Source of the DNA: a virus
Direction: 5' to 3' (one strand)
DNA: 40,705 nucleotides
Virus record (IMG/VR): IMGVR_UViG_3300036781_000819
Span: 1-40,705 of that record
In this document: positions 1 through 40,705 of the stretch, in pieces
Layout: each line of letters starts with the position of its first letter
Position numbering within the stretch: position 1 is the first letter of the stretch
Notes under the pieces: model-generated
The model's input: only the letters and a program-made list of their open reading frames with translations
Told to the model about the DNA's origin: nothing
The model's database searches: none
Program-made: the position numbers and the translations under genes

Positions 1-1614
1 TCAAATCCCTCCTCCGCTACCAACAGATACCCCCGTCAGGAGCGCGGCGTTCCGCTTGCGTTCCGGCGGGGGTATGACCTCGAACAGGCCGGCCAGCTGG
101 CCCTTCAGTTCTATGTCCATTTGGCGGCTCTCCGGACGTGGGTGGAGGTTGATCCGGTCCACGAGCTGGCGGACATAGGCCACCGCCTCCTGCCGCCCTA
201 CGACATCCCCGTTGAGCCTCTGGATCATGTCTGAAACACGCTGGCGGTAAATGCCGGCGATCCTGGGATGCAGCTCTACGACCTCCCGACCGGCGCCGGC
301 ACCCTGCGCCACATCGAGCTCGGCCTTGCGCCGCTCCATGTCGGAAAGCTTGGTCCGTACAGCAGGGGAATCGGTGCCGTCGAGGATGGCGGCCACGGCC
401 CGGTCGATCTTGGCCGTAAGATCCCGCAGCTCGCCCGCCACCTGGTCTTTGCGGTTCTCGCTCGCCGCCCGCAGGCGCTTCATCTCCTTGCGGTATTCCT
501 CCACGGCGGCCGCGACGACGTCGGGGGCGGCCAGGCTCTCCTGCAGGCCGTCGAGGACGCGATGCTCCAGCTCTTCCGTCCGGATCGACCGGCCGTTCTC
601 GCAGGTGCCGTGGTAACGGTTGCCGCTGCAGTTGAGCCGGCCGAGGCTCTTGGACGTGAAGGGCTTGCCGCACCATCCACAGAAGACCAGGCCCGACAGC
701 AGGCCCTTCGGCCGGCGGAACTTGCCGGTCGACAGCGTGGCGCCGCGCTTGTCGATCACGGCTTGCGCCGCCGACCAGTCCTCAGCCGCCACGATGCGCA
801 GCTCTGGCACGTCGGCGACGATCCATTCTGCCTTCGGATTGAGCCGCGCGACGCGCCGTCCAGTCTCGGGGTCTTTACTGAAGGTCTGGCGGTTGTAGGT
901 CAGACGGCCGACATAGACCTCATTGTGCAGAATCCCAGTCCCGCGCGCGCGGCTTCCTGAAATCATGTTCTGCGCCCATGGCCTTCCACCGGGGCCCGAC
1001 ACGCCTTGCCGGTTGAGGGTCATGGCGATCTCGCGCGTCGTCATGCCGCCGGCGTAGTCGCGGACGATCCGGCGCACGATGTCGGCCTCTACCTGGTCGA
1101 CCGCCCGCAGGCCGCGGCGCGGCTCACCCTTGGCGTCCAGCTCATGCTTCACCCGGTAGCCATAGGCGATGCCGGCGACGGCTAGGCCCTCGACGGCACG
1201 GCCGCTCTGGCCGCGCTTGATCTTGAAGCGCAGTCCCTTCAGGTAGCCGGCGTTCATCGTGCCCTTGAAGCCGACGGTCATCTCGTTGACCTCGCCCTCC
1301 TCGAGCGTGATCAGCGGGATGCGCAGATGCGTTAGCCGATCGTAGAGCAGGACCGTGTCAGCCTGGCCGCGCGAGAGGCGATCGAGCGCTTCCGAAAGAA
1401 CGACGTCGAACCTGCCTTCGCGCGCCGCGGCCATCAGGCCTTGGAAGCCTGGGCGGTTGATCGTGGAGGCGCCGCTGATGGCGTAGTCGGAGAACTCGTC
1501 GACGACGGTGCCGCCGAGCGCCGTTACCTTCTCGCGGCAGAGGCGGAGCTGGTCTTCGACGGAGCGTTCGCTCTGGCGGTCGCTCGAATATCGGGCATAG
1601 AGGGCGTAGCGCAT
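1..1614 (-). CDS. int: Large serine recombinase (phage integrase)
   Basis: A 537-residue site-specific recombinase that would integrate and excise the prophage through a covalent serine-DNA link. The N-terminal resolvase domain starts with YARYSSDRQS, giving the nucleophile Ser10 or Ser11, and has the catalytic DRLSR motif near residues 79-83. A recombinase domain follows at about 120-300, then a zinc ribbon with CGWCGK and later Cys residues (about 310-343), then a coiled coil at about 370-440. This is the full order expected of a large serine integrase. It is the last gene of the leftward operon and its stop codon is the first base of the window. No clear Shine-Dalgarno (SD) sequence precedes the ATG at 1614. 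No excision directionality factor is recognisable; one of the small leftward genes could serve. Confidence 0.93.
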   Translation of the reverse strand: MRYALYARYSSDRQSERSVEDQLRLCREKVTALGGTVVDEFSDYAISGASTINRPGFQGLMAAAREGRFDVVLSEALDRLSRGQADTVLLYDRLTHLRIPLITLEEGEVNEMTVGFKGTMNAGYLKGLRFKIKRGQSGRAVEGLAVAGIAYGYRVKHELDAKGEPRRGLRAVDQVEADIVRRIVRDYAGGMTTREIAMTLNRQGVSGPGGRPWAQNMISGSRARGTGILHNEVYVGRLTYNRQTFSKDPETGRRVARLNPKAEWIVADVPELRIVAAEDWSAAQAVIDKRGATLSTGKFRRPKGLLSGLVFCGWCGKPFTSKSLGRLNCSGNRYHGTCENGRSIRTEELEHRVLDGLQESLAAPDVVAAAVEEYRKEMKRLRAASENRKDQVAGELRDLTAKIDRAVAAILDGTDSPAVRTKLSDMERRKAELDVAQGAGAGREVVELHPRIAGIYRQRVSDMIQRLNGDVVGRQEAVAYVRQLVDRINLHPRPESRQMDIELKGQLAGLFEVIPPPERKRNAALLTGVSVGSGGGI

Positions 1615-1763
1615 GGCGGGCGATCCGCTGTTGGTGGGGCAACGGCGACGGGGAGTTCGGCCGCATAGTGCTCGCGCGCCAGCTGCCGCGCAAGGACGCG
1701 CGCCAGGCCCAGCACGGCGTCACGGCCGAGCTGAGGGGGCTGACCTGGCGCGCGGGGCTTCAT
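1524..1763 (-). CDS. Small hypothetical protein preceding the integrase
   Basis: A 79-codon frame starting one base after the stop of the upstream gene (TGA-T-ATG), so translational coupling is likely. Residues 1-35 form an Ala/Arg-rich amphipathic stretch (GLARVLARQLAREHYAAEL) like short proteins often found next to alphaproteobacterial recombinases. The last third overlaps the integrase start by 91 bases and looks like low-complexity read-through, so either the true protein is short in function or the annotation is spurious. No function is assigned. Confidence 0.4.
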   Translation of the reverse strand: MKPRAPGQPPQLGRDAVLGLARVLARQLAREHYAAELPVAVAPPTADRPPCATPSMPDIRATARANAPSKTSSASAARR

Positions 1764-1764
1764 A

Positions 1765-2238
1765 TCAGGAAGAGCCCTTGTTGCCGATCTTGGTGTCGAG
1801 GGCCGCGAGATAGGCATCGACCGCGCGTGTCAGGCTTCCGCGCGGATTTTCTCCACGTCCGAACTTCCAATTAACCGCAGCGTCCACCACCGCCATGATC
1901 TCGTCTCCGCTGGAAGGCGAGAGGGCGCGCCGCAGCTTCAGCCAGTCGTAATCCGTTAGGTGGCCGGTGCTGATCGTCACGTCGCCGTTGTCGTTGAAAA
2001 CGCAGGCGTCAAATGGGCGCAGCGCGACTTCAAGCGCCGCGATCCTGCCTTGCGCCGCGTCGGTGGTGCGGAGAGCATCATTGATGGCGCGAACGATATC
2101 TGATGCGCGGGCGTTGCCGAGCAATCGCGCGTCTCCCACCCAAGCCATGGCGCAGGCCCGAACGTAGGCCAGCACCGTCTGCCAATCGGCGTCATCTGGG
2201 CGAGGCTTCAGCCCCGCGTGGCTCGTGTCAGTGGTCAT
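1765..2238 (-). CDS. Hypothetical phage protein
   Basis: A 157-residue soluble protein of unrecognised family. It is mostly helical by composition, with a central GDVTISTGHLTDYDWLKLRRAL stretch in two parts and an N-terminal segment beginning MTTDTSHAGLK. A longer start at 2253 would overlap the upstream membrane-protein gene by 11 bases; neither start has a strong SD, and the 2238 start gives the more natural N-terminus. It lies in the leftward operon two genes before the integrase. No function is assigned. Confidence 0.65.
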   Translation of the reverse strand: MTTDTSHAGLKPRPDDADWQTVLAYVRACAMAWVGDARLLGNARASDIVRAINDALRTTDAAQGRIAALEVALRPFDACVFNDNGDVTISTGHLTDYDWLKLRRALSPSSGDEIMAVVDAAVNWKFGRGENPRGSLTRAVDAYLAALDTKIGNKGSS

Positions 2239-2242
2239 GGCT

Positions 2243-2434
2243 TCAAACCCCATCCAGCGTCATGGCGTAGATCATGAAGGCGACCAGAGCGGCCACCACC
2301 ATGCCGGCCACGACGGCCAGCATCCAGGCGCCGGCTGGGATGAAGATCCACAGCAGCAGGCTGACGACGAGGCCGAGGATCGCGCCGAGGAAACCCACGG
2401 CGAGATAGAAGATGGGCATCAGGTCGATGTTCAT
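2243..2434 (-). CDS. Small two-helix membrane protein
   Basis: A 63-residue protein made almost entirely of two hydrophobic segments, roughly residues 5-30 (FYLAVGFLGAILGLVVSLLL) and 34-58 (AGAWMLAVVAGMVVAALVAF), so it should sit in the inner membrane as a hairpin. An ATG at 2443 would leave no room for an SD, whereas AAGGA sits eight bases before the ATG at 2434, so that start was chosen. Its place among early-left genes fits a superinfection-exclusion or accessory membrane protein, but nothing proves that. Confidence 0.6.
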   Translation of the reverse strand: MNIDLMPIFYLAVGFLGAILGLVVSLLLWIFIPAGAWMLAVVAGMVVAALVAFMIYAMTLDGV

Positions 2435-2435
2435 A

Positions 2436-2693
2436 TCACGCATCCTTAGGCCTCTCGCCGCAGGTCAGCATGATCGGTGGATGCGTGACGCCGAGCAGGC
2501 GGACATGGATCGGCGCGCCGGCGATCAGGGCGGCCAGCTCGTCGGGCGTCGGAAACCAGGCCGTCACCATCGACGGCGTGCGGGGGCCGTTGACGGGGCA
2601 GTCGATTTGTTCGTCCCGCAGCGGCAGGCCGAAGTAGCCCTGCGACTGGCCGATGACGCGCGTGGCGTTGGCGATGCGCCCTATCTCCATCAT
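2436..2693 (-). CDS. Hypothetical phage protein
   Basis: An 85-residue soluble protein containing the phrase PTPDELAALIAGAPIHVRLLG, a beta/alpha pattern of unknown function seen in short phage ORFs. The gene overlaps the stop of the ParB-like gene (ATGATGG). Two adjacent ATGs exist, at 2693 and 2690; the second has the better distance from the upstream GAGG and would form a TGATG junction. Both junctions indicate translation within the leftward operon. No catalytic residues can be named. Confidence 0.6.
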   Translation of the reverse strand: MMEIGRIANATRVIGQSQGYFGLPLRDEQIDCPVNGPRTPSMVTAWFPTPDELAALIAGAPIHVRLLGVTHPPIMLTCGERPKDA

Positions 2694-3859
2694 TCCACCT
2701 CAGCCGGCTCGGCGGCATCGTCCTCGACTTCCCGCGCAGCGCTGCTGCGCGCGGCCTCGAGCTGCCTGTCGACCACGTCGCTGCGGATGTAGGTCGCCTC
2801 CATGGCGTCCTGGAAGTTCCACAGCTTGACCTCGGACGGCGTCAGGCTGTCGCCTTCGCTGCCCCAGGTGACGCTGACGAACTCCAGCGGCACGTCCTTC
2901 AGCGCCTTGTGATGGTGATGCAGCTGTCGCGGCTGGGCGCTCGGCAGGGTGCCGGTGAAGCCGCGCACGCTGTGCGTCGATCGCGTCGCGCCGGCGGCCG
3001 TCTTGCCGCCGCCGGCGATCGTCACCTTCGCGTCCGCCATGTTCGCCGCCCTCGGCTGCTGCAGATGCTCGCGCGCCTGGGTGAAGCTGATCTGCCCCTT
3101 GCGCAGCTGTTCCTTCATGTCGTCGGGCAGCTCGGTGGCGATCCGGCGATGCTGCTGCACGAAGCCGACCTTCTTCCTGATCAGCGCGGACAGGCTCTTG
3201 TTGTCCCATATCTCGGTGTCGGTCTTGGCCAGGTTCTCCAGCCATTCGCCGATCTCCAGCGGGGTCAAGTCCTCACGATGGATGTTCTCGGCGAGGGCGA
3301 TGACGGCCGCACGCTGGTCGTTGGCCTCGATCACCTTGCAGGCCATCAGGGCGCCCTGGGGCCAGCGCTTCTGCTCGACGAGCAGATGCGCGGCGCGGAT
3401 GCGGCGCTCGCCGGCGAGCAGCTCGACCATCGGGCGGCCGTCGTGCGTGCCGCCGCCGGTGGCGCGGACGACGAGGTTTTGCAGCTGGCCGTCGGCGAAC
3501 ATCTCGTCGGCCAGGCTGGCGATGCCTTCGGCGTCGAAATGCTTGCGCGGATTCAGGCTGTCGGGTCCGCCGAAGTAGATCTGGTCGAGCGCGAAATATT
3601 CGCCGCTGCCTGTCGCGTCGGCTGCCGGCGGCTGCTCGATCTCCAGCAGCCACCACAGCGGCTTGCCGAGCACCGGCGCCAGCTTGCGGTAGGTGTCGAG
3701 CTGCGGCTGGCCGCCGGCCATGATCAGCGACACCTGGCCGTTGGCGATGGCGGCGTCGCGCTCGATGGCGCGGCCGGACTTGCCGCCGTTCTGCGCCGCC
3801 TGGATGGCGCTTTGCAGGTTCGAGGCTGTCTCGTCGGGCTGGGCAGTCGTGGGCACCAT
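2690..3859 (-). CDS. ParB/RepB/Spo0J-family DNA-binding protein
   Basis: A 389-residue protein with a ParB N-terminal domain. The CTP-binding box GERRIRAA is present within LLAGERRIRAAHLL, followed by AENIHREDLTPLEIGEWL, the usual ParB segment. A short N-terminal helix-turn-helix-like region (SGRAIERDAAIANGQVSLIM) precedes it, and a second possible HTH (IRKKVGFVQQHRRIATEL) follows the ParB core. The open frame continues upstream of 3859, but the ATG at 3859 has GGAGA seven bases before it, and upstream residues are Arg/Pro-rich shadow sequence. No ParA partner lies in the window, so plasmid-style partitioning is unlikely; a regulatory or replication/recombination role is more plausible. The C-terminus is acidic and low in complexity. 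Confidence 0.85.
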   Translation of the reverse strand: MVPTTAQPDETASNLQSAIQAAQNGGKSGRAIERDAAIANGQVSLIMAGGQPQLDTYRKLAPVLGKPLWWLLEIEQPPAADATGSGEYFALDQIYFGGPDSLNPRKHFDAEGIASLADEMFADGQLQNLVVRATGGGTHDGRPMVELLAGERRIRAAHLLVEQKRWPQGALMACKVIEANDQRAAVIALAENIHREDLTPLEIGEWLENLAKTDTEIWDNKSLSALIRKKVGFVQQHRRIATELPDDMKEQLRKGQISFTQAREHLQQPRAANMADAKVTIAGGGKTAAGATRSTHSVRGFTGTLPSAQPRQLHHHHKALKDVPLEFVSVTWGSEGDSLTPSEVKLWNFQDAMEATYIRSDVVDRQLEAARSSAAREVEDDAAEPAEVE

Positions 3860-3894
3860 GGTCGTCTCCAGGGGATCGTCTGTGGGAGGAGGGG

Positions 3895-3968
3895 CGCCGC
3901 CGGGCGGATGGGGGGAAACGCCCGGCGGCGGGGGTCGGTCGGCCAGAACCGGGGGGCTTCGGCCGACC
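3895..3968 (-). promoter_or_regulatory. Tandem RNA hairpins between DUF2303 and ParB-like genes
   Basis: The 119-base gap between the two genes holds two inverted repeats. CGCCGCCGGGCG (3895-3906) pairs perfectly with CGCCCGGCGGCG (3919-3930), a 12-bp stem with a 12-base loop. GGTCGGCC (3937-3944) pairs with GGCCGACC (3961-3968). Neither is followed by a U-run on the minus strand, so these look like attenuation, mRNA-stability or processing elements, not simple intrinsic terminators. Confidence 0.55.
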
Positions 3969-3978
3969 GGGGGAAGCG

Positions 3979-5061
3979 CTAGGCCGACATCTCCGGCGCG
4001 CCGAGGTAGAGCGGCAGCTTGGTTTCGTCGACGACCTGCTTGCAGGTTTGCTTGAAGGCATGGTCGAAGGCCTTGTCGTGTCGGTAGAGCTCGAAGAACC
4101 AGATGATCTGCGGACCGTCCTTGCGATAGCGCAGTCGCACGGCGATGCGGTAGCGCGGGCCGTCCAGGAAGATCGGGATGGCGATCAGGAACAGGTTGGG
4201 CACCTTGAGCTTGGCGCCGGTCGCGTCCTTGTGCTCGCTGGCGAAGATGAACTGCGTCTCGCCGCTTTGCAGCATCTCGGCGTTGGTCACGGTTTCCGAG
4301 ACATGGACGGTGAGGCCGCGCGACAGTTCCATCAGCCGCTGCGGGCTGGCGAAGCTGCCGCCGATGGTGCGCACAAGGTAGGCGAGCTCTTCGTCCGGCG
4401 TGCGGTCGCCGAAGTCGCCGCCGGCGGTGGCGGCGGCGATCTCCTCGCCCTCGCGATAGGCGATCCCGGGCGGCGCGAAGATCACGTCGGCGATGCGGTC
4501 CTCGATGAACTTGGCGAAGTCGCCCTGGCTCATGGACTTGGCGTTCTGGCCATTCCACTCCTTCCACTCGTCGGACAGCGGATTGGGGTAATGGGCGCGG
4601 TGCTTGCCGAAGCGCGGCGCTCCGGCCGGGCCGGGACGGTTGTAGTCGTACACGGCGGTGATCGACGGCCGGTTGCGATCCTGGCAGGCGAAGACGACGC
4701 TGTGCTCGTCCTTGAAGGCTTTGACGTGTTCAATCAGGCTGTCGAGGTTCGTGAAGCTGGCCGAGCCGACCTTGCGCTCGGGCGCCTGGCGGTACTCGTC
4801 GATGAACGGCTTGGCGCTCTTCAGGGTCTTGCCCTCAGGCATGATCAGCACCGGCACCGCGTCGCCGGCCACCTTACGCGGCAGGGTGGCGATCTGGGCG
4901 CCGCCGAGCTTCTCGACGTACTCGGTGACTTCGCCGAATCCGGAGAGGTGGGTGGCCTGGGGCGCGGCAATGCAGGAAAGCGCGGCCGCGCCGGACGGGC
5001 TGTCGTCGGGGGTGGGGGTGGCGGCTGTCTTGGTGGTCTTGGTCATGGACGGGTCTTTCAT
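3979..5061 (-). CDS. DUF2303 (YfdQ-like) phage protein
   Basis: A 360-residue protein resembling the phage DUF2303/YfdQ family. Recognisable family segments are FNTL-like SASFTNLDSLIEHVKAF, then YDYNRPG, WKEWNGQ, and the late FIFASEHKDATG and VPNLFLIAIPIF stretches. The family is widespread in tailed phages next to recombination or partition-like genes, and its biochemical role is not established. The first 35 residues are Thr/Pro/Ala-rich and probably disordered; a second ATG at 5046 (MTKTTK) could be the true start. It is the largest gene upstream of the ParB-like protein and is separated from it by structured RNA. Confidence 0.78.
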   Translation of the reverse strand: MKDPSMTKTTKTAATPTPDDSPSGAAALSCIAAPQATHLSGFGEVTEYVEKLGGAQIATLPRKVAGDAVPVLIMPEGKTLKSAKPFIDEYRQAPERKVGSASFTNLDSLIEHVKAFKDEHSVVFACQDRNRPSITAVYDYNRPGPAGAPRFGKHRAHYPNPLSDEWKEWNGQNAKSMSQGDFAKFIEDRIADVIFAPPGIAYREGEEIAAATAGGDFGDRTPDEELAYLVRTIGGSFASPQRLMELSRGLTVHVSETVTNAEMLQSGETQFIFASEHKDATGAKLKVPNLFLIAIPIFLDGPRYRIAVRLRYRKDGPQIIWFFELYRHDKAFDHAFKQTCKQVVDETKLPLYLGAPEMSA

Positions 5062-5118
5062 GCTGCCGGACTTGTGCCGGCGGTTGGGGAGAACGCGAGG
5101 CGGGGACGGATGGGCGGG

Positions 5119-5484
5119 CTAGGTGGCGATGGGCTTGTCCAGGCGCTTGCCCTGCGGATCCCACATCGTCATCTGGCGCGGGTTCTGGCCGACGAAGCTG
5201 CCGTCTTTGAGCGACCACATGATCGAGCGCCCGCGCGGCGTGCGTGGCAGCGACGTGTCGACCGCGGCGACGATCTCGTAGAGGTTGTCCTTGAGCTTGA
5301 AGTCGAGCTTCAGCGACAGCCGGCCTTTGGCGGCGCCGCCGTAAGCCATCACGTGGTCGGTGAGCTCTCGGGCGATCTTGCGCAGCTGCTCGGTCAGCTC
5401 GGCATGCAGCTCGCCGTCTTCGCAGCCGACGATGAAGTCGGCGAAGGTCGTCTTGTCGGGGGGGGCTTCGTTGGGAATCGACAT
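5119..5484 (-). CDS. Conserved hypothetical phage protein upstream of DUF2303
   Basis: A 121-residue protein with a helical first half (ELTEQLRKIARELTDHVM) and a beta-rich second half (GRLSLKLDFKLKDNLYEIVA). Proteins of this size and pattern often accompany DUF2303 genes in alphaproteobacterial prophages, which suggests a functional pair. The start at 5484 has AAGGA five bases upstream. It ends 57 bases before the DUF2303 start. Function unknown. Confidence 0.7.
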   Translation of the reverse strand: MSIPNEAPPDKTTFADFIVGCEDGELHAELTEQLRKIARELTDHVMAYGGAAKGRLSLKLDFKLKDNLYEIVAAVDTSLPRTPRGRSIMWSLKDGSFVGQNPRQMTMWDPQGKRLDKPIAT

Positions 5485-5510
5485 GATGGTCCTTGGCTTG
5501 GTGGTGAAGC

Positions 5511-5876
5511 TCAGGCGGCGGGGCCGCTATGGTCGGGATGGGTTGCGTTCATGCGCGCGGGCAGCCAATGCGGCATGTCGGCGCACCGCCGGATGAGCGA
5601 GAGTTGGAAGCCTTCGAAGCTGGCCCGCCAGGGCTGGCCCTTCTTGCCTTCGATGAACAGCACGTCACAGCGCTGGCCGCCGTCGTCCGTTCGCTCGATC
5701 GAGATGACCGTGCCGCGCCGCTGCGCGCCGATCACGAGCACGATGTCGCGCGGCGCATAGCTGTGCATGATGCGCAGCGTCTCCGGCACTGCCGGCAATC
5801 CGCGCGCCTTGCGGGCGTCGGCCAGGCGAACCAGGTTCACGTGCGGTGGGGTGGTGTCGAGGGCAAGCACGGTCAT
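5511..5876 (-). CDS. Hypothetical phage protein
   Basis: A 121-residue soluble protein. The frame is open further upstream, but AGGAGG lies eight bases before the ATG at 5876, the best SD in the leftward operon, and the upstream residues are Arg/Pro-rich shadow sequence. The middle of the protein (RDIVLVIGAQRRGTVISIER) reads as a small beta-barrel, perhaps SH3-like. The start overlaps the stop of the short membrane-protein gene by one base (TGATG). Function unknown. Confidence 0.65.
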   Translation of the reverse strand: MTVLALDTTPPHVNLVRLADARKARGLPAVPETLRIMHSYAPRDIVLVIGAQRRGTVISIERTDDGGQRCDVLFIEGKKGQPWRASFEGFQLSLIRRCADMPHWLPARMNATHPDHSGPAA

Positions 5877-6031
5877 CACAAACCTCCTACGGATGCGCGG
5901 ATGAGCCCGGCGCCGGCGGCGGCGAGCAGGATGACGGCGGCGGTGACGCCGAGAGACGCACAGAGGACGCGGCCCGCCAGCGGCATGCCGAGCCGTCGGT
6001 CGAGGTAAGGGGTGCGGCGATGGAAGATCAT
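5876..6031 (-). CDS. Very small membrane protein (51 residues)
   Basis: A 51-codon gene. It starts inside the stop of its upstream neighbour (ATGA at 6031-6028) and ends inside the start of its downstream neighbour (TGATG at 5878-5874), so it fits the operon with no spare bases. The N-terminus is basic (MIFHRRTPYLDRRLG), and residues about 25-45 (VLCASLGVTAAVILLAAAGA) form one membrane helix, giving an inside-positive single-span protein. No family is recognised. Confidence 0.6.
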   Translation of the reverse strand: MIFHRRTPYLDRRLGMPLAGRVLCASLGVTAAVILLAAAGAGLIRASVGGL

Positions 6032-6309
6032 GCGCGGCCCTCAGCCTTGGCGATGGCGGCGCGCGCTTGGTCGAAAACGTCGGTCTTCCGGTCCGCAACC
6101 GCTACGACGGCCTTCAGCGCGTCCAGAAGATCGGGCGCGGCGGCGATGAGGCGGGCGTTGGCTTCCGTGGCGTTATCGTGGCCGGGATGCACAATCGCCA
6201 CCACATATCTGCTCCCTTCTTCATTGGGCGCGCCCCGAACGAAGGTTTCGAATGGATTCTTATGTTCGATGGCCCAAGGCCCCGGCGTGTGCTTGCTGAC
6301 TTCGGCCAT
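6028..6309 (-). CDS. Phage protein with HTPGPW motif
   Basis: A 93-residue protein with the hallmark N-terminal KHTPGPW and the downstream ANARLIAAAPDLLDAL, a pair found together in many short phage proteins of unknown function. The start at 6309 was chosen because the conserved motif begins at residue 6 and upstream residues are Arg-rich shadow. It follows the preceding gene's stop by two bases and overlaps the next start by four. The role is unknown, though the family is very common in early regions of temperate phages. Confidence 0.75.
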   Translation of the reverse strand: MAEVSKHTPGPWAIEHKNPFETFVRGAPNEEGSRYVVAIVHPGHDNATEANARLIAAAPDLLDALKAVVAVADRKTDVFDQARAAIAKAEGRA

Positions 6310-6311
6310 GA

Positions 6312-6572
6312 TCAGCCCACCCCCTGGCGGATGCTGGCGCAGATGGCGTCGAGCCGTAGGCGCACGACGTCGGCCACGGCGATCAGCATCCGCTCGCCTT
6401 CTGCGCGCTCGATGCCGATGGCGTCGGCCAGATCTTGCGCGGAGGTCGCGAGGCCTGCGAGCGTGCGGGTCGTGACGACGGCGCTGGCGGCGGCGAGGTC
6501 GTCGCGCGCGGCGCTGTTGTGGCCGGCGCACTTGTCCAATTGCGGATAGCGCCCGTGGGTCAGCTGGGCCAT
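6312..6572 (-). CDS. Hypothetical phage protein
   Basis: An 86-residue, mostly helical soluble protein with no recognised domain; residues 25-80 (LAAASAVVTTRTLAGLAT to LDAICASIRQG) form several amphipathic helices. It sits three bases after the stop of the small membrane protein and two bases before the next start, consistent with one leftward mRNA. Function unknown. Confidence 0.6.
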   Translation of the reverse strand: MAQLTHGRYPQLDKCAGHNSAARDDLAAASAVVTTRTLAGLATSAQDLADAIGIERAEGERMLIAVADVVRLRLDAICASIRQGVG

Positions 6573-6575
6573 GGC

Positions 6576-6812
6576 TCAGGCCCTCCCGCTCTGGCCGCCG
6601 CGCACGGCGTGCGCGGAGCTGTCGGCCTGGGCGATGGCGGCATAGCCGGGGCGTTCCAGCTCGCCGGTATGCACGGCGATCAGGGCGGCGAGCGTCGTCG
6701 CCATGAGCAGGAGGATGGTTTCCCAGCGCGGCTGGTCGGGCCGGCCCGTGTCGCTCAGCGGCCTAAACGCGGCCTGCGACGAAGTGAGGGGAAACGCTGA
6801 ACGGGTGTGCAT
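6576..6812 (-). CDS. Small single-span membrane protein, first gene of leftward operon
   Basis: A 78-residue protein with one hydrophobic helix at about residues 32-47 (ILLLMATTLAALIAV). An ATG at 6824 is possible, but GGAG lies six bases before the ATG at 6812, so the shorter form is preferred. It is the first gene after the operator-controlled leftward promoter, so it would be among the first proteins made on induction. The codons near its 3' end form one copy of the 17-bp palindrome described elsewhere (6600-6616). Function unknown. Confidence 0.6.
   Translation of the reverse strand: MHTRSAFPLTSSQAAFRPLSDTGRPDQPRWETILLLMATTLAALIAVHTGELERPGYAAIAQADSSAHAVRGGQSGRA
6600..6616. repeat. 17-bp palindromic repeat, copy 1
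   Basis: GCGCACGGCGTGCGCGG, with a perfect 7+1+7 palindromic core. Identical copies occur at 15191-15207 and 28488-28504. This copy lies in the last codons of the first leftward gene. Confidence 0.8.
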
Positions 6813-6854
6813 CGCACTCTCCATGGCGCCGGAGGAACCGGCTGATGGAGAGGG

Positions 6855-6883
6855 ACGCTAGTGCGGATAAAAATCCGCGTCAA
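6855..6883 (-). promoter_or_regulatory. Leftward early promoter (pL-like)
   Basis: On the minus strand, TTGACG (6878-6883) serves as -35 and TAGCGT (6855-6860) as a weak -10, with a 17-base spacer. Operator 1 occupies that spacer, so bound repressor would block RNA polymerase. Transcription would start near 6848 and run into the leftward operon. The -10 is poor, so confidence rests on the position and on the identical TTGACG of the rightward promoter. Confidence 0.6.
6863..6878. promoter_or_regulatory. Repressor operator 1
   Basis: GCGGATAAAAATCCGC, an inverted repeat of GCGGAT/ATCCGC around a four-base A/T centre. It lies between the -35 and -10 of the leftward promoter. It is one of five such sites flanking the repressor operon and is inferred to be the repressor's binding site. 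Confidence 0.8.
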
Positions 6884-6891
6884 TAGAAAAT

Positions 6892-6907
6892 GCGGATAAA
6901 TATCCGC
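6892..6907. promoter_or_regulatory. Repressor operator 2
   Basis: GCGGATAAATATCCGC, identical to operator 5. The palindrome extends outward with matching GAAAAT/ATTTTC arms to 28 bp (6886-6913). It lies just upstream of the leftward -35, 29 bp centre to centre from operator 1, close to three helical turns, which suits cooperative binding. Confidence 0.8.
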
Positions 6908-6912
6908 ATTTT

Positions 6913-7362
6913 CTACCGGATGGATTTCTCACAATCCTGGGCGAGCGGAGAGAAGTCCGCAAATGTCGCCTGGCTCTGGCGGGAAGTCTTAGGAAACTGA
7001 GTCCATTCCACGGCAAGGCTGCCGCCCTGCTTGAGTGCTGCCAGGATTTTCGCGGAAGTCGCGTAGTCGAACAGGTCTTGCTTGGTCTGGTATCTTTGGC
7101 CGTTGATCAGCAGGAACGACATCGAGCCCGGCGAATTGTTGCCGCCGATGATTACGCGCCATTGCGGATCCATGTTGGGGGCTTTCAGCCGAACGGCGGT
7201 GATCGAGATGACTTGGTCGATCATTCCGTAGATGAGGCAAGTCTCTCGCCCAGATGCTGGGCTGGTCGTGTTCTTGGTGCTCCATTGAACGGCGCTGTCA
7301 GCCAGCGCGGGCGCAGAGAGCAGGGTGGCCAGGCTGATGACGGCCGAGAACCCCTGGATCAT
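6913..7362 (-). CDS. Secreted protein co-transcribed with the repressor
   Basis: A 149-residue protein with a clear Sec signal peptide: hydrophobic residues 2-20 (IQGFSAVISLATLLSAPALA) and likely cleavage after ALA before DS. The mature part is small and beta-rich, with Cys residues in the ETCLIYG and AQDCEKS segments that could form a disulfide. A GTG at 7368 overlaps the repressor stop, but AGGAGG is eight bases before the ATG at 7362, so that start is preferred. The gene directly follows the repressor and precedes the operators, so it should be expressed in the lysogen. That marks it as a candidate lysogenic-conversion or superinfection-exclusion protein acting in the periplasm. The family is not recognised. 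Confidence 0.75.
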   Translation of the reverse strand: MIQGFSAVISLATLLSAPALADSAVQWSTKNTTSPASGRETCLIYGMIDQVISITAVRLKAPNMDPQWRVIIGGNNSPGSMSFLLINGQRYQTKQDLFDYATSAKILAALKQGGSLAVEWTQFPKTSRQSQATFADFSPLAQDCEKSIR

Positions 7363-7364
7363 GT

Positions 7365-8105
7365 TCACTCCCTCCTGACGCTTTGGATGACCAAGGCGGA
7401 AATTATCAGGTCTGCTTCGCCTGCGTCATGTCCCATGTCTCCGGCGCGTGCGACGGACGGCAGGTCTTCGTAGCCGCCGACCGCAACGGTATTGTCAGGC
7501 AGCACGAAAGGCTGCTGAAATTCGGGCTCAGTCGACCTTGGCCAGAGGACATGGCGACCTTGCGTGTCGACCTGGTATTCCTTCACGGTCGCTTCGAAGC
7601 TGCCGTGCCGGTCGCGGCGAAGGCAGATGACGCGCTCGCCGTGCTTCGGCAACCTAGCGATGTCGCCATATCGAACGCAGATGACGACGGTGCCTTCCGG
7701 ATAGAGCAGGTTCATCGAGGGGCCGCGCACCTCAAGGCCGAAACGTTCGATGCCAGGATAACGCTCGTCGGTCGGAACGGTGAGCGCATACCAGTTCTCG
7801 CCGTCCCATTCGATGGCCTCGCGCCAGGCGCCGGCCTGCACGTCTCCGCGCACGAAAACGTGCTCGATCTGAATGTCGCGCAGTTTGTCATCCGTTTCGG
7901 CCTCGATCACCTCGGTCAGGTATTCCTCCGGCACGCGGATGGCCCTGGCGAGCTTCTTCAAGCGGTCGACCTTCTGGCTGTGGTCGCGCTTGATGAGGCG
8001 GATGGCTTCGGTGCCGAGCCCGGCGGCGAGGCTCGCTTCGCGCTCGCTCATCCCGATTTCCTTCAGCCGCTTCTGGATGCGGTCGAGAAGTCGTTGATTT
8101 TTCAT
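7365..8105 (-). CDS. CI-type repressor with S24 (LexA-like) self-cleavage domain
   Basis: A 246-residue phage repressor. The N-terminal HTH lies at about residues 18-55 (MSEREASLAAGLGTEAIRLI). The C-terminal S24 domain has the Ala91-Gly92 cleavage site (VQAGAW), Ser130 in RGPSMN and Lys175 in ATVKEY, the full catalytic set for RecA-stimulated autocleavage. It should hold both early operons silent in the lysogen and release them on DNA damage. The ATG at 8105 directly abuts operator 3, and a TATAAT hexamer begins eight bases upstream, so the mRNA is probably leaderless; no SD is present. The frame is open further upstream but would run through the operators. Confidence 0.92.
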   Translation of the reverse strand: MKNQRLLDRIQKRLKEIGMSEREASLAAGLGTEAIRLIKRDHSQKVDRLKKLARAIRVPEEYLTEVIEAETDDKLRDIQIEHVFVRGDVQAGAWREAIEWDGENWYALTVPTDERYPGIERFGLEVRGPSMNLLYPEGTVVICVRYGDIARLPKHGERVICLRRDRHGSFEATVKEYQVDTQGRHVLWPRSTEPEFQQPFVLPDNTVAVGGYEDLPSVARAGDMGHDAGEADLIISALVIQSVRRE

Positions 8106-8121
8106 GCGGATAATTATACGC
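8106..8121. promoter_or_regulatory. Repressor operator 3
   Basis: GCGGATAATTATACGC, with one mismatch from the palindrome. It touches the repressor start codon and contains the repressor's TATAAT -10, so occupancy would switch off repressor synthesis (negative autoregulation). Confidence 0.75.
8113..8118 (-). promoter_or_regulatory. Repressor (pRM-like) promoter -10
   Basis: A perfect TATAAT on the minus strand, seven bases before the repressor ATG. The -35 region is weak (CCGACA at 8134-8139 with a short 15-base spacer), as expected for a promoter helped by a neighbouring bound repressor. Transcription should begin at or very near the A of the start codon. Confidence 0.7.
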
Positions 8122-8140
8122 AAGCCCACTTTTTGTCGGT

Positions 8141-8156
8141 GCGGATAAATATCCGT
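8141..8156. promoter_or_regulatory. Repressor operator 4
   Basis: GCGGATAAATATCCGT, one base from consensus. It lies just upstream of the rightward -35 and in the upstream region of the repressor promoter, 35 bp centre to centre from operator 3 and 23 bp from operator 5. Confidence 0.78.
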
Positions 8157-8184
8157 TGACGGTGCGGATAAATATCCGCAGTCT
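8156..8184 (+). promoter_or_regulatory. Rightward early promoter (pR-like)
   Basis: TTGACG (8156-8161) matches the leftward -35, and operator 5 fills the spacer. The -10 (CAGTCT at 8179-8184 with a 17-base spacer) is poor. Transcription would start near 8190, a few bases before the ATG at 8193, again giving an almost leaderless message. Confidence 0.55.
8164..8179. promoter_or_regulatory. Repressor operator 5
   Basis: GCGGATAAATATCCGC, identical to operator 2 and placed inside the rightward promoter in the same way that operator 1 sits in the leftward one. Confidence 0.8.
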
Positions 8185-8192
8185 CCGCGCCC

Positions 8193-8456
8193 ATGGATTA
8201 TCGCCAACAGCTCCTCACGCTCGCTGCCGTCTACGGGACGGCCACCTGTCGATCCGAATCCAGGATTTCGACCTTGGTTCATAATTCCGGGGTCTTTTTC
8301 GCGCGTTTGCGCGGAGGGAAAGGCTGCTCGGTCGACACATACCTGAAATTCAAGCGCTGGTTCTTCGACAACTGGCCCGCCGATGTTGCCTGGCCCGAAG
8401 GGGTCGACCGGCCTGAGGTGCTTCCTGACGTGCTGCCGGATGGAGAGGCCGCATGA
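8193..8456 (+). CDS. Cro-position small regulator (putative DNA-binding)
   Basis: An 87-residue protein divergently transcribed from the repressor across the shared operators, the place of Cro. Residues 20-55 (SRISTLVHNSGVFFARLRGG and following) read as a helix-turn-helix, with the ARLRGGKGCS-type turn seen in short alphaproteobacterial phage and chromosomal regulators; the C-terminus is acidic and Pro-rich. The ATG at 8193 has no SD, in keeping with a leaderless or near-leaderless transcript. The gene ends in an ATGA overlap with the next. Cro function is inferred from position and size. Confidence 0.6.
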   Translation: MDYRQQLLTLAAVYGTATCRSESRISTLVHNSGVFFARLRGGKGCSVDTYLKFKRWFFDNWPADVAWPEGVDRPEVLPDVLPDGEAA

Positions 8457-8794
8457 GCGGACGCACCTTCATGCGGGCGCTGGGCGCAGGCTTTCTTCGG
8501 CCTGATCGCGGCGAGGAGCAGCTCGATCGCCGAGCGGAGTGCGGGCTCGCGGCGAGCGAGGATCCGCAGATTTACGGCGACGTTCCGCTCGTCGCGCCGG
8601 GCGCGCGCGATCTTCCCATTGTCGAATCCCCGATCAGCGTCATGGCGGCGCGGTCTGTGTTCGGTCGCTGTGTGGTGGCTGGTCATGTCTGCATCCTGGC
8701 CGCGGACGCGCCCTTCGGCGATTCCCCTCGCGAAGATGGAAGGGAGCCGGGTGAGGGCTCATGCCGTGCGCCGCAGAGGTGCCGGGGGGCATGA
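8453..8794 (+). CDS. Hypothetical early phage protein
   Basis: A 113-residue frame of unrecognised family. Support comes mainly from its junctions: it starts in an ATGA overlap with the previous gene and stops in an ATGA overlap with the next, exactly as the rest of this operon does. Residues 40-85 contain possible strands (PLVAPGARDLPIVESPISVM). The C-terminal 30 residues are polar and probably disordered. A 135-codon antisense frame covers 8279-8686 but has no operon context. Confidence 0.5.
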   Translation: MSGRTFMRALGAGFLRPDRGEEQLDRRAECGLAASEDPQIYGDVPLVAPGARDLPIVESPISVMAARSVFGRCVVAGHVCILAADAPFGDSPREDGREPGEGSCRAPQRCRGA

Positions 8795-9186
8795 CCTACC
8801 GTCGCACCCCGGGGAACTTCGCCAGCGCCATGACGGCGCTGCTGGCCGCCATCTGTGGCCGCGCGCCTGGCGCCATCCTTGAACGGCAGGAGCGCTTCGG
8901 CGCCGAGATCGGCGTCTCGGCCTCGCGCCTGCGCCAATGCGCCAATCCCATGCGCTCGGACAGTCTGCCGCTGCACCTGGCATGTGCGGCGGACGTGGCT
9001 TGCGCCCGTGCGGGCTTCGGCACGCCGCTGTTCGAAGCGTACCGCCGCGAGCTGATGAAAGCCGGAGCGATCCGGATGGGGGCAATCGAGGGCGAGGCCC
9101 ATCGTCTGCGAAAGACCCTCCAGCTCGCGGCGGAGCTGATCATGCGCGGGCTGTCTGGCGCGGAGCCAGAAGGGCTGGCGGCATGA
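8791..9186 (+). CDS. Putative CII-like / CP76-type phage regulator
   Basis: A 131-residue helical protein. The segment from residue 15 to 80 (FGAEIGVSASRLRQCANP followed by SLPLHLACAADVACAR) has the layout of phage regulators of the CII/CP76 group: an HTH followed by a helical segment on metabolic state or age. An upstream ATG at 8761 is possible, but GGGGGG lies just before the ATG at 8791, which also overlaps the previous stop. Family membership is tentative, and a transcriptional role is inferred from its place just after the Cro-position gene. Confidence 0.55.
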   Translation: MTYRRTPGNFASAMTALLAAICGRAPGAILERQERFGAEIGVSASRLRQCANPMRSDSLPLHLACAADVACARAGFGTPLFEAYRRELMKAGAIRMGAIEGEAHRLRKTLQLAAELIMRGLSGAEPEGLAA

Positions 9187-9494
9187 GCGACGCGCGCCAG
9201 AAGATCAAGCTCGTCTTCCCGGACATCGAGCGTAAGCCCGAGCCGCCGCCGCGCTGTTGCGACCTCTGCAGCGAGATGCGTGCTGGCTGGCAGTTCGACG
9301 GCTTCGGCCGCGACGGCCTCAAGTCTTCGATCTGCACCTTTTGCCTCACTGGGATGCGCCGATACCGTTCCGGCGTGGCGCTCGACTATCGCGACATCAG
9401 CATGGCGGACATCACCGCCTTGGCCCTCGCGGGCCGTGTTCTATTGACCTTGGAGAGCGAAATTGCGCAGCGAACAGCACAGCGCGCCGCTTAG
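9183..9494 (+). CDS. Zinc-ribbon-like phage protein
   Basis: A 103-residue protein with two Cys pairs, CCDLC near residue 26 and CTFC about 25 residues later, separated by a GWQFDGFGRDGLKSS loop: a plausible zinc ribbon or treble-clef knuckle. The C-terminus is helical. It starts in an ATGA overlap and its last 32 bases are shared with the next gene. It probably binds nucleic acid or a protein partner; no family name can be given. Confidence 0.6.
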   Translation: MSDARQKIKLVFPDIERKPEPPPRCCDLCSEMRAGWQFDGFGRDGLKSSICTFCLTGMRRYRSGVALDYRDISMADITALALAGRVLLTLESEIAQRTAQRAA

Positions 9495-9702
9495 CGAGCG
9501 CTTCAACCTGGCGAAGTTTACCGATGACCTGGTCGGCGACCTGAAGGCGCTGCGCCAAGGCAAGATCACGGTGCGCGAGGCGCGCGCCCGCGCCGACTTG
9601 GCGAAGCAGGTTCTCCGCTCGGTGCACTACGTCGTCACGGCGCAGAAGTACCTCGCGGAGAATGCGACGCCTGCGCTGCCGAACGGGAGGACGAAGCAAT
9701 GA
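9463..9702 (+). CDS. Conserved small phage protein with TTG start
   Basis: A 79-residue helical protein with the segment LKALRQGKITVREARARADLAKQVLRSVHYVV (about residues 26-57; quoted here only to name its key Lys/Arg-rich helix and the ADLAKQ turn). It appears to start at TTG because GGAGAG lies 5-10 bases upstream and no ATG is available in frame. It overlaps the previous gene by 32 bases and ends in an ATGA junction. Similar short proteins recur in alphaproteobacterial phage early regions. Function unknown. Confidence 0.65.
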   Translation: MRSEQHSAPLSERFNLAKFTDDLVGDLKALRQGKITVREARARADLAKQVLRSVHYVVTAQKYLAENATPALPNGRTKQ

Positions 9703-10226
9703 TCCTTCGTGCGCTTGCCGCCGGCATTCGCGGCTTCGTGACGGGATTCTGCAACGCCTTGGGCGAGCATTTTGTTCGCACCATTGGCTGGGTGCGCATG
9801 CCTGACTTCATCGTTGGCGGCGCGGATCGACCCTATCTCAACCGCTGGTTCCTGATCCCGCGCAATCGCTGGTTCAACGTCTACCTGCACCAGTTCCTGC
9901 GCGACGATGACGACCGTGCTCTGCATGACCATCCCTGGGTCAATCTCTCGATCCTCCTGATCGGCGAGTACAAGGAACAGACCATCCGCGCCGGCGGCAT
10001 CCATGTGCGCTCCCATCGCAAGGCGGGCGCGTTCAAGCTGCGCTGGCCGCGCGCGTCCCATCGCATCGAGCTCGTCGACGGTCGGCCTTGTTGGACCCTG
10101 TTCATCACCGGGCCGAAGGTCCGGTCATGGGGATTCCATTGCCGACAAGGCTGGGTCGACTGGACCAAGTTCACCGACCCCAACGACACGGGCCGCGTTG
10201 GCCCAGGCTGTGGAGACAAGGCATGA
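9699..10226 (+). CDS. Phage cupin-like protein
   Basis: A 175-residue protein with cupin features: an HDHPW motif (about residues 76-80) as the first metal-binding part, then beta strands SILLIGEYKEQTI, a second His in ASHRIEL, and the conserved CWTLFITGPKVRSWGFHC segment. Phage proteins with this pattern are fairly common, and their substrate is not known. The first 20 residues are a weak hydrophobic helix. It overlaps both neighbours by four bases. It could be a metal-dependent enzyme acting on a nucleotide or sugar, but only the fold is inferred. Confidence 0.65.
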   Translation: MILRALAAGIRGFVTGFCNALGEHFVRTIGWVRMPDFIVGGADRPYLNRWFLIPRNRWFNVYLHQFLRDDDDRALHDHPWVNLSILLIGEYKEQTIRAGGIHVRSHRKAGAFKLRWPRASHRIELVDGRPCWTLFITGPKVRSWGFHCRQGWVDWTKFTDPNDTGRVGPGCGDKA

Positions 10227-11080
10227 CCGAAGAGCAGGAGAGCAACGTCGTCGACTTCGCTGGCGCCTTGAAGGAATTCAACCGCGCGAAGAAAATGGTC
10301 ATTCGCGCCAACAAGCGGATGTTCGCCGCTGCGCGCCTCCTGTCCATGACGGCGACGCCGTTCGACGCCAAAGGCGACGAGCTGGTCGCGGCGGCGGGAG
10401 ACGTCGCCGACCGCAGCGCCAAGCTGCTCGATGACGCTGCCCATGCGCTGGCCGAATCCAAGCGAGAGCAGGCCGAAGCGCCGACAGCTGACGAACAGCT
10501 GGGCGACGAGGCGAACGCCGTGCTGCGCGCCTTGATCTCGCTGGCGGAGCAGGGCGTCTGCACCGCCCGCAATCGCGACATCTCCTCGAAGGCGGGCCTC
10601 GGTTTTGCCGATGACCAGGCTGGCCCGCGTGACTGTGCGCTCGCGGACATCTACCGCCGGCTCGAGCGGGCGGGCCACATCCGGCGCGAGGACAAGAACA
10701 GCAAGCGGCGCCGGATCCTGATCCCGAGCCAGATGACGACGGCCGGAGCATCGGACGAAGTCCGTCTCGCAGGCCCTTCGTCGGTCGGCGAGAACGTCGC
10801 TGCGGCGACTGCGGCTCCCGTCGCGCGACTGCTCGCGGACCCGGACTACAGCGCTGCCAAGGATGGCCCGAATCCCATGCTGCCGGTGGTGCAATGGCTG
10901 CGCGACCGTGGCGACCGCATCGCCTGGAACGCCGTGGCTGGCGCCTACAGCCTCGACGGCACCACCAAGCTGCAGTCGCCGCGCAGCCTGTTGTCCTACG
11001 CCAACTGCCTGCGCGCCGCCGACGGCATGAAGGATTTCCCCAAGGACATGCTGAAGGCGTCGGGCGCCGCGGCGGCATGA
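10223..11080 (+). CDS. Phage protein with central winged-helix domain
   Basis: A 285-residue protein. Residues 1-85 form a helical, Lys/Ala-rich region. Residues 95-165 (LRALISLAEQGVCTARNRDI through LADIYRRLERAGHIRRED) read as a winged helix. A linker leads to a C-terminal domain at about 205-275 with NPMLPVVQWLRDRGDRIAWN. The architecture suits a DNA-binding early regulator or replication accessory protein. It lies immediately before a tiny membrane protein and the methyltransferases, with ATGA junctions at both ends. Confidence 0.6.
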   Translation: MTEEQESNVVDFAGALKEFNRAKKMVIRANKRMFAAARLLSMTATPFDAKGDELVAAAGDVADRSAKLLDDAAHALAESKREQAEAPTADEQLGDEANAVLRALISLAEQGVCTARNRDISSKAGLGFADDQAGPRDCALADIYRRLERAGHIRREDKNSKRRRILIPSQMTTAGASDEVRLAGPSSVGENVAAATAAPVARLLADPDYSAAKDGPNPMLPVVQWLRDRGDRIAWNAVAGAYSLDGTTKLQSPRSLLSYANCLRAADGMKDFPKDMLKASGAAAA

Positions 11081-11190
11081 CGAGGGCCAACCGATCCCCT
11101 TGGCCCGGCAGGGCGCGTGTGGCGCTCTGTGTCTGGGCGGCGGCCTATTGCGCCGTCGCGTTGTTCGGTCGCCTGTGGGGTGGCCGATGA
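11077..11190 (+). CDS. 37-residue membrane peptide
   Basis: A tiny gene between the winged-helix protein and the cytosine methyltransferase, with ATGA overlaps at both ends. The N-terminus is basic (MTRANRSPWPGRAR), followed by one hydrophobic helix (VALCVWAAAYCAVALF) and an Arg/Gly tail: an inner-membrane micropeptide by prediction. It may be a real product or only a coupling cistron for the methyltransferase. Confidence 0.5.
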   Translation: MTRANRSPWPGRARVALCVWAAAYCAVALFGRLWGGR

Positions 11191-13211
11191 TCCGTCCGGA
11201 CGAGCTGATCATCGACAACTTCGCCGGAGGCGGCGGCGCGAGCACGGGAATCGAGATGGCGCTCGGGCGTCATATCGACGTCGCCATCAACCACGATGCG
11301 GAAGCCGTGGCGATGCATCAGGTTAACCATCCGCACACGCGCCACCTCTGCCAGTCCGTCTGGCAGGCCGACCCGCAGGACGTGACGCAGAATCGTCCTG
11401 TCGGGCTCGCCTGGTTCTCGCCGGACTGCAAGCACTTTTCCAAGGCCAAGGGCGGTACGCCGGTCGAGAAGCATATTCGCGACCTCGCCTGGGTCGTCGT
11501 GCTGTGGGCGAAGCGCGTCCGGCCGCGCGTCATCATGCTGGAGAATGTCGAGGAGTTCCACGGCTGGGGGCCGCTGATCGAGATGGCGGACGGCCGCACC
11601 ATGCCATGTCCGGAGCGGAAGGGGCACACCTTCAAGAAGTGGAAGGGCGAGCTGAAAAAGCTTGGCTACAAGGTCGAGGAACGTGAGCTGCGGGCCTGCG
11701 ACTATGGCGCCCCGACCAGCCGCAAGCGGCTCTTCGTCATCGCCCGGCGTGACGGACGGCCCATCGTCTGGCCGGCACCGACGCACGGCAACCCCAAATC
11801 CAAGGATCCTGCGATTCGCGACGCCGTGGCCGACGGGCGACTCCGGCCCTGGCGAACGGCCGCCGAGATCATCGACTGGTCATTGCCTTGCCCGTCGATC
11901 TTCGAACGCAAGAAGCCCCTGGCGGAGAACACGCTGAAGCGCATCGCCAAGGGCATCCAGCGCTACGTCCTGGACGCGGCGGAACCGTTCATCGTCAGCG
12001 TCGCCCATGGCGACAGCGGCGGCCGGCGCGAATACCCGCTCGACGAGCCGCTCGGCACCGTGACGGGTGGCGGGATCAGCCATGCGCTCGTTTCGGCGCA
12101 TGTCGCGAAGTTCCGCAGCGGTGCCGTCGGCTCCGGTGCCGACGAACCCATGCCGACGGTGACGGCGAACAGCTTCATCAAGCGGCCTGGCGGATGCGCG
12201 CCGCTCGGCGTGGTTGGCGCCACGCTCGTCGGCGTCGGCGGCCGCATGGGCCAGAGCAGCCCTCGCACCGTCAATGCGCCCTATCATACGACGACGGCCA
12301 AGGCGGACACGGCGATCGTCATCCCGACGCTGATCTCGACTGGATACGGCGAGCGTCCTGCCACCTACGAATGCGGCGAGTGCGGCGAGCTCTTCCAAGA
12401 TGAACATGCGTCCGGCGTGGGCGGCTTGGCGCCGGCCGAATGCCCCAAGTGCGGCGAAGAGCGCAACATCATCGAGCATAAAGGGCAAGAGCCCCGTGTT
12501 CCTGGCATCGAAAAGCCGCTTGGAACCGTGGTCGCGAGCGGCGTGAAGCACGCTCTCGTCGCACCCATCCTGGTGGGCGCCGGCGGTCCTGCCTATAGCG
12601 GGAAGCCCAAAACCCCCGATGATCCGATGAATACCCTGACGACGGAAAACCACAGCGCCGTCGTCGCGGCCTTCCTCGCGCAGCACAACAGCGAGAGAGG
12701 GAGCGGCGTCAAAGCCGGTCACGACGCGCGCGAGCCGGTCAGCACTATCACGGGCTCCGGCAGCCAGCAGAACGTCGTGGCGGCGCATCTGCTCAATCTC
12801 AAGGGCAGCGACCGCCGCGCGCGTGCCGTCGACGAGCCGGTGCCGACGATCACGGGCGGCGGCATGCACGTCGCCGAGGTGCGCGCCTTCCTGATCAAGT
12901 ATTTCGGTTCCGCGGTTGGCCAGGACGTCGACGATCCGCTGCACACAGTCACGTCGAAGCCCCGGTTCGGCCTCGTGACGATCCATGGCGTCGACTACGT
13001 CATAGCCGACATCGGCATGCGCATGATCCAGGCGCCGGAGCTATTCCGCGCACAGAGCTTCCCGCCCGGCTACGTCATCGACTTCATGCACAACGGCCGT
13101 CTGCTGCCGAAGTCGTCGCAGGTGCGGATGTGCGGCAATTCGGTGCCGCCCGTCATGTCCAAGGCGCTCGTCGAAGCCAACTTCGCCGAACCTGCGGCGG
13201 AAGTGGCATGA
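11187..13211 (+). CDS. Phage C5-cytosine DNA methyltransferase with repeated target domain
   Basis: A 674-residue m5C methyltransferase. Motif I is DNFAGGGGASTG (residues 10-21), the catalytic Cys81 lies in FSPDCKHFS (motif IV, with PDC in place of the usual PPC), motif VI is ENVEEF (119-124), motif VIII is YGAPTSRKRLF (173-183) and motif X is GNSVPP (650-655). Between about 280 and 590, eight copies of a short [DE]xP(L/M/V)xT(V/I)T motif recur, mostly every 33-46 residues, and one gap holds a four-Cys zinc knuckle (CGECGE, then CPKCGE). This insert makes the protein much longer than bacterial enzymes. No restriction partner is present, so it is an orphan phage enzyme, likely protective or regulatory. 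Confidence 0.9.
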   Translation: MIRPDELIIDNFAGGGGASTGIEMALGRHIDVAINHDAEAVAMHQVNHPHTRHLCQSVWQADPQDVTQNRPVGLAWFSPDCKHFSKAKGGTPVEKHIRDLAWVVVLWAKRVRPRVIMLENVEEFHGWGPLIEMADGRTMPCPERKGHTFKKWKGELKKLGYKVEERELRACDYGAPTSRKRLFVIARRDGRPIVWPAPTHGNPKSKDPAIRDAVADGRLRPWRTAAEIIDWSLPCPSIFERKKPLAENTLKRIAKGIQRYVLDAAEPFIVSVAHGDSGGRREYPLDEPLGTVTGGGISHALVSAHVAKFRSGAVGSGADEPMPTVTANSFIKRPGGCAPLGVVGATLVGVGGRMGQSSPRTVNAPYHTTTAKADTAIVIPTLISTGYGERPATYECGECGELFQDEHASGVGGLAPAECPKCGEERNIIEHKGQEPRVPGIEKPLGTVVASGVKHALVAPILVGAGGPAYSGKPKTPDDPMNTLTTENHSAVVAAFLAQHNSERGSGVKAGHDAREPVSTITGSGSQQNVVAAHLLNLKGSDRRARAVDEPVPTITGGGMHVAEVRAFLIKYFGSAVGQDVDDPLHTVTSKPRFGLVTIHGVDYVIADIGMRMIQAPELFRAQSFPPGYVIDFMHNGRLLPKSSQVRMCGNSVPPVMSKALVEANFAEPAAEVA

Positions 13212-14050
13212 GCGTGCCATCTCGTCCTGCGTTGCGCTGGCATGGCGGAAAATGGGTTCTTGCGCCCTGGATCATCGCCAACTTTCCGACGCATCGCGTC
13301 TATGTCGAGCCGTTCGGAGGGGGGGGCAGCGTGTTGCTTCGTAAAGCCCGGGCCTATGCCGAGGTCTACAACGACCTCGACGGCGAGGCGGTCAACCTGT
13401 TCCGCATACTGCGTGCGCCGAACGAGGCGGCGAGGCTGATCGAGCTGCTGCGCTTGACGCCCTTCGCACGGGCGGAATTCGAGGGGGCCTATGCCCTTGC
13501 CGAGGATCCCGTCGAGCGGGCGCGGCGGCTGGTCATCCGGTCGTTCATGGGCTTCGGGTCGGATGGCTTCAATCGGGCGAACAAGACCGGCTTTCGCGCG
13601 TCGAGCGGCCGCTCGGGCACCACGCCGGCGCATGACTGGGCGAACTATCCAGGCTGCCTCGCGGCGGTCGTCTCGCGGCTTGCGGGCGTGATCCTTGAGA
13701 ACAAGGACGCCTGCGCCGTCATGGCGCAGCACGACGGGCCCAGCACCCTGCACTACGTCGACCCGCCCTACCTGCCGGAGACGCGCAGCATGAAATCGAG
13801 TCATCGGTTTCATGCCTATGTCCATGAAATGGACGAGGCCGCTCACGGTGAGTTGCTGGGCTTCCTGCGTTGCCTGAAGGGCATCGTCGTCCTCAGCGGC
13901 TACCCGTCGGCGCTCTACGACGTCGCCCTCGACGGTTGGCGCCGGATCGAGCGCAAGGCCCTGGCGGACGGCGCGCGGGAACGCACCGAGGTGCTGTGGA
14001 TCAACCGTCCGCCGGCGCGCGGCGGCACCCTGTTCGGAGACGCTGCATGA
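13208..14050 (+). CDS. D12-class N6-adenine DNA methyltransferase
   Basis: A 280-residue Dam-type enzyme. RWHGGKWVLAPWI (10-22) is the conserved N-terminal motif, VEPFGGGGSVLL (33-44) binds S-adenosylmethionine, VYNDLDGEAVNLFR follows, and DPPY (185-188) is the catalytic motif. All key motifs are intact. It overlaps the cytosine methyltransferase by four bases, so the two are co-expressed and would modify phage DNA at two kinds of site. The target sequence cannot be read from the protein. Confidence 0.9.
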   Translation: MSVPSRPALRWHGGKWVLAPWIIANFPTHRVYVEPFGGGGSVLLRKARAYAEVYNDLDGEAVNLFRILRAPNEAARLIELLRLTPFARAEFEGAYALAEDPVERARRLVIRSFMGFGSDGFNRANKTGFRASSGRSGTTPAHDWANYPGCLAAVVSRLAGVILENKDACAVMAQHDGPSTLHYVDPPYLPETRSMKSSHRFHAYVHEMDEAAHGELLGFLRCLKGIVVLSGYPSALYDVALDGWRRIERKALADGARERTEVLWINRPPARGGTLFGDAA

Positions 14051-14292
14051 CCGGCCCGGTTGCCAAAGGAAATCGCCGCGCCGATCTGCGCAAGTTCGCC
14101 GGTGTCATCAGAAGTGACGAGGGCGCCTATTGGCTCATCCGCTTCGGCGATCGCACGCTCGTCATGCGCAAGGCGCTCGTCATCGTCATCGACAAGCCGG
14201 CTCCGTTCGGCGCGCGGCCTGACGAGCGCCATTGCAGCGTCACCATGCCCGACCGTCTCGCGCGTGAGCATCAACTCGGGCGGCCGCCATGA
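14047..14292 (+). CDS. Small hypothetical early protein
   Basis: An 81-residue protein with strands around residues 25-50 (GAYWLIRFGDRTLVMRKALV) and a basic N-terminus. It starts and ends in ATGA overlaps with its neighbours. No domain is recognised. It may be a small beta-barrel binding nucleic acid, judged only by composition and setting. Confidence 0.6.
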   Translation: MTGPVAKGNRRADLRKFAGVIRSDEGAYWLIRFGDRTLVMRKALVIVIDKPAPFGARPDERHCSVTMPDRLAREHQLGRPP

Positions 14293-14486
14293 ACGCCGCT
14301 GTCATCGACCGTGACGTCGCCTTGACCGTCGGCTTCTGGAAGGCCGACGGGCTCACGCCGGCGGAGGCCTGGGACGCCCTCGGCGGCTCCGCGCTGCGCC
14401 TCGTCGTCACCTGGGAAAATGTTCAATCGCTCGCCGGCCTGCGCATGGCCGAGATGCTCGTCTTCCGCCACGAAAGGGCCTCGTAA
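14289..14486 (+). CDS. Small hypothetical early protein
   Basis: A 65-residue protein of helical character (TPAEAWDALGGSALRLVVTW). It starts in an ATGA overlap, and its TAA shares a base with the ATG of the replication gene (TAATG), so it is coupled to it. No family is recognised. Confidence 0.6.
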   Translation: MNAAVIDRDVALTVGFWKADGLTPAEAWDALGGSALRLVVTWENVQSLAGLRMAEMLVFRHERAS

Positions 14487-15409
14487 TGGCCGATACCGCG
14501 TTGCCCGAACCTCTCACGCCGGCGAACTGCGACCTGCGCGACTTTCCCTTCATGCCGCTGGAGGTCAAGCGGCTGTTCGCGTCCGAGTCCTGGATCCTGG
14601 GCACGGGCGAACAGCGCGCCGCTGCGCTCGCCCTCTGGCTGGAGAGCTGGCACCAGGTGCCGGCGGCGAGCCTGCCGGAGGACGACCGCATGCTCGGCCA
14701 CCTCGCGCAGGCGAAGAACTGGAAGCGGGTCAAGGACCATGCCATGCGCGGCTGGGTCCGCTGCGCTGACGGGCGCCTCTATCACGCCGTCGTCGCCGAG
14801 AAGGCGCTCGAAGGCTGGATCGAGAAGCTCCTGACGAGCCATGCGGGCGCGACGGGCAACGCCAAGCGCTGGGAGATCACCATCGACATCGCCGGCATCG
14901 AGACCGAGATCATGACGGCGGTCAGTCTCCTCCGGGCGATTGCGCCCCGATCCAAGCTCCTGCGCAAGAAGGCCGTCGCGACCATCGCGGCGCGATCCGC
15001 AAACGATCCCCCCGGACGCTCCGGAGCATCGCCCCCGATATCCCCCCCGATATCCCCCCCGATATCGCCCCCGAATGGGGGTGGGATCGCAAGAGAAGGT
15101 GAAGGGATTATCTATGGAAGAGAAGTTAATGGATTCCAGACTGAGAGAGACACGCACGCGCGTGGGCGCGGCGCGGGAGACGAGCCCTCGGCGCACGGCG
15201 TGCGCGGGGGAGAGATCGCAGCATCCAGCCAGTCTCGGCCGACCCAACATCGCAACGAACCGGGAGACGACCATGGGCACCATCGCCGCCAGGGTGGGCA
15301 GTCAGCCTTCGCCGCTGCAGCTGCCGCCGCCAAGGCTGACCGCACTCGGGTTGACGCCGATCCTCGCCCGGATGATCGGTCTGACCCCGCCGACCTGGGT
15401 GACGAGTGA
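14486..15409 (+). CDS. DUF1376-family replication protein, initiator-like
   Basis: The N-terminal 90 residues match DUF1376 (YdaU-type): DLRDFPFMPLEVKRLFASES, then GEQRAAALALWLESWHQVPA and LPEDDRMLG. Such proteins sit at the place of lambda O and contain winged-helix folds. Residues about 170-195 are a (SPPI)3 repeat encoded by a 12-bp DNA repeat, followed by GlyGlu-rich and His/Arg/Ala-rich sequence likely to be disordered. The gene overlaps the next by 137 bases, unusually long, so the last 60 or so residues may be non-essential or reflect a frameshift. One copy of the 17-bp palindrome lies inside (15191-15207). Confidence 0.75.
   Translation: MADTALPEPLTPANCDLRDFPFMPLEVKRLFASESWILGTGEQRAAALALWLESWHQVPAASLPEDDRMLGHLAQAKNWKRVKDHAMRGWVRCADGRLYHAVVAEKALEGWIEKLLTSHAGATGNAKRWEITIDIAGIETEIMTAVSLLRAIAPRSKLLRKKAVATIAARSANDPPGRSGASPPISPPISPPISPPNGGGIAREGEGIIYGREVNGFQTERDTHARGRGAGDEPSAHGVRGGEIAASSQSRPTQHRNEPGDDHGHHRRQGGQSAFAAAAAAAKADRTRVDADPRPDDRSDPADLGDE
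15033..15150. other. Candidate phage replication origin (iterons plus low-GC stretch)
   Basis: Three GATATC cores at 15037, 15049 and 15061, each flanked by C-runs, repeat exactly every 12 bp. They are followed by a CCCCC-gaat-GGGGG inverted repeat (15068-15081) and then by a purine-rich stretch, 15091-15150, where 24 of 60 bases are G or C against a strongly GC-rich background. Iterons inside the initiator gene next to a low-GC, strand-asymmetric segment is the arrangement of the lambda origin in gene O. Function is inferred from layout. Confidence 0.5.
15191..15207. repeat. 17-bp palindromic repeat, copy 2
   Basis: Identical to 6600-6616 and 28488-28504 (GCGCACGGCGTGCGCGG). It lies within the low-complexity end of the DUF1376 gene, 40 bp after the candidate origin's low-GC stretch. 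Confidence 0.8.
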
Positions 15410-15941
15410 TCCCTGGCCGGTTCCGCGCCGCGCGCCGGACAAGCCGCTGTGCGACGAGATCGCCGAGGCCCTGCGCCTTCACCGCGAGGATCTGATCGCG
15501 GCGGGCGAGGTCGCCGTCATCGAGCGGCTGGAACGGCTGTCGAAGCACACCTGGCATCCTGACCGCCCTGTTGAGGACTTCCGCGCGCTGATCGACGACT
15601 TCGCGGCAGACCTGTCGGGCTTCTCGGCCAGCGTTCTCGATGAGGCCGTCGCCGAGTACCGGCGCGCGAACCGATGGTTTCCGCACGTCGCCGACCTGAC
15701 GGCGATCTGCAAGCGCCTGACGACAGAACGTAGCCGGCGGCTGTGGCGGCTGGAGCGCGTGCTGTGGGCCAAGGCCGAGATGGGGCGCAAGGCCGAGACC
15801 GGCGGTTATCAGAGCTACACGCTCGAACAGAAGATCGAGCACCACCAGATGATGGAAGGCTACTGGCGCGAACGAGGCGACCTCGACCGCGTCGAAGCCG
15901 AGCGCCTTGCACGGGAGACGTTGCTTGCTCAAAAGAGTTGA
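15273..15941 (+). CDS. Putative replication helicase-loader-like protein
   Basis: A 222-residue helical protein in the place of lambda P, directly after the initiator-like gene. The core (about 75-150) includes HTWHPDRPVEDFRALIDDFA, LDEAVAEYRRANRWFPHVAD and LTAICKRL, a pattern seen in phage proteins that prepare or load replication proteins. The start at 15273 has GGGAGA six to seven bases upstream; the frame is open further back with an alternative ATG at 15114. No Walker motif is present, so it is not an AAA+ loader of the DnaC kind. The role is inferred from position and weak similarity. Confidence 0.55.
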   Translation: MGTIAARVGSQPSPLQLPPPRLTALGLTPILARMIGLTPPTWVTSDPWPVPRRAPDKPLCDEIAEALRLHREDLIAAGEVAVIERLERLSKHTWHPDRPVEDFRALIDDFAADLSGFSASVLDEAVAEYRRANRWFPHVADLTAICKRLTTERSRRLWRLERVLWAKAEMGRKAETGGYQSYTLEQKIEHHQMMEGYWRERGDLDRVEAERLARETLLAQKS

Positions 15942-16398
15942 GGCCCAGTCGCCTGCGCCCACCGTCGAGTGGGTGCAGGATCAGTTCCAGATGGCAGGTC
16001 GCGCTATCCGCGCCACGCGTCTGACGGCGCGTGACATCCCACAGGGTGCACGCTCGGGCTGGCCGGAGATCGTGCGCAGCCATGATGACCTCTATGCTGC
16101 GTTGGTCGGTGCCTCTGACAGCGAGGCAAAGGAGATGGTGGCCGATAGGTACGTCGCTCGGCCCGCCGCAACGCGAGAGGACATCGCGGCACAGGATCGC
16201 TGCATCGTCTGGCTGCTGTGGCTCCCGAAGAAGCGGCAAGCCGTGGTCTTGGGCAGCGCGCTAGGCATTCCACGCCGCCGCATCGGCGACATCGTCGGTG
16301 TCGACCGCACCACCTTGTGGAGGTGGGAGAAGGACGCTTACGAGGAAATCGTCTATCGCCTGAAAAATAGTTTGCAACACTTGCAACAGATTCTGTAA
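15925..16398 (+). CDS. DUF6362-like putative late-gene regulator
   Basis: A 157-residue protein with TTG start at 15925, chosen because GGGAG sits seven bases upstream. The first half carries the VEWVQDQFQMAGRAIRATRL and GARSGWPEIVRS segments typical of DUF6362. The second half (about 95-145) is an HTH: GSALGIPRRRIGDIVGVDRT then TLWRWEKDAYEEIV. It overlaps the previous gene by 17 bases and is the last gene before the tandem terminators and the terminase module, the place of lambda Q or of RinA/ArpU-like activators. A role in turning on late transcription is inferred. Confidence 0.65.
   Translation: MLKRVEAQSPAPTVEWVQDQFQMAGRAIRATRLTARDIPQGARSGWPEIVRSHDDLYAALVGASDSEAKEMVADRYVARPAATREDIAAQDRCIVWLLWLPKKRQAVVLGSALGIPRRRIGDIVGVDRTTLWRWEKDAYEEIVYRLKNSLQHLQQIL
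16372..16389. repeat. Tandem 9-bp direct repeat before the terminators
   Basis: TTGCAACAC followed at once by TTGCAACAG, coding for the end of the regulator. It sits 36 bp before the first terminator hairpin and could be a protein-binding or loading site for late antitermination; nothing else supports this. Confidence 0.45.
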
Positions 16399-16424
16399 GT
16401 TCCGTCGCTAAGATGGACAGACGA

Positions 16425-16455
16425 ACGCCCGCACGGTCAACGACCTTGCGGGCGT
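16425..16455 (+). terminator. Long hairpin after the early-right operon
   Basis: ACGCCCGCA (16425-16433) pairs with TGCGGGCGT (16447-16455), and inside it GGTC pairs with GACC around an AAC loop, giving an almost continuous stem. The sequence after it (cgtcgtttc) is only mildly T-rich, so it may be a weak or factor-assisted terminator. Confidence 0.6.
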
Positions 16456-16470
16456 CGTCGTTTCAGGGAT

Positions 16471-16504
16471 AAAGCCCGCCTCAGTCGACCGAGGTGGGCT
16501 TTTT
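16471..16504 (+). terminator. Intrinsic terminator between early and late genes
   Basis: AAGCCCGCCTC (16472-16482) pairs with GAGGTGGGCTT (16491-16501), one G-U pair, an eight-base loop, then TTTT: a standard rho-independent terminator. It closes the early-right operon 46 bases before the HNH gene. No strong promoter is visible between it and the HNH gene, so late expression probably depends on antitermination or on an activated weak promoter. Confidence 0.8.
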
Positions 16505-16549
16505 GTTATTCCTCATCAAACTAGCGCAAGGCCTGATCCGGTATCGCTC

Positions 16550-16930
16550 ATGGTGAAACTTCGGACACTCGCGCCTAGCTTGCCGACCGCTGACACCTCC
16601 ATTGCGAAGGCCCCGCCGAAGACAGCCGATGCGTTCTACCTGTCGGCCGAATGGCGCGTGCTCGTTGGTCGCCTGCTCGTCGTTCGCTTCGGTGACAAGG
16701 CTCAGGCCCGCTGCCAAGACCCCAAGTGCCAGTACCCGTCCCGTACCGGCATCCGCCTGTTTGGCGATCATGTCGTCGAGCTGCAGGACGGCGGCGCGCC
16801 GCTCGACCCTGCCAACGTCCTGTTCCGCTGCGGATCGTGCCACACCCGAAAGACCATCGAGGTCCGCGCGCAACGCATGGCTCGCCGCTCTGCCCCCGTT
16901 GAAGGGGGGGGGATGTCCGCGAAAAAGTGA
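16550..16930 (+). CDS. HNH endonuclease (packaging-associated)
   Basis: A 126-residue HNH protein. FYLSAEWRVLVGRLLV is the typical N-terminal part, followed by CQDPKCQYP, then the nuclease core DHVVELQDGGAPLDPANV and CGSCHTRKT, which contains the catalytic His and the zinc Cys pairs. HNH proteins next to terminase genes, as in HK97 gp74, assist cos-site cleavage by the terminase; the same role is expected here. The ATG lacks a clear SD; a GTG one codon later is equally possible. Confidence 0.85.
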   Translation: MVKLRTLAPSLPTADTSIAKAPPKTADAFYLSAEWRVLVGRLLVVRFGDKAQARCQDPKCQYPSRTGIRLFGDHVVELQDGGAPLDPANVLFRCGSCHTRKTIEVRAQRMARRSAPVEGGGMSAKK

Positions 16931-16976
16931 AACGGGGCCTCCAACCGTTTGGGGCTCATTCGGAGATTATTTTTCG

Positions 16977-17453
16977 ATGGCTGGAAATTTCGACCTCCTT
17001 GGTGATCCGATACCGGAGAACTGGGGCAAGCGTGGTCGGCCTCCGCATCTGCCGACAGAGCTAAACCGCAACAAAGTCAGGCTCTTGCTCGCCTTCGGTT
17101 GGCTCGAAGAGCGCATCGCCCGGGCGCTGCGCATCACGAAGCCGACTTTGCGAAAGCATTATTTTTCCGAGCTCAAGCATCGCGACGAAGCGCGCGATGC
17201 CTTGGAGGCCAATCACAAGAGCATGCTCTACGAGGCGGCGACGAAGGGAAACGTCGGCGCGATGAAAGAGCTTGGCCGGCTGATCGACCGTGATCTGCTG
17301 GCGCGTAGCGTGCGCGACTTCGAAGACGACAGAAGCGAGGCACGTACGCCGAAGCTCGGCAAGAAGGAAGAGGCCAGCAAGATGGCCCAGACGGCTGGCG
17401 ACGGCAGCATCTGGGGCGATGACCTGAAATCGCCGGCGGCGCGATTGAACTGA
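16977..17453 (+). CDS. terS: Terminase small subunit (putative)
   Basis: A 158-residue protein that should recognise the packaging site. An HTH lies at about residues 30-65 (LLLAFGWLEERIARALRITK, TLRKHYFSEL), and a helical oligomerisation region (ANHKSMLYEAATKGNVGAMK) follows. Start at 16977 with GGAG eleven bases upstream. The stop shares one base with the large-subunit start (TGATG), the usual terS-terL coupling, and an HNH gene precedes it. Confidence 0.8.
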   Translation: MAGNFDLLGDPIPENWGKRGRPPHLPTELNRNKVRLLLAFGWLEERIARALRITKPTLRKHYFSELKHRDEARDALEANHKSMLYEAATKGNVGAMKELGRLIDRDLLARSVRDFEDDRSEARTPKLGKKEEASKMAQTAGDGSIWGDDLKSPAARLN

Positions 17454-19135
17454 TGCTCACCTGGGACACGTCCTGCCTCGACTGGAAGGAACGCCTCCTT
17501 TCCGGCCGATCGCTGGTCCCTGACTTGCCGCTGTTCGAGGATGAGGCCGCGCGCGCGCTGCGGGTGTTCAAGAGGCTGAGAATCCCGGACCTGATCGGCC
17601 GGCCGACGATGGGGGAGATGGCGGGGCCGTGGCTGTTCCCGATCGTCGAAGCGATTTTCGGGTCTTATGACCCGGACATTCACCGGCGGATGATCCAGGA
17701 ATTCTTTTGGCTGATCCCGAAGAAGAACGCGAAGACCTCGACCGCGGCGGCCATCATGGTCGAAGCGCTGATCCTCAACTACCGGCCGGAAGCCGAGTAC
17801 GTCCTGATCGCGCCGACAAAGGACATCGCGGATCGGTCGTTCAATCAGGCGCAGAACACCATCCGGGCCGATGTCGAACTCGACAAGGTTTTCCAGGTTC
17901 AACGTCACCTCCGCACCATCCAGCATCGCCTGTCCGGCGCCATGCTGCAGGTCAAGGCGGCCGACACGGACATCGTGACCGGCGGCAAGCAGGTTGGGAC
18001 GCTGGTCGACGAGATCCATCAGCTCGGGAGCAAGAAGGACGCCGCAGACATCATGCTGGAGCTGCGCGGCGCGCTGACAGCGCGTCCTGACGGCTTCCTG
18101 GTGACCATTACGACCCAATCGAAGAAGCCTCCAGCGGGCATCTTCAAGACCGAGCTGCAGAACGCTCGCGACGTGCGGGACGGAAAGCTGAAACTCCCGC
18201 TATTGCCGATCCTCTACGAGTTGCCGCATGAACTGGCGCGCGACGGTGGCTGGAAGGAGCGCAAATATTGGGGCCTGGTCAACCCGAACCTAAGGCGGTC
18301 AGTCGACGAGGCGTTCCTCGAGCAGCAGCTTTCCAAAGTTGAGAAAGGTGACGCAGGCGCGCTGGCGCTATTCGCCTCGCAGCATTTCAACGTCGAGATC
18401 GGCCTCGCCCTGCAGAGCGACCGCTGGGCCGGCGCCGACTTCTGGGAGGCCCAAGGCGACCCGACTCTGACCCTGGAGAGCCTGCTGGAGCGCTGCGAAG
18501 TCGCGGTGATCGCCGTTGACGGCGGCGGACTAGACGACCTGCTGGCCTTGAACGTCACAGGCCGCGAGAAGCATAGCCGTCGATGGCTGAGCTGGAACAA
18601 GACCTGGGTCCATCGCTCAGTGCTCGATCTGCGTCAGTCAGAGGCATCGCGCCTGCTCGACTTCGAGGCCGCCGGCGAGCTGGTCATCGTCGACGATATG
18701 CAGATGGCTTTCGAAGACCTGGCGCAGACTGCGGCGCAGGTGAAGGCGAGCGGGATACTCGCCGAGAAGAATGCAGTCGGGATGGACCCCATGGGCGTCG
18801 GTCTGATCGTCGAGGCGCTGGCTGAAGAAGGGATCGAAAACGTCGAAGGTCAGCCGCTGGTCGTCATCGGCATCAGCCAGGGCTGGAAATTGAACGGGGC
18901 GATCAAGACGAGCGAGGTCAAGCTCTCGAGTCATGAACTTGTGCATGCCGGCCAGGCCATCTGCGCCTGGGCGGTCGGCAACGCCAAGGTCGTGCCCCAG
19001 GGCAACGCGATCACGATCACGAAGCAGGCGGCGGGCACGGCGAAGATCGACCCGCTGATGGCGCTCTTCATCGCGACGGCGCTGATGAGCATGAACCCGG
19101 CCGCAACGCCGAAATACGACGTGTTCTTCGTCTAG
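17453..19135 (+). CDS. terL: Terminase large subunit (HK97-type)
   Basis: A 560-residue packaging motor. The Walker A-like PKKNAKTS (89-96) follows FFWLI, Walker B is VGTLVDEIHQ (181-190, with the DE pair at 186-187), and the coupling motif is TITTQS near 220. The nuclease domain begins around 350 with AVIAVDGGGLDDL, and a further acidic motif VGMDPMGVG lies near 445. These are the family's expected features and no residue appears lost. It would pump DNA into the prohead and cut it. Confidence 0.93.
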   Translation: MLTWDTSCLDWKERLLSGRSLVPDLPLFEDEAARALRVFKRLRIPDLIGRPTMGEMAGPWLFPIVEAIFGSYDPDIHRRMIQEFFWLIPKKNAKTSTAAAIMVEALILNYRPEAEYVLIAPTKDIADRSFNQAQNTIRADVELDKVFQVQRHLRTIQHRLSGAMLQVKAADTDIVTGGKQVGTLVDEIHQLGSKKDAADIMLELRGALTARPDGFLVTITTQSKKPPAGIFKTELQNARDVRDGKLKLPLLPILYELPHELARDGGWKERKYWGLVNPNLRRSVDEAFLEQQLSKVEKGDAGALALFASQHFNVEIGLALQSDRWAGADFWEAQGDPTLTLESLLERCEVAVIAVDGGGLDDLLALNVTGREKHSRRWLSWNKTWVHRSVLDLRQSEASRLLDFEAAGELVIVDDMQMAFEDLAQTAAQVKASGILAEKNAVGMDPMGVGLIVEALAEEGIENVEGQPLVVIGISQGWKLNGAIKTSEVKLSSHELVHAGQAICAWAVGNAKVVPQGNAITITKQAAGTAKIDPLMALFIATALMSMNPAATPKYDVFFV

Positions 19136-19158
19136 GGCGCGCGGCGCCGGAGGGAAAA

Positions 19159-21126
19159 ATGGATCGGGCCTATTCGCTATTGACCGTCAAGGCTGTCGAT
19201 GATGACCAGCGCATCATCCGCGGCACCGCCACCACACCCAGCCCTGACCGGGTGGGCGATATCGTCGAACCCCTCGGCGTGCTGTTCAACAATCCGATGT
19301 CTCTGTTGCATCAACACGACAACAAAAAGCCCGTTGGCACAGTGGTGTTCGACAAGCCCACAAAGAATGGAATCACCTTCGAAGCGCACCTGCCGAAGAT
19401 CGAAATAGCCGGCCCGCTCAAGGATCGCGTCGACACGGCATGGGGCGAGGTCAAGGCTGGTCTGGTCCGCGCCGTGTCCATCGGCTTTCGTCCTCTCGAA
19501 TATTCGTTCATGGAAAACGGCGGCATTCGCTACACCGAAACCGAGGTGATCGAGCTTTCGCTCGTCACGATCCCGGCCAATGCCGAGGCCACCATCACCC
19601 AGATCAAGTCGATTGACGCCCCTGTGCTTGCCGCGACCGGCAAGGAGCCTAAGACGTCTGATCGGCCTGTCGATCCCGGCGCTTCGGGAACCATCCACAA
19701 AACCGTCAAGCTCTTGAAGCCCAAGGAGAATACGATGAAGACCATCGCGGAACAGATTTCCGCCTACCAGTCCTCTCGCGACCAGAAGTTCGCGAAGATG
19801 ACCGAGATCATGAACAAGTCGGCCGAGGCTGGCGAAACTCTCAGCGCCGATCAGACCGAGGAATACGACACCCTCGACGGCGAAGTGAAGGCCATCGACG
19901 CGCACCTCGTGCGCCTGGCGACCATGGAAGCCAACGCGGCGAAGTCGGCTAAGCCGGTGATCAAGGCCATGACCGTCGAAGAGGGCGGTGCCGCGCGCGC
20001 CGGCGTCGTCGTCAAGGCCTCGGCGAAGCTGCAGCCCGGCGTGGCGTTCGCCCGCTTTGCCAAGGTCAAGGCGGTCAGCCGTCTCGACAATATCGACACG
20101 CTGAAGGTCGCCGAACGCATGTACGGCGCCGACAGCGACGTCGTCGCCATGGTCAAGGCGAACGAAGTCACCCCCGGTTCGAACATCTCGGGCAACTGGG
20201 CGTCCGACTTGACCGGCCCGCAGGGCTCGACCTATGCCGATTTCGCCGAATTTCTGCGCCCGGCGACCATCCTGGGCAAGTTCGGCGTCGGCAGCGTGCC
20301 GGGCCTGCGCAAGGTGCCGTTCCGCGAGCCGCTGATCTCGCAGACCGGCGGTGGCGCCGGCTACTGGGTCGGCGAAGGCAAGCCCAAGCCGCTGACCTCC
20401 TTCGACTTCGACCGGACGACGATCGAGCCCTTGAAGGTCGCCAATATCGCCGTGCTGACCGAAGAGAACGTCCGCAGCTCCAATCCGAGCTCGGAACTCA
20501 TCGTTCGCGACGCGTTGCGCGACGCCCTGGTTGCGACCCAGGATACCGCCTTCATCGACCCGACCAATGCCGGCACCTCCAATGTCAAGCCGGCGTCGAT
20601 CACCAACGGCGCTGCCGCGATCGCCTCGACCGGCACGGACGCCGACCATGTCCGTCTCGACGTGCGGGCGGTCTTCCAGAAGTTCATCGACGCGGACAAT
20701 CCGCCGGAGAGCGGCGTCTGGATCATGTCGACCAGCAATGCCCTGGCGTTGTCTCTCATGGTCAACACCCTCGGCCAGCGTGAATTCCCGGAAATCACCA
20801 TGCGCGGAGGCTTCTTCGAGGGCATGCCCGTGCTGGCGTCGCGCTATGCCGGCACCAACGTGGCTCTCGTCAACGCCTCGGACATCTACGAGGCCGACGA
20901 CGGCGACGTGACCGTCGACATGAGCCGCGAGGCGTCGCTCGAGATGAAGAGCGCGACTCTCAGCCAGGACGGCTCGGCCGGTACGGGCGCTTCGCTCGTC
21001 TCGCTCTGGCAGAACAACCTGGTCGGCTTGCGCGCCGAGAAGACCATCAACTGGAAGCGGCGCCGCGCTTCGGGCGTCGCCTATTTGACGGGCGTGGCGT
21101 GGGGCGGCGCGGTCCCTGCTTCCTAA
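19159..21126 (+). CDS. Fused prohead protease and HK97-fold major capsid protein
   Basis: A 655-residue fusion. Residues 1-160 are the S78/U35-type prohead protease, with catalytic-type His (HQH at 51-53) and Ser107 in AVSIGFRP. Residues about 193-280 form the charged coiled-coil delta scaffold (KTIAEQISAYQSSRDQKFAK). The rest is the HK97 capsid fold, starting near SGNWASDLTGPQG and ending with WQNNLVGLRAEKTI. SD GGAGGG lies before the ATG at 19159. An internal ATG at 19735 (residue 193) has a perfect SD, so a separate 463-residue scaffold-capsid protein is probably made from the same gene. The junction avoids the separate protease gene of HK97. Confidence 0.92.
   Translation: MDRAYSLLTVKAVDDDQRIIRGTATTPSPDRVGDIVEPLGVLFNNPMSLLHQHDNKKPVGTVVFDKPTKNGITFEAHLPKIEIAGPLKDRVDTAWGEVKAGLVRAVSIGFRPLEYSFMENGGIRYTETEVIELSLVTIPANAEATITQIKSIDAPVLAATGKEPKTSDRPVDPGASGTIHKTVKLLKPKENTMKTIAEQISAYQSSRDQKFAKMTEIMNKSAEAGETLSADQTEEYDTLDGEVKAIDAHLVRLATMEANAAKSAKPVIKAMTVEEGGAARAGVVVKASAKLQPGVAFARFAKVKAVSRLDNIDTLKVAERMYGADSDVVAMVKANEVTPGSNISGNWASDLTGPQGSTYADFAEFLRPATILGKFGVGSVPGLRKVPFREPLISQTGGGAGYWVGEGKPKPLTSFDFDRTTIEPLKVANIAVLTEENVRSSNPSSELIVRDALRDALVATQDTAFIDPTNAGTSNVKPASITNGAAAIASTGTDADHVRLDVRAVFQKFIDADNPPESGVWIMSTSNALALSLMVNTLGQREFPEITMRGGFFEGMPVLASRYAGTNVALVNASDIYEADDGDVTVDMSREASLEMKSATLSQDGSAGTGASLVSLWQNNLVGLRAEKTINWKRRRASGVAYLTGVAWGGAVPAS
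19723..19737 (+). promoter_or_regulatory. Internal ribosome binding site for the capsid part
   Basis: AAGGAG (19723-19728), six bases, then ATG (19735-19737) in frame with the fusion gene. This is stronger than most SDs in the window and falls exactly at the start of the scaffold/capsid domain. It would give capsid protein in excess of protease, as a virion needs. Confidence 0.75.
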
Positions 21127-21148
21127 GCCGGCCAACGTCAAGCTTCGG

Positions 21149-21180
21149 AAGGGCGGCAGGTAGCCGCCCTTTCTTTCCTC
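21149..21180 (+). terminator. Terminator-like hairpin after the capsid gene
   Basis: AAGGGCGGC (21149-21157) and GCCGCCCTT (21163-21171) form a perfect 9-bp stem with a five-base loop, then TCTTTCCTC. The pyrimidine tail is imperfect, so it could terminate only part of the transcripts, or protect the capsid mRNA 3' end, keeping capsid expression above the genes that follow. Confidence 0.65.
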
Positions 21181-21195
21181 TCTACGGAGGCTGCA

Positions 21196-21504
21196 ATGAA
21201 GAATCTGATCGCCGTAAAGCCCATGGTCTACGCGACGCGCCGCCTTGTGGCGGGCCAGCGGTTCGAAGCGAAAGACCGCGACGCCGTGATCCTGATCGGC
21301 GGCAAGAAGGCCAAGGAAGATCGAGAGATTGGCGAGCTCCCGCCGCCGTCTTCTGCGTTGCTCGACAAAGCCAAGGCCAATGCGCCAGCTGGTGATATCG
21401 CCGCGATGCGCGTCGAATACAAGAACGTCGCCGGCAAGAACGCCTTCAATGGCTGGGACGCTGCGACTCTGCGCGACAAGCTCGCGGAAGCCCGGAAAGC
21501 CTGA
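21196..21504 (+). CDS. Small head-region protein with SAP/HeH-like C-terminus
   Basis: A 102-residue protein. The N-terminal part (VYATRRLVAGQRFEAKDRDA) is a small beta domain often seen in phage head-tail genes. The C-terminal segment (RVEYKNVAGKNAFNGWDAAT, then LRDKLAEARK) resembles a LEM/HeH-type helix-loop-helix. CGGAGG precedes the ATG. It follows the capsid gene after a hairpin and couples to the next gene (TGATG). The role is probably structural. Confidence 0.6.
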   Translation: MKNLIAVKPMVYATRRLVAGQRFEAKDRDAVILIGGKKAKEDREIGELPPPSSALLDKAKANAPAGDIAAMRVEYKNVAGKNAFNGWDAATLRDKLAEARKA

Positions 21505-21791
21505 TGGCCGGCGAAGAGGGCATCACCAACCTGGGTGACATTCCCCGGGGCATGACCTTCGAACAGGCCATCAAAGCGACCAGGCACCTGCGCCAGTATT
21601 CCATCGACCGCCACGACGGCGGAAACCGTCTGACCATTTGCGACACCTTGCGGCAAATCTGGCTGACCCTCGACGGCATGCCGAACAGCACGGAAAAAGA
21701 CCTGATCGTCGAATACGTCCAGGCAGCCGCCGACATGGCGAAGCGCATGGACGCCCGGATCAAAGAACTGAAGGCGCAGCTCCATGGATGA
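21504..21791 (+). CDS. Hypothetical head-region protein
   Basis: A 95-residue helical protein; the last 25 residues (YVQAAADMAKRMDARIKELK) should be a coiled coil. It shares a base with the previous stop and overlaps the glycosyltransferase-like gene by eight bases. No family is recognised. It may be a small virion or assembly protein. Confidence 0.55.
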   Translation: MAGEEGITNLGDIPRGMTFEQAIKATRHLRQYSIDRHDGGNRLTICDTLRQIWLTLDGMPNSTEKDLIVEYVQAAADMAKRMDARIKELKAQLHG

Positions 21792-22722
21792 CCTGACCGT
21801 GATGACTTGGCTGTGGCGTCAGGATGGCGGACGCGTGGCCTATGCCGCGCACCACGTCAACATCTGGGCAGACATGGTGCGCCGCCATCTTTCGACCCCA
21901 CACCGCATCGCCTGCGTCACCGACATGCCGGATGGCATCGACCCGTGGATCGACATCATCACGCCGCCGCGCGACTTCGTGTCGGTGTGCATTCCGACCT
22001 GGGGCGTCGACAAGCCGCAATGTCTGCGCCGCATCGCGCTGTTTCGCCCCGATGCGGCCGATATTTTCGGGGCGCGCTTCGTCTCTATGGACATGGACTG
22101 CGTCATCACCGGCGAGATCGCCCCCCTCTTCGCCGATGCGGCCGACTTCAAGATGTACCGCGGGACGACCAATGAGCGGCCTTACAACGGCTCGATGCTG
22201 ATGATGACCGCCGGCGCGCGATCGCAGGTTTATGAGCGCTTCACGCCTGCAGCCGCCGAGCAGGCAGGCCGGCAGTACGTCGGTTCGGATCAGGCCTGGA
22301 TCAGCTACGTCCTAGGCCGTGGCGAAGCGACCTGGGGCGTGGAAGATGGCGTCGGCTGCTACGGCAGCAGCCTCCTTCCGCCGCCCGACGCGCGGCGGCT
22401 CACGTTTTTCCCGGGAACTCCGAAGCCCTGGCAGCTTGCCGAGACGGGCGGGGACGCCTGGGTACAGGACAACTATCGCGGCGGCATGCGTGGCCGCTGC
22501 CTGATCCTTGGCTATGCCCCGACGGTGTGGGACGAGGCTGCCATCGCGTTGCAGTCCGGCGCATTCGACAGCGTCGTGGCATCCCCGGAAGCGGCACGGC
22601 ACTGGCCGGCGGCTGTCACCGCGATCGCGCGTTCCGATGAAGACGCTTTGCGCATCTCGGCCATGCTGGGTCACGACGAATTCACATTCTGCGGTCGAAC
22701 CGGCGCCAAGGTGGCGGCATGA
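21784..22722 (+). CDS. Glycosyltransferase-like protein in the head gene cluster
   Basis: A 312-residue GT-A-like enzyme. MTWLWRQDGGRVAYAAHHVN at the start, IACVTDMPDG, and the DxD-like SMDMDCVITGE (Asp103-Met-Asp105), which would hold the metal and nucleotide sugar, followed by YNGSMLMMTAG and QYVGSDQAWISYVLGRGEAT. The pattern resembles family GT8-like transferases. It lies between capsid and portal genes, a place where phages rarely carry a sugar-transfer enzyme, with an ATGA junction to the portal. Possible targets are capsid or tail proteins, phage DNA or the host surface; none can be chosen. Confidence 0.7.
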   Translation: MDDLTVMTWLWRQDGGRVAYAAHHVNIWADMVRRHLSTPHRIACVTDMPDGIDPWIDIITPPRDFVSVCIPTWGVDKPQCLRRIALFRPDAADIFGARFVSMDMDCVITGEIAPLFADAADFKMYRGTTNERPYNGSMLMMTAGARSQVYERFTPAAAEQAGRQYVGSDQAWISYVLGRGEATWGVEDGVGCYGSSLLPPPDARRLTFFPGTPKPWQLAETGGDAWVQDNYRGGMRGRCLILGYAPTVWDEAAIALQSGAFDSVVASPEAARHWPAAVTAIARSDEDALRISAMLGHDEFTFCGRTGAKVAA

Positions 22723-24083
22723 AGATCCTCGGCATGCCTATCCCCTTCACCGGCGCGCGCCAGAAGGCTATGCAGATGGTTAGCGGGGGCCGCGAGGGCT
22801 GGTTTCCTCTCATCGTGCGCGAACCATTCGCCGGCGCCTGGCAGAAGAACCTGGAGGTCAGCAACAGACTGGTCGTGACCTTTCATGCGGTCTTTAACTG
22901 CATGACCCTGATCGCTTCCGACATCTCGAAGCTGCGCGTCAAGCTTGTGCAACAAGTCGGCGGGATCTGGACCGAGGTGACGAATCCCGCATACTCGCCG
23001 GTGCTGCGCAAGCCGAACGCCTATCAGAACCGCATCCAATTCATTGCATCCTGGGTGCTGTCGAAGCTGATGACCGGCAACACCTACGTGCTGAAGGTGC
23101 GGGACGGGCGCAACGTCGTCGTGGCGATGCACATCCTGGATCCGAACCGCTGCTTGCCCCTCGTCGCGGATGACGGCAGCGTCTTCTACCAGCTCAGCTG
23201 CGATCGCCTGGCGGGCTTCGAGGAGGACATCATCGTTCCAGCGCGCGAGATCATCCATGATCGCTGGAACTGCCTCTTCCATCCGCTCGTCGGCTTGTCG
23301 CCGATCATCGCCTGCGGATTGGCCGCTACGCAGGGCCTCAACATCCAGAAGAACTCGGCATTGCTGTTCGCGAACAACTCGCGGCCGAGCGGGCTGCTGG
23401 TGGCGCCGGGGTCCGTGGACGACGACACCGCTGCCCGCATGAAGAGCAAATGGGAGGAAAACTATGGCGGCAACAACGTCGGTCGCGTCGCCGTCCTTGG
23501 CAACGGTCTCAAGTTTGAGGCCATGACCATGAACGCTGTGGACGCGCAAATGGTCGAGCAGCTGAAGTGGTCGGCCGCGACCTGCTGCTCGACCTTCCAC
23601 ATGCCGCTCTACAAAGTCGGCCTGGGCGATCTGCCGGCCGACACGAGCATTCAGGCGCTCAACCTCGAATATTACAGCGAGTGCCTGCAGGCCCTGATCG
23701 AATCGGCGGAACTTTGCCTCGACGAAGGGCTCGAGATGGCGTCGGACATGGGCACCGAGTTCGATACCGACGGGCTGCTGCGCATGGACAGCGTGGCGCA
23801 GATGGAAGTCCTCGACAAGTCGAAGGGAATCCTCTCCCCGAACGAGCAGCGCATGAAGCTCAACTTCGGGCCGGTGCCTGGTGGCGGAAGCCCCTACCTG
23901 CAGCAGCAGAATTTCAGCTTGGAAGCTCTCGCCAAGCGAGACGCGCAGGATGACCCGTTCAAGAAAGACGTCGGCACTCAGCCGGCGCCGGACGCGCGGG
24001 CTCCGTCCTCAGGCGAAGATCCTGCGAAGCGGTTCTTCGCTGCTGCGACTTCCAAATTCCTTGAGGCCTTGCATCATGCCTGA
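22719..24083 (+). CDS. Portal protein (HK97 type)
   Basis: A 454-residue portal protein forming the dodecameric ring at the capsid vertex. Family segments include NRLVVTFHAVFNCMTLIASD, KPNAYQNRIQF, GNTYVLKVRDG, VGLSPIIACGLAATQGLNI and the TSIQALNLEYYSECLQ region before the clip and crown. The C-terminus (AKRDAQDDPFKKD onward) is disordered. In HK97-like phages this gene lies between terL and the protease; here it follows the capsid gene with three other genes between, an unusual order. Confidence 0.9.
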   Translation: MKILGMPIPFTGARQKAMQMVSGGREGWFPLIVREPFAGAWQKNLEVSNRLVVTFHAVFNCMTLIASDISKLRVKLVQQVGGIWTEVTNPAYSPVLRKPNAYQNRIQFIASWVLSKLMTGNTYVLKVRDGRNVVVAMHILDPNRCLPLVADDGSVFYQLSCDRLAGFEEDIIVPAREIIHDRWNCLFHPLVGLSPIIACGLAATQGLNIQKNSALLFANNSRPSGLLVAPGSVDDDTAARMKSKWEENYGGNNVGRVAVLGNGLKFEAMTMNAVDAQMVEQLKWSAATCCSTFHMPLYKVGLGDLPADTSIQALNLEYYSECLQALIESAELCLDEGLEMASDMGTEFDTDGLLRMDSVAQMEVLDKSKGILSPNEQRMKLNFGPVPGGGSPYLQQQNFSLEALAKRDAQDDPFKKDVGTQPAPDARAPSSGEDPAKRFFAAATSKFLEALHHA

Positions 24084-24816
24084 CGCGCAGAAAATGGCTG
24101 ACGACTTGTTCGATGCCGTGAAGGCTTACCTTGACGCCTCGGTCGAGGCGATCGTGCGCCGGCTGGAATCAGTCGAAGCGCGAGAGCCTGCTCGCGGCGA
24201 AAAGGGGGAGACGGGGGCGGCCGGCAATGATGGCCTGGCCGGTGCGCAAGGCGAGCGTGGCGGTGATGGTCCCCAGGGCGTGGCCGGCCCGCAGGGCGAG
24301 GCCGGTCACGCAGGAGCCGCCGGGGTAGCCGGCGAAGCAGGCCCACAGGGCGAGAAGGGCCTGCCCGGTGCCGATGGCATTGGCCTGGCCGGCGCATTCA
24401 TCGACAGAGACGGGGGCCTAGTTCTGATGATGACTAACGGCCAGAGCAAGGTGCTCGGCCCGGTCATCGGCAAGGACGGCCAAGCCGGCAAGGACGGCGC
24501 CGACGGCTGCGACGGTTTCGGGTTCGACGACCTGGAGATGCTGCACGACGGCGAGCGTGGTTTCACCATGCGCTTCACGCGCGGCGAGCAGGTCAAGGAA
24601 TTCGCCTTCAGCATTCCCGTGGTCCTCGACCGCGGCGTCTTCAAGGAAGGCGAGGCCTACAGGCAGGGCGACGGCGTGACCATGGGCGGCTCGTTCTGGA
24701 TCGCCAGGACGGACACGACAGCACGCCCCGGCGACGGCGAGACCTGGCGCTTGGCGGTTAAGAAAGGGCGAGACGCCAAGGAGCCGGTAAAGATCGGGAC
24801 GCGCGCCAATGGATGA
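24076..24816 (+). CDS. Collagen-like virion protein with C-terminal carbohydrate-binding module
   Basis: A 246-residue protein. Residues 1-40 are a helix and probably the anchor. Residues 41-103 are 21 uninterrupted Gly-X-Y triplets (GEKGETGAAG and so on), so a collagen-type triple helix. A second short Gly run (GKDGQAGKDGADG) follows near 138-150. The C-terminal 60 residues (GVFKEGEAYRQGDGVT, SFWIARTDTTARPGDGETW, then KKGRDAK) resemble a CBM5/12-like module. It overlaps the portal gene by eight bases and the connector by eight. A head- or neck-associated fibre that binds surface glycans is a fair inference. Confidence 0.75.
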   Translation: MPDAQKMADDLFDAVKAYLDASVEAIVRRLESVEAREPARGEKGETGAAGNDGLAGAQGERGGDGPQGVAGPQGEAGHAGAAGVAGEAGPQGEKGLPGADGIGLAGAFIDRDGGLVLMMTNGQSKVLGPVIGKDGQAGKDGADGCDGFGFDDLEMLHDGERGFTMRFTRGEQVKEFAFSIPVVLDRGVFKEGEAYRQGDGVTMGGSFWIARTDTTARPGDGETWRLAVKKGRDAKEPVKIGTRANG

Positions 24817-25441
24817 TTACCGTAGCCTCAAGGTCACGACGCAGGCCGCGTCAGTCGATCTGATCAGCCTGGCCAATCTGAAGGCCGCCCTCAACATCAC
24901 GGACACCTCCCTCGACGCCTTCCTGCAAAGCGAGATTACCGCTGCCAGCGGTGTTGTCGCCGCAGCATGTAATCGCACGCTGGTCAATGAAGTCGTCGAA
25001 GAGACGATTCGATACGTGCATCCCTACCGCCGGCGCGCCGCTCTTCGCCTGACTCGATATCCGATCGTTGCAGTGAGCATGGTCACGGTCGACGGCGTGG
25101 ACCTGTCTGACAGCGATTATGAGGTCGTCAATCAGTCGGGGTTCCTGCAGCGCCTGTCCAACGATGGGATCATCCAATGGAGCGGCAGCAAGGTCGTCGT
25201 CGCCTATAGCGGAGGGTTCACTCTCGGCGCGAACGTTCCTAGCGGACTATCCGAAGCCGTCACCCGCATGGTGAAGGCGAAATACTACGCTCAGAGCCGA
25301 GATCCGATGATCAAGGGTGAGGATGTCGTTGGCGTCGGCTCGACGCAGTATTGGGTCGGCAGCGCGCCCGGCGGCGGCGATGCGGGACTGCCGGCCGACA
25401 TCATGGGACTGATCAGCCCCTTCCGCGAACTGCCGGTCTGA
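24809..25441 (+). CDS. Head-tail connector (gp6-like adaptor)
   Basis: A 210-residue adaptor protein of the HK97 gp6 group. LANLKAALNITDTSLDAFLQ and the helix after it are characteristic, then the strand-rich TRYPIVAVSMVTVDGVDL and VVVAYSGGFTLG, and the AVTRMVKAKYYAQSRDPM helix. It would ring the portal and form the first layer of the neck. Position after portal and collagen-like gene supports this. Confidence 0.8.
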   Translation: MDDYRSLKVTTQAASVDLISLANLKAALNITDTSLDAFLQSEITAASGVVAAACNRTLVNEVVEETIRYVHPYRRRAALRLTRYPIVAVSMVTVDGVDLSDSDYEVVNQSGFLQRLSNDGIIQWSGSKVVVAYSGGFTLGANVPSGLSEAVTRMVKAKYYAQSRDPMIKGEDVVGVGSTQYWVGSAPGGGDAGLPADIMGLISPFRELPV

Positions 25442-25442
25442 C

Positions 25443-25772
25443 ATGACCCCCGCAGCCGCAATCGCCATGCTCGACCGTCAGCTCGCCGAGCATGGGGGCG
25501 ACATCCTCCTGACGCGCGCCGCTCCCGCTGCCTCTACCACCGTCCGTGCCCAGGTGCGCGGCTATAGCGGCGCCGAGCTGGCCGGCTCGATCCAGCAGGG
25601 CGACAGCAGGGTCATCCTCTCGCCGACCCAGCTCAATGCCGCCGCGCCGCCATGGCTGCCGCAGCGCGACGACAAGGCCGTCATCGACGGCAAGACCTTC
25701 AACATCGAAGACGCCGTTCCGACACGCCTTGCCGGCGTCCTGGTGCGGCTTGACCTGCAGGTGCGCGGATGA
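25443..25772 (+). CDS. Head closure (stopper) protein, putative
   Basis: A 109-residue beta-rich protein with the compact pattern of phage stoppers: VRAQVRGYSGAELAGSIQQG, SRVILSPTQLNAA, and a late TFNIEDAVPTRLAGVLVRL. It starts two bases after the connector's stop and ends in an ATGA overlap with the next gene. The call rests on gene order and size. Confidence 0.7.
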   Translation: MTPAAAIAMLDRQLAEHGGDILLTRAAPAASTTVRAQVRGYSGAELAGSIQQGDSRVILSPTQLNAAAPPWLPQRDDKAVIDGKTFNIEDAVPTRLAGVLVRLDLQVRG

Positions 25773-26428
25773 GCATGAAGACCGCCGCCGCCTTCGAGCG
25801 CAGCCTGGCCGTCGCCACGGCCGGCCTCAGCCCGGAGCAGATCAGCGCGCGCCTCGCCGTCATCGCCAAGGACGCGCTGTCCGCCGCCATATCTTCCGGC
25901 GAAGCGCCGAATCGCTACGTCCGCTCGGTCAACGGCCGCGTCGGCGCCGCCGAAGAGAGCGTCGAGGCCCCGGGCCCCATCGTCTACCAGTTCTCCTACC
26001 TGGAGGAGGCGGCGCTCTACGCGCTCAAGTTCGCCCAGCTGCAGTCGCCCGTGCTGTCAGGCGCCTACCGCAAGTCCTGGTTCGTCATGGTCGACGGCAA
26101 GGTCTGGGTCGAGGGCGCCGACATTCCGCTTGGCGCCGAGGTCATCGTCACCAATGACAGGCCCTATCACCGCAAGGTCGACGTCGGCGCCATGAAGGGC
26201 ATGCGCGTGCCGCCGCACATCATCGACGTGACGATGCAGCAGCTCCGCCGCCTGTTCGGCAATTCGATCAAGGTCCAGTCGCGCTTCGTCACCCTGAAGG
26301 ATGGCTATGTGCTCAAGGGCCGCCACGTTCGCCGTGGCGCCGCGCTGGCGCGCCGCGGCGGCGCCCGCAAGGACACGCGCGCCGGCCAGCAGATCACCTA
26401 TCCCGCCCTCGTCATCACCATCGCCTGA
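25769..26428 (+). CDS. HK97 gp10-like tail completion protein, putative
   Basis: A 219-residue protein occupying the gp10 (neck/tail completion) slot. The core has VYQFSYLEEAALYALKFAQL and SGAYRKSWFVMVDGK, with the segment NDRPYHRKVDVGAMKGM. The C-terminus is strongly basic and low in complexity (RRGAALARRGGARK). A second Met at residue 3 is an alternative start. It would join head and tail. Confidence 0.7.
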   Translation: MSMKTAAAFERSLAVATAGLSPEQISARLAVIAKDALSAAISSGEAPNRYVRSVNGRVGAAEESVEAPGPIVYQFSYLEEAALYALKFAQLQSPVLSGAYRKSWFVMVDGKVWVEGADIPLGAEVIVTNDRPYHRKVDVGAMKGMRVPPHIIDVTMQQLRRLFGNSIKVQSRFVTLKDGYVLKGRHVRRGAALARRGGARKDTRAGQQITYPALVITIA

Positions 26429-26442
26429 GCGGAGCCGCTGCC

Positions 26443-26865
26443 ATGTCCTCCGCCACCGCTTACAACGCGCTGCACGATTTCCTCGAGGTGGCGTGGGACG
26501 CTGGCCCGGCCCCGCTGGTCTATGAGAACGAGAAGTTCGACAAGCCCGAGCCGCCGGCCCCCTGGATCTACGTCGAGGTCATCGGAACGCTGTTCGACGC
26601 CGCCAGCATCGGCGCTGGCGACGACGAGTCGAACCTCTACCGCGAGGACGGCCAGGTCTTCTTCCATGTTTTCGTGCCCAAGGGCAGCGGTTCGGTCACC
26701 GCGCGCGGCCTCGGCGAGCAGCTCGCCACGCTCTTCCGGGGCCGCGAGCTGCTCGGCGGCAAGATGATCTTCCCCTCCGCATCGATCGGCGACAACGCCG
26801 TCGGCTCCGACGACGGCAACTGGTGGCGGATGACCGCCGCCATCGCCTTCCAGCGCGAAGACTGA
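26443..26865 (+). CDS. Tail terminator protein, putative
   Basis: A 140-residue protein with the terminator-type pattern: helix YNALHDFLEVAWDAGPAPLV, then strands PWIYVEVIGTLFDAA, VFFHVFVPKGSGSVTARGLG and the late WWRMTAAIAFQRE. It sits directly before the tail tube gene, where lambda U and HK97 gp11 equivalents lie. It would cap the tube to stop its growth and fit it to the head. Confidence 0.75.
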   Translation: MSSATAYNALHDFLEVAWDAGPAPLVYENEKFDKPEPPAPWIYVEVIGTLFDAASIGAGDDESNLYREDGQVFFHVFVPKGSGSVTARGLGEQLATLFRGRELLGGKMIFPSASIGDNAVGSDDGNWWRMTAAIAFQRED

Positions 26866-26989
26866 CCCGACAGCGCTGACGCCATTCCTTCCGCCGGCAT
26901 CCCGCCCATCCCGGTGCAGAAGACCGCCCTTGGGCAAGGCGCCCGCCGCCGTTGGATGACGCGGCTGTGCCCCTAATGGAGAACGAACG

Positions 26990-28453
26990 ATGACGACTGC
27001 GAACCGTGTGCGCATCTCGCTGGTGCGCGAGACGACCCTGGGCGTGACCCCGACGACGCCGCGCATGCGCACCGAGCGCATCACCGGCGAATCGCTGAAA
27101 TACGCCCCGGCCTTCGACCAGTCGGAGGAGCTGCGGGCCGACCGCATGAACGCCGACCCGATCAAGGTGAACGAGAACACCGACGGCGGCCTCAATTTCG
27201 AGCTGTCCTATCCGGTCGACAAGGCGGCCTTTTCGGAACGCCTCTGCAGCCTCATGTTCAACGACTGGGTGAACACGCCGGCCCGCGACAACGACGGCAC
27301 GGCCGACAGCGCCATCACCGGCATCGTGGCCTCCAGCGACAGCTACACGGTTCTCACCGGCACGGCCTTCGTGCCCGGGCACCTGGTGCGGGCCACCGGC
27401 TTCGCCATCGCCGGGAACAACGGCATCTTCGCCGCCCAGGCCGGCTCCGGCGCCACCGCAGTCGTCGCGCCGGCCTCGCCCGGCCTTGCCGACGAGGCGG
27501 CGCCGCCCGCCGCCGCCCGCCTCAAGGTCGTCGGCTTCCAGGGCGACAGCGGCGACATCGAAGCCACCGCCCAGGGGCTCGCCTCCACCGACCTCGATTT
27601 CACCACCCTGGGCCTCACGGCGGGCCAGTGGCTCAAGATCGGCGGCACGGCGACCGGCGACAAGTTCGCCACCGCCGCCCTCAATGCCTGGGTGCGCGTC
27701 ACGTCCGTGGCGCAAAACCTGATCGGCCTCGACAACCTGCCGGGCGCCTGGGCGACCGACGACGGCGCCGGCAAGACCCTGAAGGTCTTCTTCGGCGACT
27801 GGATCAGGAATGGCGTCACCCGCATCTCGCACTCGACCGAGCGCAGCTTCCTCGGCCAGGCCGTGCCGACGCACATCCTCAGCCGCGGCCTCGTCGTGAA
27901 CAGCATGGACCTCTCCATCCAGAGCGGCCAGAAGGTGACCGGCTCTTTCGACATGATGGGCATGACGAGCGATCAGGGCACGGCCGCCTACGGCTCGACC
28001 TATGCTGACGCCACCACGAATCCGGTCATGGCCGGCAGCGTCAACGTCGGCCGCATCGCCGAGAGCGGCACGGCCATCGTCGCCCCCAACTGGGCGCAGT
28101 CCCTGGCGCTCAACGTCAACAACAGCCTGCGCAAGCAGCTCGCCGTCGACAGCCTGGGCGCCGTCAACATCGAGCCCGGCGACGTGGCGGTGACCGGCAC
28201 CGTCCAGAGCTACTTCGGCTCGAACGCGCTCTACGCCAAGCTGCTGGCCGGCACTGTCGGCGCCCTCAATAGCCGGCTGGCCAAGAACGGCCAGGCCATC
28301 GTCTTCCAGCTGCCGCGCGTGACCTTCACCGACGGCTCGCCCAACGCCCAGCAGAAGAACAGCGACGTGGTCCTGCCGCTCGCCTTCCAGGCCTCCCTCG
28401 ACACGCTGACCCAGGCCCACGTCTGGATCGACCGCCTCGAATACTTCGAATAA
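26990..28453 (+). CDS. Major tail tube protein
   Basis: A 487-residue tube protein. The N-terminus (MTTANRVRISLVRETTLGVT, then PRMRTERITGESLKYAP) and the RTSxEE-like core belong to the phage tail tube 2 group. The body is repetitive Ala/Gly-rich beta structure, and two copies of domain-like material (about 20-180 and 260-480) suggest an enlarged tube subunit with a surface domain. GGAG lies upstream of the ATG. It is followed by hairpins and the chaperone genes, as expected. Confidence 0.85.
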   Translation: MTTANRVRISLVRETTLGVTPTTPRMRTERITGESLKYAPAFDQSEELRADRMNADPIKVNENTDGGLNFELSYPVDKAAFSERLCSLMFNDWVNTPARDNDGTADSAITGIVASSDSYTVLTGTAFVPGHLVRATGFAIAGNNGIFAAQAGSGATAVVAPASPGLADEAAPPAAARLKVVGFQGDSGDIEATAQGLASTDLDFTTLGLTAGQWLKIGGTATGDKFATAALNAWVRVTSVAQNLIGLDNLPGAWATDDGAGKTLKVFFGDWIRNGVTRISHSTERSFLGQAVPTHILSRGLVVNSMDLSIQSGQKVTGSFDMMGMTSDQGTAAYGSTYADATTNPVMAGSVNVGRIAESGTAIVAPNWAQSLALNVNNSLRKQLAVDSLGAVNIEPGDVAVTGTVQSYFGSNALYAKLLAGTVGALNSRLAKNGQAIVFQLPRVTFTDGSPNAQQKNSDVVLPLAFQASLDTLTQAHVWIDRLEYFE

Positions 28454-28487
28454 CGCCATCCGCCCCCACAGGCGGACCCAGGCACTC

Positions 28488-28504
28488 GCGCACGGCGTGC
28501 GCGG
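28488..28504. repeat. 17-bp palindromic repeat, copy 3
   Basis: GCGCACGGCGTGCGCGG, identical to 6600-6616 and 15191-15207. This copy is intergenic, between the tail tube and chaperone genes. Confidence 0.8.
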
Positions 28505-28507
28505 GCG

Positions 28508-28545
28508 CTTCGCATGCGAAGGGGCGGCGGTGTGGGCCGCCGCCC
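28508..28545 (+). promoter_or_regulatory. Hairpin pair between tail tube and chaperone genes
   Basis: A perfect 14-bp palindrome CTTCGCATGCGAAG (28508-28521) is followed by GGGCGGCGG (28522-28530) pairing with CCGCCGCCC (28537-28545) around a six-base loop. There is no T-run, so it may slow or partly stop transcription or protect the tube mRNA, lowering chaperone output relative to the tube protein. Confidence 0.55.
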
Positions 28546-28569
28546 TGCTTCCCCACAGAAGGAACCCCG

Positions 28570-29025
28570 ATGACCATCAAGTTGACCTCTCTCAAGGCGG
28601 ACGTCGCCGCCGAAACCGAAGGCCAATGGCAGGACGTCCCGGACCTGCCGGGCGTCCGCTTTCGCGTTCGCAGCTTCAATTACGGGCCTTATCAAGCCGC
28701 GAAGTCCATGGTCGAGGCCCGCTGGGCCCGCAAGTACGGGCGCGAACCAGTACCGATGAACGAAAGCCTGATCGAGAACGGCAAGCTCTACGCCAAGCAT
28801 ATCTTGCTGGAGTGGGATGGTTTGGATCAGCCCTACAGCCCTGACCTGGCGCTGCAGCTCTTCACTGATCCGGCCTATCGCCAGATGCAGGAGCATCTGC
28901 GCTATGCCGCCTCGCGTGTCGGCCTCGGCGAGATCGAGTTCGCCGACGAATCCGCAAAAAACTCCGGCGGGCTTTCCGGTACGACCTCGGCCGTGGAAGC
29001 TCAGACCCCTGGCTCGCCGAGCTAG
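28570..29025 (+). CDS. Tail assembly chaperone (G-like)
   Basis: A 151-residue protein in the place of lambda G. FRVRSFNYGPYQAAKSMVEA, then ENGKLYAKHILLEWDGLDQP and the helical LQLFTDPAYRQMQEHLRYAA form the chaperone domain. The gene contains a canonical slippery heptamer at 28956-28962 that lets some ribosomes enter the -1 frame. The normal product is the more abundant one. It should coat the tape measure protein during tail assembly. Confidence 0.85.
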   Translation: MTIKLTSLKADVAAETEGQWQDVPDLPGVRFRVRSFNYGPYQAAKSMVEARWARKYGREPVPMNESLIENGKLYAKHILLEWDGLDQPYSPDLALQLFTDPAYRQMQEHLRYAASRVGLGEIEFADESAKNSGGLSGTTSAVEAQTPGSPS

Positions 29026-29318
29026 CCGACGAGGAACCGGAGGCCGCCGGCTTCATCGCGCCGCGGCCTCCGGACGCGGAATGGCCGGCCTGGGCCGGCT
29101 TCATCCGCAGCGCCTGGATCGACCTCCAGACGGAACGGCCCATCACCATGGGTGGCCCTGGTCCCATTCCCTGGTCGGCCGTCGACCGCTACGCCCGCCG
29201 CTACGAGATGGGCGCGGCGGACTTCGAACTGCTGCTCGCCATGTTGCGCGAGCTCTCCGCTGAACAGCTAGACCACGAAAAGACGAGGCCGACGAATGCC
29301 AGCAGCAGTTCGCCTTGA
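28570..29318 (+). CDS. Frameshifted tail assembly chaperone (GT-like)
   Basis: The longer product made by -1 slippage at 28956-28962. The first 131 residues come from the zero frame; another 118 codons follow, including RYDLGRGSSDPWLAEL, PPDAEWPAWAGFIRSAWIDL and YEMGAADFELLLAMLRELSA, to TGA at 29316-29318. The extension has no start codon or SD of its own at its head and overlaps the start of the tape measure gene by 23 bases, both typical of T extensions in lambda-like tails. The whole polypeptide is about 249 residues. Confidence 0.85.
28956..28962 (+). promoter_or_regulatory. -1 programmed frameshift site A_AAA_AAC
   Basis: Read in the frame of the G-like gene the codons are GCA AAA AAC, so the heptamer is A AAA AAC, a textbook X XXY YYZ slippery site. 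Slipping back one base joins the frame that stays open to 29318. It links the chaperone gene to the only open frame in the interval. Confidence 0.88.
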
Positions 29319-32300
29319 GAGCCTGCGCGTCAGCGCGGACCTCGACACGTCGAAGTACGTCCAGGGCGCAAATGCCAAGGTCGCTGCCGACGGCGCCATG
29401 GTCGACAGCGCCAAGGCGGTCGACAGCGCCGTGCAGACCACGGAAACCCGGCTGACGCAGAGCGCCACGGCGCTCGACCGCGTCACCCGGGCCGTGGACC
29501 CTGCGGCGGCGGCGAATGCCAAGCTGGCCCAGGCGCAGTCGACATTGCAGCGCGGCCTGGAACAGGGGCGCATCACCCAGGAGCGCTACAACGAACTCCT
29601 GGTTCTCACCCAGCAGCGCTATGTCGGTCAGGGCCGCGCCCTCAACGACAACGTCGCCGGCCTCTCGCGCTATCGTTCGGGCATCCAGCAGGCCGGCTAT
29701 CAGGTCGGCGACTTCGCCGTCCAGGTCGCCAGCGGCCAGAACGGCCTTGTGGCCTTCACCCAGCAGGCGAGCCAGCTCCTTCAGGTCTTCGGCCCATACG
29801 GCGCCGTCGCCGGCGCGGCGCTCGCCATCACGGGAGCGCTCGGCGTGGCGTTTTTGCGGACGGGCGAAAGCGCGGGCGACACCAAGAAGGCGACGCAGGA
29901 GTACGGTCAGGCACTCGAAACCGTGAACAGCATCATGCTGTCCTCGGAAGACGCCTCGCGCGCGAAGGCGCTGAGCGACCGGGACGAGGCGGCTGGCGTC
30001 CTTCTCAAGAAGAAGGCCCTCGACGACGAGGCAGCGTCCCTGAAGGCGTCGACGGCAGCCCGGCTGGCCAATGTCGCCGCGCAGGATACGTCGCATACGC
30101 GTTTGACGACGCGCTCGCTCGGCCGCACGGCCACCGCCGGATTTGGCGGCCCTGCTCCGGACCAGGCTTCCGCTGATACGGCGGCCGCCAAGGCGCGCGG
30201 GGATCTCGTCGCGGCTAACGAGGCGGCGGGAGAACTTCAAGACAAGATCGACGCCTTGCAGAGTGGCGTCGACGTCAACCAAATCTTCAAGGACAACGAC
30301 AAGCTCTACGCCTTCCGCGATGGCCTCCAGGACGCCTTGAACCTCGCCAAGGCGACGACCAGCGAAGACAAGGTCCAGGTCGAGATGGCCAAGGCGCGCC
30401 GTGACTATGCGGCGAGCCTGACCCCAGAGCTCGACAAGCAGCTCGAATCCATTCTTCGGCAGACCCAGGCGGTGAAGGACGCGGCCGAGGCGGACAAAGA
30501 TCGCCTCAAGTTCACGCAGGCGATCATCGACGAGCTCGACTCCGACCGCGAAAAGCAGGCTGCCAACGACAACAAGCGCAACCAGGCGGTCGAGAAATAC
30601 ATCGACGGCCTGGAGAGCACGGCGACGCTGGAACAGCAGAGCGGCGTCGAGAAGGACATCCAGCGCGCCACCATCGAAGCGCAGAACAAGTTGTTCGACG
30701 AGCAGGGCGTCAAGCTGCGTGACCTGTCGGACATCGAGAAGGACCGCATCTCGACTGCCGTGCGCCTGAAGGACGCGGCCGACCAGCAGCAGAAGGCGAA
30801 CGACCAGGCCGTCAAGGAGAACGAGCGCGCCGCCAAGCGCGCGACCGATAGCATCACGGACTACGCGGCGGACACGATCTTCGATCGCCTGACCGGTCGG
30901 GCGCAGAGCTTGTGGGAATCCTTCAAGGACTTCGCCTTCCGCGCCATCGCCGACATCGCCGCGCAGGCGCTCATTCGCCCCATCGTCGTGCCGATCATCA
31001 ACAGCATCATCGGCACCGGGGGCGCCGCCGCCGGGGGTGTCGCCGGGTCCGGCAGTAGCGGCGGGCTCGGCGGCCTGCTCAATGGCGGCTCGTCCCTGTT
31101 CTCGTTGGGCGACAAGGCGGGCCTGTTCGGCAATACCTTCTCAGGCATCGGCAGCGGCATCACTGGCGCCATCGACAGCTTCGGCACCAGCCTCGGCTTT
31201 GCCGGCGCTTTGCCCGGGGCCGGCGGCCTCGGCGGCCTTGGCATGACCGGGGCCTTGGTCGACGTTCCGGTCGCAGACGGCGCCTATCTCGGACTGTCTA
31301 CAAGCGCCGGCGGCTCCTTCGGCGGCGCGACCCTGAGCAGCTTCCTCGGCGGCGCCGGCCTCGGCTTCGGCGCCGGTACGTTGCTCAACAGCCTTGTCGG
31401 CGGCAAGTCCACCGGCGGCACCATCGGTTCAGGCGCCGGCGCCCTGGCTGGAGCCGCCATTGGCTCGATCATCCCGGGCGTCGGCACCATCCTCGGCGGC
31501 CTCATCGGCGGCGCTGGCGGCGGCTTGCTTGGCGGACTCATCGGTCCCGGCAAGGGCTTCTCGGGCGGCCAGATCAATCTCGCCACCAACTCGTCCGGCG
31601 ACCTCATCCGCACCAATTCCGGCTTCAAGAAGGGCGACCAGGCCGGCGCCGAACAGTTCGCCGATCAGTTCCTCGGCCAGATCAACGGCCTGTTCGACCA
31701 GCTCGGCCTGAAATTCTCGGGCAAGGGCAACTTCGCGCGCCTCAACTTCGGCGACGGCGCGCAGTCGGTCGAATCGAGCCTCGGCGAGATCCTCGCCCAT
31801 GGCGGCATCCAGTCGGGCGACGCCTCGCTCGACAAGATGATCGCAGGGCTTGACCGCTCCGGCTCGGCCGACGACATCACCGCGCGCCTCAGTCGCCTGG
31901 TCACGACCTTCAAGGCGCTCGACGCGCTCAACGGCACGGCAGCGGGCCAGCCGGTCGATCCGCTGGCCGACACGCTCGGCCAGATCAACGACCAGTTCAA
32001 CAGCCTGCGCAGCAGCGCGCAGGAGTTCGGCCTCGCCCTCGGCAAGCTCGACGAGGCCCAGGCCGCCGCCGTCAAGCAGGCCGAGGACAGCTACCGCGCC
32101 ACCGTCGCCCAGCCCTACCTGGCGGCCTCCGGCGGCATCGTCGACTTCCTCAATTCCCAGGCTTTGTCGGCCACGGCGACCGGCTCGCCGCAAGATCGGC
32201 TCAACGAAGCCCAGCGGCAGTACGACGACCTGCTCGGCCGCGCCCAGACCGACCCCACGCTGTCCGGCACGCTGACGCAGTCGGCCGGAACGCTGCTCAG

Positions 32301-32535
32301 CCTCGGCCGCGACACGCTCGCCTCGACCCCCGCTTATGCATCCCTCGAATCGTCCGTGAAGAGCGGGCTGCTCGCCATCGCCGACAAGTTCAGCTCCGAC
32401 GGCTTCATCGACGCCCAGGTCGAGGCGACGCGCCAGCAGACCCAGCAGCAGGTGGCGGCGATCAACACCGTCAACGACAGCATCCAGCTCCTGCGCCGCG
32501 AGATCGCCTTGCTCACCGCGAAGATCGGAACCTGA
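29296..32535 (+). CDS. Tape measure protein
   Basis: A 1079-residue tape measure protein that sets tail length. The N-terminal part is helical (AKLAQAQSTLQRGLEQGRIT, and the GLSRYRSGIQQAGYQVGDFA segment common in prophage tail length proteins), with a hydrophobic segment near residues 165-190. A coiled coil rich in Lys/Glu/Gln spans about 340-520, a long Gly/Ala-rich membrane-active region about 570-770, and a helical C-terminus ends with LLRREIALLTAKIG. At about 0.15 nm per residue the tail would be some 160 nm long, a siphovirus. It starts inside the chaperone extension. Confidence 0.9.
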   Translation: MPAAVRLESLRVSADLDTSKYVQGANAKVAADGAMVDSAKAVDSAVQTTETRLTQSATALDRVTRAVDPAAAANAKLAQAQSTLQRGLEQGRITQERYNELLVLTQQRYVGQGRALNDNVAGLSRYRSGIQQAGYQVGDFAVQVASGQNGLVAFTQQASQLLQVFGPYGAVAGAALAITGALGVAFLRTGESAGDTKKATQEYGQALETVNSIMLSSEDASRAKALSDRDEAAGVLLKKKALDDEAASLKASTAARLANVAAQDTSHTRLTTRSLGRTATAGFGGPAPDQASADTAAAKARGDLVAANEAAGELQDKIDALQSGVDVNQIFKDNDKLYAFRDGLQDALNLAKATTSEDKVQVEMAKARRDYAASLTPELDKQLESILRQTQAVKDAAEADKDRLKFTQAIIDELDSDREKQAANDNKRNQAVEKYIDGLESTATLEQQSGVEKDIQRATIEAQNKLFDEQGVKLRDLSDIEKDRISTAVRLKDAADQQQKANDQAVKENERAAKRATDSITDYAADTIFDRLTGRAQSLWESFKDFAFRAIADIAAQALIRPIVVPIINSIIGTGGAAAGGVAGSGSSGGLGGLLNGGSSLFSLGDKAGLFGNTFSGIGSGITGAIDSFGTSLGFAGALPGAGGLGGLGMTGALVDVPVADGAYLGLSTSAGGSFGGATLSSFLGGAGLGFGAGTLLNSLVGGKSTGGTIGSGAGALAGAAIGSIIPGVGTILGGLIGGAGGGLLGGLIGPGKGFSGGQINLATNSSGDLIRTNSGFKKGDQAGAEQFADQFLGQINGLFDQLGLKFSGKGNFARLNFGDGAQSVESSLGEILAHGGIQSGDASLDKMIAGLDRSGSADDITARLSRLVTTFKALDALNGTAAGQPVDPLADTLGQINDQFNSLRSSAQEFGLALGKLDEAQAAAVKQAEDSYRATVAQPYLAASGGIVDFLNSQALSATATGSPQDRLNEAQRQYDDLLGRAQTDPTLSGTLTQSAGTLLSLGRDTLASTPAYASLESSVKSGLLAIADKFSSDGFIDAQVEATRQQTQQQVAAINTVNDSIQLLRREIALLTAKIGT

Positions 32536-32537
32536 CC

Positions 32538-34232
32538 ATGCTCGGCACTTTTCCCCTTGCGACCGAGCCGCTGGCCCAGGTGGCGGGCCCGGCCGTCCAG
32601 TCGCCGGCCTATGTCGAGCTGCTGGCTTCGCAGAAGCCCGGCATCTACCTGCTCGAAATCGAAGCCTACAAGGGCGGCGAGGTGGTGCGCTCCGGCGGCC
32701 TTGCCGCCCTGGCCGAGATCGCGCTGGCCGACATCCCGCGCGGCGGCGGCGTCAACGTCGGCCTGATCACCCTGCGCTATGCAGACCGTGACTGGGTCGG
32801 CGCGCCCGACGACCCGGCCCAGCCGAACGTCTACTACGAGGGCCGCGTCTCGGTGCCGCTCGTCATGTCGCGCATCATGCCGATCCTGCCCGAGGAGGAG
32901 CGCCGCGTGCAGCGCCAGTTCGGCCTGACCGAGATCATCAACGCCGACGGCGCCCTCGATCAGATGCAGCGCGGCTACGCCATCGACGGCCGGCGGCTGC
33001 GCGTCCTCTTCGGCCCCGTCGGCGGGCGCTACGCCGATTTCTCCGTCATCGCCGACGTCATCGCGACTGGCTGGACTGGCGACGAGGCCAAGGCCCAGCT
33101 CGGCCTGCGCGACCGCGCCTTCTCGCTCGACCTTCCGCTCCAGACCAACCTCTTCGCCGGCAGCGGCGGCGCCGAGGGCACGGCGGAGATCCAGGGCAAG
33201 CCCAAGCCGCTGGCCTTCGGCATCGCGCCCAACGTGACGCCCGTTCTGATCGACCCGGCTCATCTGATCTATCAGGTCCACGACGGCGCCCTGCAGGCCG
33301 TCGACGCCGTCTTCGACCGCGGCGCCGAGCTCGTCGCCAGCGGCGTCGACGTCGCCAGCTTTGCCGCCCTGGTGGCGCAGTCCGTCCCGGCCGGCCAGTT
33401 CGCCACGGCCAAGGCCGTCGGCCTGTTCAAGCTCGGCGACATGCCGACAGGCCTGGTCACGGCCGACGTGCGCGGCGACGTCACCCCGTTCTACGCCGAC
33501 ACGCTCGACACCATCTGCCTGCGCATTCTCAAGGTCCGCGCCGGCCTGCCGGCGCAGTTCCTCAATCAGGCGAGCTTCGCCGGTCCCGCCGCGCTCGGCG
33601 GCGCCCTCGGCATCTATCTGCCGCACACGGAGGCGCCGACCACGGCCCAAGTCGTCGACAGGCTGATCGGCAGCGTCGGCGGCTGGTGGGGCGCCGCGCG
33701 CGACGGCCGCATCCGCGCTGGCCGCCTGTCGGCGCCGGAGAGCCGGGCGCCGACGCTCTTCCTCGACCAGAATTCCATCCTGTCGCTCGAGCCTGTCGAA
33801 GCCCCGGTGCCGCGCTGGCGCCAGCGCGTCAGCTACCGGCCGAACTGGACCGAGCAGCGCGGCGAGGATCTCGCCGATGTCGTCACCGCGGCGCGACGGC
33901 AGTTCCTCACCGAATCCTCGCGCGCCGTGTCGTCGGCCAGCGTGGCGGTCAAGTCTCGCCACCTGCAGGCGCTCGACCCCGATCCGCTGGCCTCCCTCTA
34001 CTACGATGCCGACGACGCGCAGCGGCTTGCCGACTTCCTGCTGGCCCTGCATTCGCCCGATCGCCGCATGTTCAACGTCACCGTCAAGCGCATCGGCTAC
34101 CAGGCCGACTATCAGACCGTCACCCGCATCACCTGGCCGCGCTATGCGCTGCAGAACGGCCAGAATTTCGCCGTCGTCGGAATCAACGACCAGTCCGACC
34201 GCGAAGAAACCATCTTGACGGTCTGGGGCTGA
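32538..34232 (+). CDS. Tail tip / hub-associated protein
   Basis: A 564-residue protein that follows the tape measure, the place of distal tail and hub proteins. An N-terminal beta-domain (YLLEIEAYKGGEVVRSGG then ITLRYADRDWVGAP) is followed by a long middle section with LFGPVGGRYADFSVIADVIA and a C-terminal part with RITWPRYALQNGQNFAVVGI. These features resemble tail proteins from alphaproteobacterial prophages, but the exact name is not certain. It probably builds the baseplate with the next gene. Confidence 0.65.
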   Translation: MLGTFPLATEPLAQVAGPAVQSPAYVELLASQKPGIYLLEIEAYKGGEVVRSGGLAALAEIALADIPRGGGVNVGLITLRYADRDWVGAPDDPAQPNVYYEGRVSVPLVMSRIMPILPEEERRVQRQFGLTEIINADGALDQMQRGYAIDGRRLRVLFGPVGGRYADFSVIADVIATGWTGDEAKAQLGLRDRAFSLDLPLQTNLFAGSGGAEGTAEIQGKPKPLAFGIAPNVTPVLIDPAHLIYQVHDGALQAVDAVFDRGAELVASGVDVASFAALVAQSVPAGQFATAKAVGLFKLGDMPTGLVTADVRGDVTPFYADTLDTICLRILKVRAGLPAQFLNQASFAGPAALGGALGIYLPHTEAPTTAQVVDRLIGSVGGWWGAARDGRIRAGRLSAPESRAPTLFLDQNSILSLEPVEAPVPRWRQRVSYRPNWTEQRGEDLADVVTAARRQFLTESSRAVSSASVAVKSRHLQALDPDPLASLYYDADDAQRLADFLLALHSPDRRMFNVTVKRIGYQADYQTVTRITWPRYALQNGQNFAVVGINDQSDREETILTVWG

Positions 34233-34234
34233 CC

Positions 34235-35014
34235 ATGGCGAAGGCGATCTTGAGCTGGCTCAACCACGTCGACCGGCCGGCCACCGTGCTGACGGCCTCC
34301 CAGCAGGCCGGCAGCCTGTCCATCAGCAACGTCGCCGACCCGATCATCGGAAGGCGCTGGCGCACCACTGACCTGGCGGCTTGGGGCCAGGCCGACTTCG
34401 GCGCCGACCTGAGCGTCGGCGTTCTCCTGCTGCGCTTCCCGCGCGACACCGCCTTTCCGCTCGCCGGCGCCGTCACCCATGCCTTCGACGCCGACGGCGG
34501 CACGCCGGGAGCGGGGGCGGCCTTCAGCAGCGGCCCGGTCGCCATCGGCACCGCCGACGGCTACGGCTATCACGTCTACCTGCCGCCGGCGCCGGTCGTC
34601 GCGCGCTACTGGCGCTGGACCTTCGCCGTGTCCGGGGTGGCTTTCGTCGACGTCGGCCGCGCCTGGGCCGGCGAGGCCTGGACGCCGGCCATCAACATCT
34701 CCTACGGCTGGGGCGACGAATGGCAGGATCTGTCGCGCGTCAGCGAATCGGCCCGCTCCGGCGCCGAGTTCGCCGACGAGATCGCCCGCCGGCGCGTCCT
34801 CTCCTTCGGCCTCGACTCGCTGACCGACGCGGACCGGCAGGCCGTGCGCGAGATGCAGCGCATCGTCGGCATCTCGAAGCAGATGGTCTTCCTGCGCGAT
34901 CCGTCGGCCCCGGCGGCCGAATCGATCCTCGGCCGCATGGCGGGCTCGACGCCGATCCTGCACCAGTCGCTGCCGATCTTCTCTAAAGCCTTCGTCATCC
35001 GGGAGAGCCTGTAA
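34235..35014 (+). CDS. Tail tip protein, putative
   Basis: A 259-residue beta-rich protein. Start at 34235 because the upstream frame is shadow, and MAKAILSWLNHVDRPATVLT is a natural N-terminus. YWRWTFAVSGVAFVDVGRAW is prominent, and the end (QMVFLRDPSAPAAESILGRM) resembles the beta-barrel of distal tail proteins. It starts three bases after the previous gene and shares one base with the fibre gene (TAATG). Probably part of the tail tip. Confidence 0.6.
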   Translation: MAKAILSWLNHVDRPATVLTASQQAGSLSISNVADPIIGRRWRTTDLAAWGQADFGADLSVGVLLLRFPRDTAFPLAGAVTHAFDADGGTPGAGAAFSSGPVAIGTADGYGYHVYLPPAPVVARYWRWTFAVSGVAFVDVGRAWAGEAWTPAINISYGWGDEWQDLSRVSESARSGAEFADEIARRRVLSFGLDSLTDADRQAVREMQRIVGISKQMVFLRDPSAPAAESILGRMAGSTPILHQSLPIFSKAFVIRESL

Positions 35015-36168
35015 TGCCTAAATTCCTCAACTGCGTGAAGGAAACCTCCGACACGACCGGCACGGGGCCGTTTGACTTGAACGGCGCGCCGCAGGGCTTC
35101 TTTCCCGTCGGCTCGCAAGCTCAGTCGGGCGATCAGATCTACTACACCGCCGTCGACAACCCTGACGCGCCGACGATGCGTGAAATTGGCTATGGCACCT
35201 TCACCGCGGGCACGCCGGACACGCTGAGCCGCGACGTCGTCGAAGCGTCGACCAACGACAACGAGAAGGTGTCCTGGCCGGGCGGCACCTTGACCATCGT
35301 CGCGACGGCGACGGCGGGTTCGTTCGGTGGCGCAGGCCCGCTCGACCAGATCTTTGCCAAGCTGGGCGACGTCAACAGTTTCACCAAGACCCAGAAATGG
35401 TCCAAGGGTGCGGACGTGACGCCAGTGGCCGGCGTTCTGACGCTCGGCGACGACGGCAACTACTTCGTCCTGCAAGCCGGCGCCGTCACCTCGATCGCGA
35501 CCAAAGGCGTCGGGACGACGATCAGGCTGCAGGCCGCCGGTGTCTCGCCTCTCACGAATTCGGCTGGCCTCGTCGTTCCTGGCGGCGATTACGCGACGGT
35601 GCCCGGCGACGTCCTCGAATTCACCGAATACGATGCTGGACAATGGCGCTTGACCGGCGGTCGCGCTGCGATCGGCGGCGCGCTGGGATCGGCGAGGGTC
35701 GTCACGGACGCCGTGCAGGCGACGACGAGCGGAGCGACCAAGAGTTTCACGGCGCCGTTCGCCAACGTCAAGCGCATCACGGTCCTGTTCAACGCCGTTT
35801 CCTTGTCTGGGAGTGACCAGCTTCTCGTGCGCATAGGCCCTGCCTCTGGCCTTGCGACATCCGGCTACGTATCGAGCGCGGAGGCGGTGCAAGGTGGGTC
35901 TGCGACATCCAATGCTACCAGCACTGTTGGCTTCGTCATCACAGTCGGCGGCGCCTCGTCCCGGTCCATCGGCCGCATGGTGCTCGAACGTTTCGGCGGC
36001 GATACGTGGATCGAGAGCCACGTCGCGGGTATCGCGACGAATGTCGACGGCTTCGGCGGCGGCAACGTCACGCTGGGTGGCGACCTCACGCAGCTTCAAC
36101 TGCTCTCGACAGGCTCCAATACGTTCGATGGCGGCAGCGTCAACGTCGTGTGGGAAACCTGGCCGTGA
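35014..36168 (+). CDS. Tail fibre / receptor-binding protein
   Basis: A 384-residue fibre-like protein. The N-terminal 90 residues (CVKETSDTTGTGPFDLNG, YYTAVDNPDAPTMREIGYG, then TLSRDVVEASTNDNEKVSWP) are a module that attaches fibres in many alphaproteobacterial prophages. The rest is a Gly/Ser/Thr-rich beta structure, ending in a compact tip with GGGNVTLGGDLTQLQLLST. It should recognise the host surface. The module is well known; the tip's receptor is unknown. Confidence 0.75.
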   Translation: MPKFLNCVKETSDTTGTGPFDLNGAPQGFFPVGSQAQSGDQIYYTAVDNPDAPTMREIGYGTFTAGTPDTLSRDVVEASTNDNEKVSWPGGTLTIVATATAGSFGGAGPLDQIFAKLGDVNSFTKTQKWSKGADVTPVAGVLTLGDDGNYFVLQAGAVTSIATKGVGTTIRLQAAGVSPLTNSAGLVVPGGDYATVPGDVLEFTEYDAGQWRLTGGRAAIGGALGSARVVTDAVQATTSGATKSFTAPFANVKRITVLFNAVSLSGSDQLLVRIGPASGLATSGYVSSAEAVQGGSATSNATSTVGFVITVGGASSRSIGRMVLERFGGDTWIESHVAGIATNVDGFGGGNVTLGGDLTQLQLLSTGSNTFDGGSVNVVWETWP

Positions 36169-36611
36169 TCGCAATCGCGGCGGTGGCCTTGGCGACCGCG
36201 CTTGCAGGTGGCCTCTGGCGACGCTGGCTTGGCGGTTGGCCCGGGCCGGCGCAGCTGTTTGCCGCATCGCCTCTGCGGCCGCTTTTCTGGGACGGTCTGA
36301 AGCCGCGCCGCACAGTCGCCATGGCCGCCGGGGCGCTGCTAACCTGGTCGGGCTGGCTGGCTTTGTCCTGGCCGTGGGCGGCGGGCCTGACGGCGGCGAC
36401 GCTGCTGCTCTTCGCGGAGGGCCATCGCTACGACGACTGGACCATCGTGCTGCGGTATCCGGTCATCGGCGTCGTCTACCCCTTGGCGCGGCGCATCTGG
36501 CGCGACGCCTGGAACGATGGGGCCTTTCTCGATGGCTACACCGCCGCCGCCGAGCTCGCCCTGGGCGCGCTCTACTTCGGCGGCTTCACCTTCATCATGC
36601 TTGGTCAGTAA
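36165..36611 (+). CDS. Multi-span membrane protein of unknown function
   Basis: A 148-residue protein with about four hydrophobic segments (AIAAVALATALAGGLW; MAAGALLTWSGWLALSW; AAGLTAATLLLFAEG; AELALGALYFGGFTFIM). It starts at GTG overlapping the stop of the fibre gene (GTGA). Placed between fibre and lysis genes, it could be a holin-type or accessory membrane protein, but the form is not diagnostic. Confidence 0.6.
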   Translation: MIAIAAVALATALAGGLWRRWLGGWPGPAQLFAASPLRPLFWDGLKPRRTVAMAAGALLTWSGWLALSWPWAAGLTAATLLLFAEGHRYDDWTIVLRYPVIGVVYPLARRIWRDAWNDGAFLDGYTAAAELALGALYFGGFTFIMLGQ

Positions 36612-36636
36612 CGCGCTGCGTGCGGGAGAGAGTTGA

Positions 36637-36960
36637 ATGCCGGAAAGATCGTCTGACCATCAGCAGCGCCGCCATGAGGAAATGTCGGCGCGCGAGATGG
36701 CCATCAAGGCGCTGGTGAGCATCGACGCGCATACTTCCGAATGCAACCGGCGGGACGAGTCCTTCCAGAAGCGCTACGACCTCGACATGCACGAGATCAA
36801 GGACGGCATCGGGGAGCTGCATAGGCGAATTTCCAGCGTAGGCGGCAAGTTCAACGGCCTCATCATGTCCGTTGGTGGCGTGCTGATCCTGGGCCTCCTC
36901 AGCATCATCGCCTACCTCATCGTCAGCGGCGCGCCCTGGCAGCATGTCGTCGATCCCTGA
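36637..36960 (+). CDS. Coiled-coil protein with C-terminal membrane anchor (XhlA-like)
   Basis: A 107-residue protein. Residues 15-70 are a charged helix (REMAIKALVSIDAHTSECN; LDMHEIKDGIGELHRRIS), then one hydrophobic helix at about 75-97 (IMSVGGVLILGLLSIIAYLI). GGGAGAGAG precedes the ATG. The layout resembles XhlA-type holin-associated proteins. It ends before a terminator that separates it from the endolysin. Confidence 0.6.
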   Translation: MPERSSDHQQRRHEEMSAREMAIKALVSIDAHTSECNRRDESFQKRYDLDMHEIKDGIGELHRRISSVGGKFNGLIMSVGGVLILGLLSIIAYLIVSGAPWQHVVDP

Positions 36961-36991
36961 CGTTGCCATAGCGAACTACGGATCCCTTATG

Positions 36992-37020
36992 CAGCCGCCT
37001 CCGGGCGGCTGTTTCTTTTT
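36992..37020 (+). terminator. Intrinsic terminator just before the endolysin
   Basis: CAGCCGCC (36992-36999), tetraloop TCCG, GGCGGCTG (37004-37011), then TTTCTTTTT (37012-37020): the cleanest terminator in the window. It ends at the base before the endolysin's SD (GGAG 37021-37024), so transcription must read through, or a hidden promoter must act, to express the endolysin. Confidence 0.85.
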
Positions 37021-37032
37021 GGAGTGCATCTG

Positions 37033-37473
37033 ATGGATTTCACCCCGCGCGATCGCGACGTGCTGGCGCGCACCGTCTATGGCGAAGCCCGCGGCGAGCG
37101 CTGGCTGGGCAAGGCCGCCGTCGCCTGGTCCGTGCTGAATCGCGTTGCCATCGACCTGCGCGGCGACGGCCGTCCCGACTGGTGGGGCGAAGGCATCGCG
37201 GCCGTCTGCCTGGCGCCCTGGCAATATTCCGCCTGGAACGAAAACGATCCGAACCGCGAGGCGCTGCTGCGCGTGACCGTCGCCGACCCGTTCTTTCGCG
37301 AGTGCCTAGCGGTCGTCGACGCCGTCCTCGCCGGCGACGAGCCCGACCCGACGGACGGCGCCACGCACTACAAGGTCACCAAGCTGGCCTGGCCGAAGGA
37401 CTGGGGGCCGCAGGAACAGGCCATCGTAAAGCCCGTCATCGGCGGCCATTCCTTCTACGTCATCAGGAGCTGA
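37033..37473 (+). CDS. Endolysin of SleB (Hydrolase_2) type
   Basis: A 146-residue cell-wall hydrolase. LARTVYGEARGE (catalytic Glu18), AAVAWSVLNRVAID, the VCLAPWQYSAWNENDPNR block and the late THYKVTKLAWPKDWG are all family marks. No signal peptide or membrane anchor is present, so it relies on a holin. ATG 37033 has GGAG eight bases upstream; a GTG at 37024 overlaps that SD and is rejected. It is expected to cut peptidoglycan, as an amidase or lytic enzyme. Confidence 0.9.
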   Translation: MDFTPRDRDVLARTVYGEARGERWLGKAAVAWSVLNRVAIDLRGDGRPDWWGEGIAAVCLAPWQYSAWNENDPNREALLRVTVADPFFRECLAVVDAVLAGDEPDPTDGATHYKVTKLAWPKDWGPQEQAIVKPVIGGHSFYVIRS

Positions 37474-37475
37474 CC

Positions 37476-37721
37476 ATGCGCGAGCTCTTCAGCCGCATGA
37501 TCAGCTCCGACGACCGTTCCGCCGACAGCATCGTCTACCTCGGCATCTGGATGGGCCTTGGCCTGATCCTCATCTCGGCCTGGGACTGCATGGTCAATGG
37601 CCGCGAGTTCAACGCCATGAACTTCGGCCTCGGCTGCGGCTCCATCCTCGCCGGCATCGGCGGCGGCAAGCTGATGCGCGACAGGCTCGGCAAGGCAGAT
37701 CAACCGGGAGAAGTGCCATGA
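37476..37721 (+). CDS. Holin-like membrane protein
   Basis: An 81-residue protein with two hydrophobic helices, about 20-37 (VYLGIWMGLGLILISAW) and 46-63 (AMNFGLGCGSILAGIGGG), short polar N-terminus and basic C-terminus: a class II holin layout. AGGAG precedes the ATG. It directly follows the endolysin and overlaps the next gene by four bases. Holin function is inferred from size, topology and place. Confidence 0.65.
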   Translation: MRELFSRMISSDDRSADSIVYLGIWMGLGLILISAWDCMVNGREFNAMNFGLGCGSILAGIGGGKLMRDRLGKADQPGEVP

Positions 37722-38173
37722 CGGCGGATACGAAAGACGACGTTCAATCTTCGGTACCGGATGCGTCCGATGCGCCGCCGGCGAAGAGGAAGAAGGGTAT
37801 CTATGTCGGCGCGCCAGCATGCTTCGCGTTGGAGCTGGCGTGCCAAGACATCAACCGGGCCTTCGGCGGCTTCGGCTGCTACCTCGTCGGGTCTGCATTG
37901 GAGCGCGCCGACTGGCGAGACATCGATGTGCGCTTCATCATGACCGACGCGGAATTCGACAAGGAATTCCCCGGCACGCGCGAGCGTGGCATCTGGGAGT
38001 TCGATCCGAAATGGTTGCTGATGACGGTGGCCATTTCCGAACGTCTGTCGAAGCTGACCGGCCTGCCGGTCGATTTCCAGTTTCAGCCTCAGACCCACGC
38101 CAACGAACGGCATAAGGGCCGGCGCAATGCGTTGGGGATGATAATCGAGAAGAAGGATACGGGCGAATGCTGA
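37718..38173 (+). CDS. Nucleotidyltransferase-fold protein
   Basis: A 151-residue protein with the minimal nucleotidyltransferase signature: YLVGSALERADWRDIDVRFI gives Gly58-Ser59, then Asp68 and Asp70, and LPVDFQF provides the third acid, Asp119. All catalytic positions are intact. Small phage proteins of this pattern are known, but their substrate is not. It lies between holin-like and spanin genes, an odd place for a nucleotide-transfer enzyme. The first 25 residues are polar and disordered. Confidence 0.7.
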   Translation: MTADTKDDVQSSVPDASDAPPAKRKKGIYVGAPACFALELACQDINRAFGGFGCYLVGSALERADWRDIDVRFIMTDAEFDKEFPGTRERGIWEFDPKWLLMTVAISERLSKLTGLPVDFQFQPQTHANERHKGRRNALGMIIEKKDTGEC

Positions 38174-38619
38174 CGACCATCTTCAATCTCGTGGGCGGCT
38201 GGAAGCAGGCGCTGGCGATTGGCCTGATCGTCGTAGGCATGGGGGGCACGATCCTGGTGCAGCAGCTGCGCATCGCCAACCTGCGCACAGACGCAGCGGA
38301 CCTGCGGACGGACGTCGCAAAGCTCAATGGCGACATCGAGGTGCTGAAGCGCGACAAGGCGCAGGCCGTCGAATCGAATGCCCGCCTCGCGGCTCAGGTG
38401 GAAGAATTGACCGAAGCTCGAGACTCCCAGTCCGCCCGCGCAGCGGCTGCCGGCGAGGCACTCGCCAAGGCCAAGACCACCATCCAGGCGAACACCGCCG
38501 CCATCCTGAAAGAGGCCCATCATGACGCCGCGCCCGCCGATGACGCTCCTGTTCCTCCTGGCATGCGCGCCGCTCTTCGCGGCCTGCGCGAGCGATACGG
38601 GTCTGCGCACGATCACTGA
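38167..38619 (+). CDS. Inner-membrane spanin (Rz-like)
   Basis: A 150-residue i-spanin. One N-terminal helix (about 12-32, KQALAIGLIVVGMGGTILV) anchors it in the inner membrane, followed by a coiled coil over about 36-115 (RTDVAKLNGDIEVLKRDKAQ and on), with a Pro-rich end. AAGGA lies upstream. The outer-membrane spanin is nested in its 3' end in another frame. The pair would fuse the two membranes in the last step of lysis. Confidence 0.8.
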   Translation: MLTTIFNLVGGWKQALAIGLIVVGMGGTILVQQLRIANLRTDAADLRTDVAKLNGDIEVLKRDKAQAVESNARLAAQVEELTEARDSQSARAAAAGEALAKAKTTIQANTAAILKEAHHDAAPADDAPVPPGMRAALRGLRERYGSAHDH

Positions 38620-38824
38620 GGTGCGCGTCGAGAAGGTTGCCGTGCCCGCCGAGCAGCTGCGGCCCTGCCAGCGGTCGGGGCCCGGCATGCCGGATCCGGA
38701 CACGGCGGCCCTGAGCGACGTGACCGGCTTCCTGCCGGTCCTCGTCGGCCGCCTCGAGGCCTGCGCCGACCAGGTCGACGCGGTCCGCACGACCCTCGGC
38801 GCCAGCGCGCCGCCGGCGCCGTGA
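38522..38824 (+). CDS. Outer-membrane spanin lipoprotein (Rz1-like)
   Basis: A 100-residue lipoprotein whose first 98 bases lie inside the Rz-like gene in a different frame. The signal (MTLLFLLACAPLFAACAS) has a lipobox, either LLAC (Cys15) or the more likely FAAC (Cys22). The mature part is short, with Pro-rich stretches at PAEQLRPCQRSGPGMPDPD, as in Rz1 proteins. AGAGG precedes the ATG. Confidence 0.8.
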   Translation: MTPRPPMTLLFLLACAPLFAACASDTGLRTITEVRVEKVAVPAEQLRPCQRSGPGMPDPDTAALSDVTGFLPVLVGRLEACADQVDAVRTTLGASAPPAP

Positions 38825-38864
38825 CCGTCAGACTTCATCCACAACACCTGCAACGGAGATACCG

Positions 38865-39140
38865 ATGACCGCCCACGACGACTTCCGCGCGAATTTTTCC
38901 GGCCTCGATTCGCCGCCGACCAAGGGCCACCTTGTGGTCCCGAGCGACGACGAGGATCTGCCCTTCGTCTGCCGTGCCCTCTGGATCAACGGCGACGGCG
39001 TCGTGGTCGCCATCCTCAAGGACGACACCGACGACGTGGCGCTGTCCTACAACGTCTTCGCCGGCACCTACCTGGTGGGTCGCTTCCGCCGCGTCCTGGA
39101 AACCGGCACGACGTCGACCGCCCTCAACGCGGTGCGCTGA
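38865..39140 (+). CDS. Spike base protein, gene-transfer-agent-like (Rcc01079 type)
   Basis: A 91-residue protein resembling the spike base proteins of Rhodobacter-type gene transfer agents. The marks are HLVVPSDDEDLPFVCRALWI near residue 23, a GVVVAIL strand, then DDVALSYNVFAGTYLVGRF and RVLETGTTST. CGGAGA precedes the ATG at 38865. It would hold a spike on the capsid or tail. It lies after the lysis genes and before the likely spike. Confidence 0.65.
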   Translation: MTAHDDFRANFSGLDSPPTKGHLVVPSDDEDLPFVCRALWINGDGVVVAILKDDTDDVALSYNVFAGTYLVGRFRRVLETGTTSTALNAVR

Positions 39141-39141
39141 G

Positions 39142-39906
39142 ATGCTGGGCCTCGGCTTGAGCCTGACGCGCCCCGGCCGGGGCCGTTCGGCCATCTCCAC
39201 TCCGGAGGGCATCTTCGGCGTCGAGAACGTGGTCGTCATGCTGCGCACCGACGATCCGGCAAACCGGGCAGTCGCTGACAGCTTGATCACGTCCTTGACG
39301 AACACGGGCGCCAGCGGCGGCCTCTGCGCGAACGACAATCCGGCCAATCAGCCGGCCTTCGTCGTGGGCGGCGGGCCGCGCGGCCGCGACATCGCCAGAT
39401 CCCTCGGCACGGGCAACGTCCGCTACCTGGCGCTGCCGGCCGGCAACCCGAGCCAGGGGCAGCCGCTGATCCAGTACGCCATTTACAAGCCAGCCTCCGG
39501 GACGACGGACAAGACGCGCTCGCTCACCGCCTCGCTCGGCGGCATGACAGGCATCCGTCTCGGCTACGACGGCAGCGGCCAGTGCATTTCCAGCGTCTAC
39601 GCCGGAGGCGCGGCCGATACGGAGGTGGCGCTGGGGGCCGCCCTCGACAGCTGGCTCTGCACCATCCACTTCGTCGACGGCTCGAATTCATGGAGCATCC
39701 TCAACGCGGACGAGAAGCATCTCGCCGGCGGAGACGTGGGCGAGAATTCCTTCCAGCAAGGCTGCCTGTTCCAGGGCGGCGGCTTCACCCTGGACACGCA
39801 GTACGTCGGCGACTTTCTGGAATATGGAATCATCGCCGTAGCCGACCCCACGGACGACCAGGTCGCCAAGCTGGTGGCCTATGCAAACAGCCGGCGAGGA
39901 GCCTGA
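39142..39906 (+). CDS. Putative spike protein (unknown fold)
   Basis: A 254-residue beta-rich protein directly after the spike-base-like gene, and so a candidate for the spike it holds. Possible functional parts are ARSLGTGNVRYLALPAGN, RSLTASLGGMTGIRLGYDGS, and the late LDTQYVGDFLEYGIIAVADP, which read like a lectin-type or sugar-binding fold. The start at 39142 lies one base after the previous stop. Sequence alone does not name the family. Confidence 0.55.
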   Translation: MLGLGLSLTRPGRGRSAISTPEGIFGVENVVVMLRTDDPANRAVADSLITSLTNTGASGGLCANDNPANQPAFVVGGGPRGRDIARSLGTGNVRYLALPAGNPSQGQPLIQYAIYKPASGTTDKTRSLTASLGGMTGIRLGYDGSGQCISSVYAGGAADTEVALGAALDSWLCTIHFVDGSNSWSILNADEKHLAGGDVGENSFQQGCLFQGGGFTLDTQYVGDFLEYGIIAVADPTDDQVAKLVAYANSRRGA

Positions 39907-39908
39907 CC

Positions 39909-40109
39909 ATGCGGCATCTCTATGAATTGACCGGCCCGGGACTTGCGCCGCTGCAGTTCTTCCGTGACGCGGACCCGGATGATTCGCAGCAATATCTCGC
40001 AGACTGGACGGCGGCGCGGGCCGCCTTCGTGACGACCGGCGCCGTCAACAACCGCTATCTCGGCAGCGGTTTCTTTCACGCGATCGCCCTGGCGGACGAA
40101 TCCAGCTGA
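39909..40109 (+). CDS. Small hypothetical protein
   Basis: A 66-residue protein starting two bases after the previous stop. It contains ADPDDSQQYLADWTAARAAF and NNRYLGSGFFHAIAL, with no known domain. It is the last gene of the rightward set and may be part of the spike unit. Confidence 0.55.
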   Translation: MRHLYELTGPGLAPLQFFRDADPDDSQQYLADWTAARAAFVTTGAVNNRYLGSGFFHAIALADESS

Positions 40110-40174
40110 TCCTCTCCAACAAAGAGCCAGCTAGCTAGCCCGCAAACCCGCTGCCTGCCTGGACTTCCGGCGAT

Positions 40175-40189
40175 GTTCTTGCAATGTTC
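40175..40189. promoter_or_regulatory. LexA box (alphaproteobacterial type)
   Basis: GTTC-ttgcaat-GTTC exactly matches GTTC-N7-GTTC, the direct-repeat LexA site of Alphaproteobacteria. It lies 58 bases before umuD and overlaps its promoter, so it should control umuD in the SOS response. Confidence 0.85.
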
Positions 40190-40208
40190 TTATTCATTCC
40201 GGTATGAA
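40179..40208 (+). promoter_or_regulatory. umuD promoter
   Basis: TTGCAA (40179-40184) as -35 and TATGAA (40203-40208) as -10, with an 18-base spacer. The -35 is inside the LexA box. An ATTCAT/ATGAAT inverted repeat (40192-40209) overlaps the -10 and may be a further site. Confidence 0.6.
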
Positions 40209-40246
40209 TTACCGCCCCTGATCTGCCATTTCGCGGCGAGGCGGCG

Positions 40247-40705
40247 ATGCAAATCCTTCAAGTCACTGAAAACCCGACCAAAACACCGCTGATCCTCTAT
40301 GCGTCGCGGGTGCGCGCCGGCTTCCCTTCGCCGGCCGAGGATTACGTCGAGGGCCAGCTCGACCTCAACGAGCACCTGATCGCGCGTCCTGCTGCCACCT
40401 TCCTGATCCGGGTGGTGGGGGACTCGATGATCGAAGCTGGCATTTTCCCCAATGACCTCCTCGTCGTCGACCGGAGCCTCCCGCCGGTCCACGACAGCAT
40501 CGTGGTGGCTGTCGTCGACGGCGAGCTCACGGTGAAGCGCCTGTTCGACCGCTTCGGCCAGTTGCGGCTCGAGGCGGCCAACCCGGCTTATCCGGCGATC
40601 CAGATCAGCGGCGACATGGAGCTGTGGTGCTGGGGCGTCGTCACCTCCAGCATCCACGAATTTACCCGCGCGGGTAAGCCGCCGCGCCGCAAGCCCGGCC
40701 GGTAA
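40247..40705 (+). CDS. umuD: UmuD, subunit of DNA polymerase V
   Basis: A 152-residue S24-family protein. Cleavage would be at Ala24-Gly25 (RVRAGFPSPAEDY), with Ser60 in GDSMIEAG and Lys97 in LTVKRLF, the same positions as in E. coli UmuD (cleaved at 24-25, with Ser60 and Lys97). After RecA-stimulated self-cleavage it would form UmuD' and act with UmuC in mutagenic repair; UmuC, if present, lies outside the window. It follows a LexA box and promoter and has GAGG before the ATG. It may be phage cargo or the flanking host gene. The C-terminus is basic (GKPPRRKPGR). Confidence 0.93.
   Translation: MQILQVTENPTKTPLILYASRVRAGFPSPAEDYVEGQLDLNEHLIARPAATFLIRVVGDSMIEAGIFPNDLLVVDRSLPPVHDSIVVAVVDGELTVKRLFDRFGQLRLEAANPAYPAIQISGDMELWCWGVVTSSIHEFTRAGKPPRRKPGR

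Follow-up and report, generated by a model that had tools for sequence, protein, structure and literature searches.

The DNA analysed here, a stretch of 40,705 nucleotides from the IMG/VR virus record IMGVR_UViG_3300036781_000819 (the window), was found to carry an ORF for a DUF1376 protein that contains in its middle a run of 12-bp repeats and a purine-rich tract, and that is overlapped at its 3’-end by a second ORF, designated ORF2 (Table 1). The DUF1376 ORF matches PF07120 (E 3.4e-8, 34.2 bits against a curated cut-off of 30.1) as well as PHROG replication and primosomal families. No function is formally assigned to DUF1376, which occurs commonly in proteobacterial phages and prophages. Terminase genes follow the locus within 2-4 kb. 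On the minus strand, 1-1614 encodes an integrase with an invertase-like match, a probable large serine recombinase, and 2690-4567 is a ParB-like gene. The repressor ORF (7365-8282, minus strand) includes at its 5’ end, in an A/T-rich dip, two 23-bp direct repeats, TTGACGGTGCGGATAAATATCCG (8133-8178), which are probably repressor operators. The ORF at 9699-10226 matches phrog_4786, ‘cysteine dioxygenase’ (E 8e-54), an unusual cargo in a phage early region.

Table 1 Features of the DUF1376 locus in the window.
Feature	Position	Strand	Evidence
DUF1376 protein ORF, proposed origin-binding initiator	14486..15409	+	PF07120; PHROG
DUF1376 domain, proposed iteron-binding	14546..14803	+	Pfam residues 21-106; AlphaFold
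Degenerate iteron ATCCCCCCGGA	15006..15016	+	1 mismatch to ATCSCCCCCGA
Iteron 1 ATCGCCCCCGAT	15028..15039	+	
Iteron 2 ATCCCCCCCGAT	15040..15051	+	
Iteron 3 ATCCCCCCCGAT	15052..15063	+	
Iteron 4 ATCGCCCCCGAA, final base A	15064..15075	+	
Inverted repeat CCCCC-GAAT-GGGGG	15068..15081	.	Sequence
Conserved boundary ATCGCAAG, iterons to purine tract	15086..15093	+	
Purine-rich, A+T-richer tract, proposed unwinding region	15091..15150	+	Composition; position equals that of the GGGACA tract of relatives
ORF2, possible partner protein	15114..15941 (start 15114 or 15273)	+	Coding signature in its own frame

The DUF1376 domain was modelled by AlphaFold with pLDDT values of 93-95, and its DSSP string, in which helices and strands succeed one another as in a winged helix, suggests that it is winged-helix-like. 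When the trimmed core of the domain was submitted to Foldseek, the top seven PDB matches were all titled initiator, Rep-DNA or DNA-binding; they include 4pta and 4pt7, together with 5kbj and 4pql, which we take to belong to the same study group, and are individually non-significant (E 0.035-0.17, best TM 0.44). The entries 4PTA and 4PT7 represent RepA_N proteins of staphylococci (PMC7145576). This initiator and Rep group was obtained from the trimmed core only, a fold search with a 175-residue model having given no sensible PDB match, and comparison of the protein sequence with solved structures yielded nothing meaningful.

The coding signature in the frame of the DUF1376 ORF fades after about 15030; between about 15060 and 15150 it shifts to the frame of ORF2, where it is present after about 15150. 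Beyond about 15110 the DUF1376 ORF probably does not encode a real protein domain; the C-terminal domain of relatives is absent in the window, and the residues following the iterons match nothing in relatives. The first-pass annotation had expected a loader gene next, and this was not borne out: ORF2 matched no family and is not a recognised loader. It has no close relatives among viral contigs, genome contigs and phages, where only weak matches to Roseomonas plasmids were obtained, and it shows weak similarity to gp16 of Azospirillum phage Cd, which is located at the same position. The gene overlap of the window recurs in that phage, without a clear array, and ORF2 may, as there, be a separate partner protein; to call it a loader would be a guess. 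A frameshift fusing the DUF1376 ORF and ORF2 into one initiator was also considered and is unsupported, since ORF2 is not similar to the C-terminal domains of relatives.

The repeats consist of four tandem 12-bp sites, ATCSCCCCCGAT, at 15028-15075, and a degenerate copy at 15006 that lies 22 bp 5’ of the array and in a different reading frame. Tandem Repeats Finder (TRF) reported 3.9 copies with a period of 12 and a score of 80 (15028-15074). Three GATATC hexamers with a 12-bp period, at 15037, 15049 and 15061, had been noted from the sequence before and taken as the repeated core. They are present as described, but on comparison with relatives GATATC is the junction between sites and is ruled out as the core, because ATCGCCCCCCGAT recurs in relatives without any GATATC; the iteron consensus is ATC(G)CCCCC(C)GAT. 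With up to one mismatch, ATCSCCCCCGA occurs eight times in the 40.7 kb, and five of these matches fall within 15006-15074. The repeat score of the window was reached by none of 400 within-gene synonymous codon permutations and by 5/400 when codons were drawn from genome usage. The short inverted repeat described earlier was likewise recovered at the end of the array, and in the frame of the DUF1376 ORF the repeat does translate as (SPPI)3. The perfect in-frame copies could in part reflect recent slippage. Among the iteron clades, the one found in Burkholderia and Pseudomonas phages is closest to the window. Folding of 15000-15160 as RNA gave z = 0.03, and there was no Rfam match.

The purine-rich segment next to the array was also confirmed: it contains 24 G+C in 60 bases (40%), a value that ranks fourth from the bottom among the distinct 60-bp windows of this GC-rich record (mostly 60-72% G+C per 500 bp), and it adjoins the 60-bp window of highest purine content, which starts at 15073 (0.75). 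The worst-adapted codons among the 18 ORFs of the window are found in a 26-codon window starting at 15071. The boundary between iterons and tract takes the form GATCGCAA in 35 of 117 relatives, and GATCGCAAG is common to window and relatives. The tract itself is irregular and degenerate, without a (GGGACA)n array, and no G4 motif was found in it. The cumulative GC skew along the record, which had been proposed as a check, has no extremum at 15 kb.

For comparison, 117 non-redundant DUF1376 loci were assembled. The stretch following the domain carries short, clade-specific and often palindromic repeats, such as ATCGCCCCCCGAT, TGTCCCNNGGGACA, ATGCCACGGCAT, TCCCGTCGGGA, GTGACNNGTCAC, TTCCGNNGGAAA and ATCCCACAAGG. 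With the purine tract cut away and only the linker upstream of it considered, repeats exceeded synonymous-codon shuffles in 51/84 linkers as against 7/82 control ORF segments. Of 51 significant spacings, 49 are near multiples of 11.4 bp, for which a nominal p value is not to be trusted, because 11.4 bp was picked after the spacings had been seen and the loci are related. Dyads of 5 bp occur in 49% of repeat segments and in 5.5% of shuffles. A tract, significant repeats or both were found at 107/117 loci, a combined count in which the tract itself may satisfy the repeat test, and neither element at the remaining 10. In a random sample of 299 Pseudomonadota genomes, 20 genomes had PF07120 matches. 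Of 20 loci drawn from these, one was masked, and about half of the rest had clear arrays, as assessed by eye and by the test; several loci without a clear array had short ORFs. The layout thus holds for much of DUF1376, without proof that it holds throughout. The proposal that DUF1376 proteins are origin-binding initiators gains comparative support at many loci; not every PF07120 protein shows the layout. At two loci (L017 and L131) the DUF1376 domain is followed by HNH-like sequence in place of the usual linker and C-terminus, and the gene appears to be recombinant or broken.

In relatives, a (GGGACA/GGGAGA)n tract is located directly 3’ of the linker repeats and lies on one strand: GGGA[CG]AGGGA has 183 matches on that strand of 49.6 kb of linker and 2 on the opposite one, against 7 in 1.84 Mb outside linkers. 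All three reading frames are used for the tract, which is translated as GQGQG, TGTGT or DRDRD accordingly. G-quadruplex potential was detected in 38/117 linkers and in 20/1807 control windows. Opposite the GGGACA tract (linkers of L028-L187) a CTG occurs every 6 nt. CTG is the start triplet favoured by E. coli DnaG primase, and the series could be a primer-start array.

The next downstream gene of relatives, chosen by a GC3 rule (n=84), encodes DnaB_C in 18 cases, Toprim_2 in 10, RusA in 7, IstB/DnaC in 4, DnaA in 3 and lambda P in 2. DnaB follows the DUF1376 gene in phi297, and a DnaC-like loader does so in UFJF_PfDIW6.

The repeats might be a mere by-product of a flexible, low-complexity (SPPI)n protein linker produced by slippage, an explanation that is regarded as improbable. 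The perfect copies of the window are in frame with a period of 12, the linker after the domain is rich in proline and serine, and the nearest relatives encode SPPDSPPD, all of which would suit a peptide. Against this, synonymous shuffles seldom reach the repeat score, and relatives keep the DNA repeats while the reading of them changes: one site occurs in two frames (L002), periods are of 11 bp (L018, L020), and the iterons may be reversed (L146). In Paracoccus phage Pben1 (L192:3570-3816) an iteron array (CTGAAATCAACTGAAATGAACTGTAATGATTACAG...) and a GACA-rich tract lie directly behind a short DUF1376 gene and are non-coding. As the tract occurs in three frames, some iterons are reversed and the Pben1 element is non-coding, the conserved entity is the DNA, as the first-pass annotation had supposed; selection acting on a peptide would hardly account for these observations. 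The iterons also go with the DNA-binding domain. Iteron 9-mers are common to both members in 49.6% of the pairs of loci (n=363) that have similar DUF1376 domains (>=70%) but unrelated C-termini, as compared with 11.5% of pairs (n=52) with homologous C-termini and diverged DUF1376 domains and a background of 12.1%. Two loci (L143 and L169) have nearly identical C-termini, different domains and different iterons. Across such natural swaps the iterons travel with the DUF1376 domain rather than with the C-terminus, which is consistent with iteron recognition by the DUF1376 domain and falls short of proof, because common descent of the domain and the adjacent linker can explain part of the 49.6%.

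That the repeats are instead an operator or partition site, bound by the DUF1376 protein for autoregulation or segregation with the origin elsewhere, is also quite unlikely. Phased palindromic arrays are typical of operators and centromeres too, and the window has a ParB-like gene; this gene, however, is 10 kb away, and the repeats are situated not at a promoter but 3’ of the sequence coding for the N-terminus. An origin would suit both the purine tract and the genes for helicase, primase and loader that are neighbours in relatives, PHROGs place the DUF1376 family with replication proteins, and Rac, which has a DUF1376 gene, has a known origin. The proximity of the terminase genes could point to a site for DNA packaging (cos/pac) that the terminase small subunit recognises. 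This is scarcely credible, and such a site was rejected on the gene context in relatives: in phi297, Magia and Rac the DUF1376 gene adjoins repressor, DnaB, DnaC-like or RusA genes and not terminase. More weight, though still well below even, is due to an explanation that concerns the tract alone and under which the iterons may still be real, namely that the purine dip only provides ORF2 with its start and ribosome-binding site. AAGGGA stands 6 nt 5’ of the ATG at 15114 in the ORF2 frame, the ORF2-frame coding signature rises after about 15110, and the tract of the window lacks (GGGACA)n. Yet its position is that of the tract of relatives, the boundary GATCGCAAG is held in common, and about 60 bp is longer than a ribosome-binding site. 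The two roles can coexist, and the tract may also carry the ORF2 ribosome-binding site.

Thus, 15006-15150 is likely to be a theta-type replication origin located within the gene that encodes its initiator, with iterons bound by the DUF1376 domain and a purine tract that is opened. Comparison across relatives strongly supports the core of this proposal, in the layout, the conservation at DNA level and the association of iterons with the domain. From these comparisons, the repeat run inside the DUF1376 gene is very probably the start site of phage replication, and the data suggest that many DUF1376 proteins recognise such a site within the very gene that encodes them, as does lambda O. How the protein would bind, the DNA unwind, the helicase load and ORF2 take part is inferred as follows. 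The N-terminal DUF1376 domain would bind the ATCSCCCCCGAT iterons, which are in phase with the helix; once assembled, the complex would strain the adjoining purine-asymmetric, A+T-richer tract at 15091-15150 until it opens, and the replicative helicase would be loaded there, perhaps with the help of ORF2.

A broader proposal is put forward tentatively, as a possibility somewhat short of an even chance: origin-binding initiators of the DUF1376 type may form a large class, as yet without a name, in which the domain carries the iteron specificity with it, and the conserved (GGGACA/GGGAGA)n tract of GC-rich phages, with its G-quadruplex potential, may replace the A/T-rich unwinding region, capturing a strand or priming by a mechanism undescribed for lambda. 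If DUF1376 proteins are indeed initiators, the sequences of hundreds of phages and prophages would reveal their function, binding sites and origin position, and the swaps of domain plus iterons would allow direct tests of specificity. With the conserved GGGACA tract, the question arises of how an origin is unwound where A/T-rich DNA is lacking. In those parts of the open-access literature naming DUF1376 that were available, no description of it as an initiator was found.

Known systems offer three comparisons. The Rac prophage of E. coli K-12 has an active origin, oriJ (PMC3945230), which none of the sources consulted places within ydaU. Its YdaU protein has DUF1376 in front and a C-terminus of the lambda-O type, with 47% identity to Gifsy-2 O, the front part of which is PF04492. 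As in the window, the DUF1376 domain of YdaU is followed by repeats, here TGTTCAAACA-like, and by a stretch of purines that is rich in A; unlike in the window, the O-type C-terminus is present, and the iteron sequence is different. The YdaV ATPase gene follows the DUF1376 gene.

The RepA_N initiators of plasmids such as pSK41 and pTZ2162 (PF06970) resemble the DUF1376 proteins in having their boxes in the centre of the initiator gene and perhaps in their winged-helix N-terminal domain, which is predicted in the latter. In the pSK41 type, the N-terminal domain binds the central rep boxes, the linker is encoded by the ori and the C-terminal domain is exchangeable; in pPR9 the N-terminal domain was naturally swapped together with the ori (PMC5703833). 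The RepA_N boxes are semi-palindromic direct repeats (PMC7145576). The presence of 4PTA and 4PT7 among the top fold matches of the DUF1376 core is a weak likeness (E >=0.035), and a Pfam scan of the window protein up to E 1 gave no PF06970 match. RepA_N proteins belong to plasmids of Firmicutes, and DUF1376 proteins to phages of Proteobacteria.

A close parallel in layout is the lambda ori in gene O (PF04492), which likewise occupies a central part of the gene for the initiator, 3’ of the N-terminal DNA-binding domain (PMC5043065, PMC7466680), and the iterons of the window are, as in oriLambda, inside the initiator gene and 3’ of that domain. Both systems have phased repeats with inverted symmetry followed by a strand-asymmetric purine tract. 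In the lambda record, the same analysis showed annotated iterons spaced 20-24 bp and then a 41-nt stretch with 73% purine and 22% GC, and the strand asymmetry of this region is known (PMC5043065). The lambda iterons are of 18-19 bp at two turns, whereas those of DUF1376 loci are of 11-14 bp and often at one-turn spacing, and the lambda tract is A/T-rich whereas that of DUF1376 loci in GC-rich phages is of the GGGACA type. Where lambda has the Phage_rep_O domain (PF04492), the DUF1376 loci have the DUF1376 domain instead; Pfam found only the latter in the window protein, and PF04492 was absent. Of the lambda-like layout proposed at the outset, the iterons and purine tract inside the DUF1376 gene stand, and neither a recognised C-terminal domain nor a recognised P/DnaC gene was found in the window. 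The DUF1376 initiator would thus be lambda-like in its working and, by its domain, outside the O family.
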